The notes beneath the pieces were generated by a model. That model saw only the letters and a list, made by a program, of their open reading frames with translations, was not told the origin of the DNA and made no database searches. The translations under genes were made by a program, and so were the position numbers. Source: a bacterium (GTDB lineage Bacteria; Myxococcota; UBA727; JAUIJE01). From it: a stretch of 64,000 nucleotides of DNA. Location of the stretch: assembly GCA_030431455.1 (NCBI GenBank), contig JAUIJE010000010.1, forward strand, positions 1 to 64,000, written 5' to 3'. Below are positions 1-64,000 of the stretch, piece after piece. Every line of letters starts with the position of its first letter. Positions within the stretch are counted from its first letter, which is position 1.

Positions 1-331
1 CCAGCTGGAAGTTCGGCTGTTGCGGGTTCGAGTACACGCTCCCGCAGTAGTTCGCTTCGGAGAGAAGCGTGTAGCAGTCCAACACCTGACCGTTGACCGG
101 AAGCGCCGAGCAGTCCTCGGGCTCGTCCACGATCGGGTTGTCCGGCGTGTTGACGTTGTTGTTGGGGTCGTTCGGATTGTTCTCCGGGTTGACCTCGATG
201 TTGCCGTTGTCGACGGGCGGAGCCGGCTTGGTGTTGTCCACGGTCGGTTGCGCCGGAGGGCAACCCATGGTCAACGCCAGTCCCACTGCACCCACCGAAC
301 CAAGCAACCTTGTCCGTTGAATGAGTTTCAT
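1..331 (-). CDS. Lipoprotein, Asn/Pro-rich N-terminus (partial, C-terminus off window)
   Basis: Reading leftwards from ATG at 331, an open frame runs off the window start (about 110 codons). It begins MKLIQRTRLLGSVGAVGLA and reaches the lipobox LTMGC, so a lipidated, exported protein is predicted. A low-complexity spacer rich in Asn, Pro and Asp follows (for example NPNDPNNNVNTPDNP), then a Cys-containing region begins (EDCSALP, LDCYTLL, NYCGS). A strong purine-rich ribosome site (GGAGGAAGAGAGGAAGAC) precedes the ATG. Function unknown; the visible part is only the signal peptide, spacer and the start of the folded domain. Confidence 0.8.
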   Translation of the reverse strand, partial: MKLIQRTRLLGSVGAVGLALTMGCPPAQPTVDNTKPAPPVDNGNIEVNPENNPNDPNNNVNTPDNPIVDEPEDCSALPVNGQVLDCYTLLSEANYCGSVYSNPQQPNFQL

Positions 332-444
332 GTCTTCCTCTCTTCCTCCCCAAAAGGGGTACTCCGCCGCTTAGTTCTTCAAGAATCGGTCCAACTTTTT
401 GACCGTGCGTCAGTGTCGTAACCCATTGTTTTTATTGATTGCCG

Positions 445-565
445 CTCTGGGGGTTGAGCCCCCCGGACCGAAATCGGGGGGTGGAGCCCCACCCGATCGG
501 TGGGTGGGGGCCCCGATCCCCACCGCGATCGCGGGGGCCCCGATCCCCACCGCGATCGCGGGGCG
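445..565. repeat. Palindromic GC-rich repeat cluster (REP-like)
   Basis: Between two minus-strand genes lies a cluster of GC-rich palindromes. A 27-bp unit beginning GGGCCCCGATCCCCACCG and ending at a GCGATCGC palindrome occurs twice in direct tandem (starting at 508 and 535). Upstream of it are the related inverted repeats CCCACC-CGATCG-GTGGG (about 487-503) and a CCCCCC/GGGGGG pair around an ACCGAAATCGG core. These can form stable stems and resemble REP-type intergenic elements. No open frame of convincing coding quality overlaps them. Their role (transcription end of the upstream gene, nucleoid binding) is inference. Confidence 0.6.
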
Positions 566-567
566 GC

Positions 568-1887
568 TCAGGCCTGGGCGCGTTGCGGCCGGTCCGGCCG
601 CCGGGGGAACGTCAACTGCACCGCCCGGCCCGATCGCGCGCGCTGGGTGATGAACGTGCCCCCGTAGCGCTCGACGATCAGCCGCGCCCGGGCGAGGCCC
701 AATCCTTGTCCCGGCCGGATCGCGTCGTGGCGGCGCGGCTCGCGAAACGGTTCGACCGCGGGGAGCGGCCCCGCCCCGCTCGGGTGCGGCCACTCCCGGT
801 GGTCGACCACCTCGAACGTCACCGACGACGGACCCCCGCGCACGTGCACGGTGATCGTCACCTCCGGCGAGACCGCGCGCAACCGCAGGGCGTTGTCGAG
901 CACCGCGGCGAGGGCCTCGCTGACCTCGACCGCGTCGCACTCGATGTCCGCGTCGGCCTGGGACAGCCGCAGCTCGACCCGGAGGTCGGCGCGGGTGGCG
1001 TCGGGCTGCGCGCCCCGGGCGCTGGCCAACGCCGCGTCGAGCAGCCGGCGGGCCGAGACCCGCATCGGGATGCGCGGGGGCTCGGGGCGGCGCAGGTGCG
1101 CGTCGTCGAGCAGCGGCGCGAGATGGGGGAGCGCGTCGGCCAAAAACGCCGGGGGCGGGCGCTGCTCGTCGTCCGGCGCCGAGCGCAGCCGGGGCCGCGG
1201 CAAGAGGTGGTAGGACCCGGCGGCGATGGCCACGGTCGCGATCGCGGTCGCGGCCCCGGCTGCCACCGCCGCGTGGGCCCCGGCGAACAGACCCGCCACC
1301 AGCGCGCCCACCACCCCCGCTTGGCCCGCGATCAAACCATCGCGCCACGACAGCGCTGGGCCCCCTTGCCGGTCGGCCGCGAACACGACCACCGCCGCGG
1401 GCAACAACACCAGATGGAACGCGAACGTCCAGGCCTCGGCGAAGGCGAGCACGCCCCCGATGGCCGCGGCCGCGATCGCGGCGGTGCCGAGCGAGAGCCC
1501 GTGCAGCTGGACCGCCCGGAGCGAGACCCCGGCGGCGATGGCCACCACGAGCCCCAGCCGGGGCCACACCGGGGCAGGCTCAATCGTGAGCGTCACCCCC
1601 GCCACCGCCGCGATCACCAGGCCCGACGTGAGCGCCACCGTCGCGTCGCGCCGCGGGGGCACCCGGGCGACGAAGAGCACGATCGCGACGGTCACCGCCA
1701 CCGATTGCGACAACGTCGCCCCGCTCATCGCCCGGTCGAACAGCACCAGGCCGGTCATCGTCGCGGCCCCGAGGAGCAAGCCCCGTTGCGCGGGGGCGCG
1801 CACGGCGAGCACGACCGCGAGCACCCCCAGCAAAGCGCCGGCGCCCAGCATCGGGTGCACCACGAGGGGGGACGCGATCTCGCTCAT
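568..1887 (-). CDS. Membrane histidine-kinase-like ATPase without obvious H-box
   Basis: 439 aa. The first ~235 residues are a run of hydrophobic Ala/Val/Leu helices (about seven membrane segments). The C-terminal ~150 residues look like a GHKL ATPase: N-box LAAVLDNALR (about residues 325-337) and a G-box GQGLGLARARLIVERYGG near residue 395. No typical dimerisation/phosphoacceptor helix with H-E/D is visible between the two parts, so it may be a degenerate kinase or an ATPase with another role. Start taken at MSEIASPL: a TAACGT box lies 7 nt upstream, as in other genes here, and divergent gor starts 69 bp away. No response regulator is adjacent. Confidence 0.75.
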   Translation of the reverse strand: MSEIASPLVVHPMLGAGALLGVLAVVLAVRAPAQRGLLLGAATMTGLVLFDRAMSGATLSQSVAVTVAIVLFVARVPPRRDATVALTSGLVIAAVAGVTLTIEPAPVWPRLGLVVAIAAGVSLRAVQLHGLSLGTAAIAAAAIGGVLAFAEAWTFAFHLVLLPAAVVVFAADRQGGPALSWRDGLIAGQAGVVGALVAGLFAGAHAAVAAGAATAIATVAIAAGSYHLLPRPRLRSAPDDEQRPPPAFLADALPHLAPLLDDAHLRRPEPPRIPMRVSARRLLDAALASARGAQPDATRADLRVELRLSQADADIECDAVEVSEALAAVLDNALRLRAVSPEVTITVHVRGGPSSVTFEVVDHREWPHPSGAGPLPAVEPFREPRRHDAIRPGQGLGLARARLIVERYGGTFITQRARSGRAVQLTFPRRPDRPQRAQA

Positions 1888-1955
1888 GCCCGACACGTTA
1901 CCAATCCGCGCGCAAACCGGCGGCATTCTGGTCGGGCTTTGCTACGGTCCCGGGC

Positions 1956-3323
1956 ATGAACAAGCGGTTTGATTTGTTTGTCATCGGCGCCGGGTCTGGC
2001 GGCGTGCGGGCCGCCCGCATGGCGGCCAAAGCCGGCCTGTCGGTGGGGGTGTGCGAGGACAAAAAGCTCGGCGGCACCTGCGTCAACGTCGGGTGCGTGC
2101 CCAAGAAGCTCTTCTCCTACGCCGCGCATTACCGCGAAGAGGTCGAAGACGGCCCCGGGCTTGGCTGGACGTCGTCGTCGCCGAGTTTCTCCTGGCCGAC
2201 CTTCATGGCCCAGAAGAACAAAGAGATCGAACGTCTGAACCGCGTGTACGACCGCATCCTCCGCGAGTCCGGCGTGGACATCATCCACGGCCGGGGCAAG
2301 CTCACCGGCCCCCACACCGTCGAGGTCGCGGGCGAGACCATCGAGGCCGACCACATCCTCATCGCCACCGGCGGGCGCCCCTTCGTGCCGCAGATCCCCG
2401 GCCGCACCCTCGGCATCACCTCCGACGGCTTCTTCCACCTGTCCGAACAGCCCCGGCGCGCGGCGGTCATCGGCGGCGGCTACATCGGGGTCGAGCTGGC
2501 GTCGATCTTCCACGGCCTCGGGACCGAGACCCAGCTGCATTACCGGGGCCCGATGTTCTTGCGCGGCTTCGACAACGACGTGCGGCACTTCCTCGCCGAC
2601 GAGATGCGCAAAAAGGGTATGTCACTGCATTTCGAATGCGACGTGCACAGCCTGGAGAAGACCGACACCGGCATCCGCATGGTCCTCGACGACGGGGACG
2701 AGGTCGAGACCGACATCGTGTTGTTCGCCACCGGGCGCCGCCCCAACATCGAGGGCCTCGGCTTGTCCCACATCGGCATCGAGCTGACCGACCGGGGCTC
2801 GGTCGCGGTCGACGACACCTACCGCACCAACCTCCCCCACATCTTCGCCATCGGCGATGTCATCGACCACCTCAACCTGACCCCCGTGGCCTTGGCCCAA
2901 GGCATGGCGGTGGTCCGTTCGCTCACCGGCGGCGACGGCACCTGCGACCTGGACAACGTCCCCACCGCGGTGTTCTCCAACCCCCACATCGGAACCGTGG
3001 GGTTGACCGAGGAGCAGGCCCGGGCCCAGGTCGGCGACATCGACGTCTACCGCTCGACCTTCACCCCCATGCGGCACACCTTGTCCGGCCGCCCGGAGAA
3101 GACCCTGATGAAGCTCATCGTCGACCAGGCCAGCGACCGGGTGCTCGGCGTGCACGTGGTCGGCCCCGAAGCCGGCGAAATTGTGCAGGGCTTCGCGGTG
3201 GCGCTCAAAGCCGGCGCGACCAAGGCGGTGTTCGACACCACCATCGGCATCCACCCGACCGCGGCCGAGGAGCTGGTCACCATGCGCGACCCGGTGCCGC
3301 CCCCGTCGCCCTACGAACAATGA
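1956..3323 (+). CDS. gor: Glutathione-disulfide reductase
   Basis: 455 aa, the usual length for the family. This flavoprotein disulfide reductase uses NADPH to reduce oxidised glutathione in the cytoplasm. Visible motifs: FAD-binding GAGSGG at residues 11-16, redox-active pair in GGTCVNVGCVPKK (Cys42 and Cys47), NADPH-binding GGGYIGVE near residue 174, FAD-contact AIGDVID, and the C-terminal active-site HPTAAEELVTMRDP, which is characteristic of glutathione reductase rather than lipoamide dehydrogenase. The ATG has no Shine-Dalgarno sequence but TACGGT lies 7 nt upstream, suggesting a leaderless transcript. The stop overlaps the next start (ATGA). Confidence 0.95.
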   Translation: MNKRFDLFVIGAGSGGVRAARMAAKAGLSVGVCEDKKLGGTCVNVGCVPKKLFSYAAHYREEVEDGPGLGWTSSSPSFSWPTFMAQKNKEIERLNRVYDRILRESGVDIIHGRGKLTGPHTVEVAGETIEADHILIATGGRPFVPQIPGRTLGITSDGFFHLSEQPRRAAVIGGGYIGVELASIFHGLGTETQLHYRGPMFLRGFDNDVRHFLADEMRKKGMSLHFECDVHSLEKTDTGIRMVLDDGDEVETDIVLFATGRRPNIEGLGLSHIGIELTDRGSVAVDDTYRTNLPHIFAIGDVIDHLNLTPVALAQGMAVVRSLTGGDGTCDLDNVPTAVFSNPHIGTVGLTEEQARAQVGDIDVYRSTFTPMRHTLSGRPEKTLMKLIVDQASDRVLGVHVVGPEAGEIVQGFAVALKAGATKAVFDTTIGIHPTAAEELVTMRDPVPPPSPYEQ

Positions 3324-4021
3324 CCGCGCTGTTGCTCTGCGCGCTGTGGGCCGGCGCGGCCCCGCCCCCGCCGCCCCCGCCCCGGCTCGACGAGCTCCCG
3401 GCCGCCGACGACGACGACGACGCGCCCGAGCCCGAGCCGGCGCCGGCCGACGGGCCGGACCTCGATGAGGAGCTCTCCGATCGGCTGGTGCTGGTGGCGG
3501 GCCAGACCGTGATCGGCATGCCCGTGGCCTTCTTGCTCGGCCCCCTCGGGCCGTTCGCCCCGCTGGCCGCGGGGGCCGCGGTGGTGATGTTCGGGGACAC
3601 CGTCGGCACCCAGCGCAGCGCGTTTTTGTATGGGTGGCTCGGCGCGTGCGCGGGGCAGTTCGGCCTGGGGGTGTTGCCCCTCGTCGCCGGTGAGCTGGCC
3701 GCGCTGGTGCTGTTCATCTTGATCCCCACCGTGTTCGGGGGGCCCGTGGGCACGATGTCGGCCACCGCGGTGGCCCTGACCGTGGCCGCCGGGGTTCTTT
3801 TTTACGGCAGCTTCGCCGCCGGCATGTTCGGGGGCGCGTTCGGCATCGGGGCCGGCGCGACCTTGGGCTACCACCTCGGGGCCGAGGACAAACTGCCCGG
3901 GGACGAGAGCTTGGAGCTCCCGGGCCTGTTTGAGCCCGCGCACCCCCCGCCTGAGCGACGCCACCGGCGGGTGCGCGAGGGGCAGGCGCCTGCGCCCGGG
4001 CGGTCGGTGCAGGCCTTTTGA
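3320..4021 (+). CDS. Hypothetical exported/membrane protein with acidic Pro-rich N-terminus
   Basis: 233 aa, translationally coupled to gor by an ATGA overlap. It starts with a short signal-like segment (MTALLLCALWAGAA), then a low-complexity Pro/Asp/Glu stretch (PPPPPPPRLDELPAADDDDD), then four to five Gly/Ala-rich hydrophobic segments from residue 55 to 195 (for example FLLGPLGPFAPLAAGAAVVMF and GMFGGAFGIGAGATLGYHLG), and a basic/proline tail. The proposed start is the only one giving a signal segment. No family recognised. Coupling to gor may be only positional. Confidence 0.7.
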   Translation: MTALLLCALWAGAAPPPPPPPRLDELPAADDDDDAPEPEPAPADGPDLDEELSDRLVLVAGQTVIGMPVAFLLGPLGPFAPLAAGAAVVMFGDTVGTQRSAFLYGWLGACAGQFGLGVLPLVAGELAALVLFILIPTVFGGPVGTMSATAVALTVAAGVLFYGSFAAGMFGGAFGIGAGATLGYHLGAEDKLPGDESLELPGLFEPAHPPPERRHRRVREGQAPAPGRSVQAF

Positions 4022-4042
4022 CAGGCCGCGGGCACGGCCCGG

Positions 4043-4071
4043 TTGGCTAAACCATACGATTTCGATACCCT
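4043..4071 (+). promoter_or_regulatory. Probable sigma70-type promoter of the winged-helix gene (leaderless)
   Basis: TTGGCT (4043-4048), a 17-bp spacer and TACCCT (4066-4071) form a good -35/-10 pair. The predicted transcription start coincides with the ATG at 4078, 6 nt after the -10 box. There is no Shine-Dalgarno sequence, consistent with a leaderless message. Confidence 0.5.
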
Positions 4072-4091
4072 ATTGAAATGACAAAGTATGG
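4052..4091. promoter_or_regulatory. Nested dyads over the promoter and start codon (candidate operator)
   Basis: ATTTC (4059-4063) pairs with GAAAT (4075-4079), and CCATAC (4052-4057) pairs with GTATGG (4086-4091), nested around the -10 box and ATG of the winged-helix gene at 4078. The region is much more A+T-rich than its surroundings. It looks like an operator, possibly for autoregulation by the adjacent DNA-binding protein; that is inference. Confidence 0.4.
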
Positions 4092-4884
4092 GTACACCCC
4101 CGTCCCGGGCAGCGCCCACCTCAAGACCCGCGCGAACGACGCCAACGAGACGCTGGCCACCCTGGAGGACCACGACCCGGGCGCGCTGTTCGGGCAGGAG
4201 GTGGGCGGGCATTGGCTGGCCCGCGCCACCGTGCGCAGCCGGTACGTGGCCGTGCTCGAGGACGTGTACGACCGGCTCGCCCTCGCCCAGGACGCGATGG
4301 AGCAATGTGTGTACGGCCATCTGTACCGGCTCGCCTACGGGGCCGAACAGAACTTTTGCCGGGTCTCGCGCCGCGAGCTGTCCACCCGCACCCAACTGAG
4401 CGACCGCCGGTTGGGCAAAGCGCTCGCCGGCCTGGTGGACAAAAAACACGTCGCGTTGGTCCAGCGTGACCGGCGCGGCACCTTGTACCGCGTGTTTTTG
4501 CCCCACGAGGTGTTCGCGGAGCCTGACCACGACGCGGTCATCACCGTGCGGCGCCGACGCACCGCCCCCGCGCCGAAGCCCCCTGCGCCGAAGCCCCCTG
4601 CGCCGGACAAGCGCGCCCCGGGCCCCGTGGCAGACACCCCACAAAAAAAACAGGGTACAAAAAACGTAGACCTTACGCTGGGGGCGCTGGTGCGGGCGGC
4701 GGTGGACGAACACGGCGAAAGCCCGGGCCGGAGCCGGGCGGAGGTCCTCGAAGCGGTGCTCGACCGGCTCGAGGGCGGGGTCCCGCTGGCGCAGGTGCAG
4801 CGCGACCTGGCGCGGTTTTACCGGCTCGCGCCCCGGCGCGTGCCGATCGCCGAGCTCGCGCGCTACGCGGCCAAACCGGCGTGA
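4078..4884 (+). CDS. Winged-helix DNA-binding protein
   Basis: 268 aa. Residues ~70-145 look like a winged helix: helices in DAMEQCVYGHLYRLAYG and RVSRRELSTRTQLSDRRLGK (helix-turn-helix), then LVDKKHVALVQRDRRGTLYRV as strand-turn-strand wing. A Pro-rich linker with a tandem repeat (APKPPAPKPPAP, ~residues 163-180) joins it to a C-terminal helical domain (VDLTLGALVRAAVDEHGESP onward). The N-terminal ~65 residues are unassigned. The layout resembles helix-turn-helix proteins linked to replication initiation or mobile elements, but no family is certain. The start lies inside a dyad and a probable leaderless promoter. Confidence 0.75.
   Translation: MTKYGYTPVPGSAHLKTRANDANETLATLEDHDPGALFGQEVGGHWLARATVRSRYVAVLEDVYDRLALAQDAMEQCVYGHLYRLAYGAEQNFCRVSRRELSTRTQLSDRRLGKALAGLVDKKHVALVQRDRRGTLYRVFLPHEVFAEPDHDAVITVRRRRTAPAPKPPAPKPPAPDKRAPGPVADTPQKKQGTKNVDLTLGALVRAAVDEHGESPGRSRAEVLEAVLDRLEGGVPLAQVQRDLARFYRLAPRRVPIAELARYAAKPA
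4570..4605 (+). repeat. 15-bp tandem repeat inside the winged-helix gene
   Basis: GCGCCGAAGCCCCCT occurs twice head to tail (4570-4584 and 4585-4599) followed by a third partial copy (4600-4605). It encodes the APKPP linker repeats, so copy changes stay in frame. Confidence 0.8.
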
Positions 4885-4896
4885 GCGCCGCGGGCA

Positions 4897-6552
4897 CTAC
4901 TCGTTGTAGACCGGCTCGCTCACGGTCAGGCCGCCGTCTTCGCGCGTGTCGCTCGGGTATTTGTCGAGCACGTACCGGGTCCAGATGTCCTCGGTGACCG
5001 CGCGGGCGGCGATGATCTCGCTGTAGGCGGTGCCGACCCGGGTGGGGCTGCGGGGCAAAGCCGCGTCCTCGTAGTCGACCTCGTACAGGCCAAACCGCTG
5101 GTACCGGCCGTCCTGCCACTCAAAGTTGTCGACCAGGCTCCAGTAATAGAAGCCGCGGATGTCGATGCCCCGGCGCCGGGCGAGGCCGATTTCCCACATG
5201 GTTTCGCAGAGGTACATCTCGGCCTGCAGCGGCAGGTCCTCGACCACGATCGGGTCGTCCTCGTTGTCCGGCTCCTCGAACGACGCGTTGCGCGTGGTCC
5301 CGCCCTCGCTGAGGATGATCGGAATCTCGTAGGCGGCGAAGAAGTCGAGGATCTCGCGCAGGCCGCCGAGCCAGTGTTCGCGCCCGAGGCCGCTGTGGGG
5401 CAAGCCGCGTTCGAGCTCGCGCACATCGAACACCGGCCGGCCGTAGAGCGGGTGAAAGTTGTTCAAGATCGGGTCTTTGGTCACGTACACGGGCCCGTAG
5501 TACTGCACCCCGATGAACTCCAGGGTGTCCGCCAGCGCCGGGTAAAGCCCCTCGGGGGGCGTGGTGTCCATGTCGTCGGTGTCGCCGTCGAGGTTCACGT
5601 CGAGGCGGCCGTCGACCAACGCGGTCATGAGCAAGTCGTTGAACACGTAGGAGATGCTGTCGGCGGCGAACTGCTCGTCCTCGTCGTCCGGGTCGGTGGG
5701 GTAGATGAGGCTCGCGGTCTTGGTGATGCCGACGAAGCTCGGCGCGCCGTCGCCATCGGCGTCGACGGTGTCGAGCTCTTTGATCGCGGCGTAGGCCCGG
5801 GCGTGCATAAACGCGAGGTTGATCGCGACCTGGGTCGCGTCCTCGACCTGCAGGAATTTGCCCGGGGGGTGCTCGGCCCCGAGGTAGCCGGCGGTGATGA
5901 ACGAAAACGGCTCGTTGATCACGGTGTAGGTGTCGACCTTGTCCGCCACCGCGGGGAGCACAAAGCGCACAAAGCCCTCGAAGGCGTCCACCGCCACGTC
6001 ATCGCCCTGGCTCATGAGGTCGACCAGGCCTTCGGGGGCGGCGGGGTCGGGGTTGAGCACCCAGGGGGGGATCACCCAGTGGAAGAAGGTCAGCACCGGG
6101 GTCATGTCCGCGGCCACGATGGCGTCGAGCACGTCGACGAAGTGGTCGAGCTCGGCCTGGTTGTAGTTGCCCGGGGTGGGCTCGATGCGGGCCCAGTCGA
6201 TCGAGATGCGGAAGGTGTCGATGCCGAGGTCTTTGGCGCGTTGGATGTCGGCCGCGTAGTGCTCGACAAAGCCGTTGCCCCGGGGGTTGCGCTGTTTGCC
6301 CTTCGCCCGGTCGAGGTCGAGCCAACGCGACCAATTGGAGGCCACCGGCGTGTCCCCGGTGGCCGGCTCATCCCCGGACGATTGGTACTGGCTCATCGCC
6401 ACCCCGAAGGCGAAGTCGTCGGGGAAGGTCATGGTGCGAAAGCCAGGGCCCTCGGCCGCGTCGGGGGCCCCGGCATCGGCGCCGCCGGTGCCGGCGGGGC
6501 ACCCCGCGAACAGGAGGAGAAAGCCGGCGGCGGGCAAAACGAGGCGTGGCAT
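4897..6552 (-). CDS. GH1-family beta-glycosidase lipoprotein
   Basis: About 551 aa. From MPRLVLPAAG the N-terminus is a signal peptide ending in lipobox LFAGC, so a surface- or periplasm-anchored enzyme is predicted; an earlier ATG at 6579 is possible. Family 1 glycoside hydrolases cleave beta-linked glucosides/galactosides by a retaining mechanism. Visible motifs: DFAFGVAMSQYQ near the start of the domain, FRISIDWARIEP, FFHWVIPPWV, acid/base Glu in TVINEPF (about residue 214), nucleophile Glu in IPIILSEGG, and the family-like end (W/QDGRYQRFGLYEVDYE). The nucleophile motif is EGG rather than the usual ENG. Acidic insertions are present (DPDDEDEQ). Not part of an obvious operon; convergent with 4078. 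Confidence 0.88.
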   Translation of the reverse strand: MPRLVLPAAGFLLLFAGCPAGTGGADAGAPDAAEGPGFRTMTFPDDFAFGVAMSQYQSSGDEPATGDTPVASNWSRWLDLDRAKGKQRNPRGNGFVEHYAADIQRAKDLGIDTFRISIDWARIEPTPGNYNQAELDHFVDVLDAIVAADMTPVLTFFHWVIPPWVLNPDPAAPEGLVDLMSQGDDVAVDAFEGFVRFVLPAVADKVDTYTVINEPFSFITAGYLGAEHPPGKFLQVEDATQVAINLAFMHARAYAAIKELDTVDADGDGAPSFVGITKTASLIYPTDPDDEDEQFAADSISYVFNDLLMTALVDGRLDVNLDGDTDDMDTTPPEGLYPALADTLEFIGVQYYGPVYVTKDPILNNFHPLYGRPVFDVRELERGLPHSGLGREHWLGGLREILDFFAAYEIPIILSEGGTTRNASFEEPDNEDDPIVVEDLPLQAEMYLCETMWEIGLARRRGIDIRGFYYWSLVDNFEWQDGRYQRFGLYEVDYEDAALPRSPTRVGTAYSEIIAARAVTEDIWTRYVLDKYPSDTREDGGLTVSEPVYNE

Positions 6553-6620
6553 AGGTCGACTCTGACGGGCGGTGGGCATTTGCGCCTGGTTTGATAGAGA
6601 CAAAGAAGCAGGAGAGACGA

Positions 6621-7409
6621 ATGGGTCGCGATCCGATCGAGCTGATGAGCCAACGCGGGCTCAATAAAATGCGGGCGGCAGGCCGGACCGCTGCCGAGCT
6701 TTTGCACCATCTGGGGCAGATGGTCGAGCCGGGGGTGAGCACGCTGGCCATCAATGACGAGGCCGAGCGCTGGACCACCGAGCGCGGCCACGTGTCGGCG
6801 CCGCTGGGCTACCCGGGCGGGCCGGGGAGTTTTCCCAAGTCGATCTGCACGTCGGTCAATGACGTGGTTTGTCACGGCATCCCCAGCGCCGACCAGATCC
6901 TGAAAGACGGGGACATCATCAACATCGACGTGACCCCCATCGTGGACGGCTACCACGGGGACACGTCGCGCACGTTCATCGTCGGCCAAGCCGAGGACCG
7001 CGTGCGCGAGCTCGTCGAAGTGACCGAACAGTGTCTGCGGCTCGGCATCGAGCAGGTGCGCCCGGGCGCCCGGCTGCGGGACATCGGCGCCGCCATCCAA
7101 GCCCACGCCGAGGGCCACGGCTTTTCGGTGGTGCGCGACTTCGTCGGCCACGGCATCGGCCGCATCTTCCACTGCCCCCCGCAGGTCGCGCACTACGACA
7201 ACGGGGACAAGACCCGGCTGAAGCCGGGCATGGTGTTCACCATCGAGCCGATGATCAACACCGGGAGCTGGAAAGTGAAGGTCCTCGGCGACGGCTGGAC
7301 CGCCAAGACCAAAGACGGCGGCCTGTCCGCCCAGTTCGAACACACCTTGGCCGTCACCCTCGACGGCGTCGAGGTGCTCACCCTGCGCGAAGGCGAGACT
7401 TACCTCTAA
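6621..7409 (+). CDS. map: Methionine aminopeptidase, type I
   Basis: 262 aa, the normal size for type Ia. It removes initiator Met from nascent proteins using a dinuclear metal centre. Visible: VVCHGIP with the substrate-binding His near residue 85, metal ligands Asp103 in NIDVT and Asp114 in HGDTSRTF, a third in VGHGIG, and the Glu ligands in FTIEPM and QFEHT. The start at 6621 is chosen because CAGGAGAG lies a proper distance upstream. It is upstream of the S1-domain protein gene by 40 bp and probably co-transcribed with it. Confidence 0.96.
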   Translation: MGRDPIELMSQRGLNKMRAAGRTAAELLHHLGQMVEPGVSTLAINDEAERWTTERGHVSAPLGYPGGPGSFPKSICTSVNDVVCHGIPSADQILKDGDIINIDVTPIVDGYHGDTSRTFIVGQAEDRVRELVEVTEQCLRLGIEQVRPGARLRDIGAAIQAHAEGHGFSVVRDFVGHGIGRIFHCPPQVAHYDNGDKTRLKPGMVFTIEPMINTGSWKVKVLGDGWTAKTKDGGLSAQFEHTLAVTLDGVEVLTLREGETYL

Positions 7410-7449
7410 GCTGCGGCGCTGTTTGACCCAGCGCGGCCGGACCCCCGAC

Positions 7450-9279
7450 ATGACCGACGAAAAAGAAACCCCAGCTGCGCCGGGAGGCGGCGCGGTGGAC
7501 ACCGGCCGCCGCATCGACCCGGCCTCCCTCGTCACCCCCGCGCAGAAAAAGCGTCCCCCGCGCACCCGCGTGCGCCGGAGCAAAGGCGGCGGGGCACCAC
7601 CGGAAGGTGCGCCCGCCCCCGCCGAAGCCGCGGCCGCGGCCCCGCCACGCCCCGAAGGCCCCCGTCCCGAGGGCGCGCGCCCCGCGGGAGACGGTCAAAA
7701 GAAGCGCCGTCGCCGGCCCAAATCCGACAAGCCGAACAAGCCGCGCGGCGACCGTCCCCAGCCCGCGACCGCGGCGCCCTCAGAGTCGTTCGCCCACCTG
7801 CCCCGAGAGCGGGTGGACTTCAGCGTGCCCGACGACGGCGTGACCTTCGCCGAGCTGATGGGCGAAGGCGCGAGCTTCTCCAACGTGCAGCTCCAGGTCG
7901 GGGACAAGGTCACGGCCGAACTCATTCACATTGGAAAAGACGCGGCTTTCTTCGCGCTCAACCAGTCGCAGGAAGCGACCCTGGCGTTGGCCGAGCTCCT
8001 CGACGACAACGGCGAGGTCACGGTGCGCGTAGGGGACAAGATCGATGCCTACGTGGTCAGCCTGCGGGGGGGCATCGAGCTGTCCAAACGGCTCGCGGGC
8101 GGGGGCTACGACCCCGCCCTGGTCGAGGACGCGTGCCGGCAGGGCATCCCCGTGCAGGGCAAGATCACCGGCACCAACAAGGGCGGGCTCGAGGTCGCGT
8201 TGATGGGCACGCGGGCATTCTGTCCCATTGGCCAAGCCGGGCTCGGGTTCATCGAGGACCCGAGCAAGATGGTGGGCCAGACCCTCAACTTCGTGATCAC
8301 CGAGGTCAAGGAGGGGGGCAAGAACATTGTGTTGTCCCGGCGCAAGCTGCTCGAACAAGAGCGCGCCGAGCAACGCGAACGCACCCTGCAGACCCTCACC
8401 CCGGGCATGACCAAGGACACCGAAGTGGTCCGGGTGCAGCCGTTTGGGGCGTTCGTCGACCTCGGCGGGATCGATGGGCTCATCCCCGTGAGCGAGATGA
8501 GCTTCGCCCGGGTCGAGCGGCCCGACGACGTGGTCGCGGTGGGGGACAAGGTCCGGGTGGAAATCCTGCGCATCGAACCCGACCCCAAGCGCCCGGGCGA
8601 CATGCGCATCACCTGCAGCCTGAAGAACACCCTCGAGGACCCCTTCGACGCCCACCGCGAAGAGCTGGTGCCCGGGCTCGACGTGGCCGGCACGGTCTCG
8701 CACATCAAACCCTTCGGGGCGTTTGTCGAGCTGTTCGAGAAGGGGTCGGGGGTGGAAGGCCTCGTCCACATCAGCGAGCTGTCCGACGATCGCGTGCGGC
8801 TGGTCCAGGACGTGGTCGACGTCGGCCAGGCGGTGACGGTGAAGATCCTCGACGTGGACCGGGACGCGCGCCGCATCGGGCTGTCGCTCAAAGACGCCGG
8901 CCGCCCACGGGTCGAGGCCAGCGAACGGGCCGCGGTGGCCCAACAACAGGGCTACGTGCGCGGGGCCGAGGTCAAGGGCAAGGTCGACCGGCTCGAACGG
9001 TACGGCGTGTTCTTGCGGTTCGAGGATGGGCAGTCGGGGCTGTTGCCCGCCGCGGAGAGCGTCGTGCCCCGGGGGGGCGAGCTGCGCAAACACTTTGCCC
9101 TCGGCGACGAGGTCGAGGCGATGATCATCGAGGTCGATGACCGGGGCCGCATCCGCTTGTCCCAAAAAGCCCTCGAACAACACCGCGAACGGGCCGAGGT
9201 CGAGTCCTACCAAAAAGCCGCCGAACAAAGCGGCGGCCTGGGCACCCTCGGCGACCTGCTCAAGGGCATCAAGCTGTAG
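7450..9279 (+). CDS. RNA-binding protein with five S1 domains (ribosomal protein S1-like)
   Basis: 609 aa from the ATG at 7450 (an upstream TTG at 7423 is in frame but less likely). The first ~115 residues are disordered, rich in Pro, Ala, Lys and Arg (KKRRRRPKSDK). Then about five S1-like OB folds: LQVGDKVTAELIHIGKDAAFF; GIPVQGKITGTNKGGLEVAL; a third with VQPFGAFVDLGGIDGLIPVS; a fourth with SHIKPFGAFVELFEKG...GLVHISELS; and a fifth starting RGAEVKGKVDRLERYGVFLR. Domains 3 and 4 are the best matches to the canonical S1 motif. It probably binds mRNA or the ribosome. Classical S1 has six domains, so I avoid calling it rpsA. Confidence 0.88.
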   Translation: MTDEKETPAAPGGGAVDTGRRIDPASLVTPAQKKRPPRTRVRRSKGGGAPPEGAPAPAEAAAAAPPRPEGPRPEGARPAGDGQKKRRRRPKSDKPNKPRGDRPQPATAAPSESFAHLPRERVDFSVPDDGVTFAELMGEGASFSNVQLQVGDKVTAELIHIGKDAAFFALNQSQEATLALAELLDDNGEVTVRVGDKIDAYVVSLRGGIELSKRLAGGGYDPALVEDACRQGIPVQGKITGTNKGGLEVALMGTRAFCPIGQAGLGFIEDPSKMVGQTLNFVITEVKEGGKNIVLSRRKLLEQERAEQRERTLQTLTPGMTKDTEVVRVQPFGAFVDLGGIDGLIPVSEMSFARVERPDDVVAVGDKVRVEILRIEPDPKRPGDMRITCSLKNTLEDPFDAHREELVPGLDVAGTVSHIKPFGAFVELFEKGSGVEGLVHISELSDDRVRLVQDVVDVGQAVTVKILDVDRDARRIGLSLKDAGRPRVEASERAAVAQQQGYVRGAEVKGKVDRLERYGVFLRFEDGQSGLLPAAESVVPRGGELRKHFALGDEVEAMIIEVDDRGRIRLSQKALEQHRERAEVESYQKAAEQSGGLGTLGDLLKGIKL

Positions 9280-9339
9280 GGCACGGCCCCGGGGGAGAGC
9301 GCGCGTCCCCGTCGAGCGGGGACGATCGCCCCGCGCCGG

Positions 9340-11694
9340 CTACAGGCATTCGGTGCGCACGGTGTACGCGTTTTCCTGGTCCTGGTAGCCCCAGACCCGC
9401 AGGTAGCGGTTGCCGGGCGAGCTGGTCTCGAACTCCAAGAACTCGTTGTCGTTGCTGCTCTGTCCCGAGTCCAGCGCGGTGGTGCCGTCGCTGTCCAGCA
9501 AGCGGAACTCGAGGTCGCCGTCCTCGTCGTTGAACAGCAGCTCGGCCATGAACGTGCAGCCGGGCCCGATGTAGACCTCGTACCAGTCCTCGTTGCCGCC
9601 GCACACCATGCCCCGGGCCGCGGCGGGCGCGCTCAGGCTCACCGCCCCGGCCACGTCGTCGTTGGGCTCGAGGTCGTCGTCGGTGGGACAGGACATGAGG
9701 CCGGGCAACACCTCCACGGTTTGTTCGGCGGGGTCGGCCCCGAGCCAAACGTGTTGGGCGGTGATCAGGGGCTGGCCCGCGACCTCCTCGACGTTGATCG
9801 CGAACCCGCTGTGCCCGGCGTAGGCGCCCGCGGCCTTGGTGCCGGCGAGGATTTGAATCGGGCCGAGCTCCCCGGCGCTGTTGCGCACCCGGGCGTGGAC
9901 GTCACCCCAGAGACCGTCTTGCCAGGCCAGCACGGTGTCGCCGTTGCTCATGCGTTTGACCGCGGGGAGGTTGACCGGGTGGTTGGCCACCGCGTTGCCC
10001 GCGGTGCGGCGCTCGCCGTCGTCGATCAAGACCGCGTCGAGTTCGGAGCTGAACGCCACCGAGTATTCGCGCAGCCAAAGCTCGCGGGCGTCGTCGTGGG
10101 CGCTGACCACCCCGTAGCGGGTGGGGTCGCGGTAGCCCACGGGGTTGTCGCCCACCACCTGGTCGGTCTCCTCCCACACCGTGTGGGTCACGAAGTTGGC
10201 GGTGCCCGCGACCACGTCGCCGGTCGAGCGCCGGTAGGCCATCAATGTCCCTGCACGCGGGTCGTGCCCGAACAGCACCAGGCCGGTGCCGCTCACCACC
10301 AGGTCGGCCCCGTCGATGGCCCGGCCTTGTTTTTTCGGGGCCGGGTCGGCGGCGCCTTGGCAGCCCGACGTCGTGCACACGTCGTTGAGCCCGCACCCCT
10401 GGCAGTCCATGCCCGCGGGCACACACTGGGCGGTCAGGCCGTCCGCCACCGCCGGGCACACCTCGCCGTCGGCACACCCCGCCTCACAATCGAGACCCGA
10501 CAACGGGAACGCGTCGAGCTCATAGTCCGCGTCCACCGCCCCCACCGGGTCGGCGAGGGCGAGCAGGCGCAGCGCGCCCCAGTTGGTGTTGTCGCGCCGG
10601 ACCACGTGGGTGACGATCATCGCGCCGTCGCTGTCGAACGCGACCTGCGGGCTCAAGCCCCCGTCCCCGTCGTCGTCGAGCACCCGGGCGGTGAAGGGGC
10701 CCGCGGGGGGGCCGTAGATGTGCTTGAGCACAAGACTGGTCGCGTCCCGGGCCACGATGTGCAGGGTGCCATCGGGACCGAACGCGGCGTCGAGCTCGCT
10801 GCCCACGTCGTCGCCGGGGGCCTCGACCCCGCCGCGGGGCCCGCTGGGGCCGGCCACGATGGGGGCCTCGTCGCTCACCGGGGGCACGCCATCGGCGAAC
10901 ACCCAGCCCTCGAGGGTGCCCGACACCGCGGGGGCCACCACCACGTCACCGTAGGTGGCGTTGTACGCCACCGCATAAGCATTGTCTTGATCGTCGACGA
11001 CCAACACATGGGGAGCCCCCAGGGCGCCCACCGGCAGCGGCGGCAGCTCTTCGCAGCTGCATTGGGCGTCGGCGTAGTCGCACAACGACGCGGTCCAGGC
11101 CCCAAACGAGCTCGCCACCCCCGCAAAGCCGGGGTCGCACTGTTCGTTGGCGCAGGGGCCGGGCTCATCGATGCACATCGCGTTCTCGCCGCCCGGCGCG
11201 CAGCACCGGCGCTCTTCGCCACAGTCCGCGCCGCAATAGTCCTGGCACACGCAGGCCCGGGCCACGCACTTGGGCCGGGTGTTGAGCTCGCAGCTGTCGC
11301 CGAGCTCGACCTCGCACTCGTCGTCGCTGTCGCACCCGGGGTACACACAATCGCGGTAGCCGTCCCCGTTGGCGTCCTCGCAGACCTGTCCCTCGTCGCA
11401 GTCTTCATCCACGGTGCAGTCGTGCGGGTTGACGCAGATGCCCTGCCCCTCAAGCTGGGGCGGGAACACGCAGATTTCTTCGCCATCGCAGTCGGCGTCG
11501 GATTCACACGTACCCGGGGGGAGCCCCTCGACGCAGAAGCCCTCGTCCGCGCAATACTCGTTGTCGGCGCAGTCGGAGCTGCGCTCGCAGGGGGTCCCGT
11601 CGGGGCCGGCATCGACCACGGGCGGGTTAAAACAACCGGGACAGCCGGAGAGGCCCAGCCCGGCAAAGGCGATGAGAATGGTCAGGCGTTTCAC
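9340..11694 (-). CDS. Large Cys-rich secreted lipoprotein with C-terminal PPC-like domain
   Basis: 784 aa from GTG at 11694, which gives a compact signal peptide VKRLTILIAFAGLGLSGC with lipobox; an in-frame ATG at 11727 is the alternative. Residues ~25-200 are short Cys-rich repeats of the type CxxxxDCADNEYCxDEGFC and DEDCDEGQVCEDANGDGY, common in myxobacterial surface proteins. The middle resembles a repeat/propeller-like region (AFGPDGTLHIVARD, AFDSDGAMIVTHVV, RMSNGDTVLAWQDG). The C-terminal ~115 residues starting DDLEPNDDVAGAVSLS resemble a pre-peptidase C-terminal domain. Function unknown; display at the cell surface is likely. Confidence 0.8.
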   Translation of the reverse strand: MKRLTILIAFAGLGLSGCPGCFNPPVVDAGPDGTPCERSSDCADNEYCADEGFCVEGLPPGTCESDADCDGEEICVFPPQLEGQGICVNPHDCTVDEDCDEGQVCEDANGDGYRDCVYPGCDSDDECEVELGDSCELNTRPKCVARACVCQDYCGADCGEERRCCAPGGENAMCIDEPGPCANEQCDPGFAGVASSFGAWTASLCDYADAQCSCEELPPLPVGALGAPHVLVVDDQDNAYAVAYNATYGDVVVAPAVSGTLEGWVFADGVPPVSDEAPIVAGPSGPRGGVEAPGDDVGSELDAAFGPDGTLHIVARDATSLVLKHIYGPPAGPFTARVLDDDGDGGLSPQVAFDSDGAMIVTHVVRRDNTNWGALRLLALADPVGAVDADYELDAFPLSGLDCEAGCADGEVCPAVADGLTAQCVPAGMDCQGCGLNDVCTTSGCQGAADPAPKKQGRAIDGADLVVSGTGLVLFGHDPRAGTLMAYRRSTGDVVAGTANFVTHTVWEETDQVVGDNPVGYRDPTRYGVVSAHDDARELWLREYSVAFSSELDAVLIDDGERRTAGNAVANHPVNLPAVKRMSNGDTVLAWQDGLWGDVHARVRNSAGELGPIQILAGTKAAGAYAGHSGFAINVEEVAGQPLITAQHVWLGADPAEQTVEVLPGLMSCPTDDDLEPNDDVAGAVSLSAPAAARGMVCGGNEDWYEVYIGPGCTFMAELLFNDEDGDLEFRLLDSDGTTALDSGQSSNDNEFLEFETSSPGNRYLRVWGYQDQENAYTVRTECL

Positions 11695-11761
11695 GGTCCT
11701 GCAAAAATATCCCGTCGCGCGGCCCATTCCCACCGGAGATCGGGGGTGGCGTCGTTTGCCG

Positions 11762-11790
11762 TTGACCTGCCCTATTCTTCCGCCTAGCTT
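11762..11790 (+). promoter_or_regulatory. Promoter of tRNA-Leu
   Basis: TTGACC (11762-11767), a 17-bp spacer and TAGCTT (11785-11790) match a sigma70 promoter. The predicted start is about 5 nt before the tRNA 5' end at 11803. Confidence 0.7.
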
Positions 11791-11802
11791 GCGCGCCTGC
11801 CT

Positions 11803-11889
11803 GCCCAGGTGGCGGAATTGGTAGACGCGCATGGTTCAGGTCCATGTGGGGGCAACTCCGTGGAGGTTCGAGTCCTCTTCTGGGCACCA
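11803..11889 (+). tRNA. tRNA-Leu (anticodon CAG)
   Basis: 87 nt with encoded CCA. Acceptor GCCCAGG pairs with TCTGGGC (one G-T), the D arm contains GGAATTGGTAGAC, the anticodon stem CATGG/CCATG encloses loop TTCAGGT (anticodon CAG, reading CUG), there is a long variable arm (GTGGGGGCAACTCCGTG) as in class II leucine tRNAs, and the T arm is GAGGTTCGAGTCCTC. CUG is expected to be a major leucine codon in this GC-rich genome. Confidence 0.97.
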
Positions 11890-11891
11890 AG

Positions 11892-11916
11892 CCCGCGGTT
11901 TTCCGCGGGTTTTTTT
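11892..11916 (+). terminator. Intrinsic terminator of tRNA-Leu
   Basis: Stem CCCGCGG (11892-11898), TTTT loop, CCGCGGG (11903-11909), then a run of seven T residues, starting 2 nt after the tRNA 3' end. Confidence 0.93.
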
Positions 11917-12002
11917 ATTTCCGGCGCGGTCGGTGGCGGCCCTGCGGCCCCCGGCGCGGGGCCCGCCGGCTGTGCGGGGTTGACGCACCGCGGCCCGGTT
12001 AT

Positions 12003-12031
12003 TTGATGGCCGCGGCCATCCCGGGAACACT
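12003..12031 (+). promoter_or_regulatory. Probable promoter of the Cys-rich lipoprotein gene (leaderless)
   Basis: TTGATG (12003-12008), a 17-bp spacer and AACACT (12026-12031), with the ATG 6 nt after the -10 box at 12038. No Shine-Dalgarno sequence is present. Confidence 0.4.
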
Positions 12032-12037
12032 GGGGGC

Positions 12038-13072
12038 ATGAGGTGGACGGCGGCGCTTGTGTTCGGCCTTTTGTGGGCCGGTTGTGAAGGATGCGAGACC
12101 GGGGTGGACTGCCGCGAAGACGCGGAGGCCTGCCCCGGCGCCGAGGAGTGTTTCGTCAACGGCGACACCAGCGGGTGCGCGGTGCGGTGCAACCTCGAAG
12201 ACACCTGTGACCAGGGGGAGGCGTGCCTGCTCGTCGATGACCTCGAGGGGCAAGAGGCGGGGGCGTGTTTTCCGCTGACCGATGAGCGCTTGGTGGGCAC
12301 CGACTGCGACGACGACACCCAATGTGCGTCCGGCATCTGCGAGGGCGGCGCCGACGACAAGGTCTGCCGCGGGGCGTGCGACCTCGACGACGACCAATGC
12401 CCCGACGGGACCCGGTGCACCCTGGTGGGGGTGCGGGCGATGTGCCTGGCCCCCGCCGCCGACAACGCCGACGGGGAGACCTGCGAGGGGCCTCAAGAAT
12501 GTGCGAGCGGCATCTGCGTCAGCGCGCCCCACCTCGCCGACGGCGATCTCGACCACGCGGTCTGCACCGGGCGGTGCGATGGCTCGATCTGTCCCGACGG
12601 GCAGGATTGCCTCGCCCTCGCGGTGGGCATCAATGTGTGCCTGGCCGGGGTGCCGGAGGGCGAGCCCTGCGACAGCCACGACCAATGCCCCCAGGGTCGC
12701 TGCATCACCGACAGCGATCCCCAGGTCAACGACGACACCGCGCGCTGCCGGCTCTTGTGCGACACCGACGACAGCTGCCTCGGGCAAGGCCGCGCCTGCG
12801 TGCCCCTCGACGACGGTAGCCTTCAGGTGTGCATGCCGGTGTACGAAAACGCCGGCCTTTCCTACCCCGACGCCACCACGGTGTGCACCAGCGGGCGGCA
12901 ATGTTTGAGCGGCCGCTGCGGCTCGTTCCCGTCTTCGGGCGTGGGGGGACCGGAAGAAAAGTTCTGCGCCATCGAATGCAATGCCGATGCAGACCCGGTG
13001 TGTCCCGCGGACAGCATCTGCTGGCCCTACGGCGATGACCCCGACGACGGCCTGTGTGGACCGATCCCCTAG
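12038..13072 (+). CDS. Cys-rich lipoprotein with EGF-like/Dickkopf-like repeats
   Basis: 344 aa. Signal peptide MRWTAALVFGLLWAGC with lipobox LWAGC. The rest is a series of four-Cys units such as GTDCDDDTQCASGICEGG, GETCEGPQECASGICVSA, GEPCDSHDQCPQGRCITD and TVCTSGRQCLSGRCGSFP, alternating with longer Cys-containing spacers. Repeats of this C-x(6)-C-x(4)-C type are widespread on myxobacterial outer-surface proteins, and disulfide formation outside the cytoplasm is expected. No catalytic domain is visible. It converges on the small membrane protein gene ending at 13077. Confidence 0.85.
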   Translation: MRWTAALVFGLLWAGCEGCETGVDCREDAEACPGAEECFVNGDTSGCAVRCNLEDTCDQGEACLLVDDLEGQEAGACFPLTDERLVGTDCDDDTQCASGICEGGADDKVCRGACDLDDDQCPDGTRCTLVGVRAMCLAPAADNADGETCEGPQECASGICVSAPHLADGDLDHAVCTGRCDGSICPDGQDCLALAVGINVCLAGVPEGEPCDSHDQCPQGRCITDSDPQVNDDTARCRLLCDTDDSCLGQGRACVPLDDGSLQVCMPVYENAGLSYPDATTVCTSGRQCLSGRCGSFPSSGVGGPEEKFCAIECNADADPVCPADSICWPYGDDPDDGLCGPIP

Positions 13073-13076
13073 GTCG

Positions 13077-13316
13077 TCAGCGGCGGAGACGGCCGAGCAG
13101 CTGTCCCGCCACCCACAACACCGCGCTGCTGCCCACGATGGCCCCGGGCACGATCCCGGCATCGAAATGCAGCGCCATTTGGCCGGTGAACACCAGGCCC
13201 GCGGCCACGAAGCCAAAAAAGCCCGCGCGCACAAACGGGCGGCCAAGCCCATGGCCGTCCCAGATGAAATGCACGGGGCAGGCGGACTCGCGGCGGGCGG
13301 TGGTGTCGATGGCCAT
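13077..13316 (-). CDS. Small membrane protein (79 aa), unknown
   Basis: MAIDTTARRESACPVHFIWD is a short cytoplasmic N-terminus, followed by two predicted membrane helices (FVRAGFFGFVAAGLVFTG and GIVPGAIVGSSAVLWVAGQL) and a basic end. The ribosome site AAAGG precedes the ATG. It lies 43 nt downstream of the 110-aa membrane protein gene on the same strand, with a perfect 14-bp palindrome CCCACCGCGGTGGG (13343-13356) in between. No family recognised. Confidence 0.65.
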   Translation of the reverse strand: MAIDTTARRESACPVHFIWDGHGLGRPFVRAGFFGFVAAGLVFTGQMALHFDAGIVPGAIVGSSAVLWVAGQLLGRLRR

Positions 13317-13359
13317 ACAAGAACCTTTCTACCGCATCTGAACCCACCGCGGTGGGCGG

Positions 13360-13692
13360 CTATTCGCGCCCCGCAAAATAACGACGCAGGCCGTAGGCCA
13401 CCGCCCGGGACAAGGCCGCCACCGCCGCGCCGAGGGCGACCCACTCGAAGGCCGGCCCCTGGGCGACGGCGAGGGCCAACGCCATCGCCACCGTCTCGAT
13501 CCCCAATGTCACGACGAACGCGCGGTCCTGCACCATCGTCGCCACCACGCCGACCACCGCACACAGCGCGAACCCCCCATAGGGGAGCAGCCCGATGCCC
13601 ACCGTCGACCAACCGACAAAACCGAGCAGCGCCCCCAGCGAAGAGCCGAGACCCTCGAAAGGCTTGTGATCCGGCGATGAAAAAAGCGGCAC
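13360..13692 (-). CDS. Small integral membrane protein (110 aa), unknown
   Basis: GTG start at 13692 preceded by GAAGAGG. After a short polar start (PLFSSPDHKPF) there are about four hydrophobic helices (LGSSLGALLGFVGWSTVGIG, FALCAVVGVVATMV, VTLGIETVAMALALAVAQG, WVALGAAVAALSRAVAYG) and a basic tail LRRYFAGRE. Probably co-transcribed with the 79-aa membrane protein and divergent from the DUF4336 gene. Function unknown. Confidence 0.65.
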   Translation of the reverse strand: MPLFSSPDHKPFEGLGSSLGALLGFVGWSTVGIGLLPYGGFALCAVVGVVATMVQDRAFVVTLGIETVAMALALAVAQGPAFEWVALGAAVAALSRAVAYGLRRYFAGRE

Positions 13693-13754
13693 CCCTCTTC
13701 GTAAAGCGCCGCATGCAGGGTGGCAAGCCAGCGTGCGGTATGGGATGGGGCCTG

Positions 13755-14435
13755 ATGCTGCGCGACATCACCGACAATGTCTTCGCCCTCGAGCGACCGG
13801 ACTTCCGGTTGCTGGGCGCCAACGTCGGGGGCCGAATGGTTGGCGTCCGGTTGCCCCAGGGCGAGGTGGTGCTGTACAGCCCGGTGCGGCTCACCGACGA
13901 GGAGGCCGAGGCGGTCCGGGCCCGTGGCAATGTCACTGCGATCGTCGCGCCCAACAAGTACCATCACCTTTATGTCGCCGACGCGCAGGACCGCTTCCCG
14001 GAGGCGGCCGCGCTGTTCGCGCCGGGCCTGGAAAAGAAGCGGTCCGACCTCGACTGGTCCGGCCCCCTCACCGAGGCGGACGGGCCCTGGGGCGAGGACC
14101 TCGTGCCCCACTTTGTGGGCGGGTTTCCCGCCATCAACGAGTTCGTGCTCGTGCACCGGCCGTCGCGCACGCTCATCGTGGCCGATCTGTTGTTCAACCT
14201 GCGCGCGGCCCGGGGTCTCGCCACGCGCATCTATGTGCGCGCGTTCGCCGACTTGGGCCCCTCCCAGAGCAAGCTGTGGCGGCTGGCGGTGCGCGATCAC
14301 AACGCGGCCCGGGCGTCGATCGAGCGGCTGCTGAACGAGGACTTTGACCGTGTCGTGATGTGTCACGGCGAGGTGATCGACAGCGGCGGCCGGGAAGCGC
14401 TCGAACGCACCTGTGGGTGGTTGTTCAAATCATGA
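13755..14435 (+). CDS. DUF4336 family protein (metallo-beta-lactamase-like fold)
   Basis: 226 aa from the ATG at 13755; in-frame ATGs at 13740 and 13713 are possible. Features match the DUF4336 family: VVLYSPVRLTDEE (strand plus SPV motif), an IVAPNKYHHLY segment in place of a metal-binding HxH loop, then FVLVHRPSRTLIVADLLFNL and VVMCHGEVIDSGG. The fold is like a metallo-beta-lactamase with a reduced metal site (His from KYHHLY, Asp from ADLLFN, His from CHGEV). Enzyme activity is not established for this family as far as I know. Divergent from the small membrane protein operon. Confidence 0.8.
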   Translation: MLRDITDNVFALERPDFRLLGANVGGRMVGVRLPQGEVVLYSPVRLTDEEAEAVRARGNVTAIVAPNKYHHLYVADAQDRFPEAAALFAPGLEKKRSDLDWSGPLTEADGPWGEDLVPHFVGGFPAINEFVLVHRPSRTLIVADLLFNLRAARGLATRIYVRAFADLGPSQSKLWRLAVRDHNAARASIERLLNEDFDRVVMCHGEVIDSGGREALERTCGWLFKS

Positions 14436-14642
14436 GCAGCGGCGCGGGTTTCGCGCATGGGGCGAGCCTCGTCGACAGATCCGTACATGTAGGGAATTGC
14501 GCAACACCGTAGGTTCAGGACCGATACGGACCTTGGTGCAAACCCAAAAACACGTTGAAAGAGAAGGTTTCTCGCCGAGGATCTGCGATCTCGGAGAAGA
14601 GAAGCGCTATCCTACGTGTGGGTTGTCTGTGGGAGATTTTTC

Positions 14643-16643
14643 ATGAGCATTCGTCGCATCGTGTCAATCGCGGCTCCGGTTTCTTTGACGCTCGTCACCA
14701 TGGCGTGCGGTGACCCGGAGCAAATCATCATCGAGGTCGAGCCGGAGACCCGGCCCATCGGCGAGGGGTGCATCCTCGACGACGAGTGCCAGACCGGCCG
14801 CTGCATCGGGGGCGTGTGCTCCGACAGCTTGTGTGAGGACTCCGGTGACTGTCGCGAAGACGAGCTGTGCGTCTTTGATGAATGCGTGCCCGCCGACCAG
14901 TTCGCGTGCACCGGTGACCAAGCACCGCTGTTGAGCCTGTCCCCTCTCGACATCGAGTTCGGGGAGGTCGCGCTCGGCAACACCGGCGAAGCGACCGTTA
15001 CCATCGAGAACCTCGGCGACTGCTTGCTCACGGTGCAAGGCGTGACCCTCGAGTCCAACGCCGACCCCGGCTTCGGTTGCTCCCCCTGCGACGTCGCGTC
15101 GTTCCCCCAACGCATCGCGCCCCAGCGGTCCCTCGACGTCACCGTGACCTATTCCCCCCCGGCCGCGGGCGAGGCGTACTCCAAAATGTACGTGCGCACC
15201 GACGACACCACCGCCGGCGACGAAGGCCTGGTCGAGGTCGATCTCCACGCGACCTACTCGGGCGTGCCCGTGATCATCATCGACCCCCTGGAGCTGTACT
15301 TCGGCAACGTCTCGCAAGGCGCCCAAGCCACCGAGACCATCACCATCCGCAACCAAGGGAGCGGCAACGCCGCCGCCGCGATCAAGGGCATCTACGTGCA
15401 CCCCCCGGTGGAGTTCTCCATCCCCGCCGAGTTCGACGACATCCGGCCCACCGACCCGTTGTTCCTCGCGCCGTACGACCCCAACAACCCCGACACCGTG
15501 ATCGAAATCCCGGTGACCTTTCACCCCAGCGGGCTGAACAACTACAGCTCCACTGTCTACGTCGAGGCCGACTACGGCGATGAGGCCGCGTCCGAGACCT
15601 TCACCGTCGATTTGTCGGGCAGCTCCCTCGGGCCGCCGCAGATCAACGTCGACACCGACCAGCTGATCTTCCGCGACGACGCCGACGAACCCTACACCGT
15701 GGGCTACGTGGCCTACCGGCAGGTCACCATCACCAACAGCGGGCAGTCCGAGCTCGTGGTGAACATGAGCGTGCAAGACAACACCGGCGACTTCACCGTG
15801 TCCCCGACGTTTGTGCCCCCCATCGCCCCGGGCGGCGCGGTGGTGCTCAGCGTGTTCTACAACCCGAGCGCGCCCTCGGACCCGGCCAACGAGCACGACC
15901 CCCAACAACCGATCAACGCCTTCTTGAACATCACGTCCAACGACGACGACCCCGCCACCGACGTGCTCAAGACCGTGGCCCTCGAGGGCTGGGCCAAAGG
16001 CGGCCTGTTCGACGACGTGCTCAAGCTCGAGATGGAGTTCGAGAACGCCGACAACAGCTGGGCGGGCAACGACTACCGCGACGTCGACCTCGAGCTCATC
16101 TCCGACCTCGGCTTCTCCTGTGGCAAGCCAAACTACACGTACATCCCCGACGGCAATGGGGGATACCAGGTCGACCCGCTGCAGACCGAAGACCTGTGCG
16201 AGGAGTGGAGCGACTACCAGCTGCTCGGCTCCGCGAACTGGGTGGCCATCGGCCAGTACCAAGAGCCCGAGCGCATCTTGCTCTACGGCCTCGGCCAGGA
16301 CCTCGCCGACGGCGACCAGTTCACCGCGCGCATCCACTACCTCGAAGACTGCGCCAACATCCCCACCGGGATTCTCGCCGACCTTCTCGGCATCGGCGCG
16401 AGCGTGTTGCTCGGCATCATCGGCGGCTCGGTGGGCGTGCCCATCACGGTGCCGCCGGACCAAATCTCCGACTTCATCAGCGAGAACTGCTGGGATCATG
16501 AGTCCAGCTTGGTGACGTTGCACGTCTATGTGAACGGCGAGGAAGTCGCCGCCCCGCAGTACCGTCTGCAGAACAAGGGCGATTTCCACGACATCATCAA
16601 GCTCCAACGGGAGGACGGGCAGTTTACCCTGCTGCCCCAGTGA
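14643..16643 (+). CDS. ASH/choice-of-anchor-D lipoprotein (first of a pair)
   Basis: 666 aa. Signal peptide MSIRRIVSIAAPVSLTLVTMAC with lipobox, ribosome site GGGAGA. A short four-Cys unit follows (GCILDDECQTGRCIGG). Then Ig-like ASH-type repeats begin with LSPLDIEFGEVALGNTGEAT, IDPLELYFGNVSQGAQATET and INVDTDQLIFRDDADE, each with the typical TIxNxG strand. The C-terminal third is different (LKLEMEFENADNSWAGNDYRD) and includes a hydrophobic Gly-rich segment (LADLLGIGASVLLGIIGGSV). Surface-located adhesive or structural role is inferred. The upstream 207 bp has a TATCCT box at 14608 but no clear -35. It runs into a second ASH lipoprotein gene. Confidence 0.85.
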   Translation: MSIRRIVSIAAPVSLTLVTMACGDPEQIIIEVEPETRPIGEGCILDDECQTGRCIGGVCSDSLCEDSGDCREDELCVFDECVPADQFACTGDQAPLLSLSPLDIEFGEVALGNTGEATVTIENLGDCLLTVQGVTLESNADPGFGCSPCDVASFPQRIAPQRSLDVTVTYSPPAAGEAYSKMYVRTDDTTAGDEGLVEVDLHATYSGVPVIIIDPLELYFGNVSQGAQATETITIRNQGSGNAAAAIKGIYVHPPVEFSIPAEFDDIRPTDPLFLAPYDPNNPDTVIEIPVTFHPSGLNNYSSTVYVEADYGDEAASETFTVDLSGSSLGPPQINVDTDQLIFRDDADEPYTVGYVAYRQVTITNSGQSELVVNMSVQDNTGDFTVSPTFVPPIAPGGAVVLSVFYNPSAPSDPANEHDPQQPINAFLNITSNDDDPATDVLKTVALEGWAKGGLFDDVLKLEMEFENADNSWAGNDYRDVDLELISDLGFSCGKPNYTYIPDGNGGYQVDPLQTEDLCEEWSDYQLLGSANWVAIGQYQEPERILLYGLGQDLADGDQFTARIHYLEDCANIPTGILADLLGIGASVLLGIIGGSVGVPITVPPDQISDFISENCWDHESSLVTLHVYVNGEEVAAPQYRLQNKGDFHDIIKLQREDGQFTLLPQ

Positions 16644-16648
16644 CATTT

Positions 16649-18724
16649 ATGCGCCATCTCGGGCTTTGTTTGCTGTCGGTCGTCTTCGTGGCCAGCTGTG
16701 ACAGCCAGCTGAAGCCGCCCGACTATTGTGAGAACAACCCAGACGATGAGCAGTGCAAAGAGCTGCTCATCGATCTGCTTCCCGCACGCATCTACCTCGA
16801 CCCGCCGTTCGGCATCGGGTTCGATTGTGTGCAGGTGGGGTGCGAGACCACGCGGCTGGTCACCATCGAAAACCGCGGCGAACGGGACCTGCACATCACC
16901 CTCGCGCGGCTGTCGGTGGACACGTCGACGGAGTTCTCGTTCTCCTTGCACGAGGGGGACACCCCCACGCTGTCCGCGCCCCTGTCCAAGCCCACCGTCG
17001 ACAACCCCTTGATCATCCCGCCCACCGAGACCCGCCAGGTGGCGGTGACCTACGCCCCGCGTGACGCCCAAGAGGATGCCGGCGCATTGTGGCTGGATTG
17101 GCACGATGGGTTGGAATCGTACGACGACGCGGTGCAGGAGCGGGCCGAGCTGCCCATCACCACCCGCGTGCTCGGGGAAGCCGAAGCCACCATCGAAAGC
17201 GGCGCGCTCAACTTCGGCTACGTGCCCCTGGGCACGCCAAAGACCGTGCCCGTCGTCGTGACCAACACCTCGAACGGCAGCGCGACCCTGGAGATCCAAC
17301 CGCCGACGTTCTCCCCGGGTTCTTCGCCCGCGTTCTTCACCACCCAGACCGAGCCGGTCTACGTCAACAGCGGCGAGAGCGCGGAGATCGAGGTGACCTT
17401 TGTGCCCGACGCGGCCACCGCGTTCGAGGGCGAGCTGGTGCTCGGCACCAACGACGGGGCGCGGCCCACCATTCACATCCGGTTGCTCGGGACCTCGATC
17501 GCCGACCCCTACTTCGTGTTCGTCGAGCCCGAGGATTGGGTGGTGCAATTCGGTGACGTGCGCATCGGCGACGTCATCGAACGCGAGGTCACGATCAAGA
17601 ACCTCGGTGGCTTGCCCCTGTTGGTGACCCCCAACCTCGCCGACGAGAGCACCGGCTTCGCCATGGCCGTGGCCAGCGGGGTGCAACTGCCCGCGCTCAA
17701 CCCGCTCGCCGAGTACACCTTCACCGTGACCCTCAACCCCACGGTGGGGGGTGCGTTGTGGAGCGAAATCGACTTCACCACCAACGACCCCACCCTGCCG
17801 GACGATTGGGTCGACATGGTCGGCTACGGGGTGGCGCCCGACGCGGCGATCGCGCCGGACAACCTCGACTTCGGCCAGCTGGTGCAGTTTTGGACGTCGG
17901 AGGCCCAGACCGTCACCGTGTCCAACCAGGGTACGGGGGACATGACCGTCACCGCCCTCACCTTCGAGGTGGGCAGCTCGCCCCAGGTGAAACTGGTCTC
18001 GCCGCCGCCGCTGCCGGTCAAGCTCGGCCCCGACGAGACGATGGACTTCTCGGTGTATGTCGAGGGCCAAACCATCGGGCCCGCGGGGGCCACATTGTTG
18101 CTGCACACCGACAGCATCGTCGACCCGGTGCGGCCGATCAGCGTGACCGCAGAGATCGTGAGCTGCGAGGTCGGCTGCGCCATGGCCAACGGCACCCCGA
18201 GCTGCGCGTCGGGCTCGTGCGCGGTGGGCACGTGCAACACCAACTTCCACGACGCCGACGAGAACTTCGCCACCGGCTGTGAGTGCCCCGAGGACGCCGG
18301 CGGCGACATCGGCGGCAACTGCGCGCAAGGGCGCAACGTGGGCCCCCTCGGGGACAAGTGCTCCAGCTATCCGGGCAACGTGACCCGCACCGGGACCTTG
18401 CACAGCCTCGACGACGTGGACCTGTATTGGTTTCGGGCGTACGACGATTCGTCCTTCCCCACCTGCGATGTCGGCGGGGACAGCTTCGGCATCCGCGCCC
18501 AGTTCACCAGTGCCCCGCCGGGGCTGGAGTTCTGCTACCGGGTGGCCAACGCGGGCTGCGGCGGCGAGAACCAATGGTCCTGCGGCCACACCAATAAGCT
18601 GCTGTACAACGGTGGCTACGGCGACGACGACGACACCGACGCGACCGTTTGGGTGCGGTTCGCGCCGGGGGCGAACCCGGTGTGCGGGACCTACACCATC
18701 CGGTTCGACGCCGACGACGGCTGA
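16649..18724 (+). CDS. ASH/choice-of-anchor-D lipoprotein (second of a pair)
   Basis: 691 aa. Start at ATG 16649 gives signal MRHLGLCLLSVVFVASC with lipobox; a GTG at 16640 overlaps the previous stop and is the alternative. It contains several ASH-type repeats, e.g. FDCVQVGCETTRLVTIENRG, ALNFGYVPLGTPKTVPVVVT, VVQFGDVRIGDVIEREVTIK and NLDFGQLVQFWTSEAQTVTV. A Cys-rich C-terminal part (CEVGCAMANGTPSC, CECPEDAGG) precedes a domain with LHSLDDVDLYWFRAYDD, like PPC domains. It is the paralogous partner of the upstream lipoprotein in the same transcription unit. Confidence 0.85.
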   Translation: MRHLGLCLLSVVFVASCDSQLKPPDYCENNPDDEQCKELLIDLLPARIYLDPPFGIGFDCVQVGCETTRLVTIENRGERDLHITLARLSVDTSTEFSFSLHEGDTPTLSAPLSKPTVDNPLIIPPTETRQVAVTYAPRDAQEDAGALWLDWHDGLESYDDAVQERAELPITTRVLGEAEATIESGALNFGYVPLGTPKTVPVVVTNTSNGSATLEIQPPTFSPGSSPAFFTTQTEPVYVNSGESAEIEVTFVPDAATAFEGELVLGTNDGARPTIHIRLLGTSIADPYFVFVEPEDWVVQFGDVRIGDVIEREVTIKNLGGLPLLVTPNLADESTGFAMAVASGVQLPALNPLAEYTFTVTLNPTVGGALWSEIDFTTNDPTLPDDWVDMVGYGVAPDAAIAPDNLDFGQLVQFWTSEAQTVTVSNQGTGDMTVTALTFEVGSSPQVKLVSPPPLPVKLGPDETMDFSVYVEGQTIGPAGATLLLHTDSIVDPVRPISVTAEIVSCEVGCAMANGTPSCASGSCAVGTCNTNFHDADENFATGCECPEDAGGDIGGNCAQGRNVGPLGDKCSSYPGNVTRTGTLHSLDDVDLYWFRAYDDSSFPTCDVGGDSFGIRAQFTSAPPGLEFCYRVANAGCGGENQWSCGHTNKLLYNGGYGDDDDTDATVWVRFAPGANPVCGTYTIRFDADDG

Positions 18725-18727
18725 GGC

Positions 18728-19153
18728 ATGGCGCGCTCGGTGGAAAAGCGTGCCCTCCCCGTGCGGAGCCTGCGCCACGGGCTTTCCGCCGAGGTGCTGA
18801 ACGACCGCGCGTGCGCGGAGAGCATCGACGCCGCGTTCTGCGTGCATGAAGCGCTCGGGGTGCTGCACAGCCAAGAGACCTACGCCCGGGCCTTCGGGGT
18901 CGAGCTCGCCGAACGCGAGCTCCGTGTCCACCAAAAGGCCACCCTGAGCGTGGTCTACAAAAAGCGGGTGGTGGGCAACTTCGTGGCCGACCTGCTCGTC
19001 GAGGATCGGGTGCTGATCAAGGTCGTGGCCGAACCGTTTTTGTCCGCCGAAGCCAAGTCCGACACCGTGCGGGGGCTTTCCGCCGGCGGCGTCAAGGTCG
19101 GCCTGGTGTTCAACTTTGGGGTGCCGGAGCTCTTTTTCGCCCGCATCTTGTAG
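18728..19153 (+). CDS. GxxExxY-family protein (PD-(D/E)XK-like, atypical)
   Basis: 141 aa. Matches the GxxExxY family by the order CVHEALGVLHSQETY (the GxxExxY helix), HQKATLSVVYKKRVVGNFVADLLVED, and KVGLVFNFGVPELFFARIL (family end GLLxNFG). The family is nuclease-like in fold. Here the D of FVADLLVED is kept, but the usual VELKA strand carrying the E/K of the active site reads VLIKVVAEP, so catalysis is uncertain. It starts 4 nt after the ASH lipoprotein stop and is probably part of that operon. Confidence 0.8.
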   Translation: MARSVEKRALPVRSLRHGLSAEVLNDRACAESIDAAFCVHEALGVLHSQETYARAFGVELAERELRVHQKATLSVVYKKRVVGNFVADLLVEDRVLIKVVAEPFLSAEAKSDTVRGLSAGGVKVGLVFNFGVPELFFARIL

Positions 19154-19167
19154 CCCCGCGGGGCCCG

Positions 19168-21177
19168 CTATTCACAGCGCTTCTTGTACACATTGGCGGC
19201 TTTGGCCTTCCACAGCGACGAGCCCGGGGCTTGGGCCTTGACCTTTTTCACCAACGGGCAGGCCGCGTCGTAGTCGCCGTCGCGGAAGAAACCGTTCGCT
19301 TTTGTGAACAGCGCCTTCGCGTCGTCGTCGCTCATGCCCGCGCTCCGGGTGGGGCGCGGCTTGGGCTTGGGCTTGGGCTTCGGCTTGCTGCGGGCCCGCG
19401 GTTTGGGCTTCGGCTTGGGCTTGGGCTTGGCTTTTGCCACCTGCTTGGGCTTGGGCGCGGGCGCGGGCTTGGTCTTTTCGGGGGCCGGGGGCGCGGCCGC
19501 CACCTTCTTGGGCGGGGGCGCAGGCTCGGCCGGCGGCGCGGCGTCTGGGTCTTTGGCCGCGGGCTTGTCGACGGCCCCGTCCGCGGGGGGAGGCGTGGCG
19601 TCGGCGGCTTTGGCGTCGGTCTCCGCCCCGGCTTTGCCCTCGGGCGCGGGGGCCTCTTTGTCGGCGGCGGGGTCCGGGGCCGGCTTGTCGCGCGCCGCCT
19701 TTTTGGCCTCGGCGAGGGCGGCCTGGGCCGCGTCCACCACGCCCTGGGCCGCGGGGTCGCCGGGCTTTTTGGCCAACGCGCGCTCCGCCCACGCCAAGGT
19801 CGATTCGTGCTCGCCGGCCTCGGCGAAGTCGCGGGCCTTTTTCATCAAGTCCGCGTACGAGCTTTCGTCCTCGGCCGCGTCGGGGGTCGAGCGCCAAGCC
19901 TGGATGAACTCGGTGAGACCGATGTCGTCCCGCCACAGATACGCGGCGGTGCCCGCCCCCCCGAGCAGGGTGAAGCCGACGAACACGAGCAGCATCAAGC
20001 CAATGCCACTGCCTCCGCGCTCCTCGGGTTCGGCGGTGACGCCTTGGACCTGGGGCACGTACGGCGCCGGGTCGGCGGCCAGCGACGGCGGCGGCTCATA
20101 GGACGCGCTCACCGAGGACGAAGAGTGGGGGGGGGCGGCCACCGGCGGGTGCTCGTGGCCCGCGGGCAACCGGGTGCGGGTCTCGTGGTCGGCCCACATC
20201 TGCTGGGGGATGGCGTTGCCGATGTCCTGGGCCACCCGGGGCGCGGCCGGCGGCGACACCGCCGCGGGGGGCGCGATGTCCGGTGACCGGTCGACGTCGA
20301 TGGCCAATCCCTCTGCACTGTTGGCGTCCCCGGGCAGGGGGGGCACCGGCGGCGCCGCCGGTTGCTTGGACGGGACCGACGCGGTGGGCACAGACTCTTC
20401 TTCGTCCTTGAACCGCTCGGACAGCTCGGCGGCGAGGCGCTCGGCCGCGAGCACGATGCGCTCCTGGTCCTGCGACCGAGACGGCGCGGGGACGGGAACG
20501 GACTCTTCGATCTGGCTCTGGTCCTTGCCCACGTACCGGAAGGTGAGCACGGAGTTGCCGATCTCCAGCTTGTCACCATTTCTCAGTTCGTACTCGGTGA
20601 TGCGCTGGCCGTTGACCCGGGTGCCGTTGCCCGAGCCCATGTCGGTGGCGAACACGCGGTTGTTGCGCACCGCGATCTGGACGTGGCGCCGGGACGCGGC
20701 GATGTCCTTGAGGACGAAGCTGTTCTCCTTGGCCCGGCCGATGGTGTACTCGCCTTCGATGAGGCTGAGGTTGAGGCCCTCTTCGGGCCCCTTGGTGCAC
20801 TCGAGCACCCCCGCGGCGTAGGCCAACCCTTCGGCGGGGCGGGTCTTGGGGCCGGTGGGCCGCTTCTTCTGGCCCCCGGCGGGACGCTGGTTGCGCGCGT
20901 GGGGACCGGAGGTGACGTTGTTGTTGGTCTTGGTGCGCGGCCGGGCCTTGGCCTTTTTCCGTCGGTTGGATTTTGATTTGTCCCGCCGCTCGTCGGGGGC
21001 GCGGTTCTTTTTGCTCTCGGGCCCGCTGCGTTTTTTGTCGCTGGGGCGCTTTTTGCGGGGGGCTTTGGGGGCGTCATCGACGAAGAGCGACAGCTCGCTG
21101 TCGCCGTCTTCAAACTGCGTGCGATCGGGCGGGGGCTTGGGGCGCCTGCGCTTCTTTTTCGCCTGCTGTCGTCCCAC
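19168..21177 (-). CDS. FHA-domain membrane protein with Lys-Pro-rich tail
   Basis: 669 aa, GTG start. Residues 1-115 are highly basic and probably disordered. Residues ~123-215 are an FHA domain, which binds phosphothreonine: IGR (146-148), SRRH (162-165) and GSGNGTRVNG (181-190) are present. A single membrane helix (IGLMLLVFVGFTLLGGAGTAAYL) lies near residue 400. After it come a TPR-like stretch, an Ala/Lys/Pro-rich region with KPKPKPKPKP runs, and a final TPR-like helix pair ending KAKAANVYKKRCE. The Lys-Pro tail recalls TonB-type periplasm-spanning regions. It probably reports Ser/Thr-kinase signals to the envelope; inference. Confidence 0.85.
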   Translation of the reverse strand: MGRQQAKKKRRRPKPPPDRTQFEDGDSELSLFVDDAPKAPRKKRPSDKKRSGPESKKNRAPDERRDKSKSNRRKKAKARPRTKTNNNVTSGPHARNQRPAGGQKKRPTGPKTRPAEGLAYAAGVLECTKGPEEGLNLSLIEGEYTIGRAKENSFVLKDIAASRRHVQIAVRNNRVFATDMGSGNGTRVNGQRITEYELRNGDKLEIGNSVLTFRYVGKDQSQIEESVPVPAPSRSQDQERIVLAAERLAAELSERFKDEEESVPTASVPSKQPAAPPVPPLPGDANSAEGLAIDVDRSPDIAPPAAVSPPAAPRVAQDIGNAIPQQMWADHETRTRLPAGHEHPPVAAPPHSSSSVSASYEPPPSLAADPAPYVPQVQGVTAEPEERGGSGIGLMLLVFVGFTLLGGAGTAAYLWRDDIGLTEFIQAWRSTPDAAEDESSYADLMKKARDFAEAGEHESTLAWAERALAKKPGDPAAQGVVDAAQAALAEAKKAARDKPAPDPAADKEAPAPEGKAGAETDAKAADATPPPADGAVDKPAAKDPDAAPPAEPAPPPKKVAAAPPAPEKTKPAPAPKPKQVAKAKPKPKPKPKPRARSKPKPKPKPKPRPTRSAGMSDDDAKALFTKANGFFRDGDYDAACPLVKKVKAQAPGSSLWKAKAANVYKKRCE

Positions 21178-21385
21178 CTGGTCACCCGCAATCGGTCAAA
21201 GGTCCCACCGCGCACCGGATGCGCTGCGCGCCACCCCACGCGCATCGTCGTCGGGCGGCGATCGATCTTTCGTCAAAAAGAATAACGGTTTGAGCGACCG
21301 CGTGCGCGCTTTTGCCCGTTCGGCACAGCCGCAGTGTACGACGACGTAGGCGTGCAGAAGACCGTCGCCGACATGTCGCACGCGC

Positions 21386-22444
21386 TCAGAGGGCGAGGAT
21401 GCCTTCCACCTTGCTCAGCAGGCCGACGCGGCGCTTGGTCACCGCGCTCGTGCCGTCGAGCAGGTTTTTGGTTTCCGCCAACACGTCGGCCAACGGCACG
21501 GAGCGCACCGCGGGGTCGTCGGTGGCTTCGCCGATGCCGCGGGGCGCTTCCCAGGCGAGCATGACGTCGTGCGCGCCGCGCTCGAGGGCCCAGGTCGCGG
21601 CGAGGGCCAGGCGCTGTCCCATCACCCGGTCGGTGGCGGACGGGCTTCCGCCGCGCACGACATGGCCGAGGATGGTCGAGCGCACCGCGACGTCGGGCAG
21701 GTCGGTGGCGATGGCTTCGCCCAGACGATCGACGAGCGCGTGGGTGGGCACGGCCACGCCTTCGGACTTGATGATCAACACCCGGCGCTTGCTGCGGCGG
21801 GCGGAGAAGCTTTTGATCATCAACTCCTTGAGGCGCCGGATCATGTCGTCCTCCGCCATGTCGCGTTCGCGGTAGAGGATCGCGTCCGCGTCGGCGGCGA
21901 TGCCCGCCCGCATCGCCAAGTACCCGCACATCCGGCCCATGACCTCGACGACAAAGGCCCGGCGGTGGGCCCGGGCGGTGTCGGAAATGCGGTCGCAGGC
22001 CTCGACAATGGTGTTCACCGCGGTGTCGACCCCAATGCTCAGGTGGCAATGCCCGACGTCGTTGTCGATGGACGCGGCCAAGCCGACCACCTTGCAGGGT
22101 GCGTGTTGGGCCAATGCATGTGCACCGGTGAGGGAGCCGTTGCCCCCGATCACGAGCAACCCGTCGATGCCTTCGCGCTCGATGATTTGCGCGGCCTCGC
22201 GCTGGCCCGCTTCGGTGGGGAACACCTGGCTGCGCGCGGTCCCGAGAATGGTGCCGCCGAACCGAGAGATCCCGTCCACGTCGTCGATGGTGAGGGGGCG
22301 CACGTCGCCCGCGAGCAAACCCGCGTAGCCGCGCTCGATCCCGAGCACCTCGTGGCCGCGCGCCATCGACGCCTTGACCGCGCTGCGAATGGCCGCGTTC
22401 ATGCCCGGCGCGTCGCCGCCAGAGGTCAACACCGCAAACCGCAT
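21386..22444 (-). CDS. pfkA: 6-phosphofructokinase (ATP-type), Asn at the metal-binding Asp position
   Basis: 352 aa, about 30 longer than E. coli PfkA. It phosphorylates fructose 6-phosphate in glycolysis. Visible: MRFAVLTSGGDAPGMNAAIR start, GGTILGTAR (phosphate-binding Arg), SIDNDV with catalytic Asp127, VVEVMGRMCGYLA, and LGHVVRGGSPSATDR. The usual GGDGS is GGNGS here, so the Mg-binding Asp (Asp103 in E. coli) is Asn102. Small residues at Gly103 and Ala124 suggest ATP rather than pyrophosphate as donor. Ribosome site GAGGGGAG; the ATG comes 2 nt after the stop of the upstream DUF3857-like gene, so translation is likely coupled. Confidence 0.93.
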   Translation of the reverse strand: MRFAVLTSGGDAPGMNAAIRSAVKASMARGHEVLGIERGYAGLLAGDVRPLTIDDVDGISRFGGTILGTARSQVFPTEAGQREAAQIIEREGIDGLLVIGGNGSLTGAHALAQHAPCKVVGLAASIDNDVGHCHLSIGVDTAVNTIVEACDRISDTARAHRRAFVVEVMGRMCGYLAMRAGIAADADAILYRERDMAEDDMIRRLKELMIKSFSARRSKRRVLIIKSEGVAVPTHALVDRLGEAIATDLPDVAVRSTILGHVVRGGSPSATDRVMGQRLALAATWALERGAHDVMLAWEAPRGIGEATDDPAVRSVPLADVLAETKNLLDGTSAVTKRRVGLLSKVEGILAL

Positions 22445-22446
22445 CG

Positions 22447-25400
22447 TCAGCTCCCCTCTTCGCCCCCGGCCGGGGCCTCGGGATCGTATTGCGCGGTTTG
22501 GTGCCGCGCCGCAACCACACGCAGCGGCGCGTTGAGCGCCCGCCAAGCCGCCGCCCACGCATCCCGAAGCTGCCCCCAGCTGGCCGCGGTCGCGACCCCC
22601 GCCGACACCTCCACCTCACGGACCACCGACAAGCGCCCGTCGGTGACCTCGACCCGATGTTCGAGCAACAACCCGTCGAGCTCCACCTCCACCGGTTGCG
22701 GCACCTCGACAAAGGTCTCCTGCGGTTCGACCACGACCTGCAGCTCCTGCACCTCCCGCAACGGCTGTCGCACCAGAGATCGTGCCCGCACCGGGGGGGT
22801 CAGATAGGCCCCCGGTCCGACGCTGAGCTGCAACAACACCGAGGCCAGGCCGGGCAGCGCGTCGCGGAGCACGAGGTCTTCGGCCTCGGCCGCGCCCCCG
22901 AGATGAAACGACACGCCCACCGCCAGCGACTCGCCCCCCGGGACCCGGGCCGAGAACCTCACCTCGTCGACCTGCACCGCGGGATAGCCCACCGCCAGCC
23001 ACCGGGTGAACACCTCGCGCAGGGCGTCCGCGGAGGCCCCCGCCAACGCCTCTTGCACCACCCCCGCCTCCGCGGGGGGCACGGAGATGCGCGCGGCCCC
23101 TTGCCAATGCCCCGCCGCGTCGCGGTCGAGGGCGATTTGGGTGGAGACGGGTTCGTCCTCGACGACGTCGGCCGGGAGCTCTTCCCGGCGCTCGTCGTCG
23201 GGCAGCAGCAACCGGGCAAAAAAGCCGCGTTCGCCGACGACCGGCGACAGATCAAGCCGCACCGCCCCCGCCATCCACCGCGGCAGATGGCCAAAGGGGG
23301 ACAGCGACCGCGTGCCCACGACGACCTGGGCGTCGTCGTCGCCCACCTGGATGCCGGGCACGGCATAACGTTGGGGATCGTACGGGCCCGACCGCGCGGG
23401 GAGGTCGAACGCGAGGGGGGTCACGGCCAACCCCGCGGCCCGGCACAGGCCGGCCAGCGCCGCGAGCCGATCGCCGCTGCGGGACCACAGGGTCGCGACC
23501 GCGTCGTGGTGGTCCGGCGCCGGGGTCACGTGGTCGAGGACAAACTCGCGCAACGCGGCCGCGGGTGAGTCTCCCCCGTGGGTCGCGATCACCCACTGTG
23601 CCAAGCGGGCCAAAAACGCGTTCGGCCGTGACGACGTGTCGCGCCCCTGCGCCCGCAGCGCCGCCCAGGCCTCGTCGCTGTGGCGAAGCACAAAGCCGGC
23701 GTAGGGGACATCGGCGGGGTCCGCGGGGGCGAAGGGTTCGCCCGGGAGCGCGGGCTGGTCGGTCACCTCCCACTGCACCGCGCGGTGGCCCGCGTCCGCG
23801 GGGCGCTCGGGTGCAGGGACATTGTTGCCGCCCACGGGCTGAAGCGCCGGTCCCTCGGCCGGCCAGCGCAGGGCGTGGCGGCGGCGCAGGGCCGCCCCCG
23901 GGCCTTGGAGGCTGCGCACCTCGAAGGCGGGGAACGGCCACGGGACGCGCGGCTCGAGGCGCACCGACGCGAACGCGACCACGTCGCCCTGGCCGAGCCC
24001 GGTGAGGGTGACATCGGTGACGCCCGGCGCCCGCTCGGGCTCGCGCACGGTGCCGTCGGGCTGCACCACGTAGAGGGCCAAAACCCGCTCAGCGCCGCCC
24101 ACCGCGATTTCGCCGAACGCGTCCACCGCGGCCCGGCTTTGCAGGGCCACCGCGTAGGTCCGCACCACGTGGGCGCTGCCGTCGGCGTGGACCGTCCGCT
24201 GCACGGTGTCGTCGACGAACACCACGTCTTCGTCCGCGAACGGCTGGGCCTCGGCGCTGCGGTGGGCCTCGATTCGGGCGCGCAGGTCGTTGACCGCCGC
24301 GTTCACGTCGGGGGGAAGCGCCCCGGCGAAGAACACCTCCTCGTGGCCGGCGAAACGTTTGTCCAGCGTGGGCTCGGGCACGCCGGTCAACGCCGCCCGG
24401 CGCACGAGAAATGCAGGTTCATTGGGGAAGCGCGCGGCGAGGTCGGCGAGCCGGGCGGCCGCGCCCGCGGGGTCGGTGAGCTCGTGGCGCTGGAGCCAGA
24501 GGTCGTCGGCCACCCCGCCCGGGTCCTGGCCCCGGGCGGCCTCGACCGCGGCTTCGGCCCCGTCGTCCCCCCGGGCGTAGCGCCGCGCCAACCACGCATC
24601 GCCGCCGCGCGCGGCTTGGCCCTGGAGCCGCCGCTCGGTCAATCGGGCATAGCCGGCGAGGTCGCCCACCGTCTCCGCCACCTCCGCGGCCGCGGCGAGG
24701 TCTTCGGGGGCCGCGTCGGCGCCGCTGAGCAGCCCGGCATCGGCCCGGGCCACGTCCCAATCCTGGACCGCCAGGGCCAGGGGCACCCGGTGGCGCCGCA
24801 GCCAATGCTCCTGGGGGTGCGCGGCGATGAGCCCATCGATCAGGGCCCGGGCATCGCCGAAGCGCTCCTCGTCCTCGGCCCGGTGGGCCGCGGCCAGGCC
24901 CGCGGGGATGTGCTGGGGCCACCGCGCCACCAGCGGCGCGAGCACCGCGTCCCGGATGCGGTCGCGTTGGTCTCGCGGCAACCGGACCAACGGCTCGAGC
25001 GCGTCGACGATGAGGGCGCGGCCCGCGGGGGCGTCCACCCAGGCGGCGGGCAACTGCCCCCACGCGTCGTACACCGCGTCGACGGGCCGGTCGGCGCCGA
25101 ACCGCGCGCGGACCATGTCCGCCCACACCCGGACGGGTTCTCCCGGGGGCACCGCGGGCCGCTCCTCGTCGAGGGGCAACGCCCCCCGGGGGGTCGGCGC
25201 GAGGGGCACCGGGGCGGCGTCACCGCTCAGCACCACCACCTCGAGCGGTTGGTCCACCCGGCGCACCTGCACGTGCAGGGTGAGCCGGTGCACCCCCGGC
25301 GACGTGGGCGAAAACCAGAACACCCGGCGGGCGGGCCCTTCGCCGCCGAAACGCACCCGGCGCGGCGATGCCCCGCCCCACACCAGCGGGCCCCGAAACG

Positions 25401-26172
25401 CGACCCCGAGGGCCACCGGTCCCGGGCGGGCCACGTCGAGGGCCGCCTCGATGCGGTACCAACCGGGCTCGTCGTGGCGCGCGGGCACCAAGCGCCCCGA
25501 CACCGCCTCGGTGACGAAGGAGTGCGTGCGCAGGGGCCGTTCGGGGAGCGGCTCTTGGGCCGCCAACCGCGCCGCGGCAAACGCCGCGTCCCCGTCGAAC
25601 GGCCCCGTCACCCGCGCGCTCGCCACCTTTGGCAACGCGCTGGTGGCCGACAACCCATCCACCGCCCAGCGACGACGCGCACAGGCCACGTCGTGCCCCC
25701 GGCACTGGGCCGGCCACCACCGGGTGGGGTCATGGCCGGTCGCGCCCGCGCGGTCGTGCCAATGGGACAGAATCAGCGCGGCCACGTCCATGTCGGGGTC
25801 GGCCGCGAACCGGTCCAGCGCTTGGCCACAGGCCGCGACCACCCCCCGGGGCACGGCCCACGCGTGGGCGAGCAAACAGCGGCCCAGGGCATCGGCGGCC
25901 CCGGTGGGCGCCGCCTGCAAATGTGCCTGGAGGGCTTCGGGGTCGTTCTCCGACCACGCGGGGGGCGGGGCCTGACGCGGGGACGCCGGCTCGCCCAGGC
26001 CGGGAATGAGGACCGCCATCAGGTCCAGGGCCGGCCCCGACCGGCCCCCCGCCTTCTGCTCGTCGAGGGCGAGCAACAGCCGGTCGCGCTCAAGGGCGGT
26101 GCGGTGGCCCTCGCAGGCAGCACCCGCGGCGACCCAGGCCAGGCCCAGCGCGAGGAGGCGAACGCGCGTCAC
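22447..26172 (-). CDS. DUF3857/transglutaminase-like lipoprotein lacking the catalytic Cys
   Basis: 1241 aa, GTG start overlapping the previous stop (GTGA). Signal MTRVRLLALGLAWVAAGAAC with lipobox. Residues ~1-640 are TPR-like helical repeats. The DUF3857 part (VDDTVQRTVHADGSAHVVRT) and a transglutaminase-like core follow. At the catalytic site the active paralog reads YGDCKDKSSLLVSLL, whereas this one reads RSGDRLAALAGLC, so the nucleophile Cys is lost. A C-terminal beta-rich domain ends in VTDGRLSVVREVEVSAG. It looks like a pseudoenzyme partner of the upstream paralog; the role is unknown. Confidence 0.82.
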   Translation of the reverse strand: MTRVRLLALGLAWVAAGAACEGHRTALERDRLLLALDEQKAGGRSGPALDLMAVLIPGLGEPASPRQAPPPAWSENDPEALQAHLQAAPTGAADALGRCLLAHAWAVPRGVVAACGQALDRFAADPDMDVAALILSHWHDRAGATGHDPTRWWPAQCRGHDVACARRRWAVDGLSATSALPKVASARVTGPFDGDAAFAAARLAAQEPLPERPLRTHSFVTEAVSGRLVPARHDEPGWYRIEAALDVARPGPVALGVAFRGPLVWGGASPRRVRFGGEGPARRVFWFSPTSPGVHRLTLHVQVRRVDQPLEVVVLSGDAAPVPLAPTPRGALPLDEERPAVPPGEPVRVWADMVRARFGADRPVDAVYDAWGQLPAAWVDAPAGRALIVDALEPLVRLPRDQRDRIRDAVLAPLVARWPQHIPAGLAAAHRAEDEERFGDARALIDGLIAAHPQEHWLRRHRVPLALAVQDWDVARADAGLLSGADAAPEDLAAAAEVAETVGDLAGYARLTERRLQGQAARGGDAWLARRYARGDDGAEAAVEAARGQDPGGVADDLWLQRHELTDPAGAAARLADLAARFPNEPAFLVRRAALTGVPEPTLDKRFAGHEEVFFAGALPPDVNAAVNDLRARIEAHRSAEAQPFADEDVVFVDDTVQRTVHADGSAHVVRTYAVALQSRAAVDAFGEIAVGGAERVLALYVVQPDGTVREPERAPGVTDVTLTGLGQGDVVAFASVRLEPRVPWPFPAFEVRSLQGPGAALRRRHALRWPAEGPALQPVGGNNVPAPERPADAGHRAVQWEVTDQPALPGEPFAPADPADVPYAGFVLRHSDEAWAALRAQGRDTSSRPNAFLARLAQWVIATHGGDSPAAALREFVLDHVTPAPDHHDAVATLWSRSGDRLAALAGLCRAAGLAVTPLAFDLPARSGPYDPQRYAVPGIQVGDDDAQVVVGTRSLSPFGHLPRWMAGAVRLDLSPVVGERGFFARLLLPDDERREELPADVVEDEPVSTQIALDRDAAGHWQGAARISVPPAEAGVVQEALAGASADALREVFTRWLAVGYPAVQVDEVRFSARVPGGESLAVGVSFHLGGAAEAEDLVLRDALPGLASVLLQLSVGPGAYLTPPVRARSLVRQPLREVQELQVVVEPQETFVEVPQPVEVELDGLLLEHRVEVTDGRLSVVREVEVSAGVATAASWGQLRDAWAAAWRALNAPLRVVAARHQTAQYDPEAPAGGEEGS

Positions 26173-29100
26173 GTGGCCCCCGCCGGGGTCAACAGCACCC
26201 GCGCCCGCATGCGGCGGTCGGCCTGCTCGAGCTCGTGGCGAAACTGTGCATAGTCAGCGGCGGGGATGCGCCGGTGTTTGATTTCGCAGGTCTCGCGCAC
26301 CTCAAATCCGTCCTCGACGACCTCGATGCGCTGTTCAAAAAAGAAGTGTTCGCCGTCGATGGTCACGCTGTCGGGAAGCGCGGCCACCCGGTGGCCGGCG
26401 GGGACGCGAAACCGCATGCGGTTGGTGGTGCGCCAGGGCGATTGAATGAACAGCGCCCGCTCCCGGGCATCGAGGCTGGCGTACCCCTGCACCAGGTCCT
26501 GCGGGTAGATCGACACCGGGAGGGACAAGCCGGGCCCCGCCCGGGTGGCGAAGCCGGGGACCCGGCCGCTGAAGTCGTAGCCCACCACGGCGGCCTCCAG
26601 GCTGACGTCGGTCACGGAGAACTGGTCCACCACCGCCCCGGGGAGCGCGGACCCGATGTCGTCGGCCACGCGTTTTTCGCGCCGGCCCACGTCGACCAGC
26701 CGCGCCCGCTGTTCGGCCGCGGGCACCCCCGAGAACCGTTCGGTGCCCCGCAGGGCGATGTCGCCGGCGTCGTTGACCGCGATGTCGTAGCGGCTCTGGT
26801 TGAGGTTTTTGTTCGCCGGGGCCAACGGGACCTGGGCCAAGGTCGCCGACCGGGGGCTTTGCCCAAATGGATCCACCCGCAGCACCTGGGCGCCTTGGTC
26901 GAGCGCGGGGAGTTCGTCGAAGGACATGTACTCAGCGGTGGGGTCGACGTAGTGGTCGAGCCCGGGCAGGTAGGTGATGGCGTGGTTGAACGCCCACATC
27001 GACGCGGGGTGCGGCTCCAGTTGTCCCCGGTCCGCGGTGCGCACGAGGCCGAGCTCGGCCGGGACCCCCACCTCGTGCAACAACGACACGAGCAGGGATG
27101 ACTTGTCCTTGCAGTCGCCGTAGCGCCGGCGCCACACCTCGGTCACGGGGTACGGCTTCCAACCATGGATACCGAGCTCGATGCCCACGTACCGGGTCTG
27201 GCCCACCACCAACTTGTACAAACGACGCGCCTTCTCCTCGTCGGTCGCGGCCCCCTGGACCGCGGCCCGGGCCACCGCGCGCAGCTCATCGTTGAGCACC
27301 AATTGGGGCCGTACAAAATCCGCGTACCAGGACGCGAGGTCTTGCCACGCCGCGCGGGTCGAAGCCGCCACGTAGGCGATGTCGCTCAGGGGGGGGTCCA
27401 TCAGGGGTTCGAGGGGGAGCGCGGGCACGTCCCGCAATGTCACTTGATGAAGCCGGCGACCGTCGAGCTGCTGCACCGCGGGGTCCGGCACCCCCCGACC
27501 CCCGAGCTGCACCGGGCGGCCCGCGGGCTCGAGCAGCGAGATCGTCCAGCTCTGCATGGGGATGCGGTGGGCCGCGGCCCAAAGGCCGCCGAAGAAATCG
27601 CCGAACAGGTTCTGCGCGCCCACCGACCGGGTCTCGACCACGACGTGCAACACATCCCCGGCGGCCAACGCGCCGAAGTCGATGACCAGGCTCGCGGCGT
27701 CGGTGTACATGCCGTCCACCTTCCCGTCCGGGGTCCGCACGTACTGCTGGCGGGGGGGGTGGCGCTGCCCGCGTGCGTCGACGCGCTCGGCCAGGAGCAC
27801 CGTGACCTGCTCGCGCCCCTCGGTGTAGCCGACCGCGACCTCGCGCAACCAAGCCGCCTTCTTCTCGTCGAGCACGCGGTAGGCGATGCGCTCCACGGTG
27901 GTGGACAGCCCATTGGGGGCGACATCGACCGCGATGTGGCGGCCCAGGGCATAGGCCCCCTCGTCGCTGGCCCCGGCGGGCACCGGGGCCGCGAGCTGGG
28001 CGGCGAGGGGAATCTCGGTCAGCGCCACCAGGTCCAGTGACTTTGCGCCCCGGCGTCGCACCAGCTCGGCGAGGTCAGCGTCTTGGGGGGCCAACGCCAG
28101 CGCCCGCCGCAGACAGTCGTCGGCGGTGGCGCTGTCCCCGCGCAACAGGGCCGCGGTGGCGCACAGGTCGGCTGGCTCAGCCCGCTGTGGATAGCGCTGG
28201 GCCCACGGGGTCAGGTCCACCGGCGCCGGCCCGTGGGCGCTCAAGCGCACCAACTGGTCCACCCGGCTCCAGTCGTGGGGCACGAGGTCGACCCGGGCGC
28301 GCAGCGCGGTCCGGTACGCGTCGATCGCGCCGGGGTCGTCGGGGGCGCTCTCCGCCCAGCGCCGCAAAAACCGCAGCACCCCGAGGTGGGTCGCGTCCAC
28401 CGCGCGGATGCGCTCGATGTACGCGCGGGCGGCGAGGAGGTGGTCCCGCTCCAGCCACACCGAGGCCGCGAGTTCGAGCAGTTGGGGGTGCGGGGTCTTG
28501 TCCGCCGCGTCCAAAATCGCGCGCTCGACTTTGGTGCGGTGCTCGTCGAGGAACCGCAGGGCGCTCAAGGACTCGACCCGCTGCCCGGGGGTGGCCCCGG
28601 GGGCGCTGGCCACTTGCCAATAGAGGGTGCGGGCCTCTGACAGTTGGTCTTGGCGATTGCGCAGGCGGGCGAGCCCACACAATGCTTCTGTATCGCCCGG
28701 GGCCAAGGCCAGCGCCTCCTCGAGCCGGGGCCGGGCCTTGCTGGGCTGGCCCTCGAGCAGCCAGGTCCCGGACGCGGTCAAGCTCCGGACCAAGCGGCCC
28801 CGGGCCGACTCCGCGGCCGGGCCAGTGGCGCTTTTGTAGGCCACCCGGTCGCGCACCTCGCGGGCCAACAGCCAGACCGTGAGCGCGTCCGGCCGCTGTC
28901 GCCCGTCGCGGGTGTGCACGGCCCGCTCCACCGTGATCGCGGCCGAGAGCAGGTCAGCCCCGTCTTGCACCGGCGCGATGAGCGGACCCTGGGCGGTGAC
29001 CTCGTCGAGGGCGGCGCGTACATCCACCGGGGCCACCGCCGGGGCCGGGCCCGGGCCGTCGCGCAGGGGGCGCCAGGCGGCCCGAATGTCGTCCAAGCTC

Positions 29101-29861
29101 GACGAGAGCCGCACCCCGCCGAGGGGCTGCTCGCCGGGGGCGACCAACCGCACGCGGGCTTGGAGCCGGCCGGTGACGTTGCCGAGCCGCACCACAATGA
29201 GATTGGACCCTTTGTGCAACGACACCGGGACCACGAACTGGTCCACGCCGAGGTCGCGCTCGCCGTCCGCCCGCAACACGCGGTGGCCGTCGACAAACGC
29301 CGCGACCTGCCCCGACGCGGACACGAACAGGTGGGCGGCGGTGGGCCGGTCGGCCTCGGCCACCACCGCGAGCAACGCCCGCACCTCGTCCCGGGCCGAC
29401 AGGTGCGCGTCGACGGGCCACGCGGGGTCTGCGCCCGCCAGCGCCACCGGTTGCCACCCCACCGGGCCGGCCAAGCCCATGCCGGTCTCCGGGAACGTGG
29501 CCGCGCGTTCCTCGACGAGGGGCTGATCGAACAGCGCGCCCCCCGGGTTGTCGAACGGCCCGAGCAGCGCCGCGGCCTCGACCGCGCCCAGGCGGCGCCG
29601 AAGCGCGTCGGCGGCCGCGGGCTGTCCCGCCTGGCGGGCCCGCACCCACAGCGCATGGCGGGCGTGGGCCCGGACCACTTCGCTGGCGGCGTCGTCGGCC
29701 GCGGCGGCCCACAACCCCTGCGCCCCGTCGCTGTCTCCCTTGTCGATGCGCGCCTGCACGTCGTCGAGAAACGCCGCCAAGGGGAGCAAGGTGTCGGCGG
29801 CATCGGCCCGGGCCACCCCCGCGCCGCAGAGCAGACCGGTGCACAAAAAGGCCGCCGCCAT
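26169..29861 (-). CDS. DUF3857 and transglutaminase-superfamily protein with TPR-like N-terminus
   Basis: 1230 aa from the ATG at 29861 (a GTG at 29885 is possible). Signal MAAAFLCTGLLCGAGVARA. Helical repeats occupy roughly residues 30-640, interrupted by a jelly-roll-like stretch (HLFVSASGQVAAFVDGHRVL). DUF3857 starts near VAPNGLSTTVERIAYRVLDE. The transglutaminase core has YGDCKDKSSLLVSLLHEVGV with catalytic Cys917, then the His in NHAITYLPGLDHYVDPT and the following Asp. A beta-rich end resembles DUF3858 (YDFSGRVPGFATRAGPG). Probably periplasmic. Heads an operon with the degenerate paralog and pfkA. Confidence 0.85.
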   Translation of the reverse strand: MAAAFLCTGLLCGAGVARADAADTLLPLAAFLDDVQARIDKGDSDGAQGLWAAAADDAASEVVRAHARHALWVRARQAGQPAAADALRRRLGAVEAAALLGPFDNPGGALFDQPLVEERAATFPETGMGLAGPVGWQPVALAGADPAWPVDAHLSARDEVRALLAVVAEADRPTAAHLFVSASGQVAAFVDGHRVLRADGERDLGVDQFVVPVSLHKGSNLIVVRLGNVTGRLQARVRLVAPGEQPLGGVRLSSSLDDIRAAWRPLRDGPGPAPAVAPVDVRAALDEVTAQGPLIAPVQDGADLLSAAITVERAVHTRDGRQRPDALTVWLLAREVRDRVAYKSATGPAAESARGRLVRSLTASGTWLLEGQPSKARPRLEEALALAPGDTEALCGLARLRNRQDQLSEARTLYWQVASAPGATPGQRVESLSALRFLDEHRTKVERAILDAADKTPHPQLLELAASVWLERDHLLAARAYIERIRAVDATHLGVLRFLRRWAESAPDDPGAIDAYRTALRARVDLVPHDWSRVDQLVRLSAHGPAPVDLTPWAQRYPQRAEPADLCATAALLRGDSATADDCLRRALALAPQDADLAELVRRRGAKSLDLVALTEIPLAAQLAAPVPAGASDEGAYALGRHIAVDVAPNGLSTTVERIAYRVLDEKKAAWLREVAVGYTEGREQVTVLLAERVDARGQRHPPRQQYVRTPDGKVDGMYTDAASLVIDFGALAAGDVLHVVVETRSVGAQNLFGDFFGGLWAAAHRIPMQSWTISLLEPAGRPVQLGGRGVPDPAVQQLDGRRLHQVTLRDVPALPLEPLMDPPLSDIAYVAASTRAAWQDLASWYADFVRPQLVLNDELRAVARAAVQGAATDEEKARRLYKLVVGQTRYVGIELGIHGWKPYPVTEVWRRRYGDCKDKSSLLVSLLHEVGVPAELGLVRTADRGQLEPHPASMWAFNHAITYLPGLDHYVDPTAEYMSFDELPALDQGAQVLRVDPFGQSPRSATLAQVPLAPANKNLNQSRYDIAVNDAGDIALRGTERFSGVPAAEQRARLVDVGRREKRVADDIGSALPGAVVDQFSVTDVSLEAAVVGYDFSGRVPGFATRAGPGLSLPVSIYPQDLVQGYASLDARERALFIQSPWRTTNRMRFRVPAGHRVAALPDSVTIDGEHFFFEQRIEVVEDGFEVRETCEIKHRRIPAADYAQFRHELEQADRRMRARVLLTPAGAT

Positions 29862-29911
29862 CCGCGCCCCCCGCTTGATGTTCACGCGAGGGTGTCGCAG
29901 GGTCGCGGCAC

Positions 29912-29987
29912 GGCCCTGTAACTCAGTTGGTAGAGTGTCTCCTTTACACGGAGAAGGTCGGCGGTTCGAGTCCGTCCGGGGCCACCA
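29912..29987 (+). tRNA. tRNA-Val (anticodon TAC)
   Basis: 76 nt with encoded CCA. Acceptor GGCCCTG pairs with CGGGGCC (one T-G), D arm AACTCAGTTGGTAGAGT, anticodon stem TCTCC/GGAGA with loop TTTACAC (anticodon TAC), variable AAGGT, and T arm CGGCGGTTCGAGTCCGTCC. The gene lies in the gap between convergent uspA and the divergent DUF3857 operon start. Confidence 0.97.
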
Positions 29988-30004
29988 GCTTGTCACGGTT
30001 GCGG

Positions 30005-30433
30005 TCAGGAGACCACGCACACCGGCACGCCGGCGAGCTCGGCCAACCCTTTGGACACGCTGCCTTCGAGCACGCGCTGCAGGGCGGACTTGCCGGTGCG
30101 CCCGAGCACCACCATGTAGGGGACGTCGTCGGTGACGTGGGTGAGCAGCGCCTCGGTGGGGTTGCCGTTGAGGATCGCCTCGGTGACCTCGACGCCATCG
30201 GGCACCGCGTCGCGGGCGGGACCGAGGTTGCGGGTGACGTACTTTTCGCGCAGGGCTTCGACTTTGGCCTGCGGAATCGCGAAGTCTGCGTCGGGGTCGA
30301 ACGCGGCCATCTCGAGCACGGTGACCAGCTCGAGGGGAACGCTCAGCCTTTGGCAAAGATTGGCGGCGAAGCTCACCGCGCGAAGGGACGGCTCGGACCC
30401 GTCGACGGCGACCACGATGCGTTGATTGGACAT
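30005..30433 (-). CDS. Universal stress protein (UspA family)
   Basis: 142 aa from ATG 30433 with CAGGAG upstream. A single Usp domain: RIVVAVDGSEPSLRAVSFAA at the N-terminus and the ATP-binding signature VVLGRTGKSALQRVLEGSVS (GxxG-x9-GS) near the C-terminus, then VPVCVVS. The signature places it in the ATP-binding class. The role is usually in stress survival; no neighbour suggests a specific one. Confidence 0.93.
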   Translation of the reverse strand: MSNQRIVVAVDGSEPSLRAVSFAANLCQRLSVPLELVTVLEMAAFDPDADFAIPQAKVEALREKYVTRNLGPARDAVPDGVEVTEAILNGNPTEALLTHVTDDVPYMVVLGRTGKSALQRVLEGSVSKGLAELAGVPVCVVS

Positions 30434-30491
30434 GCCCACTCCTGAAGGAACATTCGGTTAGTACAGCCGGCCGAGGCGAACAACTCTGTGC

Positions 30492-31400
30492 CTATGGCCC
30501 GCGGTCGATCGCCCACCGGTACATCCGGTCGTCGGCCACCGCGTCGAGGCCGCGCTCGCGCAAGGCGGCCCGGAGCCGGTCTTCGTCCACCACGAACCGC
30601 GCGCGCGGGGGCGACCACGACCGGCGGATCGTTTGCCACGCCACCGCCAACGCGTGTTTGGTCGTGGGGTTGAGGGCCAAAACCATCGGCTCGGCCTCGT
30701 ACCGGTAGGGCTCGTCGTGGCCCTCGGGCGCGACCAGGCCCAAGTCCACCGCCCAGGCCGCGGCGGCAAAATGGTAGCCGCGCAACGCGTCCGACACCGC
30801 GTCGTGGGTCTGCTGCCGGTCCACGGATCGGAACCGGTACCCACCCCGCGCGTACAGCGCGGCGAGGTGCCACCGCTCGGGGGTGGTGACCAGCGCGCCC
30901 CGGCCCAGGCGCAGACACATCAACTGCAGCAAGTTGTGCATCGAACGGCCCAGCCCGGTCCCGGGGTGGACCTGGCCGGGAAGCCGGGGCTTGTCGGCGG
31001 TGAACGCGGCCCGCGGGTTTTGCATGGTGAGCCAATCGATCTCCACCGCCCCCACCGGCTCCTCGAACCCGTGCAGCGAAAGCTCGACGAGATGCACCCG
31101 CAGATCGCACACCGTGGCCGACGCGCCCTCATGCTCTACAGTGACATGCAGGCGCGAACGGAACCGATCCGTCTGCTCGATCTGGAGGTCGAAATCGCCC
31201 AGGCCCATGGCCGCGAGCGCCTCCGAGACCCCGTAGGTCTCCAACGCCCGGCGCACCCCCTCGGGGGTGTACAGCTCGACCAACCGGGCCGCGGAGGCCT
31301 CCCGGGTGGGGTCTGCGGTCAGGTCCTCGTCACGACCGGCGGTCAGGTCGTACAGGTGCAAGCGCTCCGCTGCCCGTTTGTATCGACGCTCAATCGCCAT
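30492..31400 (-). CDS. Unknown protein, possible GNAT-like segment
   Basis: 302 aa from MAIERRYKRAAERLHLYDLT (purines AAGCGGAG upstream). I do not recognise the family. It is soluble, with a helical N-terminus and a mixed domain: VTVEHEGASATVCDLRVHLV and VGAVEIDWLTMQNPR look like strands, and HPGTGLGRSMHNLLQLMCLR plus ALYARGGYRFRSVD resemble acetyl-CoA-binding and last-strand segments of GNAT acetyltransferases (G-x-G and Y-x-x-G-F/Y). The C-terminal ~100 residues are helical. An acetyltransferase-like role is only a suggestion. Confidence 0.7.
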   Translation of the reverse strand: MAIERRYKRAAERLHLYDLTAGRDEDLTADPTREASAARLVELYTPEGVRRALETYGVSEALAAMGLGDFDLQIEQTDRFRSRLHVTVEHEGASATVCDLRVHLVELSLHGFEEPVGAVEIDWLTMQNPRAAFTADKPRLPGQVHPGTGLGRSMHNLLQLMCLRLGRGALVTTPERWHLAALYARGGYRFRSVDRQQTHDAVSDALRGYHFAAAAWAVDLGLVAPEGHDEPYRYEAEPMVLALNPTTKHALAVAWQTIRRSWSPPRARFVVDEDRLRAALRERGLDAVADDRMYRWAIDRGP

Positions 31401-31561
31401 CTGCCGCTCCGCTTCACACCGGCACCCACGAAAACAATCGGCGCATCCTCGAGGGGTCAAAACCTGATCCCGCCAGCCGGGACGCATCCTTCGGTCATGC
31501 ACGATCTTAGCGTATGGCCGGCGCGGTCGCCGCGCCCCCCCGCCTGGGCTACGCTGTGGCC

Positions 31562-31951
31562 ATGAGCGGGAAGAACGCAGCCCTGTGGCGCGCCCTCGAC
31601 CTCGCCCGCCGGGGCGATGTGCAAGGGGCGATCGACGCGCTCGACGACGCGCAGGATGACCCGAACAAAGAAGCGCTGATGTTCACGTTGCTGCGCGCCA
31701 CCGGTCGGCTGGATGACGCGATCGCCGCCGCGGCCGCCCGCCTCGCCCACCCAGACCTCGACGACGGCGGCCGCTCGTTGTGGAGCCTGCGCCGCGGCTT
31801 GCTCTACCTCGAGGCCGGCGACGACAAGAGCGCGTTGATGGACCTGACCACGGTGTTGCGCCTCGACCAGAACGAACACCACTGCGAACAGGCCCGGGTG
31901 GCGATGGCGCGCACCTTGAACAAGTCGTCCCGCGGCCATCATGTCCACTGA
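31562..31951 (+). CDS. Small TPR-like protein
   Basis: 129 aa. MSGKNAALWRALDLARRGDV begins three to four amphipathic helix pairs typical of tetratricopeptide repeats (ALMFTLLRATGRLDDAIAAA, LRRGLLYLEAGDDKSALMDL). No Shine-Dalgarno sequence; TACGCT lies exactly 6 nt before the ATG, suggesting a leaderless message. Its 3' end overlaps rsgA by 11 nt, so the two are probably co-expressed. Confidence 0.75.
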   Translation: MSGKNAALWRALDLARRGDVQGAIDALDDAQDDPNKEALMFTLLRATGRLDDAIAAAAARLAHPDLDDGGRSLWSLRRGLLYLEAGDDKSALMDLTTVLRLDQNEHHCEQARVAMARTLNKSSRGHHVH

Positions 31952-32831
31952 CCAGCGCCGCGGTGTGTTCCCCCTGGTGATCCAGGCCCACCGGGGGGTG
32001 GCGGTCGACCTGCTCGACCCCGCCACCGGCGCGCTCACCCCCCGGGTCCGGGTCAAGCGCAACAGCGGCCACGTGGTCGGTGATCGGGTGCGACTCGACG
32101 ACGAAGGCACCCTGCACCGGGGGCCGCGCGACACCGAGCTGGCCCGCCGCTCGCCCAAGGGCCGGCTGGTGATGGCCGCCAACGTCGACGTGGTGGGCCT
32201 GCTCGTGACCCGTGACCCCCCGCCGCGCTGGGGGTTTGTGGACCGCACCGTGGTGGGGGCGCGGGCCGCGGACATCGAGCCTTTTGTGGTGGTCAACAAG
32301 GCCGACCTCGACGGGGTCGCGGGCTTCGCCGACGAGCTCCGGGCCCGGCTGGGCGATGCCCTGCCGCTGTTCATGATTTCCGCGCACACCGGCGCCGGGC
32401 TCGACCCCTTGCGCGCCCATCTCGCGGGGCGCACGGCGGTGTTCGTGGGCCCGTCGGGGGTGGGCAAAAGCTCGCTCACCAACCGGCTGTTGGACGCCGC
32501 CGTCCTCGAGGTGGGCGCGCTGTCCGACGCCACCGGCCGGGGCAAACACACCACCACCTCCGCCACCTACCACCTCGGTCCCGGGGGCACCGCGATCATC
32601 GACACCCCGGGCATCCGCGACTTCGGGCTCGACGCGTTCACCCCCGCGGAGTTCGCGGCCCGGTTCGCGGGGTTTGAAGATTTTGCCCAGGGTTGTCGCT
32701 TTCGCGATTGCAGCCACCGCGACGAGCCGGGCTGCGCGGTCACCGCCGCGGTCGACGAGGGCAGCCTCCCCGCCGAGCGGCGCGAGACGTACCGGAAGTT
32801 GCTCCAACAACTCGAACAGGACAGGGTGTAG
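31941..32831 (+). CDS. rsgA: Ribosome small subunit-dependent GTPase
   Basis: 296 aa. Circularly permuted GTPase that helps the late assembly of the 30S subunit. Order of motifs shows the permutation: VVNKADL (G4) near residue 115, then GPSGVGKSS (G1) near 173, then IIDTPGIRDFG (G3). An OB fold with VVGDRVRLD precedes the GTPase. The C-terminal zinc site is complete: GCRFRDCSHRDEPGCAV. Overlaps the TPR-like gene by 11 nt and is followed closely by cysE. Confidence 0.95.
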   Translation: MSTDQRRGVFPLVIQAHRGVAVDLLDPATGALTPRVRVKRNSGHVVGDRVRLDDEGTLHRGPRDTELARRSPKGRLVMAANVDVVGLLVTRDPPPRWGFVDRTVVGARAADIEPFVVVNKADLDGVAGFADELRARLGDALPLFMISAHTGAGLDPLRAHLAGRTAVFVGPSGVGKSSLTNRLLDAAVLEVGALSDATGRGKHTTTSATYHLGPGGTAIIDTPGIRDFGLDAFTPAEFAARFAGFEDFAQGCRFRDCSHRDEPGCAVTAAVDEGSLPAERRETYRKLLQQLEQDRV

Positions 32832-32856
32832 GCCCATCCACCCCCGAGGAGTTGGC

Positions 32857-33738
32857 ATGACCGGCGACGGAGAAGGCACCAAGCAGCGCCTGCTCGAGTC
32901 CTACCGCAGCGCGGGCGCGTTCAACACCGCCAGCGACGGGCTGCCCACCCGGCGGCACCTCATGGAGGTGCTGCACGACGTCGAGGAGGTGATTTTTCCC
33001 GGCTTCACCGGCGAACGCCTGTCGCGCGCCCCCGACCCGGTGTGGCTCGATGCCCGCATCGCGCGGCTCAGGGCGTTGCTCGCCGACGTCGTGGGCATGG
33101 AGTGTAAAGAGTGCGACACGCGCTCGGTGGCGGAGGCCACCGAGATCGCGGATGCGTTCATCGAGGCCCTGCCCGGTCTGCGCCAGCTTTTGCTCGAGGA
33201 CGTCCAGGCGCTGCACCAGGGCGACCCGGCCTCGCAGAGCATCGAAGAGGTGATCCTCGCCTACCCCGGTCTGCGCGCGGTCCTCGTGCACCGCATCGCC
33301 CACCACTTTTGGGGCACCGGGGCCCGGCTGTTGGCGCGCATGATGGCCGAGCACATCCACAGCCAAACCGGGGTGGACATTCACCCCGGGGCCACCATCG
33401 GACGCGGCTTTCACATCGACCACGGCACCGGCGTCGTCGTCGGCGAGACCACCCACATCGGGGATCACGTCAAGATTTACCAAGGCGTGTCGTTGGGCGC
33501 GCTCAGTGTGTCGCGCCGCAAGTTTGGTGAAAAGCGCCACCCCACCATCGAGGACCACGTGACCATCTACGCCGGGGCGACGATCCTGGGCGGCGACACC
33601 GTGGTCGGCCACCATTCGATCATCGGCGGCAACGTGTGGCTGGTCAAATCTGTGCCTAGCTACTCGGTGGTGGAGAACGACCCCACCATCCGGGTCCGGC
33701 CCAAACAAGACCACCAGGCGTGGTTCTACGAAATCTAA
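32857..33738 (+). CDS. cysE: Serine O-acetyltransferase
   Basis: 293 aa, the first step of cysteine synthesis (serine plus acetyl-CoA). The N-terminal ~140 residues are helical; the C-terminal half is a left-handed beta-helix with hexapeptide repeats: HIHSQTGVDIHPGATIGRGF, HIDHGTGVVVGETTHIGDHV, VTIYAGATILGGDTVVG and NVWLVKSVP. Catalytic DH pair in FHIDHG is present. The long N-terminus resembles the EpsC-type subgroup. Ribosome site CGAGGAG precedes the ATG; it lies 25 nt after rsgA and is probably in the same operon. Confidence 0.93.
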   Translation: MTGDGEGTKQRLLESYRSAGAFNTASDGLPTRRHLMEVLHDVEEVIFPGFTGERLSRAPDPVWLDARIARLRALLADVVGMECKECDTRSVAEATEIADAFIEALPGLRQLLLEDVQALHQGDPASQSIEEVILAYPGLRAVLVHRIAHHFWGTGARLLARMMAEHIHSQTGVDIHPGATIGRGFHIDHGTGVVVGETTHIGDHVKIYQGVSLGALSVSRRKFGEKRHPTIEDHVTIYAGATILGGDTVVGHHSIIGGNVWLVKSVPSYSVVENDPTIRVRPKQDHQAWFYEI

Positions 33739-33810
33739 AGCGCAGCTCAGAGCTGGCTTCTTATTCGCCGCATGCGCCGGCGCACGTCGGGCCCGCGCCG
33801 GCGCGACCAG

Positions 33811-34473
33811 CTACGGTTGGAGCTCGACGACAAAATCGTCCCAGCCGATGCCCCCGCCGTCGTTGGCCTCGGTGAACCACACCGCCATGGTGCCGAGCGG
33901 CGGCTCGTCCACGACGTTGTCCCCCTCGACCAGATCCTGGGTGCCGATCTCCTCGTCGTCGGCGTTGCGAAATGACATGCGCCCGGGGTCGTTTTGCACC
34001 CCCACCGGCGGCACATAGAACGCCAACGACGCCAAGGGGTCGGCCAGCACGAGCCGGTACCCGCCCGCGCTGGTGCAGTTGCCCCCACCGGCCGGTCGCA
34101 CGCAGACGAAGTTGGGCGCGGCCCCGGCCTGGGACGCGAACGTCAACACCCAGACCGCGTACCCCGCATCGGGCACAAACACCACGTCCGGCCCGTACTG
34201 GTCGGTCACCGTGTCCCCGTCGCTCAGGTCTTCAAAGTCGATCGCCACTTCCACCGGCGGCAGCACGTCGCCGTCGCCATCTCCGTCGCCGTCGCCGTCG
34301 CCGTCGCCATCTCCGTCGCAATCCCCATCCCCATCGCCGTCGCCATCCCCATCGCCGTCGCCATCCCCATCGCCGTCACCATCGCCCATGCCGTCGCCGC
34401 CGGTGCACGCCACCGGCGCCAAGGCGCCGAGCAAGATCCCCATCCACAAAACCGTCGTGGTCGCGCGTGTCAT
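33811..34473 (-). CDS. Lipoprotein with Asp-Gly stalk and beta-sandwich domain
   Basis: 220 aa. Strong ribosome site AGGAGGAAACA. Signal MTRATTTVLWMGILLGALAPVAC with lipobox (Cys23). Residues ~26-70 are an almost pure Gly-Asp repeat, broken by one Cys (DGDCDGDG). The rest (~145 aa) begins AIDFEDLSDGDTVTDQYGPD, a pattern like carbohydrate-binding/beta-sandwich domains, with ADPLASLAFYVPP and GGGIGWDDFVVELQP at the end. Acidic Asp-Gly stalks may bind calcium and hold the domain off the membrane (inference). Function unknown. Confidence 0.82.
   Translation of the reverse strand: MTRATTTVLWMGILLGALAPVACTGGDGMGDGDGDGDGDGDGDGDGDGDGDCDGDGDGDGDGDGDGDGDVLPPVEVAIDFEDLSDGDTVTDQYGPDVVFVPDAGYAVWVLTFASQAGAAPNFVCVRPAGGGNCTSAGGYRLVLADPLASLAFYVPPVGVQNDPGRMSFRNADDEEIGTQDLVEGDNVVDEPPLGTMAVWFTEANDGGGIGWDDFVVELQP
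34266..34392 (-). repeat. Hexanucleotide array encoding the Asp-Gly stalk
   Basis: Irregular hexamer array based on GTCGCC and CCCATC on the plus strand, in the coding frame of the lipoprotein at 33811-34473. Mixed GAC/GAT and GGC/GGG/GGA codons show it is older or more diverged than the array at 40861. Confidence 0.8.
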
Positions 34474-34572
34474 TGTTTCCTCCTGGTGTAGGGCACGCGA
34501 GAGGAACGCACCGGGCCCGGCGGGTGGGTGGGTTTGCCCGCGGCCAGAACCGCACACCGTGCGAATGCGCCG

Positions 34573-35508
34573 CTACTCCACCAGCCGGCCCACCACCGGG
34601 GGCGGATCATCGTCGTCGTCGTCGTCGTCCATCACCAGGGTGCCCACCAACACCGGGCCCGCCTGGGGGCGGGCCGGCGAAGGAGCGGGCGCCGCCGGTC
34701 CCGCGTGATGGTCCATGGCCAACACCCAATCGGCGTCGTCCACCGGAAAATCAAACGCCCGCGCGTGTTTGCGGATGAACAGGCCCGCGACCCCAAACGT
34801 GAACATCATCGCGAACGCATACACCGTGGACGACGCCATCAGCCCCACCACCCAGGCGGCGCCGTGCATGTTGTCCACCATCGAGCGGGCCCCCCAGGTC
34901 AGGCCTTGGCTCAAAGCGTACAGCCCCGCCAACCCCAGGTACCCGACGAAATCGTGCGCGATGAGACGAAGCCCGACGTGAAAGCTCAACAGCCCCACAA
35001 TGCTGTTGGACTGAAGCATCAACACCAGGCCCATCGGCGCATAGAACAGCAGCCCCGCCGCCCCCGCCAATGCCACTGCAGAGGCACCCCCCTCCGCGAC
35101 CCCGGAAAAGGTCAAGAGCGCCACCGGCCCGATGGTGAACACCACGGTGTAGACCAAGGCCAGCCACACAAACCGCGACTCGAACATCTCCCCCACGTCG
35201 ACCTCAGGGAACCGCACCCCCGCGGGGCCCATCGCCATCGTCGCCCGGGCGAATTTGATCGACGCCACCAACAACATCACCCCGCCCATCGCGTTGAGCA
35301 CGTAGTGCGGCATGATCGAAAAGCCGACGTACACCACCGCGAACAAAAACGCGGGAAAGCTGTACAGGGCGGACAGCACCTGGACCGCGTGGGTGCCCGG
35401 CGATGGCGGCGGCTTCGGTCGCACCCACAACCCCGCCCCGCAGTTGTCGCAGGTGGTGGGGCGCGGTGACGATCCCCGCTCGCCACATTTTCGGCACCAG
35501 TGGTCCAT
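34573..35508 (-). CDS. Zinc-ribbon membrane protein, unknown
   Basis: 311 aa from ATG at 35508. N-terminal zinc ribbon WCRKCGERG...CDNCG (two CxxC knuckles), then about six to seven membrane helices (LYSFPAFLFAVVYVGFSIMP, YVLNAMGGVMLLVASIKFA, LVYTVVFTIGPVALLTFSG and others), and an acidic C-terminal tail with an Asp run (DDDDDDDD). No Shine-Dalgarno sequence; GACAAT lies 6 nt before the ATG with TTGCCT 18 bp further up inside the preceding terminator loop, so the promoter may be nested in the terminator. Function unknown. Confidence 0.8.
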   Translation of the reverse strand: MDHWCRKCGERGSSPRPTTCDNCGAGLWVRPKPPPSPGTHAVQVLSALYSFPAFLFAVVYVGFSIMPHYVLNAMGGVMLLVASIKFARATMAMGPAGVRFPEVDVGEMFESRFVWLALVYTVVFTIGPVALLTFSGVAEGGASAVALAGAAGLLFYAPMGLVLMLQSNSIVGLLSFHVGLRLIAHDFVGYLGLAGLYALSQGLTWGARSMVDNMHGAAWVVGLMASSTVYAFAMMFTFGVAGLFIRKHARAFDFPVDDADWVLAMDHHAGPAAPAPSPARPQAGPVLVGTLVMDDDDDDDDPPPVVGRLVE

Positions 35509-35520
35509 GGGGAGATTGTC

Positions 35521-35559
35521 CAAAAAACAAAGGGTCCCAGGCAAGCCCGGGACCCTTTT
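35521..35559 (-). terminator. Intrinsic terminator after the LAS-peptidase lipoprotein gene
   Basis: On the minus strand, a 10-bp stem GGGTCCC-centred (35529-35538 with 35549-35558), a 10-nt loop, then TTTGTTTTTT. It ends transcription of the gene that stops at 35597. The loop carries a possible -35 box for the next gene. Confidence 0.9.
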
Positions 35560-35596
35560 CAGGCGCGGCCCACGTGAGCGGGCTGGCGCGGACCGC

Positions 35597-37429
35597 CTAC
35601 TCGACGCTCATCGCCGCGGGATCAAAGCTCTTCTCCCGCAGCGGAATCACGAGCTGACGCGGCACGACCTCGAGGGCCACCCCGTCGACGGGGTGCCGGG
35701 CCAGGTCTTTGGCGGACAAGGCCGGCACCGCGCTGCAGTCCGCGGTCAGACACGCGGGGTACGGGCCCTCGCCCCCGAACACCCCGGGGAGCGAGAAGCC
35801 GGCGGGCTTGGGCGACCAGCTGTTCAGGCTGATGTGGAAGTGGTGGTGGTGGAACAGGTACCAACCAGAACCGCCGTCGGTGACCTCGTACGCGAGCTTG
35901 AGGTTGTTGCAGGCCGGGCCGCTGTACCACCCCGCCGAGCAAAGCTGCTGGATCGCGGAGGTGACCATCAGGCCGGCTTGGCCGTCGACCCCGATGACCC
36001 GAAGCTGGTGGGAGTCGTGCATGTGGGCCAAGAACAGCGCGGTGCGCCACACGTCGAGTTTGTCCGGCGGGTTGACGCAATGGTACTGGTCTTGACCGCC
36101 CACGACGTGGTCGCAGATCGCCCGCAGCTTGTTGTCGGGGGTGCCCACCTGGTAGTAGCCGATGTCCATGTCGTGGCCGTTGACGTGGGTGCCCGCGGGG
36201 TGCCCGGGGGAGCCCACCGACGTGCCGGGGATGTCCCCGTTGGCCTCGCTCATGTCGCCGAGACCGAGCAGGCCGCCGTTGCCGGCCCAGGCGGGGGCCT
36301 TACACGCGACCATGGCCGCGGCGTATTTGACCAACATCATCGTGTCGACGCGGGCGAAGCTCCGGTATTGGTTGTTCGAGGTCTCCCCGTTGAGCGGGTA
36401 GTCCCAATAGCCAGGACCGATGTCGGGGTCGAAGGCCACGATCTCGCCGCAGGTCCCTTCGCCACCGGTGCAGTACCAGTCGGCCACGTCGCTGCAGTCG
36501 GGGGGCGAGCCCGCGGGCACGGTGCCCACGTCGATGGTGCAGGTGCCGCCCGCGCCGCACACGAGGTCGTCGGGACACTCGGTGTCGTTCTGGCAGGTCA
36601 AGGGGCAATCGGTCCCGTCGTCGAACGTGGTGTCCACAATGTCGGTGCACGCATCGTCGCAGTAACCGTCGTTGGACCACCCGCAGGGGTCGTCGCTGCC
36701 GCAGGTGCAGGCGTTGTACTGGAACGCGCTGCAGGCCCCGTCGCACACCCCCTCGGCGGCCACACACGCGGTGCCGTCGGCGTTGGGCGAGAACCCTTCG
36801 TCACAGGCACATTGGCCCTCGCCCACCGGGTGCGAGTTGGGCGGGCACTGCCCGGTGCTGCCACAGTCCGCCTCGTCGTCGAACGGGTCGCTCACCACGT
36901 CGGCGCAGCTGGCGTCGCAGTACCCGTCGCCGGACCACCCGCAGGGATCGTCGCTGCCGCAGGTGCACGCGTTGTATTGCAGCGCATCGCACGCCCCGTC
37001 GCACATCCCGGGGTCGCCATCACCGTCGCCGTCGCCGTCGCCGCCATCGCCGTCCCCATCCCCATCACCGCCGTCGCCGTCGCCGTCCCCGTCGCCGCCG
37101 TCCCCATCACCGTCGCCGTCCCCGCCGTCGCCGTCACCATCGCCGTCGCCGTCGCCGCCGTCCCCATCACCGTCGCCGTCCCCGCCGTCGCCGTCACCAT
37201 CGCCGTCGCCGCCTTCGGCCGGCACGCACGTGTAGTTCTCGCTGTCGTCCGGGTCCTCCCAGGTGAAGCCGTCCTCGCACACGAGCTGGCCATCCCGATC
37301 CCGCGTGCAGTGGTTCTCCTCGAGGCACACCTCGTCTGCGTTGCCGTCGCTCCCGCCATCGCAGGCGCCACTGGACAACACCAAAAGCGCCCCACAGGAC
37401 ACCAACCACGTGCGAACCGCCAACTGCAT
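35597..37429 (-). CDS. LAS-type metallopeptidase lipoprotein on an Asp-Gly stalk with duplicated Cys domain
   Basis: 610 aa. Ribosome site GGAGG. Signal with lipobox LSSGAC (Cys23), a Cys-rich segment, then a long Gly-Asp stalk (~residues 73-139). Two near-identical ~47-aa Cys domains follow (143-189 and 229-275; each has ACTCGSDDPCGWS and DGYCD). A short Cys-rich linker leads to a C-terminal domain with HVNGHDMDI (H415, D420, D422; HxxGxDxD) and a histidine cluster HHHHFHIS near residue 540. This pair of motifs matches the LAS peptidases (MepA/VanX/lysostaphin group), which bind zinc and cut peptidoglycan peptides. Target unknown. The central domain GGLLGLGDMSEANGDIPG also resembles MepA-like enzymes. 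Confidence 0.82.
   Translation of the reverse strand: MQLAVRTWLVSCGALLVLSSGACDGGSDGNADEVCLEENHCTRDRDGQLVCEDGFTWEDPDDSENYTCVPAEGGDGDGDGDGGDGDGDGDGGDGDGDGDGDGGDGDGDGDGGDGDGDGDGGDGDGDGDGGDGDGDGDGDPGMCDGACDALQYNACTCGSDDPCGWSGDGYCDASCADVVSDPFDDEADCGSTGQCPPNSHPVGEGQCACDEGFSPNADGTACVAAEGVCDGACSAFQYNACTCGSDDPCGWSNDGYCDDACTDIVDTTFDDGTDCPLTCQNDTECPDDLVCGAGGTCTIDVGTVPAGSPPDCSDVADWYCTGGEGTCGEIVAFDPDIGPGYWDYPLNGETSNNQYRSFARVDTMMLVKYAAAMVACKAPAWAGNGGLLGLGDMSEANGDIPGTSVGSPGHPAGTHVNGHDMDIGYYQVGTPDNKLRAICDHVVGGQDQYHCVNPPDKLDVWRTALFLAHMHDSHQLRVIGVDGQAGLMVTSAIQQLCSAGWYSGPACNNLKLAYEVTDGGSGWYLFHHHHFHISLNSWSPKPAGFSLPGVFGGEGPYPACLTADCSAVPALSAKDLARHPVDGVALEVVPRQLVIPLREKSFDPAAMSVE
37091..37210 (-). repeat. Perfect 60-bp tandem duplication in the Asp-Gly stalk
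   Basis: Bases 37091-37150 and 37151-37210 are identical in all 60 positions. The unit encodes 20 residues of Gly-Asp stalk within the LAS-peptidase lipoprotein. Further related hexamers extend to about 37015. Perfect identity implies a recent duplication or ongoing copy-number change. Confidence 0.95.
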
Positions 37430-37648
37430 GAATGCCTCCAACCTGTACGGTGATGTAGGCAACGGTACCACGGTGTAACCGCACTCTCCAAGGCTGGGCC
37501 GCAGCGCGACGCGTCAGGACCGGTCGGATCTCCTCCGGCACGCCCGCCGCGCGGTGCCGCGCATTTCCGCACCAAAATCAGGCCCGGGCCGCTAGCCGGA
37601 TTTCGTGGCCGCCGGCCCACCGCGCTACACCCCGGCCAGGAGGTGACG

Positions 37649-38575
37649 ATGGCGCGCGACAGCACCCTCGCGATCGAGACCCGCGGCCTGAGCAAACGCT
37701 ACCGCGGACAAGGCGACGGGCCCCCCGCCCTCGACGCGCTCGACCTGGCCGTGCCCCGGGGCTGCGTCGTGGGGTTTCTCGGTCCCAACGGCGCGGGCAA
37801 GACGACCACCATCCGGTTGTTGCTCGACCTGCTGCGGCCGACGTCGGGCGCTTGCACCGTGCTCGGCACCGACGTGGCCCGCGCCCCGGCCCGGTGGCGG
37901 CAAAAGCTTGGGTACTTGGCGGGCGACTTTGCCGTGCCCGACCGGCTGCCCGTCGACGAGCTGTTGCGTTTTTTGGCCGACCTGCGCGGCGGGGTCGATC
38001 GCGCCCGCCTCGACGAGCTGTGCGAACGCCTGGGCGTGCACCGCAGCAAAACGGTGCACGCCCTGTCCAAGGGCAACAAACAGAAGGTGGGCTTGGTGCA
38101 GGCGTTCATGCACGAGCCCGAGCTGCTCATCCTCGACGAGCCCACGTCCGGGCTGGATCCGTTGCTGCAACATACGTTTCTCGATTTGGTCCGCGAGGCC
38201 AAGGCGCGGGGCCAGACGGTGTTCATGTCGTCGCACGTGCTGAGCGAGGTGCAGTCGGTGGCCGACCGCATCGCCATCGTGCGCCAGGGGCGTTTGGTCG
38301 AATACACCGACGTGGACAAGCTCGAGATCCTGCACACCCACAAGGTCTCGATCACCTTCGGCGCCCCCGTGCCCGACCACGCGTTCGCGGCGATCGAGGG
38401 CTTCGCGGTGTCCCGGCACACCCCCACGTCGGTGGAGGGCCTGCTCACCGGGCCCGCCGACGCCCTGATCAAAGCCGCGGCCGAGCATGAGGTGGTGCAG
38501 TTCCGCTCGCGCGAGCCTGACCTTGAAGAGGTCTTTCTCCGCCACTACAGCGACGTCGACCAGGAGGGGGCATGA
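37649..38575 (+). CDS. ABC transporter ATP-binding protein (ABC-2 type)
   Basis: 308 aa with a near-perfect Shine-Dalgarno AGGAGGTGA. Energises the membrane partner that follows. Visible: Walker A GPNGAGKTT near residue 50, Q-loop region KLGYLAGDF, signature LSKGNKQKVGL (a variant of LSGGQ), Walker B LLILDEPTSGLDP, and SSHVLSEV. The C-terminal ~80 residues form the extension typical of ABC-2 exporters. Its stop overlaps the permease start (ATGA). Substrate unknown; related pairs export drugs or lipids or supply gliding functions. Confidence 0.93.
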   Translation: MARDSTLAIETRGLSKRYRGQGDGPPALDALDLAVPRGCVVGFLGPNGAGKTTTIRLLLDLLRPTSGACTVLGTDVARAPARWRQKLGYLAGDFAVPDRLPVDELLRFLADLRGGVDRARLDELCERLGVHRSKTVHALSKGNKQKVGLVQAFMHEPELLILDEPTSGLDPLLQHTFLDLVREAKARGQTVFMSSHVLSEVQSVADRIAIVRQGRLVEYTDVDKLEILHTHKVSITFGAPVPDHAFAAIEGFAVSRHTPTSVEGLLTGPADALIKAAAEHEVVQFRSREPDLEEVFLRHYSDVDQEGA

Positions 38576-39366
38576 GCCGCTATCCTCTGTTGTTCCAGAC
38601 CGTGCGCGAGAACCGTCGTGGCTTTGTCGCCTGGGGCGCGATCCTCGCCGCCATCGCCGCCCTCTACACCGCGTTTTTCCGGCAGTACGCCGACAACCCC
38701 GACCTCGCCGCGTCCCTCACCCAGCTCCCGGAGTGGATGCAAAAGACCTTCAGCTTCCAGGACATGAGCGGCGCGGGCTGGCTCACCAGCACCACCTACG
38801 GGCTGGTGGTGCCCATCGCCACCGTGATCATGGCGGTCACGTTCGTGGGCCGGGTGCTGCCGGGGGACGAGGAGGCGGGCATCGTCGACCTCTACCTTGC
38901 CTATCCATTGAGCCGAACCCGGCTGGTGCTCGAGCGGTTTGGCGCGTTTGTGCTCCTCGCCTGCTTTACCAGTACCATTGTGGCGCTGGTGGTGGCGGGG
39001 TTCAACGTGGGCTTTGACATGGGGGTCGCCCCCGCGCACATCGCGGGCATGACGGTTGTGCTCGTGCTGCTGGCCACCGTGTACGGGGCGCTGACGTTGT
39101 TGGTGGGCTGTCTCACCGGCCGCCGGGGGCTGACCTCGGCGGTGGCGGGGGCGGCGGGGGCCGCGGGCTATATGTTCGATGCCTTGGGCAAACAGTTCGA
39201 CGAGGCGTCGTTCCTTCGCACGATTTCACCCTTCTACCACTACATCGGTCCGCGCCCCCTCCACGAGGGCTTGGACCCGGGCCACACGGTGGTGCTGGCG
39301 GGCACCTCGGCCGTGCTCGTGCTGCTCGGCCTGTGGGCGTTCAACCGGCGCGACATCCAGCCCTAG
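38572..39366 (+). CDS. ABC-2 transporter permease
   Basis: 264 aa, translationally coupled to the ATPase gene by ATGA. About six membrane helices (GFVAWGAILAAIAALYTAFF, GLVVPIATVIMAVTFVGRVL, FGAFVLLACFTSTIVALVVA, MTVVLVLLATVYGALTLLVG, AVAGAAGAAGYMFDALG, VVLAGTSAVLVLLGLWAFNR). The loop DEEAGIVDLYLAYPLSRTRL is typical of ABC-2 permeases (E-x-G-T-x-x-x-L...S), here IVDLYLAYPLSR. Forms a two-gene exporter with the ATPase. Confidence 0.9.
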   Translation: MSRYPLLFQTVRENRRGFVAWGAILAAIAALYTAFFRQYADNPDLAASLTQLPEWMQKTFSFQDMSGAGWLTSTTYGLVVPIATVIMAVTFVGRVLPGDEEAGIVDLYLAYPLSRTRLVLERFGAFVLLACFTSTIVALVVAGFNVGFDMGVAPAHIAGMTVVLVLLATVYGALTLLVGCLTGRRGLTSAVAGAAGAAGYMFDALGKQFDEASFLRTISPFYHYIGPRPLHEGLDPGHTVVLAGTSAVLVLLGLWAFNRRDIQP

Positions 39367-39400
39367 CCGGGGGGCGCGCCGCCCCCTCTCCGCCCCGCGG

Positions 39401-41026
39401 CTACAGCGCATCGGCGTCGGGGGTGAGCAGGCCGTCGACGATGGCGTCGATCGCGGGCTTGGCCGTGGCCGTGCCCGAGGGCTGGAGGGCAAAGAACGAA
39501 AACGGCCCCCACGCCACCACCAGCTCGGGCGCGAACGGCCGCACCCCGTGTACGCCCGCGGTCACCCCCCAGGACACAAAGTCGCGCAACAGTTCGTACT
39601 GGCCGATCTCGTTCAGGGGATAGCCGGTGACCACGTTGTTCCACGTCGCGTACGGGCCGGCCTGGTCCGGTGGCCCCGACGGATAGCCCCACTCGGCCAC
39701 GAAGGTGGGTTTGCCGAAGGTGGCGTGCAGCTGGGTCAAGGCCGCCTGGACGTTGGCCAGCTTGCCGTCGGGGTCGGTGCCCGCGCTCGGGTAGTACGAG
39801 ATGCCGTACTCGTCGACGACAAAGCCCGCGGCTTCCAGTGTCGAATAGAACGCACCGGTGAACGCGGGGGTGATGAACGCCCCGCTCAGGTGGGTGCTCA
39901 CCGGCGCGTTGGCATCACCCACCCCCAGGCGGATGCCCTCGGCCATGGCCTGCATGAGTTCGCCTTGGTGGGGCCACAGATTGGTGGATAGCCAGGCGAT
40001 GCGGTCCACCTCGGGCATGGCCGCGAGCCCGATCCACGTCATTTGGCCGATGGCGGGGTTGACCGCGTCGGGGGGCTGGTACCAGCTGTCGTTCCCCTCT
40101 TCCCCGTCGCAGGGGTTTTCGTTGGTGCCCGCCACCAGGTCGATGGGGGGCACGGACAGCCCCGCGATGCCGAAGTCCACTTCATTGCCGATGTCCCACA
40201 TGCGCACGTCGACGCCGGTGCTCGCGAACGCGGCGGAGATGAGGAAGGCATAGCCGCGGGCGGCGTCTTTCATCTGCTCCAATGTCAGTGTGTGCCATGG
40301 GCCGGGCGTGGTCAGCTCGGGGTAGTCCGAAAAATCCGGCGGGGTTTGGCAGGTGATTTCGCCGTAGGTGCGGAACAGGCCAAGCTCGATGTTCACCGGC
40401 AGGCCCATCGCCCCCGCGAGCTGCGCGTTCGCGATGCCGGTCTCCAGGCTGCGATCCACCCCCGCCCCCGGCGCGTCCTTGGTGGTCGAGACCCGGATGA
40501 AGATCTCATTGCCCCCGTGCCGTTCGAATAGGTCACTCAGACCCGCCGCATCGGTGGCGTCCGGCCCCTGGCCATCGCTGAATGTAAATGCATTGAGCAT
40601 CGCCGGCGCCCACGGGCTGATGCTCAACGACGTCCGGTAGGGGGCCAGGCACACGGCACCGTCGCAGGTCCCGGTCAGACAATCGGCCCCGCCGCCACAC
40701 ATCTGCCCCTCGTCGCAGGGCGGGCACGAGCCGCCGCAGTTCAGGTCGGTTTCGTTGCCGTCGATCGCGCCGTTGGCGCACGTGTCGCCTGAAGAGGCGG
40801 CGTCGACCGCGCCGCCGTCCGCCGGTTCTGAACCGCCGCCGTCAGGCGGCCCGTCGCCGTCTCCATCTCCATCTCCATCTCCATCTCCATCTCCATCTCC
40901 ATCTCCATCTCCATCGCCTGAAGAAGCGCCGTCGGTCACGCCACCGTCCACGGGTTCCGTGCCGCCGGGACACCCGGTGACCCCCAGCGACAAGCCCACC
41001 CACAACCACACAATCTCACGCGTCAT
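39401..41026 (-). CDS. GH53-like glycoside hydrolase lipoprotein on an Asp-Gly stalk
   Basis: 541 aa. Ribosome site GGAGG. Signal ending in lipobox GVTGC, then a stalk SSGDGDGDGDGDGDG, then a Cys-rich unit (CANGAIDGNETDLNCGGSCP). The C-terminal ~390 residues look like a clan-A (beta/alpha)8 hydrolase near family 53: IFIRVSTTKDAPG, DVRMWDIGNEVDFG with the putative acid/base Glu, and TFVAEWGYPSG with the putative nucleophile Glu. Family 53 enzymes are endo-beta-1,4-galactanases. Substrate is not proven. It pairs in style with the GH1 lipoprotein at 4.9 kb. Confidence 0.8.
   Translation of the reverse strand: MTREIVWLWVGLSLGVTGCPGGTEPVDGGVTDGASSGDGDGDGDGDGDGDGDGDGDGDGPPDGGGSEPADGGAVDAASSGDTCANGAIDGNETDLNCGGSCPPCDEGQMCGGGADCLTGTCDGAVCLAPYRTSLSISPWAPAMLNAFTFSDGQGPDATDAAGLSDLFERHGGNEIFIRVSTTKDAPGAGVDRSLETGIANAQLAGAMGLPVNIELGLFRTYGEITCQTPPDFSDYPELTTPGPWHTLTLEQMKDAARGYAFLISAAFASTGVDVRMWDIGNEVDFGIAGLSVPPIDLVAGTNENPCDGEEGNDSWYQPPDAVNPAIGQMTWIGLAAMPEVDRIAWLSTNLWPHQGELMQAMAEGIRLGVGDANAPVSTHLSGAFITPAFTGAFYSTLEAAGFVVDEYGISYYPSAGTDPDGKLANVQAALTQLHATFGKPTFVAEWGYPSGPPDQAGPYATWNNVVTGYPLNEIGQYELLRDFVSWGVTAGVHGVRPFAPELVVAWGPFSFFALQPSGTATAKPAIDAIVDGLLTPDADAL
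40861..40914 (-). repeat. Perfect hexamer array (CTCCAT)9 in the Asp-Gly stalk
   Basis: Nine uninterrupted CTCCAT units on the plus strand (GGAGAT-type, Gly-Asp, codons on the minus strand). These A-ending and T-ending codons are rare in this GC-rich region, and the perfect uniformity suggests recent slippage expansion. Confidence 0.95.
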
Positions 41027-41137
41027 GAATTCAACCTCCGCGCTATGGGCCCACCGCGGGTCGCGGGCGGAAAAGGATCCGCCCTGAAACAACCTAAAAC
41101 ATCGGGGTCGCGTCCTGACGAAAGGCCGCGGCCGGCC

Positions 41138-41575
41138 CTACGCGGCGGGGCGGGAGTCGATGGCGCTGTTCACCCGGTGCACCAAGCGGTGCAAGGTGCG
41201 CTCGACATCGTGGGCGTCGTTCACGTCGAGGTCCAACCACTGCCACGCCTTGGGCAACGCCGACCAGGCGAAGGCGGCGATGTTCATGCCAAACCACGAG
41301 CCCGCGGTCACAAAGCCGCGCACCAGCCGGCTGTCGGTGATGGTCGCGAAGGGAATGCCGCGCTCCTCGAACACCGCGCGCGGGCTGTTGCGCTGCACGC
41401 TGGACAACAAAAAGTCCGGTCCCGTGCCCCCGACGTACCGATCAAACGACTGGGTCTGCAGGTCGTGCAACCAGCGCTTGAAGTCCTCGTCGCCGAACGC
41501 TCCGCCGTCCCCGTAAAAGACGAAGGTCGTGCCCACGATGGTCCACCGGGTTTGTGCGATCCGGGCAGCCGCCAT
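41138..41575 (-). CDS. Small cytoplasmic protein, unknown
   Basis: 145 aa from ATG 41575 with AGGAGGTG upstream. A single compact domain: TRWTIVGTTFVFYGDGGAFG, DFKRWLHDLQTQSFDRYVGG, RGIPFATITDSRLVRGFVTA, then a helical end WSALPKAWQWLDLDVNDAHD. No signal peptide or membrane segment. The strand-helix pattern is faintly like STAS or regulatory domains, but I do not recognise a family. Confidence 0.7.
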   Translation of the reverse strand: MAAARIAQTRWTIVGTTFVFYGDGGAFGDEDFKRWLHDLQTQSFDRYVGGTGPDFLLSSVQRNSPRAVFEERGIPFATITDSRLVRGFVTAGSWFGMNIAAFAWSALPKAWQWLDLDVNDAHDVERTLHRLVHRVNSAIDSRPAA

Positions 41576-41713
41576 GCGCCACCTCCTGCCCACAGGGTAG
41601 GAGACGGCCCGGACCAGATACATTGCCGCCCCCGACTGCCTCAGAGCGGCACATCCCACAACCACCCCTGCGGGACCGCATGGTCGTCGACCGCGCCGGG
41701 GATGGAACGCGGG

Positions 41714-42721
41714 TCAGCCGCGGGGATCAAACTTTGTCTTGTCGCGCAGCTGCTCCCACAACGCGGTCACGTCGTCGTCGGGGTTGTCCGGCACCACGAT
41801 CTGGAGGACGACGTGGAGATCCCCCGATTCGTTCTTGGTCTTGGGCAGGCCTTTGCCCCGAAGCCGCAGCGTCTTGCCCGACTGCGACCCGGCGGGGATG
41901 GTGAGCTTCACCTCGCCATCGAGGGTCGGGCACGTCACCTTGGCCCCGAGCACGGCCTCCCACGGCGCGATGGGCAAGGTGGTGCGCAGATCGTGGCCAT
42001 CGAGCTGGAAGTCCGGGTGATCGGCCACGGTCACGCGCAGCAACACATCGCCGCGCTTGCCGCCGCCCATGCCGTGGCCGCCTTGGCCCTTGAGCCGAAT
42101 CCGCTTCCCGGTGGTGGTGCCAGGCGGAATCTTCACGTCATATGTCTTGGTCTCGGTCCGGCGGCCCCCATCGGGTCCGCGGCCGGTGGACTGCAGCGTG
42201 ATTTGCCGGGTCGCGCCTTTGTAGGCGTCGTACAGGCTGATCGTGATGTCCGCTTCGGTGTTCTGCCCGTCGCGGCCCTTGGGCTGGCCCTGGGGCCCAA
42301 AGGGATTCTCGCCAAAGGGAAAGCCCTGCGAGCTCCCGGGCTGCCCCCCGAAGAGCATCTCAAAAAAGTCCGAAAAGCCGCCGCCGGACACGGGGCCCTG
42401 CCGGCCCGGGCCGCGGCCCCCAAACGCGCTGTCAAAATCGAAATGTACGTTCTGCCAGGCGCCGCCCCCCGCCCCGGCCCCCGGGCGGAAGTCCTGGCCG
42501 TGGGAAAAGCCCGAGCCCAACGCGTCGTAGCGCTTGCGCTTCTCCTCATCGCCGAGCACCTGGTAGGCCTCATTGATCTCTTTGAACTTGTCTTCGGCCT
42601 TCGGATCTTTGTTGTGGTCTGGGTGAAATTTTTTCGAAAGCCGGCGGTAAGACTTCTTCACCTCCGCCGCGGATGCGGTCCGATCGACTTCCAACGTCTT
42701 GTAGTAGTCGTGGTACTGCAT
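41714..42721 (-). CDS. DnaJ/CbpA-type co-chaperone
   Basis: 335 aa. J domain at residues 1-70 with HPD at 33-35, stimulating DnaK ATPase. A Gly/Phe-rich region follows ([20 protein letters not shown]). There is no zinc finger (no CxxCxGxG repeats), so it is a class-B (CbpA-like) member. Two C-terminal beta domains end with [20 protein letters not shown] and [17 protein letters not shown]. The gene is divergent from the four-gene paralog cluster with 319 bp between. Confidence 0.92.
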
Positions 42722-43040
42722 CCTCTCAGGTCCTCTCCCCAGCTTCAGCGATCCTTGAAACGCTCGTAAATTCGACGTCGTAGAGCCGCTTCAACGAACG
42801 CAAAATAACCCCGCTGTGATGGCCGTCAACCTGACGGTGTGCGGTTCGAGCGGGGTGGTTGGAGGGCGTCAAATGGCCAAAAAACCATCATCTTCGTCGT
42901 TTGTTGCCCAAAAATCACCCGGTCCGGGCTGCAAAAGACGCTTTCCGCGTTGACAAACATGGTCCTTTTGGACGAGGTTTGCGCCGCTTCACGCAAGGGA
43001 AGACCCCGAACCACCTTTTCTCTAAACAGGAGACTCAAAC
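42722..43040. other. 319-bp divergent intergenic region
   Basis: Lies between dnaJ-like (minus) and the first gene of the small paralog cluster (plus), and is more A+T-rich than the window. Plus-strand items: TTGACA at 42950-42955 without a good -10 at the right spacing, a small GTCC-TTTT-GGAC hairpin near 42963, and the ribosome site CAGGAG before the ATG at 43041. Minus-strand: TTGAAG with a 17-bp spacer to an ATTTAC box upstream of the dnaJ-like gene, weak. No convincing gene or RNA. Confidence 0.5.
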
Positions 43041-43556
43041 ATGATCACTGCGATCGCTCTCGGGACGATGCTCTCGGTCAGCGCTTCCACCAGCGCCGAT
43101 GCCCAGACCATCACTGTGAACTCCGCCCCCACCAAGGCCCCCGTCGTGACCCAAGTTGCTGACGAGGAGCTGGGCTTCATCGACATCTGGTTCCCGTTCA
43201 TGCCGGACCCGCTGCTCGACCAAACCCCGCTCGAGCCCGAAGTCCAAGAAAACTTCTGGCTGCTCGCCATCGTGTCCGGCTTCGGCCCCTTCGGTACCTT
43301 CTGGGCCCCGATGGTCTTCCTCGACGGCGTTGAGCTGCACGAAGACTTCACCATCGAAGCTCTGATCGGCTGGGCGATTCACGTGCCGTTCTACTACTTC
43401 TTTGGTCTCGGGATTTACCTGAACATCATTCACGGCATCAACACCATCGACCGCAACATCAAAAAAGCCCGTGGCAAGCCGCCGGCGAAGTGGTCGCAAA
43501 ACAACATCGACGCGCTCCCCGGCATGGAAAAAGCCGTGGCCACCGCTGCTTACTGA
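43041..43556 (+). CDS. Small exported membrane protein, paralog cluster member 1
   Basis: 171 aa, ribosome site CAGGAG. A likely signal/N-terminal segment MITAIALGTMLSVSASTSADA, then the shared core: DEELGFIDIWFPFMPD, then hydrophobic FWLLAIVSGFGPFGTFWAPM (helix 1), TIEALIGWAIHVPFYYFFGL (helix 2) ending in YLNIIHGINTIDRN. A basic linker (NIKKARGKPPAKW) leads to the tail DALPGMEKAVATAAY. No family recognised. It is the first of four tandem paralogs and has its own terminator (43576). The conserved TEA/IEA-LI-W-IH box and AAY end are shared with members 3 and 4. Confidence 0.75.
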   Translation: MITAIALGTMLSVSASTSADAQTITVNSAPTKAPVVTQVADEELGFIDIWFPFMPDPLLDQTPLEPEVQENFWLLAIVSGFGPFGTFWAPMVFLDGVELHEDFTIEALIGWAIHVPFYYFFGLGIYLNIIHGINTIDRNIKKARGKPPAKWSQNNIDALPGMEKAVATAAY

Positions 43557-43575
43557 GCTCGGTTGCGTTGATTCG

Positions 43576-43603
43576 AAAAAGCCGCCCACCCGGGCGGCTT
43601 TTT
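43576..43603 (+). terminator. Intrinsic terminator after paralog 1
   Basis: Stem AAAAAGCCGCCC (43576-43587) with GGGCGGCTTTTT (43592-43603), loop ACCC, followed by CTTTT. Strong rho-independent terminator 20 bp after the stop. Confidence 0.95.
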
Positions 43604-43620
43604 CTTTTGTGGCGTCGTCC

Positions 43621-43649
43621 TTGAGCGCCCGCCGCGGGCGGCTTATACC
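43621..43649 (+). promoter_or_regulatory. Probable promoter of paralog 2 (leaderless)
   Basis: TTGAGC (43621-43626), a 17-bp spacer, TATACC (43644-43649), then GTG start 6 nt later at 43656. No Shine-Dalgarno sequence. Confidence 0.5.
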
Positions 43650-43655
43650 CGGCGC

Positions 43656-44123
43656 GTGATTGCCTCGTTGGTTCTGACCGCTGTGCTCGCGTCTGCGCCC
43701 GCCGCTGGCGAGGCCGAAGCCCCGTCGGCCGAGACCGAGGAGCCGGGGTTTTTCGCCACCAACTGGCCCACCGCGCTGCCGAACGATCTGCACCCGGAAA
43801 TCTATGACAAGCGGGTGTTCATCTGGGTGCTCGCCGGCGCGACCTGGCTCATCGGCGGGCACATCTGGGCGCCGGGCCTGGTGCTCACCGCCGAGGCCGG
43901 CGACGAGCACACCGACGAAGCGATCTGGGCCTGGCTGACCCAGCTGGCGCCGATTTGTCTGTGCGGCCCGTGCGGACCGATCTACGCGGTGTTCACCACG
44001 ATGTGGTTCGCCCCCGTGCGCACCATCCGGCTGTACGACGCGTTCGTGAAAAAGGGCGAGCGCACGACCGCGGCCCCGGACGCGCCCCCCACCGCCCAGC
44101 GGCCGGTGGCGATCCGGTTTTAG
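43656..44123 (+). CDS. Small exported membrane protein, paralog cluster member 2 (divergent)
   Basis: 155 aa, GTG start. Signal segment MIASLVLTAVLASAPAAG, then EEPGFFATNWPTALPNDLHP matching the family block, IWVLAGATWLIGGHIWAPGL (helix 1), TDEAIWAWLTQLAPICLCGP (TEAI-W box variant), and a second hydrophobic part with CLCGPCGPIYAVFTTMWFA. The C-terminus is short (VAIRF) and lacks the LPxM/AAY tail of the others. No Shine-Dalgarno sequence; a TATACC box lies 6 nt before the GTG. Function unknown. Confidence 0.72.
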   Translation: MIASLVLTAVLASAPAAGEAEAPSAETEEPGFFATNWPTALPNDLHPEIYDKRVFIWVLAGATWLIGGHIWAPGLVLTAEAGDEHTDEAIWAWLTQLAPICLCGPCGPIYAVFTTMWFAPVRTIRLYDAFVKKGERTTAAPDAPPTAQRPVAIRF

Positions 44124-44226
44124 ACCCGTTTGCCGACATTTTCGCGCGCGCCGGGGGCCCAAACCTCGACTCGCCCGTAGGACGGGGAGAGCAACGCCCG
44201 CCACCGCTCACCCCGAGGAGTTCGCC

Positions 44227-44865
44227 ATGTTTGCCCTTCCCTTGACCCTGGTGTTGTCCGCTGGCCTCGCCGGGGGCGCCACCGACGTCGCCAGCGCACA
44301 GCAGCGGGTCACCGCGCAGACCACCGCCACCGTCGGCACCCACGTGCGCGAGGCGGCCGCGTCACGCGCCACGACGCCACGGGTGGTGCTCACCGCCAGC
44401 GATGACGAGCGCGGCTTCATCGACAAGTACGTCCCGTTCATGATCGCCGACGAGCTCCATCCCGACGTCGACCAGAACCTCGTCGCGATGTACATCGTGT
44501 TCTTGCTGGCGGGTGAGTTCGCCGGGCCCCTGTGGATTCCCAAGCTCTTCGTCGACCTCGATCCCGGCCCCGACTACACCACCGAAGCCCTGATTTTGTG
44601 GATCAGCCACACCGCGGCCTTCGTGCTGAGCATCTTCCCGGGGTTTTACCTGTGCGGCACCGGCCTCATCGGTGCGCTCATCTGGGCCCTGTATTTGAAC
44701 CCCGTGGCCTACATCAACTCATTCAACCACCACGTCATCGTCGAGAACGGCATGGGCGGCAAGAACAGAAAGAAGAAGTCCAAAAAGCGCAAGGGTCGAC
44801 GCGGCGCGATGTTGTCGTTGCCGGCGATGCCACAGCTGGCGACGAGCACCGCCGCCGCCTACTGA
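44227..44865 (+). CDS. Small exported membrane protein, paralog cluster member 3
   Basis: 212 aa, ribosome site GAGGAG. Signal MFALPLTLVLSAGLAGGATD followed by a polar stretch, then DDERGFIDKYVPFMIADELH and PDVDQNLVAMYIVFLLAGEF, GPLWIPKLFVDLDPGPDYTT (the AGPLWIP and VDxGxDYxTEA core), TEALILWISHTAAFVLSIFP, and LYLNPVAYINSFNHHV. A Lys/Arg-rich linker (KNRKKKSKKRKGRRG) precedes the tail LSLPAMPQLATSTAAAY. Close to member 4 over the whole core. Function unknown. Confidence 0.75.
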   Translation: MFALPLTLVLSAGLAGGATDVASAQQRVTAQTTATVGTHVREAAASRATTPRVVLTASDDERGFIDKYVPFMIADELHPDVDQNLVAMYIVFLLAGEFAGPLWIPKLFVDLDPGPDYTTEALILWISHTAAFVLSIFPGFYLCGTGLIGALIWALYLNPVAYINSFNHHVIVENGMGGKNRKKKSKKRKGRRGAMLSLPAMPQLATSTAAAY

Positions 44866-44896
44866 TTCGTGCTTTCTCTGCTCCACCGAACACGCT

Positions 44897-44927
44897 AACA
44901 GCCCCCCATCTGACATGGAGGGCTGTT
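44897..44927 (+). promoter_or_regulatory. Hairpin sequestering the ribosome site of paralog 4
   Basis: A 13-bp stem with one mismatch (44897-44909 with 44915-44927) and a 5-nt loop CTGAC. The 3' arm contains the ribosome site GGAGGG, and the GTG start begins immediately after the stem at 44928. No T-run follows, so it is less likely to be a terminator. It could block translation until opened by heat, a protein or an upstream ribosome. Confidence 0.6.
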
Positions 44928-45557
44928 GTGTTGACTCATCTTTTGCTGACTGTTGCGTTGTCTGGTCCTGCCCCGGCGATGACGATGTCCCCACACGCGG
45001 GCATGAGCCAGGAACAAAGCGCTCACCTCGCCGACGGCGTGTCGGACATCGTGGCCACGGAGTCGCGCGCGACCACGCAACAAAAGCGCGTCGTCCAGGT
45101 GGCCAAGGACGGTGACCGTGACTTCATCGCGACCTACTTCCCGTTCACCCTGCCCGACAACCTGCACCCCGCGCTCGAGGAAGACCTGGTCGTGCTGTGG
45201 TTGGTGCACGCCATCCTCGGCTGGGCCGCCGGCCCCCTCTGGATTCCGTCGGCCATCGCCAAGGTGGACACCGGGGACGACTACCAGACCGAAGCGATCA
45301 TCAACTGGCTCATCCACACCATTCCGTTGGTGGCCAACGCCATCGCCTACGTGCCCATCGTGGGTTGGGCGATCTTCGTGTTGAACTGCGTGCAGTACTT
45401 CTACCTGTACCCAGTGGCGACGTTCAGCCAGGTGACCTACCACGCCACCGGCGGTGGCGGCGGCAAACGCAAGCGCAAGAAGTCCGCGCTCAAGGACCTG
45501 CCCGGCATGCCCAGCTTCGCCCAAGCGAACGTGCCCGCGGCGGGCCACGCCTACTGA
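44928..45557 (+). CDS. Small exported membrane protein, paralog cluster member 4
   Basis: 209 aa, GTG start placed by GGAGGG 5-6 nt upstream. Signal VLTHLLLTVALSGPAPA. Core: GDRDFIATYFPFTLPDNLHP, LEEDLVVLWLVHAILGWAAG, PLWIPSAIAKVDTGDDYQTE, AIINWLIHTIPLVANAIAYV, then NCVQYFYLYPVATFSQVTYH. Lys/Arg linker GGGKRKRKKSALKD and tail DLPGMPSFAQANVPAAGHAY. The ribosome site is buried in a hairpin. A strong terminator follows at 45598. No function assigned. Confidence 0.78.
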   Translation: MLTHLLLTVALSGPAPAMTMSPHAGMSQEQSAHLADGVSDIVATESRATTQQKRVVQVAKDGDRDFIATYFPFTLPDNLHPALEEDLVVLWLVHAILGWAAGPLWIPSAIAKVDTGDDYQTEAIINWLIHTIPLVANAIAYVPIVGWAIFVLNCVQYFYLYPVATFSQVTYHATGGGGGKRKRKKSALKDLPGMPSFAQANVPAAGHAY

Positions 45558-45597
45558 GCGACGACGCCCGCGGCGCACGCCGCCCGGGCATTGGATC

Positions 45598-45624
45598 AAA
45601 CGCGGCCGGCCCCGGCCGCGTTTT
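45598..45624 (+). terminator. Intrinsic terminator after paralog 4
   Basis: Stem CGCGGCCGG (45601-45609) with CCGGCCGCG (45612-45620), extended by AAA/TTT, then TTTTCCTTTT. Confidence 0.93.
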
Positions 45625-45658
45625 CCTTTTGGGGGCCCAGTCGTGGTAACTACGAGGC

Positions 45659-46690
45659 GTGATGGGGCGCGGTTTGTCGTTGATTTGCCTGGGCTTGGCG
45701 CTGGTCGGGCCCGCTTCGGGCCGTGCCCAAGACGCTGACGGCGCCGGCGCGCCCGCTCCCGCCGACCCCGCGCCCGCCCCCGCCGACCCCGCGCCCGCGG
45801 CGGACCCCGAGCCCGCCGAAGCCCCCAAAGCCCTCCCCAGCCTGCTCATCCTCCCCATCCGCCCCGCCGCCGGGGTCGAAGAGGACACCACCAAGATCCT
45901 GGACGACCTCGCCGCCGTGCACATGGAAAAGCACAAAGACCACCTCGACGTCACCGCCTACGACGACGTCAAACAGGTGCTCGACCTGCAAGGGGAAAAA
46001 CACGGGCTCGGCTGCGACGAGGCGAGCTGCCTCGCCGACCTCGCCGGGGCCCTTGGCGCGCGCTACATCGTGACCGGGCGGCTGGGCAAGCTTGGCAGCA
46101 ATTACATTTTGACAATGTCCCTGTTTGACTCGGACGAGGCCGACAGTGTGGCCCGGGGCAAAGCCAGCGCCGACGACCTCGGCAGAATCGGCGACAAGAT
46201 CCCGGCCATCCTCGACCAGCTCGTGGGGCCGCTGGGCGTGGTCACCGCTGCGCCCCCCGCCACCACCGAGCCGGTGAGCACGCCCCCCGCCCAGGCAGAG
46301 ACGCCCCCCGCCGAGGCCGATCCCCCGGCGTCGAAAAGACCGCGCCCCGCGCCCCTGCCCCCGCCCGACCCCCCCACCGAGGGCGGGTTCAACTGGTTGG
46401 CGATCGGAGGCGGGGCCGCCGGCCTCTGTGCGGGTTGCGGCCTGATGGCGGCCGGCACCTGCTTCGACCTCACCAACTGGGGGTGCAGCGGCTGCCTGCC
46501 CGGCGCGGCCGGGGGCAACGGCGCGCTCGACGCCATGGACTTCATCGGGCCCGGCATCTGTGCGGTCGGGCTGGTGCCCTGCGTGGCCGGCCTCGGCGCG
46601 CTCGGCTTTTCCTATTCGCCCGGCGAGGAGCCAGCGCCCCGGCGCGAACGCGATCGAGACCGCCGAGACGACGAGGAGGCGGTGCGATGA
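45659..46690 (+). CDS. Membrane protein of the repeated module, copy 1 (A1)
   Basis: 343 aa. GTG at 45659 (ATG at 45662 is the alternative); TAACTA lies 6 nt before the GTG. Signal MGRGLSLICLGLALVGPASG, then an Ala/Pro/Asp-rich linker. Residues ~65-190 form a domain beginning LLILPIRPAAGVEEDTTKIL with VTAYDDVKQVLDLQGEKHGL and ARYIVTGRLGKLGSNYIL, like TolB-N/CsgG-type periplasmic domains. After a Pro-rich spacer, a C-terminal module with two hydrophobic segments (CGLMAAGTCFDLTNWGC; GPGICAVGLVPCVAGLGALG). Overlaps the lipoprotein partner gene (ATGA). Confidence 0.78.
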   Translation: MMGRGLSLICLGLALVGPASGRAQDADGAGAPAPADPAPAPADPAPAADPEPAEAPKALPSLLILPIRPAAGVEEDTTKILDDLAAVHMEKHKDHLDVTAYDDVKQVLDLQGEKHGLGCDEASCLADLAGALGARYIVTGRLGKLGSNYILTMSLFDSDEADSVARGKASADDLGRIGDKIPAILDQLVGPLGVVTAAPPATTEPVSTPPAQAETPPAEADPPASKRPRPAPLPPPDPPTEGGFNWLAIGGGAAGLCAGCGLMAAGTCFDLTNWGCSGCLPGAAGGNGALDAMDFIGPGICAVGLVPCVAGLGALGFSYSPGEEPAPRRERDRDRRDDEEAVR

Positions 46691-47112
46691 TGCGCCTGGT
46701 CATCGTCACCACAATGCTGTTGCTCTGTGCCCTGGGGGGCACGGTGGCGTGCAGCATCCTCGATGGGGTGGGGTTGATTCACACCGACGGTGGGTTCGTC
46801 CCCTGCAACATCGCGACCCACCAAGAGGCGGTGGACCAAGACGGCATCTCGCGCTGCTGTGTGATCGACAACGCGGTGGATTCGTTGGCCGCGGGGGAGA
46901 CGACGTCCTGCGATGCCGCGTCCTGCCTGGTGTTGTCCACCGGCCTCGACGCGGTGCGGGTGCAGTGCTGTGACGTCGCCGACGAGCAGCCCTACAAGCA
47001 GGACGCCACCGACAGCGAAGGCCACTGCTGCGAGCCCCTCGACGCGGTCAGCGCGGAATGCCGCGACGAAGGGACCTGCGTGCTCCGCGACACCAACACG
47101 GTGGACTGCTGA
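46687..47112 (+). CDS. Cys-rich lipoprotein of the repeated module, copy 1 (B1)
   Basis: 141 aa. Signal MMRLVIVTTMLLLCALGGTVAC with lipobox. The mature part has CC pairs (SRCCVIDN, VQCCDVADEQPYKQDATDSE, GHCCEPLDAVSAECRDEGTC). The unit VQCC...CC...ECRDEGxC is shared with B2 at 48104. Its stop overlaps the next gene (TGATG), so translation of A2 is coupled. Function unknown. Confidence 0.78.
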   Translation: MMRLVIVTTMLLLCALGGTVACSILDGVGLIHTDGGFVPCNIATHQEAVDQDGISRCCVIDNAVDSLAAGETTSCDAASCLVLSTGLDAVRVQCCDVADEQPYKQDATDSEGHCCEPLDAVSAECRDEGTCVLRDTNTVDC

Positions 47113-48107
47113 TGGGCCTGCCCCGCGGTCCCTGGCCGTGGCTCGTCGTCGTCGCCGCGCTGGGGACCAGCCCGGTCGCGGCCCAAGCAGACGCGGGGCC
47201 CGAAGACGCGGGGCCCGAAGAAGCGGGGCCCGAAGAAGCGCCCCCTGAAGAAGCGCCCTCTGAAGAAGCGGGGCCCGAAGCAGCGGCCCCCGAAGCAGCG
47301 CCCCCCGCAGAAACGCCCGCGCCCCCCGAGACCGCGCCGGCGCCGCCCCCCCCCGCGCCGCGGCCCCCCGCGGGCAAGCCGGCGGTGTTGGTGCTCAACG
47401 TGCAGCCAGCGGCCGGTGTCACCGTCGACACCACCCGGCTGTTGGACGACCTGGTGGCCGTGCACATGGACACCAAGGAGGCGCGGTTGGACGTCACCGC
47501 CTACAACGACGTCAAGCAGATGCTCGACCTCGAGGGGGAGAAGCAACAGGCCGGCTGCGACCAAGCCGCTTGCCTCAGTGACATTGCGGGGGCGATGGGC
47601 GCCCAGTACGTGATCAGCGGCCGGCTGGGCAAGCTCGGCACCCGCTACCTGTTGACGTTCACGCTGTTCGATTCCACCGCCGCCGACAACCTCGCCCGGG
47701 TCAACGTCAACGTCGACTCCCTCGACGAACTCACCACCCGCATCCCCCCCGCCCTCGACGAGCTGGTGGGGGCCATCCCCGTCGACGGGGCCGTCGCCCC
47801 CGCCCCGGTCCCCGCCGCCGACCCGGTCGACGACGGAGAAGCGAACTTCTGGGCCATCGGAACCTCGGGTGGTCTCGCCGCCTGCGGGGGCTTGCTCATG
47901 GCCGGCGGGGTGGGGTTTGACCTCATCAACTACTGGGGCGCGGTCGCCGACCCCAACAACCTGCGCGGGGCCAACGGCACCTTCGATCCCCAGGACGTCG
48001 TCGGGCCGCTGGCCTGCGGGTGCGGGGGGCTTGTGGTGTTGAGCGGGCTCGCGTTGTTCCCGCTGTGGACCTCAGAGGGCGACGCCCAGACCGGGGACAC
48101 CGAATGA
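47112..48107 (+). CDS. Membrane protein of the repeated module, copy 2 (A2)
   Basis: 331 aa. Signal MGLPRGPWPWLVVVAALGTS, then Ala/Pro/Glu repeats (AGPEE units) followed by LVLNVQPAAGVTVDTTRLLD, VTAYNDVKQMLDLEGEKQQA and AQYVISGRLGKLGTRYLLTF: the same domain as A1 and clearly paralogous. C-terminal module ACGGLLMAGGVGFDLINYWG, NGTFDPQDVVGPLACGCGGL, LALFPLWTSEGD. Overlaps B2 by ATGA. Membrane topology and partner are inferred. Confidence 0.78.
   Translation: MGLPRGPWPWLVVVAALGTSPVAAQADAGPEDAGPEEAGPEEAPPEEAPSEEAGPEAAAPEAAPPAETPAPPETAPAPPPPAPRPPAGKPAVLVLNVQPAAGVTVDTTRLLDDLVAVHMDTKEARLDVTAYNDVKQMLDLEGEKQQAGCDQAACLSDIAGAMGAQYVISGRLGKLGTRYLLTFTLFDSTAADNLARVNVNVDSLDELTTRIPPALDELVGAIPVDGAVAPAPVPAADPVDDGEANFWAIGTSGGLAACGGLLMAGGVGFDLINYWGAVADPNNLRGANGTFDPQDVVGPLACGCGGLVVLSGLALFPLWTSEGDAQTGDTE
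47193..47312 (+). repeat. 15-bp repeats in A2 (eight units)
   Basis: Eight in-frame units of GCGGGGCCCGAAGAA and close variants run from 47193 to 47312, encoding the AGPEE/APPEE linker between signal peptide and folded domain. Confidence 0.85.
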
Positions 48108-48700
48108 ACACCTGTCGCGTCCTGTGGCTGCTGGCCTTGGCCCCGTTGTGCGGGTGCGGTCTGGCCGATGCCTTCTGGATGAGCCCGTTGCCCTTCGGCG
48201 TCGCCGTGGTGGCCTGCGAGGACGGCGTCGCCGAGCTCGCCTACGAGATCGACGAAGGCGAGTATTACTGTTGCTTCTACGGAAACGATGACGGTCAGCT
48301 CGCGGTGGCCAACGCATACAGCTGCGCCTCCCCCGGGGGCATCGACCGCGAGTGCGTCATTCAGGGCATCGTCGACGACGAAGCCCAGATTCAATGCTGC
48401 GCCGAGAACGAAACCACGCGATACGACGACGAAGCCGACGTGGAGCGATGCTGCAACCAAGACAGCGTCGACGGGGTGGTGGAGTGTCGCGACGAAGGGG
48501 GCTGCCGCTACGACCCCGACACCGAAAACGCTGTGTGTTGTCCCGAGGGCGAGGCGCGGTTGGTGGTCACCGACGTGGTGGTGGGCGGGGATGACCAGAC
48601 CGAAGTCCAATGCTGCCAACAAGGGGGCGTCACCGCGTACAGCTGCGACGGCGATCCGTGCGTCCTGAACGACGGCAACATCATCTGCGGTCCCCAATGA
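48104..48700 (+). CDS. Cys-rich lipoprotein of the repeated module, copy 2 (B2)
   Basis: 198 aa. Signal MNTCRVLWLLALAPLCGC with lipobox. Mature part has many CC pairs: EYYCCFYGNDD, QIQCCAENETTRYDDEADVE, RCCNQDSVDGVVECRDEGGC, VCCPEG, VQCCQQGGVTAY. It looks like B1 with extra repeat units (VQCC-x-Y-x-D...CC...ECRDEGGC). Start overlaps A2 (ATGA) and the stop overlaps the SDR gene (ATGA). Function unknown. Confidence 0.78.
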   Translation: MNTCRVLWLLALAPLCGCGLADAFWMSPLPFGVAVVACEDGVAELAYEIDEGEYYCCFYGNDDGQLAVANAYSCASPGGIDRECVIQGIVDDEAQIQCCAENETTRYDDEADVERCCNQDSVDGVVECRDEGGCRYDPDTENAVCCPEGEARLVVTDVVVGGDDQTEVQCCQQGGVTAYSCDGDPCVLNDGNIICGPQ

Positions 48701-49410
48701 CCCTGCGCGTGCTCATCACCGGCGGGTCCCGCGGCATCGGACGCGCCCTCGTCACCGGGTTCCAACAAGCCGGGCACACCGTCGCCACCTGCGCCACCAC
48801 CCGGGAGGGCGCAGAGCGCTCTTTGGCCACCTACGCCGCCGCCTGTGACGTCACCGACCCCGACCAGGTGCAGGCCTTCGTCGACGACGCGGCCCGGGCC
48901 CTGGGCGGCCTCGACGTGGTCGTCAACAACGCGGGGGTGGCCGGGGCCGACCCCGACGAGCCCGGCGCCCGGCGCGCCCATTTTGCCCGGCTCATCGACA
49001 CCAACCTGTACGGCACCGTGCACGTCACCGAGGCCGCCCTCGCCCACCTGCCGGACCAGGGCCGCGTCATCCAGATCGCCTCCGTGCTCGCCCTGCGCGG
49101 GGTCCCGGACCAGACCGCCTACTGCGCGGCCAAACACGCGGTGCTCGGCTATACCCGGGCATTGGCATTGCGTCTGGCCCCGCGCGGCATCACCGCCAAT
49201 GTCATTTGTCCCGGCTGGGTCGACACCGACATGGCCCACGATCGGGCCGCGCAGATGGGGGTCAGCCCCGCCGACCTCGCCGCCACCGTGCCCCTGGGGC
49301 GCATGGCCACCGGACAAGACGTGACCGGCTTGGCGCTGTTTTTGGCCTCAAGCGCGGGGGCGCACATCACCGGCCAAGCCTGGGCCGTCGACGGGGGGGC
49401 CACGGCATGA
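48697..49410 (+). CDS. Short-chain dehydrogenase/reductase
   Basis: 237 aa. NAD(P)-binding GGSRGIGR at residues 9-16, NNAG near residue 75, catalytic Ser in QIASVLALRG and YCAAKHA (YxxxK). Final GxAWAVDGG is typical of SDRs of the FabG type. Most related enzymes act on 3-ketoacyl-ACP or sugars/steroids; substrate here is unknown. Translationally coupled to B2 and to the following transporter gene (both ATGA). Confidence 0.9.
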   Translation: MTLRVLITGGSRGIGRALVTGFQQAGHTVATCATTREGAERSLATYAAACDVTDPDQVQAFVDDAARALGGLDVVVNNAGVAGADPDEPGARRAHFARLIDTNLYGTVHVTEAALAHLPDQGRVIQIASVLALRGVPDQTAYCAAKHAVLGYTRALALRLAPRGITANVICPGWVDTDMAHDRAAQMGVSPADLAATVPLGRMATGQDVTGLALFLASSAGAHITGQAWAVDGGATA

Positions 49411-51569
49411 GCGCGTCGGGCCTGGCCACCATCGATGTGGTCATCATTGTGCTGTACGTGCTGTTCGCGTTGGTGATCGGCTCGCTCTTCTTTAAGCAGG
49501 CGAGCGAAGGGGTCACGGGCTTTTTTGTCGGCGACCGCAAGCTGCCCTGGTGGATCACGGGCACGTCCATCGTGGCCACCACCTTCGCGGCCGACACCCC
49601 CCTGGCGGTGGCGGGCATCGTCGCCGCCGACGGCATCAGCGGCAACTGGATCTGGTGGTGCTGGGCCATCGCCCACGTGTCCGCGACCTTCTTCTTCGCC
49701 AAGCTGTGGCGCCGCAGCGGCGTCATCACCGACGCCGAGATCACCGAGCTGCGCTACGCCGGGCGCCCCGCCGCCGGGCTGCGCGCGTTCAAGGCCATCT
49801 ACTTCGGCATCTTCATCAACTGCCTGACCATGGCCTGGGTCATCGCGGCCATGGTCAAGCTGTCCATCGCGTTTTTCCCCGGGGTCGAACCCTCGACCGT
49901 CATCACCCTCTGCATCCTCGTGTCCGTGGCCTACACCACCCTCGGCGGGTTCCGCGGGGTGGTCATCACCGACGTGGTGCAGTTCGCCATGGGCATGGTC
50001 GGCTCGGTGATCGTGGCCTGGCTCGCGGTCGACGCCCTCGGGGGCATCGGCGAGCCCGGCCAGGCCGCGGGGCTCATCGGCCGGCTCGACGCGGTGGCGA
50101 AAGAGACCGGCACCCAGCTCGGCGACATCCTCGACTTCATGCCCCGCGCCGACCACCCCACCATCCCGCTGGTGTACTTCGTGGTGCTGCTCGTGGCCGG
50201 GTGGTGGCGGTACGCGGAGGGCAGCGGCTACGTCGTGCAACGCTTGGCCGCCTCGAAGAACGAAGCCCACGCCCAAGCCGCGAGCCTGTGGTTCTCGGTG
50301 GCGCACAACGCCCTGCGCCCCTGGCCCTGGATCCTGGTCGGGCTCTGCGGCTTGGTGGTCTACCCCAAGATCGCCACCGAGGATGCGCTCACCCAATCTG
50401 TGGTCGTGCAGACCACCGCGGGTGACGTGCCGGTGACGCTCACCTTCGCTCCCCTGGAGCTGTCCCAAGAGAACACCATCACCGCCGCCGGCGTGCCGTT
50501 CACCTCGTGCGCGGCCACCCTCGATGGCACCCCCGTCGACTGTGCGGTGCAAAGCGGCACCCTCACCATCACCGTGCCCCCGTGGCCCGACGGGGGCGTG
50601 CGGCAGCTGGGCGTCGCCGCCGACGCAGGCCCGCCCACCACCATCGATGTGCCGCTGGTGCTCAAGGACCGCGAGCTTGCCTATCCATTGTTGATGAAGC
50701 GCGTGTTGCCCGCGGGCTTGCTCGGCCTGGTCATCGCCAGCCTGCTCGCCGCGTTCATGAGCACCATCGACACCCACACCAACTGGGGCGCGTCCTATCT
50801 CGTCACCGACGTGTACCGGCGCTTTTTCGCCCCCGAGAAAAGCGAAGCCCACTACGTCTGGGTCTCGCGCGCCTGCATCGTGCTCATGGCCGTGCTCGCC
50901 GGGGTCACGGCCACGTTCATCGGCAACATCGCCTCGGTGTGGCGCTTCATCGTGACCCTCGGCGCGGGCCTTGGGTCGGTGAGCGCGGCCCGGTGGTACT
51001 GGCACCGCGTGACCCCCCACGCCGAGTTCGGCGCGCTGGGCGTCACCACCCTCACCGCGGTGGGGCTCGAATTGTTCTGTACGGAAAAACTCTTCGGGAT
51101 GGACAACCAACTGTTCGTCGTCGCCGTGCCCGCGTGGGTCAAGATCCTCATCGTGGCCGGCGCGTCCCTCGCGGTCTGGATCCCGGTGGCGCTGTTCGGT
51201 CCGCAAAATCCCGACGCGACCGTGCGCGCGTTCGCGGCCCGGGTGCGTCCGCCCGGCCCCGGCTGGCGCGGGCTGCGCCCCGATGGGCCCACCGACGACG
51301 ACGACGCGCTCGGCCCCAAGGTGCTGCGCTTTTTCGTGGGGGTCGCGGTGGTGTTCGGGGTCTTGTTCGGCACCGGCGAAATGTTGCTGGGGGACGCGCT
51401 CACAGGCGTGGTCCCGCTCGGCGTCGCGGTGGCCGGCTTTGTGTGGCTGTTGCGCTCTGGGGGCACCGACGGCGTGGACCTCGACGACGACCGGCCTCTT
51501 CACGGCCAGGGCGCGACCGACTCCCCCGTGGCCATCCCCGCGGGCGACGACGACCCCGGCCCGGGCTGA
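49407..51569 (+). CDS. Sodium:solute symporter (SSS family) with extracytoplasmic insert
   Basis: 720 aa, about 14 membrane helices. Family features: TGFFVGDRKLPWWITGTSIV, FAADTPLAVAG, DAEITELRY, YTTLGGFRGVVITDVVQF, and ASLLAAFMSTIDTHTNWGAS. Most members of the family have ~500-600 aa. An unusual insert (~residues 330-420) between two helices is beta-rich and contains two Cys (SCAATLDGTPVDC), probably outside the membrane and possibly disulfide-linked. The C-terminus is Asp-rich. Start overlaps the SDR gene (ATGA). Substrate unknown; the operon context does not settle it. Confidence 0.9.
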   Translation: MSASGLATIDVVIIVLYVLFALVIGSLFFKQASEGVTGFFVGDRKLPWWITGTSIVATTFAADTPLAVAGIVAADGISGNWIWWCWAIAHVSATFFFAKLWRRSGVITDAEITELRYAGRPAAGLRAFKAIYFGIFINCLTMAWVIAAMVKLSIAFFPGVEPSTVITLCILVSVAYTTLGGFRGVVITDVVQFAMGMVGSVIVAWLAVDALGGIGEPGQAAGLIGRLDAVAKETGTQLGDILDFMPRADHPTIPLVYFVVLLVAGWWRYAEGSGYVVQRLAASKNEAHAQAASLWFSVAHNALRPWPWILVGLCGLVVYPKIATEDALTQSVVVQTTAGDVPVTLTFAPLELSQENTITAAGVPFTSCAATLDGTPVDCAVQSGTLTITVPPWPDGGVRQLGVAADAGPPTTIDVPLVLKDRELAYPLLMKRVLPAGLLGLVIASLLAAFMSTIDTHTNWGASYLVTDVYRRFFAPEKSEAHYVWVSRACIVLMAVLAGVTATFIGNIASVWRFIVTLGAGLGSVSAARWYWHRVTPHAEFGALGVTTLTAVGLELFCTEKLFGMDNQLFVVAVPAWVKILIVAGASLAVWIPVALFGPQNPDATVRAFAARVRPPGPGWRGLRPDGPTDDDDALGPKVLRFFVGVAVVFGVLFGTGEMLLGDALTGVVPLGVAVAGFVWLLRSGGTDGVDLDDDRPLHGQGATDSPVAIPAGDDDPGPG

Positions 51570-51571
51570 GG

Positions 51572-52309
51572 GTGTACACCGACGCGCTCTGTCACCTGGA
51601 AGACCCGCGCGCGGGCGATGTCGCGCGCGCGCTCGACGCGGCCGCGGCCGCCGACGTACACGCCCTGCTCTGGGCCGAGGCAGACCCCTTGCGCGCGCGC
51701 CCCCCGCCCGCCCCCCCGGCGGGCCTGCGCGTACACATCGCGCGGGGTCTGCACCCCGGGTTCATCCAGGGCGACGGCCGGGCCCAACTCGACGCGGTGG
51801 TGCGCGCCCTCGACGCCGGCGCGCGCGCGGTGGGCGAAATCGGGCTCGATGCCCGCGAGGGGCTCGCCCCCCTGTCCGTGCAGTTGCACTGTGTCGCGGC
51901 CCAGCTCGACGAGGCCGGGGCCCGGGACCTGCCGGTGGTGCTGCACGTGGTGCGCGCCCACGAACAGATGCTCGCCCTGCTGCACGACCGCGCCCCGGTG
52001 CGCGGCCTGGTGCACGGCTTTCGCAAGAGCGAAGCGCTGGCCCGGCGCTACCTCGACGCGGGCCTGGCGGTGAGCTTCGGCCTGCCCTTGGCCCATCCCG
52101 GCGCTGACCGTTTGCGCCAGGTGGCCGCGGCCTTGCCCAAAAACCGCGTGCTCACCGAGACCGACACGCCCGAACCGCACGCGGGGCACGCGAGCTCGCC
52201 GGCCCAGGTCCGGGCGGTGACCGACGCGCTGGCCGCGGCCCGGGGCACGCCGGTGGACGAGACCGCGGCGGCGGTGGCCGCGGCCTTTGACGCGGTTTTG
52301 GGCGTGTAG
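51572..52309 (+). CDS. TatD-family hydrolase with missing first metal-ligand His
   Basis: 245 aa, GTG start 2 nt after the symporter stop. Metal-dependent hydrolase fold (TIM barrel, nuclease/amidohydrolase). The usual N-terminal DTHCHL is DALCHL here (Leu6 instead of the first His; His8 kept). Other elements are present: HPGF, GEIGLD, VVLHVVRAH, VHGFRKS and the ETDTPEP metal motif. It may bind only one metal or be inactive. A GTG start keeps the N-terminal strand. Confidence 0.85.
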   Translation: MYTDALCHLEDPRAGDVARALDAAAAADVHALLWAEADPLRARPPPAPPAGLRVHIARGLHPGFIQGDGRAQLDAVVRALDAGARAVGEIGLDAREGLAPLSVQLHCVAAQLDEAGARDLPVVLHVVRAHEQMLALLHDRAPVRGLVHGFRKSEALARRYLDAGLAVSFGLPLAHPGADRLRQVAAALPKNRVLTETDTPEPHAGHASSPAQVRAVTDALAAARGTPVDETAAAVAAAFDAVLGV

Positions 52310-52386
52310 CCCCGCGCCCCCCGCGCCGCGAACCCCCGTGCACAACCGGACCGGACTGCTACGCTGAGCCGGCACAAGGATCGGCC

Positions 52387-53364
52387 ATGGCTTCTGATTT
52401 GCTCCAGCTCACGACCTATGACGCGCCCGCCCGCGCCCCCCTCCCCGCCCCCCCGGCGGCCCCCGACGCGGCCGTCCCGATGGACGCGGACCGCGAGTAC
52501 AAGCTGCACCGGCAGTTCGACCGGCTCGGCCGCCTGTACGGCGACGAGGCGGTGCGCATCCTGATGTCCACCCGCGCGGCGGTGTTCGGCCTCGGCGGGG
52601 TCGGCAGCTTCGCGGCCGAGGGCCTGGCCCGCTCGGCGGTGGGCCGGTTGATGCTCGTCGACTTCGACGAGGTCTGCGTCACCAACACCAACCGGCAGCT
52701 GCAAGCGCTGCGCGGCACCGTGGGCAAACCAAAAGCCGACCTGCTGCGGGACCGCATCCGGCTCATCAACTCCGAGGCCCGGGTCGAGTCCGCGCGCGCG
52801 TTTTACAACCACTCGACGTCGGACACGTTGCTCGCCTGCCCGTTCGACGGCCCCACCGACCAATACGACGTCGTGGTGGACTGCATCGACCACGTGGCGA
52901 GCAAAGCCCACCTCATCGCCACCGCCAAGGCCCGCGGCATTCTCACCATCTCCTCGATGGGGGCCGCGGGCAAACTCGACCCCACCCGCATTCGCATCGC
53001 CGACCTCGCCGACACCCACGGCGATCCCCTCGCCCGCGAGATTCGGCGCATCCTCCGCAAGGAATACGGCTTTCCCCAAAAGGGTCCGATGGGGGTCATC
53101 GCGGTGTTCTCCGACGAGCCCCGCGCCTGGCCGCGCGCCTTGTCCTACGACAAGGGCGAAGGCTTCAAATGTGTCTGCCCCCACAAAAACCCCGCCCACA
53201 TGTGCGATGCCCGTCAGCTCATCGACGGCACCGCGGTGTTCGTCACCGGCGCGTTCGGCCTCGCCCTGTCCGCCGCGGTGGTGAACACCCTCACTGAAGA
53301 CGCCCGACAGCTCGCCCCCGCGGGCCAAAGCCGCCTCGGGCACACCCCCAAGGAGTCGGCGTGA
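52387..53364 (+). CDS. tcdA: tRNA threonylcarbamoyladenosine dehydratase (ThiF-fold)
   Basis: 325 aa with ribosome site AAGGA. ThiF/E1-like enzyme that cyclises t6A37 in tRNA. A ~35-residue Pro/Ala-rich N-terminus precedes RQFDRLGRLYGDEAVRILMS and the nucleotide motif VFGLGGVGSFAAEGLARS, with LVDFDEVCVTNTNRQLQA and DCIDHVASKAHLI. End ...KCVCPHKNPAHMC carries Cys residues. Upstream gap 77 bp; the crotonase start overlaps its end (GTGA). Confidence 0.93.
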   Translation: MASDLLQLTTYDAPARAPLPAPPAAPDAAVPMDADREYKLHRQFDRLGRLYGDEAVRILMSTRAAVFGLGGVGSFAAEGLARSAVGRLMLVDFDEVCVTNTNRQLQALRGTVGKPKADLLRDRIRLINSEARVESARAFYNHSTSDTLLACPFDGPTDQYDVVVDCIDHVASKAHLIATAKARGILTISSMGAAGKLDPTRIRIADLADTHGDPLAREIRRILRKEYGFPQKGPMGVIAVFSDEPRAWPRALSYDKGEGFKCVCPHKNPAHMCDARQLIDGTAVFVTGAFGLALSAAVVNTLTEDARQLAPAGQSRLGHTPKESA

Positions 53365-54134
53365 GCCACGAGAACATCCAGACCGCCCGCGACGGTGGCG
53401 TCCTCACCGTCACCATCGATCGGCCAGAACGCAAAAATGCCCTCACCGGCGCGATGTACACCGCGCTCACCGAGGCGCTCCACGAGGCCGAGAACAACCC
53501 CGAGATCCGCGTCACCGTGGTCGAGGGCAACGGCGGCCTGTTCACGTCCGGCAATGACATTGCGGACTTCATGAGCACGCCCCCCGCGGGCCCGGACTCG
53601 CCGGTGCTGGTGTTCTTGCTCGCCCTCATCGACGCCAAAAAGCCCCTCGTGGGCAAGGTGCGGGGCCCCGCCATCGGCATCGGCACCACCATGTTGCTGC
53701 ACATGGACCTCTGCTACGCCGACGAGACCGCGCGGTTCCAGATGCCGTTTGTGCCCCTCGGGCTTTGCCCCGAAGGGGCCTCGAGCCTGTTGCTGCCCCG
53801 GGCCATGGGCTTTGCCCAGGCCACCGACCTGCTCATGTTCGGCGAGAAATTCGACGCGGACACCGCGGTGGCCCGCGGGGTCATCACCGAGAAGGTCTCG
53901 TCGTCAGAGCTCGACGCTCGCGTGCAAGAACGCGCGAACAAGATCGCGTCCCTGGCCCCCGCGTCGGTGCGCGCCACCAAAGAGCTGCTCCGCGGCCCCC
54001 TGCGCGAACGCACCCGCGAGGTGCTGCTGCAGGAGGGCGCGATGTTCATCGAGCGCGTCACGTCCGAGGAAGCCGCGGAAGCGTTCGGCGCGTTTTTCGA
54101 AAAACGCGCGCCCGACTTTTCCCGCTTCAGCTGA
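53361..54134 (+). CDS. Enoyl-CoA hydratase/isomerase family protein
   Basis: 257 aa, GTG start, AAGGAG upstream. Crotonase fold: VTIDRPERKNALTGAMYTAL at the start, oxyanion-hole NGGLFTSGNDIADFM, and KVRGPAIGIGTTMLLHMDLC with LGLCPEGASSLLLPRAMG. The SGNDIADF and CPEGASS pattern resembles the peroxisomal-type enoyl-CoA isomerases (PECI) more than classical hydratases. Acts in fatty-acid oxidation or a related pathway; specificity uncertain. Confidence 0.9.
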   Translation: MSHENIQTARDGGVLTVTIDRPERKNALTGAMYTALTEALHEAENNPEIRVTVVEGNGGLFTSGNDIADFMSTPPAGPDSPVLVFLLALIDAKKPLVGKVRGPAIGIGTTMLLHMDLCYADETARFQMPFVPLGLCPEGASSLLLPRAMGFAQATDLLMFGEKFDADTAVARGVITEKVSSSELDARVQERANKIASLAPASVRATKELLRGPLRERTREVLLQEGAMFIERVTSEEAAEAFGAFFEKRAPDFSRFS

Positions 54135-54169
54135 CCGCCCAACGACGGCCAACGGAAGCGAGCCCGCGC

Positions 54170-55180
54170 TCATTTACATTGGCAAGGCGGCGCGGGTTGG
54201 GTGACCGCCTTCTTGCGCTGGAAAATGCGCACCTCGCAGCGCACCGACTGGGTCGGCGGGGCTTTGAAGTTCACCTTGCAGGTGCAGCTCGAAGCGATCT
54301 CTTGGGCGATCTGGCAGCTTCCGTTGCCCTCGACCTGCTGGATGGTGCAGTCGACATACTCATAGCCCGGTTTGCAGCTCCCGCCGTAGTTCAGGGTCTC
54401 GTTTTCGTTCTTGAACAAGTTGGGCCCGACCCCGCCGGTCACGAGGCTGGTCTGCTCCGCGGGCCCGGGCGGGGTGGTCACCGACGTCGGACAGTTGCGG
54501 TCCACCAGCGAGATGCTCGACACCACCGCGCTGGTGCCGCCGACTTGGGCGGTGAGCTCGATGCGCCGCGGCCCCGGCTTGTTGCAGATGAACGAGTCGA
54601 TGGTGCTGCCAGACCCGACGGGCACGGTCATGTTGTAGTGCGAGGGATAGGTCAGGTAGTTGGTGAGGTCGGTGGCCGCCCCGGTGCCGTCGTGGAACCG
54701 CAGCGTCACGCTTCCCGGCGTGAAGTTGTAGCCAAAAAACTCGACCGCGTGCGGCCGCTCGTCCATGGCCACCACGTTCGGAATGGTATTGCACACCCAG
54801 GCCCGCCGCGGCGGAATGGTCTGTCCGGTGAGCTTGGCCAACAGCGCGTTCAGTTCTTCCACCACGCGGTCGCGCAAGAAGTCGACGGTGCATTTCACCT
54901 CGAGCGACGTGGCGGAAATCGCCCGCTGGGTGATGGCGTTAACATCGTTGCGGATGATCGAGCTCGCGTCGTCGGCGATGCTGGCCTCCAGGTCGCGCAG
55001 CGCCTGCTGCCACCCCACGCTCTGGTTTTGGATCGCGTCGCGGGTGGACTCGATCTGTTGCACCACGGTGTCGGCGATGGACGGCCCGGTGGTACCCGGC
55101 ACGGCCCCGCTGCCGGTGCAGGCGACGACGACCAGCGCGGCGGCGGACAAGAGGATGGCGACGATGATGGACTTGTTCAT
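54170..55180 (-). CDS. Lipoprotein with helical N-terminus and Cys-rich end, unknown
   Basis: 336 aa. Signal MNKSIIVAILLSAAALVVVAC with lipobox. Residues ~35-110 are helical (VVQQIESTRDAIQNQSVGWQ, LEASIADDASSIIRNDVNAI), and the central region RAWVCNTIPNVVAMDERPHA and VEFFGYNFTPGSVTLRFHDG resembles IPT/TIG-type Ig folds. The C-terminus has paired Cys (EYVDCTIQQV, SCQIAQEIASSCTC, PPCQCK). No family recognised. Convergent with the crotonase operon. Confidence 0.75.
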   Translation of the reverse strand: MNKSIIVAILLSAAALVVVACTGSGAVPGTTGPSIADTVVQQIESTRDAIQNQSVGWQQALRDLEASIADDASSIIRNDVNAITQRAISATSLEVKCTVDFLRDRVVEELNALLAKLTGQTIPPRRAWVCNTIPNVVAMDERPHAVEFFGYNFTPGSVTLRFHDGTGAATDLTNYLTYPSHYNMTVPVGSGSTIDSFICNKPGPRRIELTAQVGGTSAVVSSISLVDRNCPTSVTTPPGPAEQTSLVTGGVGPNLFKNENETLNYGGSCKPGYEYVDCTIQQVEGNGSCQIAQEIASSCTCKVNFKAPPTQSVRCEVRIFQRKKAVTQPAPPCQCK

Positions 55181-55266
55181 GTTTTCCCCCCTGTGAACGG
55201 GGCGTGAGTCGCACGACCAGCGATCGCTGTCCACTTTTTCCCGCGACGATGTGAGCACACGCAACG

Positions 55267-56028
55267 TCACCGCGGGTTGACGACGTACCGGCCGGCTTCG
55301 TCGATGCGATAACCGAACAGCCGCCGGTTATGCTCGAACGCGTCGTGCCCGGCCTTGAGCTGTTCCCACAGCCGCACATGCGCGGCCAGGTCGGGGCGCG
55401 TGCGGATCAGCCCCGCGAGCGATGCATCGTCGAGGCGCGCGGGAAAGATGTGCACGTGGGTCTTGGCCCCGTGCTTTTGGCGCGCGTCCCAGGCGGCCAC
55501 GAAGACCTCTTCGATGGGTTCGTCCTGGAGGGGCAAACAACCGATGGTCACGCAGTCGCCGTGCACAAAGATGTTCCCGCCCAATGGCTTTGTGTGCAAC
55601 TGGCGGCCGATGATGCGGTCCGCGCGGTTGGGGTAGTTGATGCCCAGAGATAGGTGATAGCTGGACCACTTGTTGTAGCGGTCGACCTCGTAAAAGCCCT
55701 CCGGCACCTGCAGGTCGCCTTGGCGGCGTTTGGGGCCGAGGTCGCCGGACGCGGCGCAGATGGGATAGGTCTTGATCTTGGTGAGCGCGCCCGCCGGGTC
55801 GGCCCCGGCCCAGAGCTCGAGCTCGCCCTCGGCCTTGAACGCCCGCAGCAACAGAACCCGCGGGGGATAGGCGACCCCGCGATCGGTGAAGAGCCGGGGG
55901 AGGTCGTCGCCCATCCGGGCCCGGGCCGCGTCGATGCGGTCTGCTGCCGCCGCGGGCGCGGCGCCGGCGGACAGGACGAGGGCGATGAGGAGAAAAAGAC
56001 GTGTGTTTCTTGGGGGCTGGCCGGCCAT
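55267..56028 (-). CDS. L,D-transpeptidase, YafK-like
   Basis: 253 aa. Signal MAGQPPRNTRLFLLIALVLS. The YkuD-type domain begins VLLLRAFKAEGELELWAG and contains the catalytic motif HGDCVTIGCLPLQDEP (His and Cys) near residue 165, plus KTYPICAASGDLGPKRRQGD and VPEGFYEVDRYN. The form is the one seen in YafK/murein L,D-transpeptidases, which act on peptidoglycan peptide cross-links. The C-terminal ~70 residues are helical. Start is chosen by the signal peptide; the ribosome site is weak. Confidence 0.88.
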   Translation of the reverse strand: MAGQPPRNTRLFLLIALVLSAGAAPAAAADRIDAARARMGDDLPRLFTDRGVAYPPRVLLLRAFKAEGELELWAGADPAGALTKIKTYPICAASGDLGPKRRQGDLQVPEGFYEVDRYNKWSSYHLSLGINYPNRADRIIGRQLHTKPLGGNIFVHGDCVTIGCLPLQDEPIEEVFVAAWDARQKHGAKTHVHIFPARLDDASLAGLIRTRPDLAAHVRLWEQLKAGHDAFEHNRRLFGYRIDEAGRYVVNPR

Positions 56029-56117
56029 GTGGGTGTGAACGGCGCCGGGGCCAAAAAGTTCCGGTCGCGACGACCGCCGGCCTCGAAAAAGCAGCCCGGA
56101 CCAGGTATCGGCAGGCC

Positions 56118-56963
56118 ATGAAATCACCAGACGTGATCGACAAGGCCTCTCTCGAACAGACCGCGGTCAAGTTGCGCCGCGACATCCTGACCATGCTCGA
56201 AAAAGCGGGCAGCGGTCACCCGGGGGGGTCGCTGTCCGCCATCGACATCATCCTCACGCTCTACTCGGGCGAGATGCGCTACGACCCCAAAGAGCCGCGA
56301 GCGGAGATGCGCGACCGGTTCGTGTTGTCCAAGGGCCACGGCGTGCCCGCTCTCTACGCGGTGATGGCGGACAAGGGCTTTTTCCCTCGTGAAGACCTGC
56401 TCACCCTGCGCGAGCTCGGGTCCAAGCTGCAAGGCCACCCCGCCAACGCGCTGTTGCCCGGCATCGAAGCGTCGACGGGCTCGCTCGGCCAAGGCCTCTC
56501 GGTGGCGCAAGGCATCGCGCTCGCGGCCCAGCTCAAAGGGAGCAAACAAGACCCCGCCTGGCGGGTGTATTGCCTGTGCGGCGACGGCGAAGTGCAAGAG
56601 GGCCAAATCTGGGAAGTGGCATTGTCCGCCCCGCACCTCGGCGCGCACAACCTCACCGCGATCATCGACTCGAACAAGGCCCAGATCGATGGCCTGGTCG
56701 AGGACGTGATGCCGCTGGGCGCGCTGGTCGAGAAGTTCGCCCAGTTCGGCTGGCACACCCAACGCATCGACGGACACGACATCGACGCCATCCGCCAAGC
56801 TTTGAAAGCGGCCCGCGACGAGACCACGCGTCCGTCGGTGATCGTGGCCGACACCATCAAAGGCAAGGGCGTGTCCTTTATGGAGTCCGACATCGTCGGC
56901 TGGCACGGCAAGACCCCCAACCGCGAAGAACTCGAAAAAGCCCTCCAGGAGTTGCCGTCATGA
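56118..56963 (+). CDS. Transketolase, N-terminal (TPP-binding) subunit
   Basis: 281 aa. Split transketolase, first half. Moves two-carbon units in the pentose phosphate pathway, with TPP bound between the two subunits. GSGHPGGSLSAIDI near the start, LSKGHGVPALYAVM, GQGLSVAQGIALA, and GDGEVQEGQIWE for TPP/Mg. TATCGG lies 6 nt before the ATG. The stop overlaps the second subunit (ATGA), so they are made together. Confidence 0.95.
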   Translation: MKSPDVIDKASLEQTAVKLRRDILTMLEKAGSGHPGGSLSAIDIILTLYSGEMRYDPKEPRAEMRDRFVLSKGHGVPALYAVMADKGFFPREDLLTLRELGSKLQGHPANALLPGIEASTGSLGQGLSVAQGIALAAQLKGSKQDPAWRVYCLCGDGEVQEGQIWEVALSAPHLGAHNLTAIIDSNKAQIDGLVEDVMPLGALVEKFAQFGWHTQRIDGHDIDAIRQALKAARDETTRPSVIVADTIKGKGVSFMESDIVGWHGKTPNREELEKALQELPS

Positions 56964-57928
56964 GCGCGCGTTTGATGATCCCCAGCGACGTGGCCCCCGC
57001 CGCCACCCGCAAGGCGTTCGGTTCGGCCCTGCAAAAGCTCGGCGCCACCGACGACAAAATCGTGGTGCTCGACGCGGACCTCTCGAAGAGCACCATGTCG
57101 ATGCACTTCGCCAAAGAGTTCCCCGACCGCTTCTACGAGATGGGCATTCAAGAGGCGAACATGATCGGCACCGCCGCCGGTCTCGCCCTCTCCGGCTACA
57201 CCCCATTTTGTTGTTCGTTCGCGTGTTTTCTCACCGGGCGCTTCGACCAGATCAAGATGAGCGTGGCCTACTCCGAAGCGCGCGTGCGCCTGATCGGCAC
57301 CCACGCCGGGGTCGGCATCGGCCCCGACGGCTATTCACAGCAAGGCCTCGAAGACCTCGCCACCATGCGAAGCCTGCCCGGCATGCTCGTGCTCCAACCC
57401 GGCGACGACCTCGAGGCCGCGCAAATGGTCGAGCACCTCGCCACCGACCCGCGGCCGGCCTACATGCGGCTCACCCGGCAGAACGTGGCCCGGGTGCACG
57501 ACGACAATTACAAGTTCAAGCCCGGCGTGTTCCCGCAGCTCATCGGGGGCGACGACATCGCGATCTTCGCCACCGGGGGCACCGTGGGCTACGCGGTCGA
57601 CGCCGCGCTGCGCTTGCACGACGCCGGGGTCAAAGCCCGGGTGTACAACGCGTCCTCGATCAAACCCGTGGACGAAAAGGCCATCGTGGAGGCCGCGCAA
57701 CAAACCAAAGGCCTGCTCACCGTCGAGGACCACAACGTGCTCGGCGGCCTCGGCGGGGCCGTGACCGAGGTGGTCACGGAAAAACACCCCGCGCGGGTGC
57801 TCCGCCACGGGGTGCACGACGTGTTCGGCGAGTCGGGCAGCCCCGAGGACCTGTACAAACACCACAAGCTCGACGCCGACGGCATCTTCGACGTCGCGCA
57901 AGGGTTCTACAAGTCGCTCACCGCATGA
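56960..57928 (+). CDS. Transketolase, C-terminal subunit
   Basis: 322 aa, overlapping the first subunit (ATGA) with ribosome site CAGGAG. Pyrimidine-binding and C-terminal domains: VVLDADLSKSTMSMHFAKEF, FYEMGIQEANMIGTAAGLAL, THAGVGIGPDGYSQQGLEDL, YMRLTRQNV, AIFATGGTVGYAVDAALRLH and EDHNVLGGLGGAV. Together with the upstream gene it forms a complete enzyme. The GNAT gene overlaps its stop. Confidence 0.95.
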   Translation: MSARLMIPSDVAPAATRKAFGSALQKLGATDDKIVVLDADLSKSTMSMHFAKEFPDRFYEMGIQEANMIGTAAGLALSGYTPFCCSFACFLTGRFDQIKMSVAYSEARVRLIGTHAGVGIGPDGYSQQGLEDLATMRSLPGMLVLQPGDDLEAAQMVEHLATDPRPAYMRLTRQNVARVHDDNYKFKPGVFPQLIGGDDIAIFATGGTVGYAVDAALRLHDAGVKARVYNASSIKPVDEKAIVEAAQQTKGLLTVEDHNVLGGLGGAVTEVVTEKHPARVLRHGVHDVFGESGSPEDLYKHHKLDADGIFDVAQGFYKSLTA

Positions 57929-58413
57929 GCGACATCGAGGTGCGCCTGATCCCCGTCGAGCGGGCGCATCTCGAGGTCCTGTTCGAACACGAACAGGAAC
58001 GCGCCGGCCACGACATGGCCGCCTTCACCCGGACCCGCGACCCGCGGGACCGGGTTTCGTTTTTCCGGCACTGGGACGACATCCTGGGCAATCCCGACGT
58101 CACCGCGCGGGCGGTGTGTGCCGGCGACGACGTGGTCGGCTACCTCGTGCGGTTTGTGCGGATGGGAGACCCCGAGTTGGCGTACCGGTTGGGGCGCGCC
58201 CACTGGGGCCGCGGCTTCGCCACCGCCGCGGTGGCGGCGTTTTTGGGCGAATGGACCGAGCGGCCGCTGTTCGCCCGGGTCGCGGCCGACAACCCGGCCT
58301 CGCGCCGGGTGCTCGAGAAAAACGGGTTCGTGGTGTTTGCCCACGAACGCACCTACGCCGAAGCCCGGGCCGACGAGATCGACGAGCTGTTGCTCCGGCT
58401 CGACCCGGCCTAG
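57925..58413 (+). CDS. GNAT-family N-acetyltransferase
   Basis: 162 aa, ATGA overlap with the transketolase subunit. Motif A region YRLGRAHWGRGFATAAVAAF and AADNPASRRVLEKNGFVVFA mark the RimJ/RimL-like acetyltransferases. Substrate unknown. Coupling with transketolase may have no functional meaning. Confidence 0.9.
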   Translation: MSDIEVRLIPVERAHLEVLFEHEQERAGHDMAAFTRTRDPRDRVSFFRHWDDILGNPDVTARAVCAGDDVVGYLVRFVRMGDPELAYRLGRAHWGRGFATAAVAAFLGEWTERPLFARVAADNPASRRVLEKNGFVVFAHERTYAEARADEIDELLLRLDPA

Positions 58414-58453
58414 CCCGGTTCCGCTCGCCCCGGCACGTTGGTAGGCTCGGCCG

Positions 58454-59230
58454 GTGACGGGCGGGCGAGCACTGGGGCTGGTGGTGTGGGCATGGGCGGG
58501 CGTGGCCGCCGCCCAGCTGGAGAACGCGCAGACCGCGCCGCCCCCCGACGCCACGGACACGTCACCCCAAGCCCACCTGGTGCGCGGGCATGCCTTCATG
58601 GACGACCTCGAGTACCTGAGCGCGGCCCAGGAGTTCTCGTTGGTCACCACCCACCCAGACGCGTCCGAGGCCGAGAAGCAGGACGCCCGGCTGCACGCGG
58701 GCATCGCGCACCGCTACATGGGCAACGACGTCGACGCGCGGCTGTTCTTTATGGCTGTGCTCAAGCGCAACCCCCAAGCCCAGCTCCCGCCCGGCGACCA
58801 CCCCCCCAAGTTGGTCACGTTCTTCGAGCTCGTGCGCGAGGAGGCCACCGCCCAGGCCCCGCCCACGCTCGCGCCCCGCCCCGCGGCGTTGCCGCCCCCC
58901 GACCCCGCCCCGTCGCGGCGCGAACAGCGGGCCCGGGCCCGGCGCAACCGAGAAGGCGAGGACGACGGGGGTTTGAATCCATGGGCATTGGCCGCGTCGG
59001 GGGCCGGGGGTTGCGGCGGGTTGAGCCTCATGGCCTGCGGCACCGGTCTCGACGGCTGCATCTTTGTGTCCGGCCTCGGCGGAGGTGGTGACGCCCACCT
59101 GCAGCCCGCGGACCTGGCCGGTCCCGCCATGTGCGCGCTGGGGGTGGTGGGCGTGGCGGTGGCGCTCGGCTTGGCACCATTTTGGACGTCTGGCCCAGAA
59201 GAGGGCCCCGCCGAGGAGGCGTCGCCGTGA
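58454..59230 (+). CDS. Membrane protein of the repeated module, copy 3 (A3)
   Basis: 258 aa, GTG start with TAGGCT 6 nt upstream. Signal VTGGRALGLVVWAWAGVAAA, then a TPR-like region (HAFMDDLEYLSAAQEFSLVT, ARLHAGIAHRYMGNDVDARL) in place of the TolB-like domain of A1/A2. After a Pro/Arg-rich spacer the C-terminal module matches theirs: GCGGLSLMACGTGLDGCIFV, DAHLQPADLAGPAMCALGVV, LGLAPFWTSGPEEGPAEE. The next gene, encoding a Cys-rich lipoprotein, overlaps by GTGA. Confidence 0.75.
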   Translation: MTGGRALGLVVWAWAGVAAAQLENAQTAPPPDATDTSPQAHLVRGHAFMDDLEYLSAAQEFSLVTTHPDASEAEKQDARLHAGIAHRYMGNDVDARLFFMAVLKRNPQAQLPPGDHPPKLVTFFELVREEATAQAPPTLAPRPAALPPPDPAPSRREQRARARRNREGEDDGGLNPWALAASGAGGCGGLSLMACGTGLDGCIFVSGLGGGGDAHLQPADLAGPAMCALGVVGVAVALGLAPFWTSGPEEGPAEEASP

Positions 59231-60558
59231 AGCGCGCGCTGCTCTTGGCCTGGGGATTGGCGCTGCTGCCAGGGTGCAACCTCGCCGGCGCGCTGGGCTT
59301 GGGCCCGGTGCTGCGCTGTGAGACCACGGACGATTGCAACAACGTGTGGCAGACCAACCGCGCGTGCATCGACGGGGAGTGCATCGATGTGGCCAACACC
59401 GGCTGTGCGTGGGGCAACCGGTGCATCACCAATGGCGCGTGCTGCACCGACGACGTGGGCAGCGGGCTTCTCTGCGACGACCACGAGTGGGTTGTCGTCG
59501 ATGACCCGGCGACTTGCCCGGGGCGGCGCGACGGCGGATCCGCGACCGACGGCGGCGCCACGACCGACGCCGGCCCCGGGCGCGATGCCGGCGTGGGCCC
59601 CGACGCCAACGACCCCGCCGATGCCGGGGACGCGGGCGACGACCTCGACGCGGGGCGGCCAGACGTGGCCGGCGACCTCGACGCCGGGGACGCGGACGTG
59701 ATCGGCGACCTCGACGCCGCCGCGCCCGACGTGCTTGTGCCCCCCGCCTGCACCACGCTCACCCTTGATGGGCGCGCCGTGGCCGCCTGTCCGGGACCGG
59801 TCGACTTCGCCACCGCCCAGACCGATTGCCAACAGGCCGGGCTCGACCTTCTCGTCGTGCCCGACCACGAAAGCTACCGGGCTCTGCTCGAGACCGCCGC
59901 GGTCCAACAAGCCTGGATCGGCCTGCGCCGCGAGGGCGCTCCCGACGCCGCCTTCGCCTGGGTCGACGGCACCCCGGCCAACTTTCTGATGTGGAACCCC
60001 GGCCAGCCCGACATGACGACCCTCTCCGCCTGCGCGGTCTACAACCCCGAAGACGGGCTCGGCTTTTCGGATCGAGACTGCGGAGCCGCTTACCCCTATT
60101 TCTGCGCCGCGCCCAACCACCCGGTCCAGACCGTGGGCACGTTCACCGACCCATCCCCCGCGTTGTTTCCGCAGGGTTGTCAGATCGTCGACGCCGCCTT
60201 CGGCCGGGCCTACGCCTACTGCACCACCGGGGTCACCGCGGGCCAAGCCGCCGCCACCTGCAGCGCCGCCGAGGGCCAACTCGTGGAGCTGCGCAGCGCG
60301 GCCGAAGGCCAGTTCTTCGTCGACCAGTTGCCGGGCATCAACAACGTGTTCATCGCCCTCAGCGACGTGGGCGGCGGATCGTTTGTGTGGCCGGACGGCA
60401 CCTTGCTCGGGACCTACGCGCCCTGGGGGGTGGGCGAACCCGACATCGAAAGCGGCCAGGCCTGTGTGGTCGCCGCCCTCAACAACGAACGCTGGAGCAC
60501 AGACGACTGTGACCTGCCCGAGGCGTTTGTGTGCGAGTCGCGGTTTGTTCCCGACTGA
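59227..60558 (+). CDS. Lipoprotein with two C-type-lectin-like domains
   Basis: 443 aa, GTG start. Signal VKRALLLAWGLALLPGC with lipobox. A Cys-rich segment (RCETTDDCNNVWQTNRACID and NGACCTDDVG) and a Asp/Ala/Gly-rich linker (DAGDAGDDLDAGRPDVAG) lead to two CTL domains, residues ~195-300 and ~310-440. Domain 1 has FATAQTDCQQAGLDL, WIGLRREG, GQPDM and YFCA; domain 2 has AAATCSAAEGQLVEL, VWPDGTLLG, GEPDIES and WSTDDCDLPEAFVCES. QPD in domain 1 and EPD in domain 2 sit at the sugar/Ca-binding position. Likely surface adhesin. Third lipoprotein next to an A-type membrane protein. Confidence 0.85.
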   Translation: MKRALLLAWGLALLPGCNLAGALGLGPVLRCETTDDCNNVWQTNRACIDGECIDVANTGCAWGNRCITNGACCTDDVGSGLLCDDHEWVVVDDPATCPGRRDGGSATDGGATTDAGPGRDAGVGPDANDPADAGDAGDDLDAGRPDVAGDLDAGDADVIGDLDAAAPDVLVPPACTTLTLDGRAVAACPGPVDFATAQTDCQQAGLDLLVVPDHESYRALLETAAVQQAWIGLRREGAPDAAFAWVDGTPANFLMWNPGQPDMTTLSACAVYNPEDGLGFSDRDCGAAYPYFCAAPNHPVQTVGTFTDPSPALFPQGCQIVDAAFGRAYAYCTTGVTAGQAAATCSAAEGQLVELRSAAEGQFFVDQLPGINNVFIALSDVGGGSFVWPDGTLLGTYAPWGVGEPDIESGQACVVAALNNERWSTDDCDLPEAFVCESRFVPD

Positions 60559-60564
60559 GCTTGG

Positions 60565-61182
60565 TCACAGAATCTTGCTGTAGCGGTCCTTCACCGTCGC
60601 ATTGTCGAACGCGTTAAAGTGCCACCACTCGTAGCCGATGGGCAAAAACCCCGCCCGGACCATGACCTCGCGGAGCAGCAACCGGTTGGCCACTTGCTCG
60701 CCGTTGAGCACCCCCGACCGCAGCAATGACATTTCGTTGACCGGCTCCGCCGCGGGGCCGAAGTGGTCGTAGGCGGTGCCAAAATCCATCGGTTGTTCGT
60801 CGCGCAGCAGGCCCAGGTCCACCGCGCAGCCGTAGCTGTGAATCGAGCCCATGGGCCCGTCGGGGTCGGCCACGTACTTTTCTTCGGGGGTCCCCTCGAC
60901 GAAGCTCCACAGCACCCGCTGGGCGCGCACCGGCCGGGCCGCGTCCCAAATGATGAACCGGAACGGACCTTGGCTGCGCAGCGCCTTGTCCGCGGCGGCC
61001 AACCGCTCGGCCGCCTCTGGCCTCAAGAACGCCCGGCGCAGCCCGCCGTACACGTCGGTGGCCATGAAGTTGTCGGTGCCGCGATACCGCAGGTCGACGC
61101 GCGCGCTGGGCACGACCTCGGTGACATCGACGCACCCTTCGAGCCCCGGATCGTCCCCGACGGAAAAGATCGGCGCGGTCAC
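60565..61182 (-). CDS. D-alanyl-D-alanine dipeptidase (VanX/DdpX family)
   Basis: 205 aa, GTG start, ribosome site GGGAGGG. Zinc enzyme of the M15D group that hydrolyses D-Ala-D-Ala. Visible: VDLRYRGTDNFM, RFIIWDAARPVRAQ, SIHSYGCAVDL (S-x-H-x6-D zinc/catalytic) and EWWHFNAFDN (zinc His). No signal peptide, so cytoplasmic action is expected, perhaps in peptidoglycan dipeptide recycling. Family members also serve vancomycin resistance, but no VanA/VanH genes lie nearby. Confidence 0.92.
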   Translation of the reverse strand: MTAPIFSVGDDPGLEGCVDVTEVVPSARVDLRYRGTDNFMATDVYGGLRRAFLRPEAAERLAAADKALRSQGPFRFIIWDAARPVRAQRVLWSFVEGTPEEKYVADPDGPMGSIHSYGCAVDLGLLRDEQPMDFGTAYDHFGPAAEPVNEMSLLRSGVLNGEQVANRLLLREVMVRAGFLPIGYEWWHFNAFDNATVKDRYSKIL

Positions 61183-61259
61183 TTCGCCCTCCCCGCGGCC
61201 CTTTACAGACCCCCTCGAACCTTCGAAGCTGCCCGGGCACGCCTGACGCGAGGTCTAGC

Positions 61260-62303
61260 ATGGACGCCAACGATATTGCAGTCGACCTCGTGAGCGACAC
61301 CGCCACCCGCCCCAGCCCGGGCATGTTGCAGGCCATGACCAGCGCCCGGCTCGGCGACGAGCAAAAGGGGGAAGACCCCACCGTGCGCGCCCTCGAAGAA
61401 CGCGCCGCCGACCTGCTCGGCACCGAGTCCGCGTTGTTTGTGCCCAGCGCGACCATGGCCAACCAGATCGCATTGTCACTGCATGCCAAGCCGGGCGACG
61501 AGATCATCTGTCACCGCACCGCTCACGTCTACAACTACGAGACCGGGGGCACCGCCATCACCGCGGCCGCGCAGTTGCATGTGCTCGACACCCCCCGGGG
61601 CATCTTCACCGGCGAGGACGTCACCCGGGCGGTGCGCGCCGATTACCCCCACCTGTCCGATACCTGCGCGGTCGTCGTCGAGAACACCTCCAACGGGGGC
61701 GGGGGCACGGTCTGGCCGGACGCGGCGTTCGACAGCGTGCTCGAGGTCTGCCGCACGCGCGACATCGCCTTGCACATCGACGGCGCGCGGCTGTGCAACG
61801 CCGCCGCCGCCGCCCAGGTGGAGCCGTCACATTGGGGGGCGCGGGCCGACACCGTGCAGCTCTGCTTTTCCAAGGGCCTGGGCTGCCCATTCGGCGCGGT
61901 GCTCGGCCTCCCCCAGGGCATGTGGCGCGCGGCCCGCCGCCGCAAACAGTCCCTGGGGGGCGCGCTGCGCCAGGGCGGGGTGATCGCGGGGGCGATGCTG
62001 TACGCGCTCGAACACAACCGGCCCAAGCTCGTCGACGACCACCGCCGGGCCGCGGCGCTGGCCGAGGCCCTGGCCGAGCTGCCCGGCCTGTCCCTGGCGC
62101 CGCCGGAGACCAACCTTGTGTTTTTCCGCCTTTCGGCCGGCGGGGAGCTCGACGCGGGGGCGTTCTGCCGGCGGCTGCTCGACGAGCACAGCGTGCGCAT
62201 GGCCCCGACCATCGACGGCCGGGTGCGGGCCTGTTTCCACCTCGACGTCGACGACCAAGGCCTCGCCCGGGCCATCGCCGGGGTGCGCGCGATCCTCGGC
62301 TGA
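61260..62303 (+). CDS. Threonine aldolase (low specificity)
   Basis: 347 aa. PLP enzyme that splits threonine/allo-threonine into glycine and acetaldehyde. Visible: VDLVSDTATRPSPGMLQAM, GDEQKGEDPTVRALEER, FVPSATMANQIAL, CHRTAHVYNYETGG, IDGARLCNAAAAA, and the PLP Lys205 in QLCFSKGLGCPFGAVL. Active-site residues are all present. A ribosome site GAGG is upstream. Divergent from the VanX gene with 77 bp between. Confidence 0.93.
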   Translation: MDANDIAVDLVSDTATRPSPGMLQAMTSARLGDEQKGEDPTVRALEERAADLLGTESALFVPSATMANQIALSLHAKPGDEIICHRTAHVYNYETGGTAITAAAQLHVLDTPRGIFTGEDVTRAVRADYPHLSDTCAVVVENTSNGGGGTVWPDAAFDSVLEVCRTRDIALHIDGARLCNAAAAAQVEPSHWGARADTVQLCFSKGLGCPFGAVLGLPQGMWRAARRRKQSLGGALRQGGVIAGAMLYALEHNRPKLVDDHRRAAALAEALAELPGLSLAPPETNLVFFRLSAGGELDAGAFCRRLLDEHSVRMAPTIDGRVRACFHLDVDDQGLARAIAGVRAILG

Positions 62304-62371
62304 CCGGGCCCCGCGGCGGCAAGTATCCGGACCCGCTGGGAAATCCGCGTTTTTTTGGGTAAGCGTGGGAC

Positions 62372-62854
62372 ATGGGCCGCCCCATCTCCGGTGAATATCG
62401 CCTCGGTCGCCAACTCCTGTTCGGCGTGCCGGACCCCTCTGGGCTCGACTTGCACTTCGAGCTCGAGCCATCGCGGGTGGTCTGCACCTTCGACCCCAGC
62501 CGCCACCAACCCAAGCGCCTGCGGGTGGTGCCGTCGGGTTTGATCCAGGCGGTGTGCGACGACCTCGCCCACGCCACCATCGCCGCCCTCAAAAAACGCC
62601 TGGGCGTCATCCGCGAAAGCCGGGTGCGGTTTTTGCGCCCCCTGTACGCCCAAGAGTCATACCGGGCCGGGGCGACCCTCGCCGCCGACGCCGACGAGGG
62701 TGTGCTCCGCATCGCGGTGGAGTTCAAAAACGGCAAGGGCGCGGTGGTGATCGACGGCGAGGTCCAGGTGTTCTTGCTCTCGGCCGAGCAGGTGCGCCGG
62801 ATGTCGCCGGACGGCATGATCCCCCTGCCCCTGCAACGGTTCTTTCCCGGATGA
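62372..62854 (+). CDS. Hotdog-fold protein (PaaI-thioesterase-like)
   Basis: 160 aa. Strand-helix-strand layout of a hotdog domain: FELEPSRVVCTFDPS, a central helix VPSGLIQAVCDDLAHATIAA, then RVRFLRPLYAQESYRAGATL and GVLRIAVEFKNGKGAVVIDG. Related enzymes hydrolyse acyl-CoA, but the catalytic Asp/Asn of the family is not clear here. TAAGCG lies 6 nt before the ATG. It overlaps the AAA ATPase gene by ATGA. Confidence 0.78.
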   Translation: MGRPISGEYRLGRQLLFGVPDPSGLDLHFELEPSRVVCTFDPSRHQPKRLRVVPSGLIQAVCDDLAHATIAALKKRLGVIRESRVRFLRPLYAQESYRAGATLAADADEGVLRIAVEFKNGKGAVVIDGEVQVFLLSAEQVRRMSPDGMIPLPLQRFFPG

Positions 62855-64000
62855 GCGAGGCCGCGTCCCCACGTCCCGGCCGCGCTTTTGTGGAAAGCGA
62901 AGAGGTCCAGGTCGTGCTCTCCCTGCACGACGACCGGGTCAAGCGCGGCGGGGGGCTGGTCTTGCTCGAAGGGCCCCGCGGGGTGGGCAAGGGGTCGATC
63001 CTCGCGCAGGTGCGTTCGGACCTCGCCGCCCGCGGCCGGCTGGTGCTGTTCGGTCGGGCCGAGCGGACCGGGACCCGGGCCTACGCCGCCCTCGTCGAGC
63101 CGGTGGCCCAGGCCATGGCCTTTCTCGAGAGCCGGGGCTTGGCCGAGTCGTTCCTCGAGACGCACACCCACGCGCTCTCGGTGCTGCTTCCGCGCCTGGC
63201 CCCCGGGGGCCCCCCGGCGCGGGCCCGGGACAAGGTCGGTTTTTTCGAATCGTTGCGCGCGTTTTTCATCGACCTCGCCCACCACACCCCGCTCACGATT
63301 CTGCTCCTCGACCTGCACTATGGCGACGAGGACACCCGCGACCTCGTCCGCTTCTTGTGCCAGCACCTGTTCGCCCCCGAGCGCACCGTGGGCGCGGCCG
63401 ACGACGGCTTCAACGGCGTGCTCATCGCCGCCAGCCGCACCGACGACGAGGACGGGGCGCTTTTGGTGCAGTCTTTGGCCAAGAGCCCCGACGTGGCCCG
63501 GCACGAGATCGGCGGCCTCAACAAAGAGACCTTGCTGCGGTATCTCAAAGACCATCCCGCGGTGGACCGCCTGCTGCACTCCAGCAAAGGCCGCCCCGAC
63601 GACGTCGATGAACTGCTCAGCGCCATTCCCGAAAATGCAGAAGCATTGTTCGCGGTCCGGCTCGAGCAGCAGACCCCCCTGGCCCGGCGCATCCTTCAAG
63701 CCCTGGCCACCGTGGGCACCCCCGCCACCGTCGATCTGCTCGCGGACATCCTCGAGGAAGGCGCGGCCCAAGTGGCCAATGCCCTGTCCACCTTGGTGCG
63801 GGACCGCATCCTGGTCCGGCGGCTCAAGACCGGCGAGCTGCTGTTCGCCTTCCGCCGCACCCACGACCTGGAGACGGTGGTGCGCAACGCCGACCCCACC
63901 GACAAAAAGACCCTGCACCACCGGGTGGCCGAGGCCCTCTCCGCCCGCGACCCCGACAGCGAACGGCAGCGCATCGCTTTGCACTATTTGCGGGGCCACA
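62851..64000 (+). CDS. AAA/STAND-type ATPase (partial, C-terminus off window)
   Basis: The frame is open from ATG 62851 to the window end (383 codons). N-terminal nucleotide-binding domain with P-loop GPRGVGKGS (~residue 42) and Walker B ILLLDLHYGDED (~residue 150), followed by ASRTDDED (sensor) and a helical region with winged-helix-like LARRILQALATVGTPATVDL and VANALSTLVRDRILVRRLKT. Such AAA_16 modules occur in ATP-dependent regulators and kinase-associated ATPases. The gene is translationally coupled to the hotdog gene. The rest, including any output domain, lies beyond the window. Confidence 0.82.
   Translation, partial: MSEAASPRPGRAFVESEEVQVVLSLHDDRVKRGGGLVLLEGPRGVGKGSILAQVRSDLAARGRLVLFGRAERTGTRAYAALVEPVAQAMAFLESRGLAESFLETHTHALSVLLPRLAPGGPPARARDKVGFFESLRAFFIDLAHHTPLTILLLDLHYGDEDTRDLVRFLCQHLFAPERTVGAADDGFNGVLIAASRTDDEDGALLVQSLAKSPDVARHEIGGLNKETLLRYLKDHPAVDRLLHSSKGRPDDVDELLSAIPENAEALFAVRLEQQTPLARRILQALATVGTPATVDLLADILEEGAAQVANALSTLVRDRILVRRLKTGELLFAFRRTHDLETVVRNADPTDKKTLHHRVAEALSARDPDSERQRIALHYLRGH

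Follow-up and report, generated by a model that had tools for sequence, protein, structure and literature searches.

Four tandem genes in the window (the whole 64,000-nucleotide stretch of DNA that was analysed) raise two questions: to which family their small products belong, and why these products end in similar residues. The four open reading frames were confirmed as initially annotated, all on the + strand: W1 (43041..43556; 171 aa), with a signal peptide and a hydrophobic core; W2 (43656..44123; 155 aa), with a GTG start and no clear ribosome-binding site; W3 (44227..44865; 212 aa), with a polybasic linker; and W4 (44928..45557; 209 aa), with a GTG start after GGAGGG and also a polybasic linker. 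Intrinsic-terminator-like hairpins with a T tail lie 3' of W1 (43575..43604, +; 13 pairs) and of W4 (45598..45623, +; 11 pairs). The claim that the four proteins align over one core was borne out by pairwise BLASTP and a multiple alignment, which confirmed homology, and the core motifs were present. The two-sequence E values were 2e-28 (W3/W4), 5e-15 (W1/W3), 2e-12 (W2/W4), and 4e-9 (W1/W4); the W1/W2 match is weak taken alone (E = 0.01).

The upstream flank of W1-W4 contains a divergent DnaJ gene (41714-42721; matches to Pfam DnaJ and DnaJ_C). Adjacency to DnaJ beside W1, and to DnaK near the members of G003 and G025, was considered as a clue and dropped, being inconsistent between loci. The downstream flank contains two pairs of exported proteins of types other than the W1-W4 family. 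In these pairs, two paralogous exported proteins (45662-46690 and 47112-48107), for which Pfam gave no match, have a TolB/CsgG-like N-terminal part (by eye) and C-terminal hydrophobic segments, and each gene is followed by one for a small Cys-rich exported protein (46687-47112 and 48104-48700).

No known family accounted for these proteins, as had been claimed: searches of Pfam, NCBIfam, PHROGs, and the sequences of all solved structures (PDB), with single members and with 19 members, gave nothing above noise. DUF4870 (PF09685) came into consideration through a GPL..W / EAL pattern and because one of the 19 members matched it weakly (E = 0.015; 0 above the 25-bit cut-off), and was rejected by profile-profile comparison (hhalign probability, 0.5%); the genome carries a separate true DUF4870. 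The best match to fatty acid desaturase (PF00487) reached 18.4 bits (cut-off, 29.7; E = 0.0014-0.002), and the alignment of the members has no His boxes, so this family was rejected as well. AlphaFold2 models of W3 and W4 had about three helices at a mean pLDDT of only 41 and 44, respectively, and were judged poor; the family cores look α-helical in these models, with low confidence.

The initial annotation had described a tandem family of four, and homology among the four stands, while the restriction to a tandem does not: the genome has 11 copies, and the family is represented in seven further genomes. A profile of W1-W4 detected seven further paralogues on six other contigs of the same genome (C20, C4, C16, C2, C13, and two on C18), and, by profile search, one copy each in five genomes of the same order (G002, G006, G003, G008, and G010) and no copy in the remaining ten genomes of the order (0.3-2.8 Mb). 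Outside the order, the family was found in only two others of 195 phylum genomes: G025 (five copies) and G032 (two copies). G006 corresponds to record JACOUT010000002.1 (a groundwater MAG) and G032 to JAFGSX010000007.1, both placed in Myxococcota by NCBI, and scans of named genomes gave relatives only in the records matching these two. The family is thus confined to a clade, as had been anticipated. W1-W4 are, as judged from these searches, members of a new orphan family of previously unnamed, lineage-restricted exported membrane proteins. Large Myxococcota genomes are expected to carry membrane families restricted to one lineage, and the part of most value is the C-terminal end.

The members appear to be Sec-exported small membrane proteins of a fast-diverging, lineage-expanded family, with signal peptides recognized by eye and by simple scoring. 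The layout comprises a signal peptide; a segment of variable sequence, acidic or rich in Pro/Ala; a core with FPF...DDLHPEV...GPLWIP...EALI.W..H...PVA..N.YDR that forms some two or three hydrophobic helices; often, a basic linker; and a free C-terminal tripeptide of the type hydrophobic-[A/R]-[Y/F]. The tails in the window are LPGMEKAVATAAY in W1 (43515..43553, +; ending VATAAY), AQRPVAIRF in W2 (44094..44120, +; ending PVAIRF), LPAMPQLATSTAAAY in W3 (44818..44862, +; ending STAAAY), and LPGMPSFAQANVPAAGHAY in W4 (45498..45554, +; ending AAGHAY). The shared LPxM...AY tail that had been described is present on W1, W3, and W4; LPxM was not found in other members, in which the last three residues are conserved instead, and the LPxM box is not supported as part of the signal. 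Furthermore, W2 had been regarded as tail-less, perhaps with a different role, and it in fact has the conserved kind of end, QRPVAIRF-COOH, which was overlooked.

The last residue was Tyr or Phe in 15 of the 16 complete members outside G025, and in nine of the ten complete members of the genome itself, with hydrophobic-[A/R]-[Y/F]-COOH as the usual end. Among the genes called over 2.24 Mb of the genome, Tyr or Phe is last in 5.6%, and the 15 of 16 is therefore not chance (naive binomial, 2.5e-18). The exception is the C2 paralogue, which ends in QWH; the C13 copy leaves the contig before its C-terminus. The ends in other genomes include QMTY (G002), AMAY (G006), SLAY (G003), SYAY (G008), AMAF (G010), and QFAY (G032). 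Among 15 family tails, position -1 is Tyr or Phe in 15/15 and position -2 is Ala or Arg in 13/15; a large hydrophobic residue occupies -3 in 11/15 (P = 7e-4 against a background of 30%), -4 in 0/15, and -5 in 4/15. Some tails have Ala, His, or Gln at -3. The five members in G025 lack the tail and end in basic or acidic runs, which indicates that the core does not need it; in two of them (L059 and L061), a poly-Lys run and then a poly-acidic run replace the aromatic end (KKKKKKKKKKADDEDEE and KKKKKKKKAVEEEEEE). Most branches of the family tree have a length of about one change per site or more, and the tree shows no expansion of a single clade; recent descent alone therefore does not explain the kept end. 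In an unnamed family, a core that diverges freely while the last residues are fixed points to a chain end that is recognized. Bacteria disfavour aromatic and hydrophobic C-termini, which reduce protein levels (PMC7246954), and an aromatic end that is kept in spite of this suggests that it is used or recognized.

Recurrence of the tail on other proteins of the genome, which the initial annotation had named as support for its reading, was found in about ten exported polytopic proteins. Gene calling and the scoring of signal peptides and helices relied on simple scripts of our own, and the following counts, from 1,719 well-scored non-family genes, are approximate: with the family removed, [AR][YF]-COOH occurred in 10/161 proteins that combine a signal peptide with two or more predicted helices, 11/555 other exported proteins (partly β-barrels), 0/78 polytopic proteins without a signal peptide, and 6/925 proteins with neither a signal peptide nor more than one helix. 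The enrichment in the first class versus all other proteins was significant (Fisher p = 8e-5), while aromatic ends were not enriched genome-wide (Y/F, 5.6%). The tripeptide is a short motif, and a wider one, with Gln and His in the hydrophobic set, was partly chosen post hoc from the data. One carrier lies in the window, an exported Gly-rich polytopic protein (3320..4021, +) that ends in RRVREGQAPAPGRSVQAF (GRSVQAF); the others are C16:390016 (AAAQAY), C18:254995 (PVSMAF), C18:256570 (STPVRY), C2:9502 (PTAVRY), C2:387623 (ALAMRF), C18:507508 (PAAQRF), C4:173200 (TGVRF), C4:261829 (SIGGRF), and C4:301340 (PLMRF). C18:507508 adjoins a family member, and its TolB-like part resembles the proteins at 45662-46690 and 47112-48107. 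In the first of the classes counted above, a signal peptide plus two or more helices, a C-terminal Glu is also frequent: 34/161 versus 84/1558 in others (p = 2e-10, family removed), often with a Gly-rich helix running directly into the final Glu (C16:552770, C16:555858, C18:322796, C2:280733, and C4:454658 in G000, for example).

The ten carriers showed no BLASTP similarity to the family. Remote homology was considered for three of them, including that at 3320-4021, and hhalign gave probabilities of 0.5, 0.1, and 14%; the 14% match falls in the signal-peptide and linker region. If the recurrence were due to chance or misclassification, only the family would keep the ending by descent. Just ten non-family cases in 2.24 Mb, called and scored by home-made methods, would be compatible with this, and some carriers, such as C2:387623 and C4:301340 (E = 0.003), may be remotely homologous to each other. 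On the other hand, the Fisher value was obtained using a simple motif taken from the family, and the aromatic end is kept in orthologues of one non-family carrier, both of which argue against chance and make it a distinctly improbable explanation. That carrier, C4:261829, a non-family protein with HEAT-like repeats and Gly-rich helices, ends in GGRF, and its orthologues in four other genomes end in AGTF, SGTF, SGSF, and GGAF. The protein (C4:261829-263445; orthologues, L200-L203) is exported and HEAT-repeat-like and contains a long helical domain rich in Gly; among the larger genomes of the order, it is conserved at 40-45% identity. No orthologue of C18:254995 was found in other genomes of the order.

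A terminal aromatic residue on exported proteins also recalls the β-signal of outer-membrane proteins, and the tail may, by imitating this signal, deliver these helical proteins to BAM or to the outer membrane. BAM substrates are β-barrels, whereas the family cores look α-helical (low confidence). Similar ends occur on β-barrel-like proteins encoded in this genome (GVSYGF, FGARF, ATLRY, GVGYRF, LGYAF, and TVGVRF), and orthologues of C4:261829 have strand-like ends (AVPGVMLAGTF and ATPIAMISGSF). The recognized outer-membrane motif is an alternating pattern with an aromatic or hydrophobic last residue (PMC3582582). This alternation is absent from the family tails, which seldom have a large hydrophobic residue at -5, as described above, and in several cases have Pro at -4 to -7 (PPPSLAY and PPPSYAY). 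Because the tails lack strand periodicity, targeting to BAM was judged to have a poor chance of being correct.

The segment before the tail bears on two other explanations. Aromatic residues favour membrane interfaces and the tail is found on membrane proteins, so that it may have only a local structural role, for example in anchoring the chain end at the membrane surface without a dedicated receptor. Against such anchoring, the tail follows Pro/Ala/Arg-rich linkers that can be long (more than 100 residues in the C4 paralogue), and the -1/-3 spacing with Ala or Arg at -2 is specific; we consider this role quite unlikely. Many tails are preceded by a polybasic linker, and the first helix by an acidic flank, so that the positive-inside rule argues for a cytoplasmic C-terminus, where HtrA proteases are absent. 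If the tail is cytoplasmic, a protease degron is a better reading than a PDZ ligand: Lon, FtsH, or ClpXP would recognize the tail as a signal for degradation or quality control, and the tail would thereby set the level of these membrane proteins. In line with this, hydrophobic C-termini make degradation faster, and aromatic residues abound in Lon degrons (PMC7246954). The stricter hydrophobic-[AR]-[YF] end is, on the other hand, almost absent from cytosolic proteins (2/925), which a general cytoplasmic degron does not explain unless it is specific to membrane proteins; we consider a degron unlikely.

The reading that we prefer, with a probability of roughly one in three, is that the tripeptide is a portable recognition tag, for which the most likely reader is a domain of the PDZ type, for instance that of a periplasmic HtrA protease. 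The tag would be read via its carboxylate and two side chains, those of the last and last-but-two residues. The PDZ domains of DegS and AlgW accommodate aromatics at 0 and -2 (YQF and WVF; PMC8545111), and, since these positions in PDZ numbering are the last and last-but-two residues, the tag has the same spacing as DegS/AlgW ligands. MucE (WVF) and truncated pilin (FTF) are exported proteins that activate AlgW through such ends (PMC3819740 and PMC3684759). A hydrophobic residue at -3 and an aromatic one at the end fit HtrA/DegS/AlgW PDZ ligands better than the BAM β-signal, and the tails with Ala, His, or Gln at -3 would be weaker than known PDZ ligands. The outcome of binding would be either activation of the protease, the effect that the WVF end of MucE has on AlgW, or regulated turnover of the tagged protein. 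A periplasmic location of the tail would be a further step, and the least certain one. The HtrA/DegP-type profile TIGR02037 had 10 matches in this genome (G000) versus at most one in small-genome relatives lacking the family, a difference confounded with genome size, and no HtrA-like gene adjoined the paralogues in the sampled stretches. A broader proposal, that the tag is previously undescribed and spread across one order of Myxococcota on unrelated exported helical membrane proteins, which a dedicated receptor sorts, clusters, or turns over, with the 11-copy family as its most consistent carrier, is tentative and on balance doubtful. If the tag is real, it would mark out envelope proteins that are handled together in a little-studied lineage of Myxococcota, and would enlarge the small group of exported proteins known to be signalled by their three terminal residues.

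The tag is a candidate addition to a known kind of C-terminal signals. The closest parallel is MucE of Pseudomonas aeruginosa, a small exported envelope protein and AlgW ligand with a C-terminal tripeptide (WVF; hydrophobic-x-aromatic) that a PDZ domain recognizes; the family tails resemble it in the aromatic last residue (15/15) and the large hydrophobic residue at -3 (11/15). MucE is, however, a single protein from a different phylum, whereas here there are many carriers, Ala or Arg at -2, and a receptor that is only proposed. The C-terminal signal of β-barrel outer-membrane proteins is similar in its terminal Phe or Tyr and hydrophobic -3 residue, and differs in that the family tails have no alternating strand, a Pro-rich approach, and helical cores. 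DUF4870 is likewise a small membrane domain of several helices and shares the PL-I/W helix end and EAL-like box, but differs by the profile comparison given above. PEP-CTERM, MYXO-CTERM, and the type IX CTD are also short shared C-terminal elements on otherwise unrelated exported proteins; these tags consist of a helix plus a basic cluster at the end, or of folded domains, in contrast to the bare tripeptide of this family.
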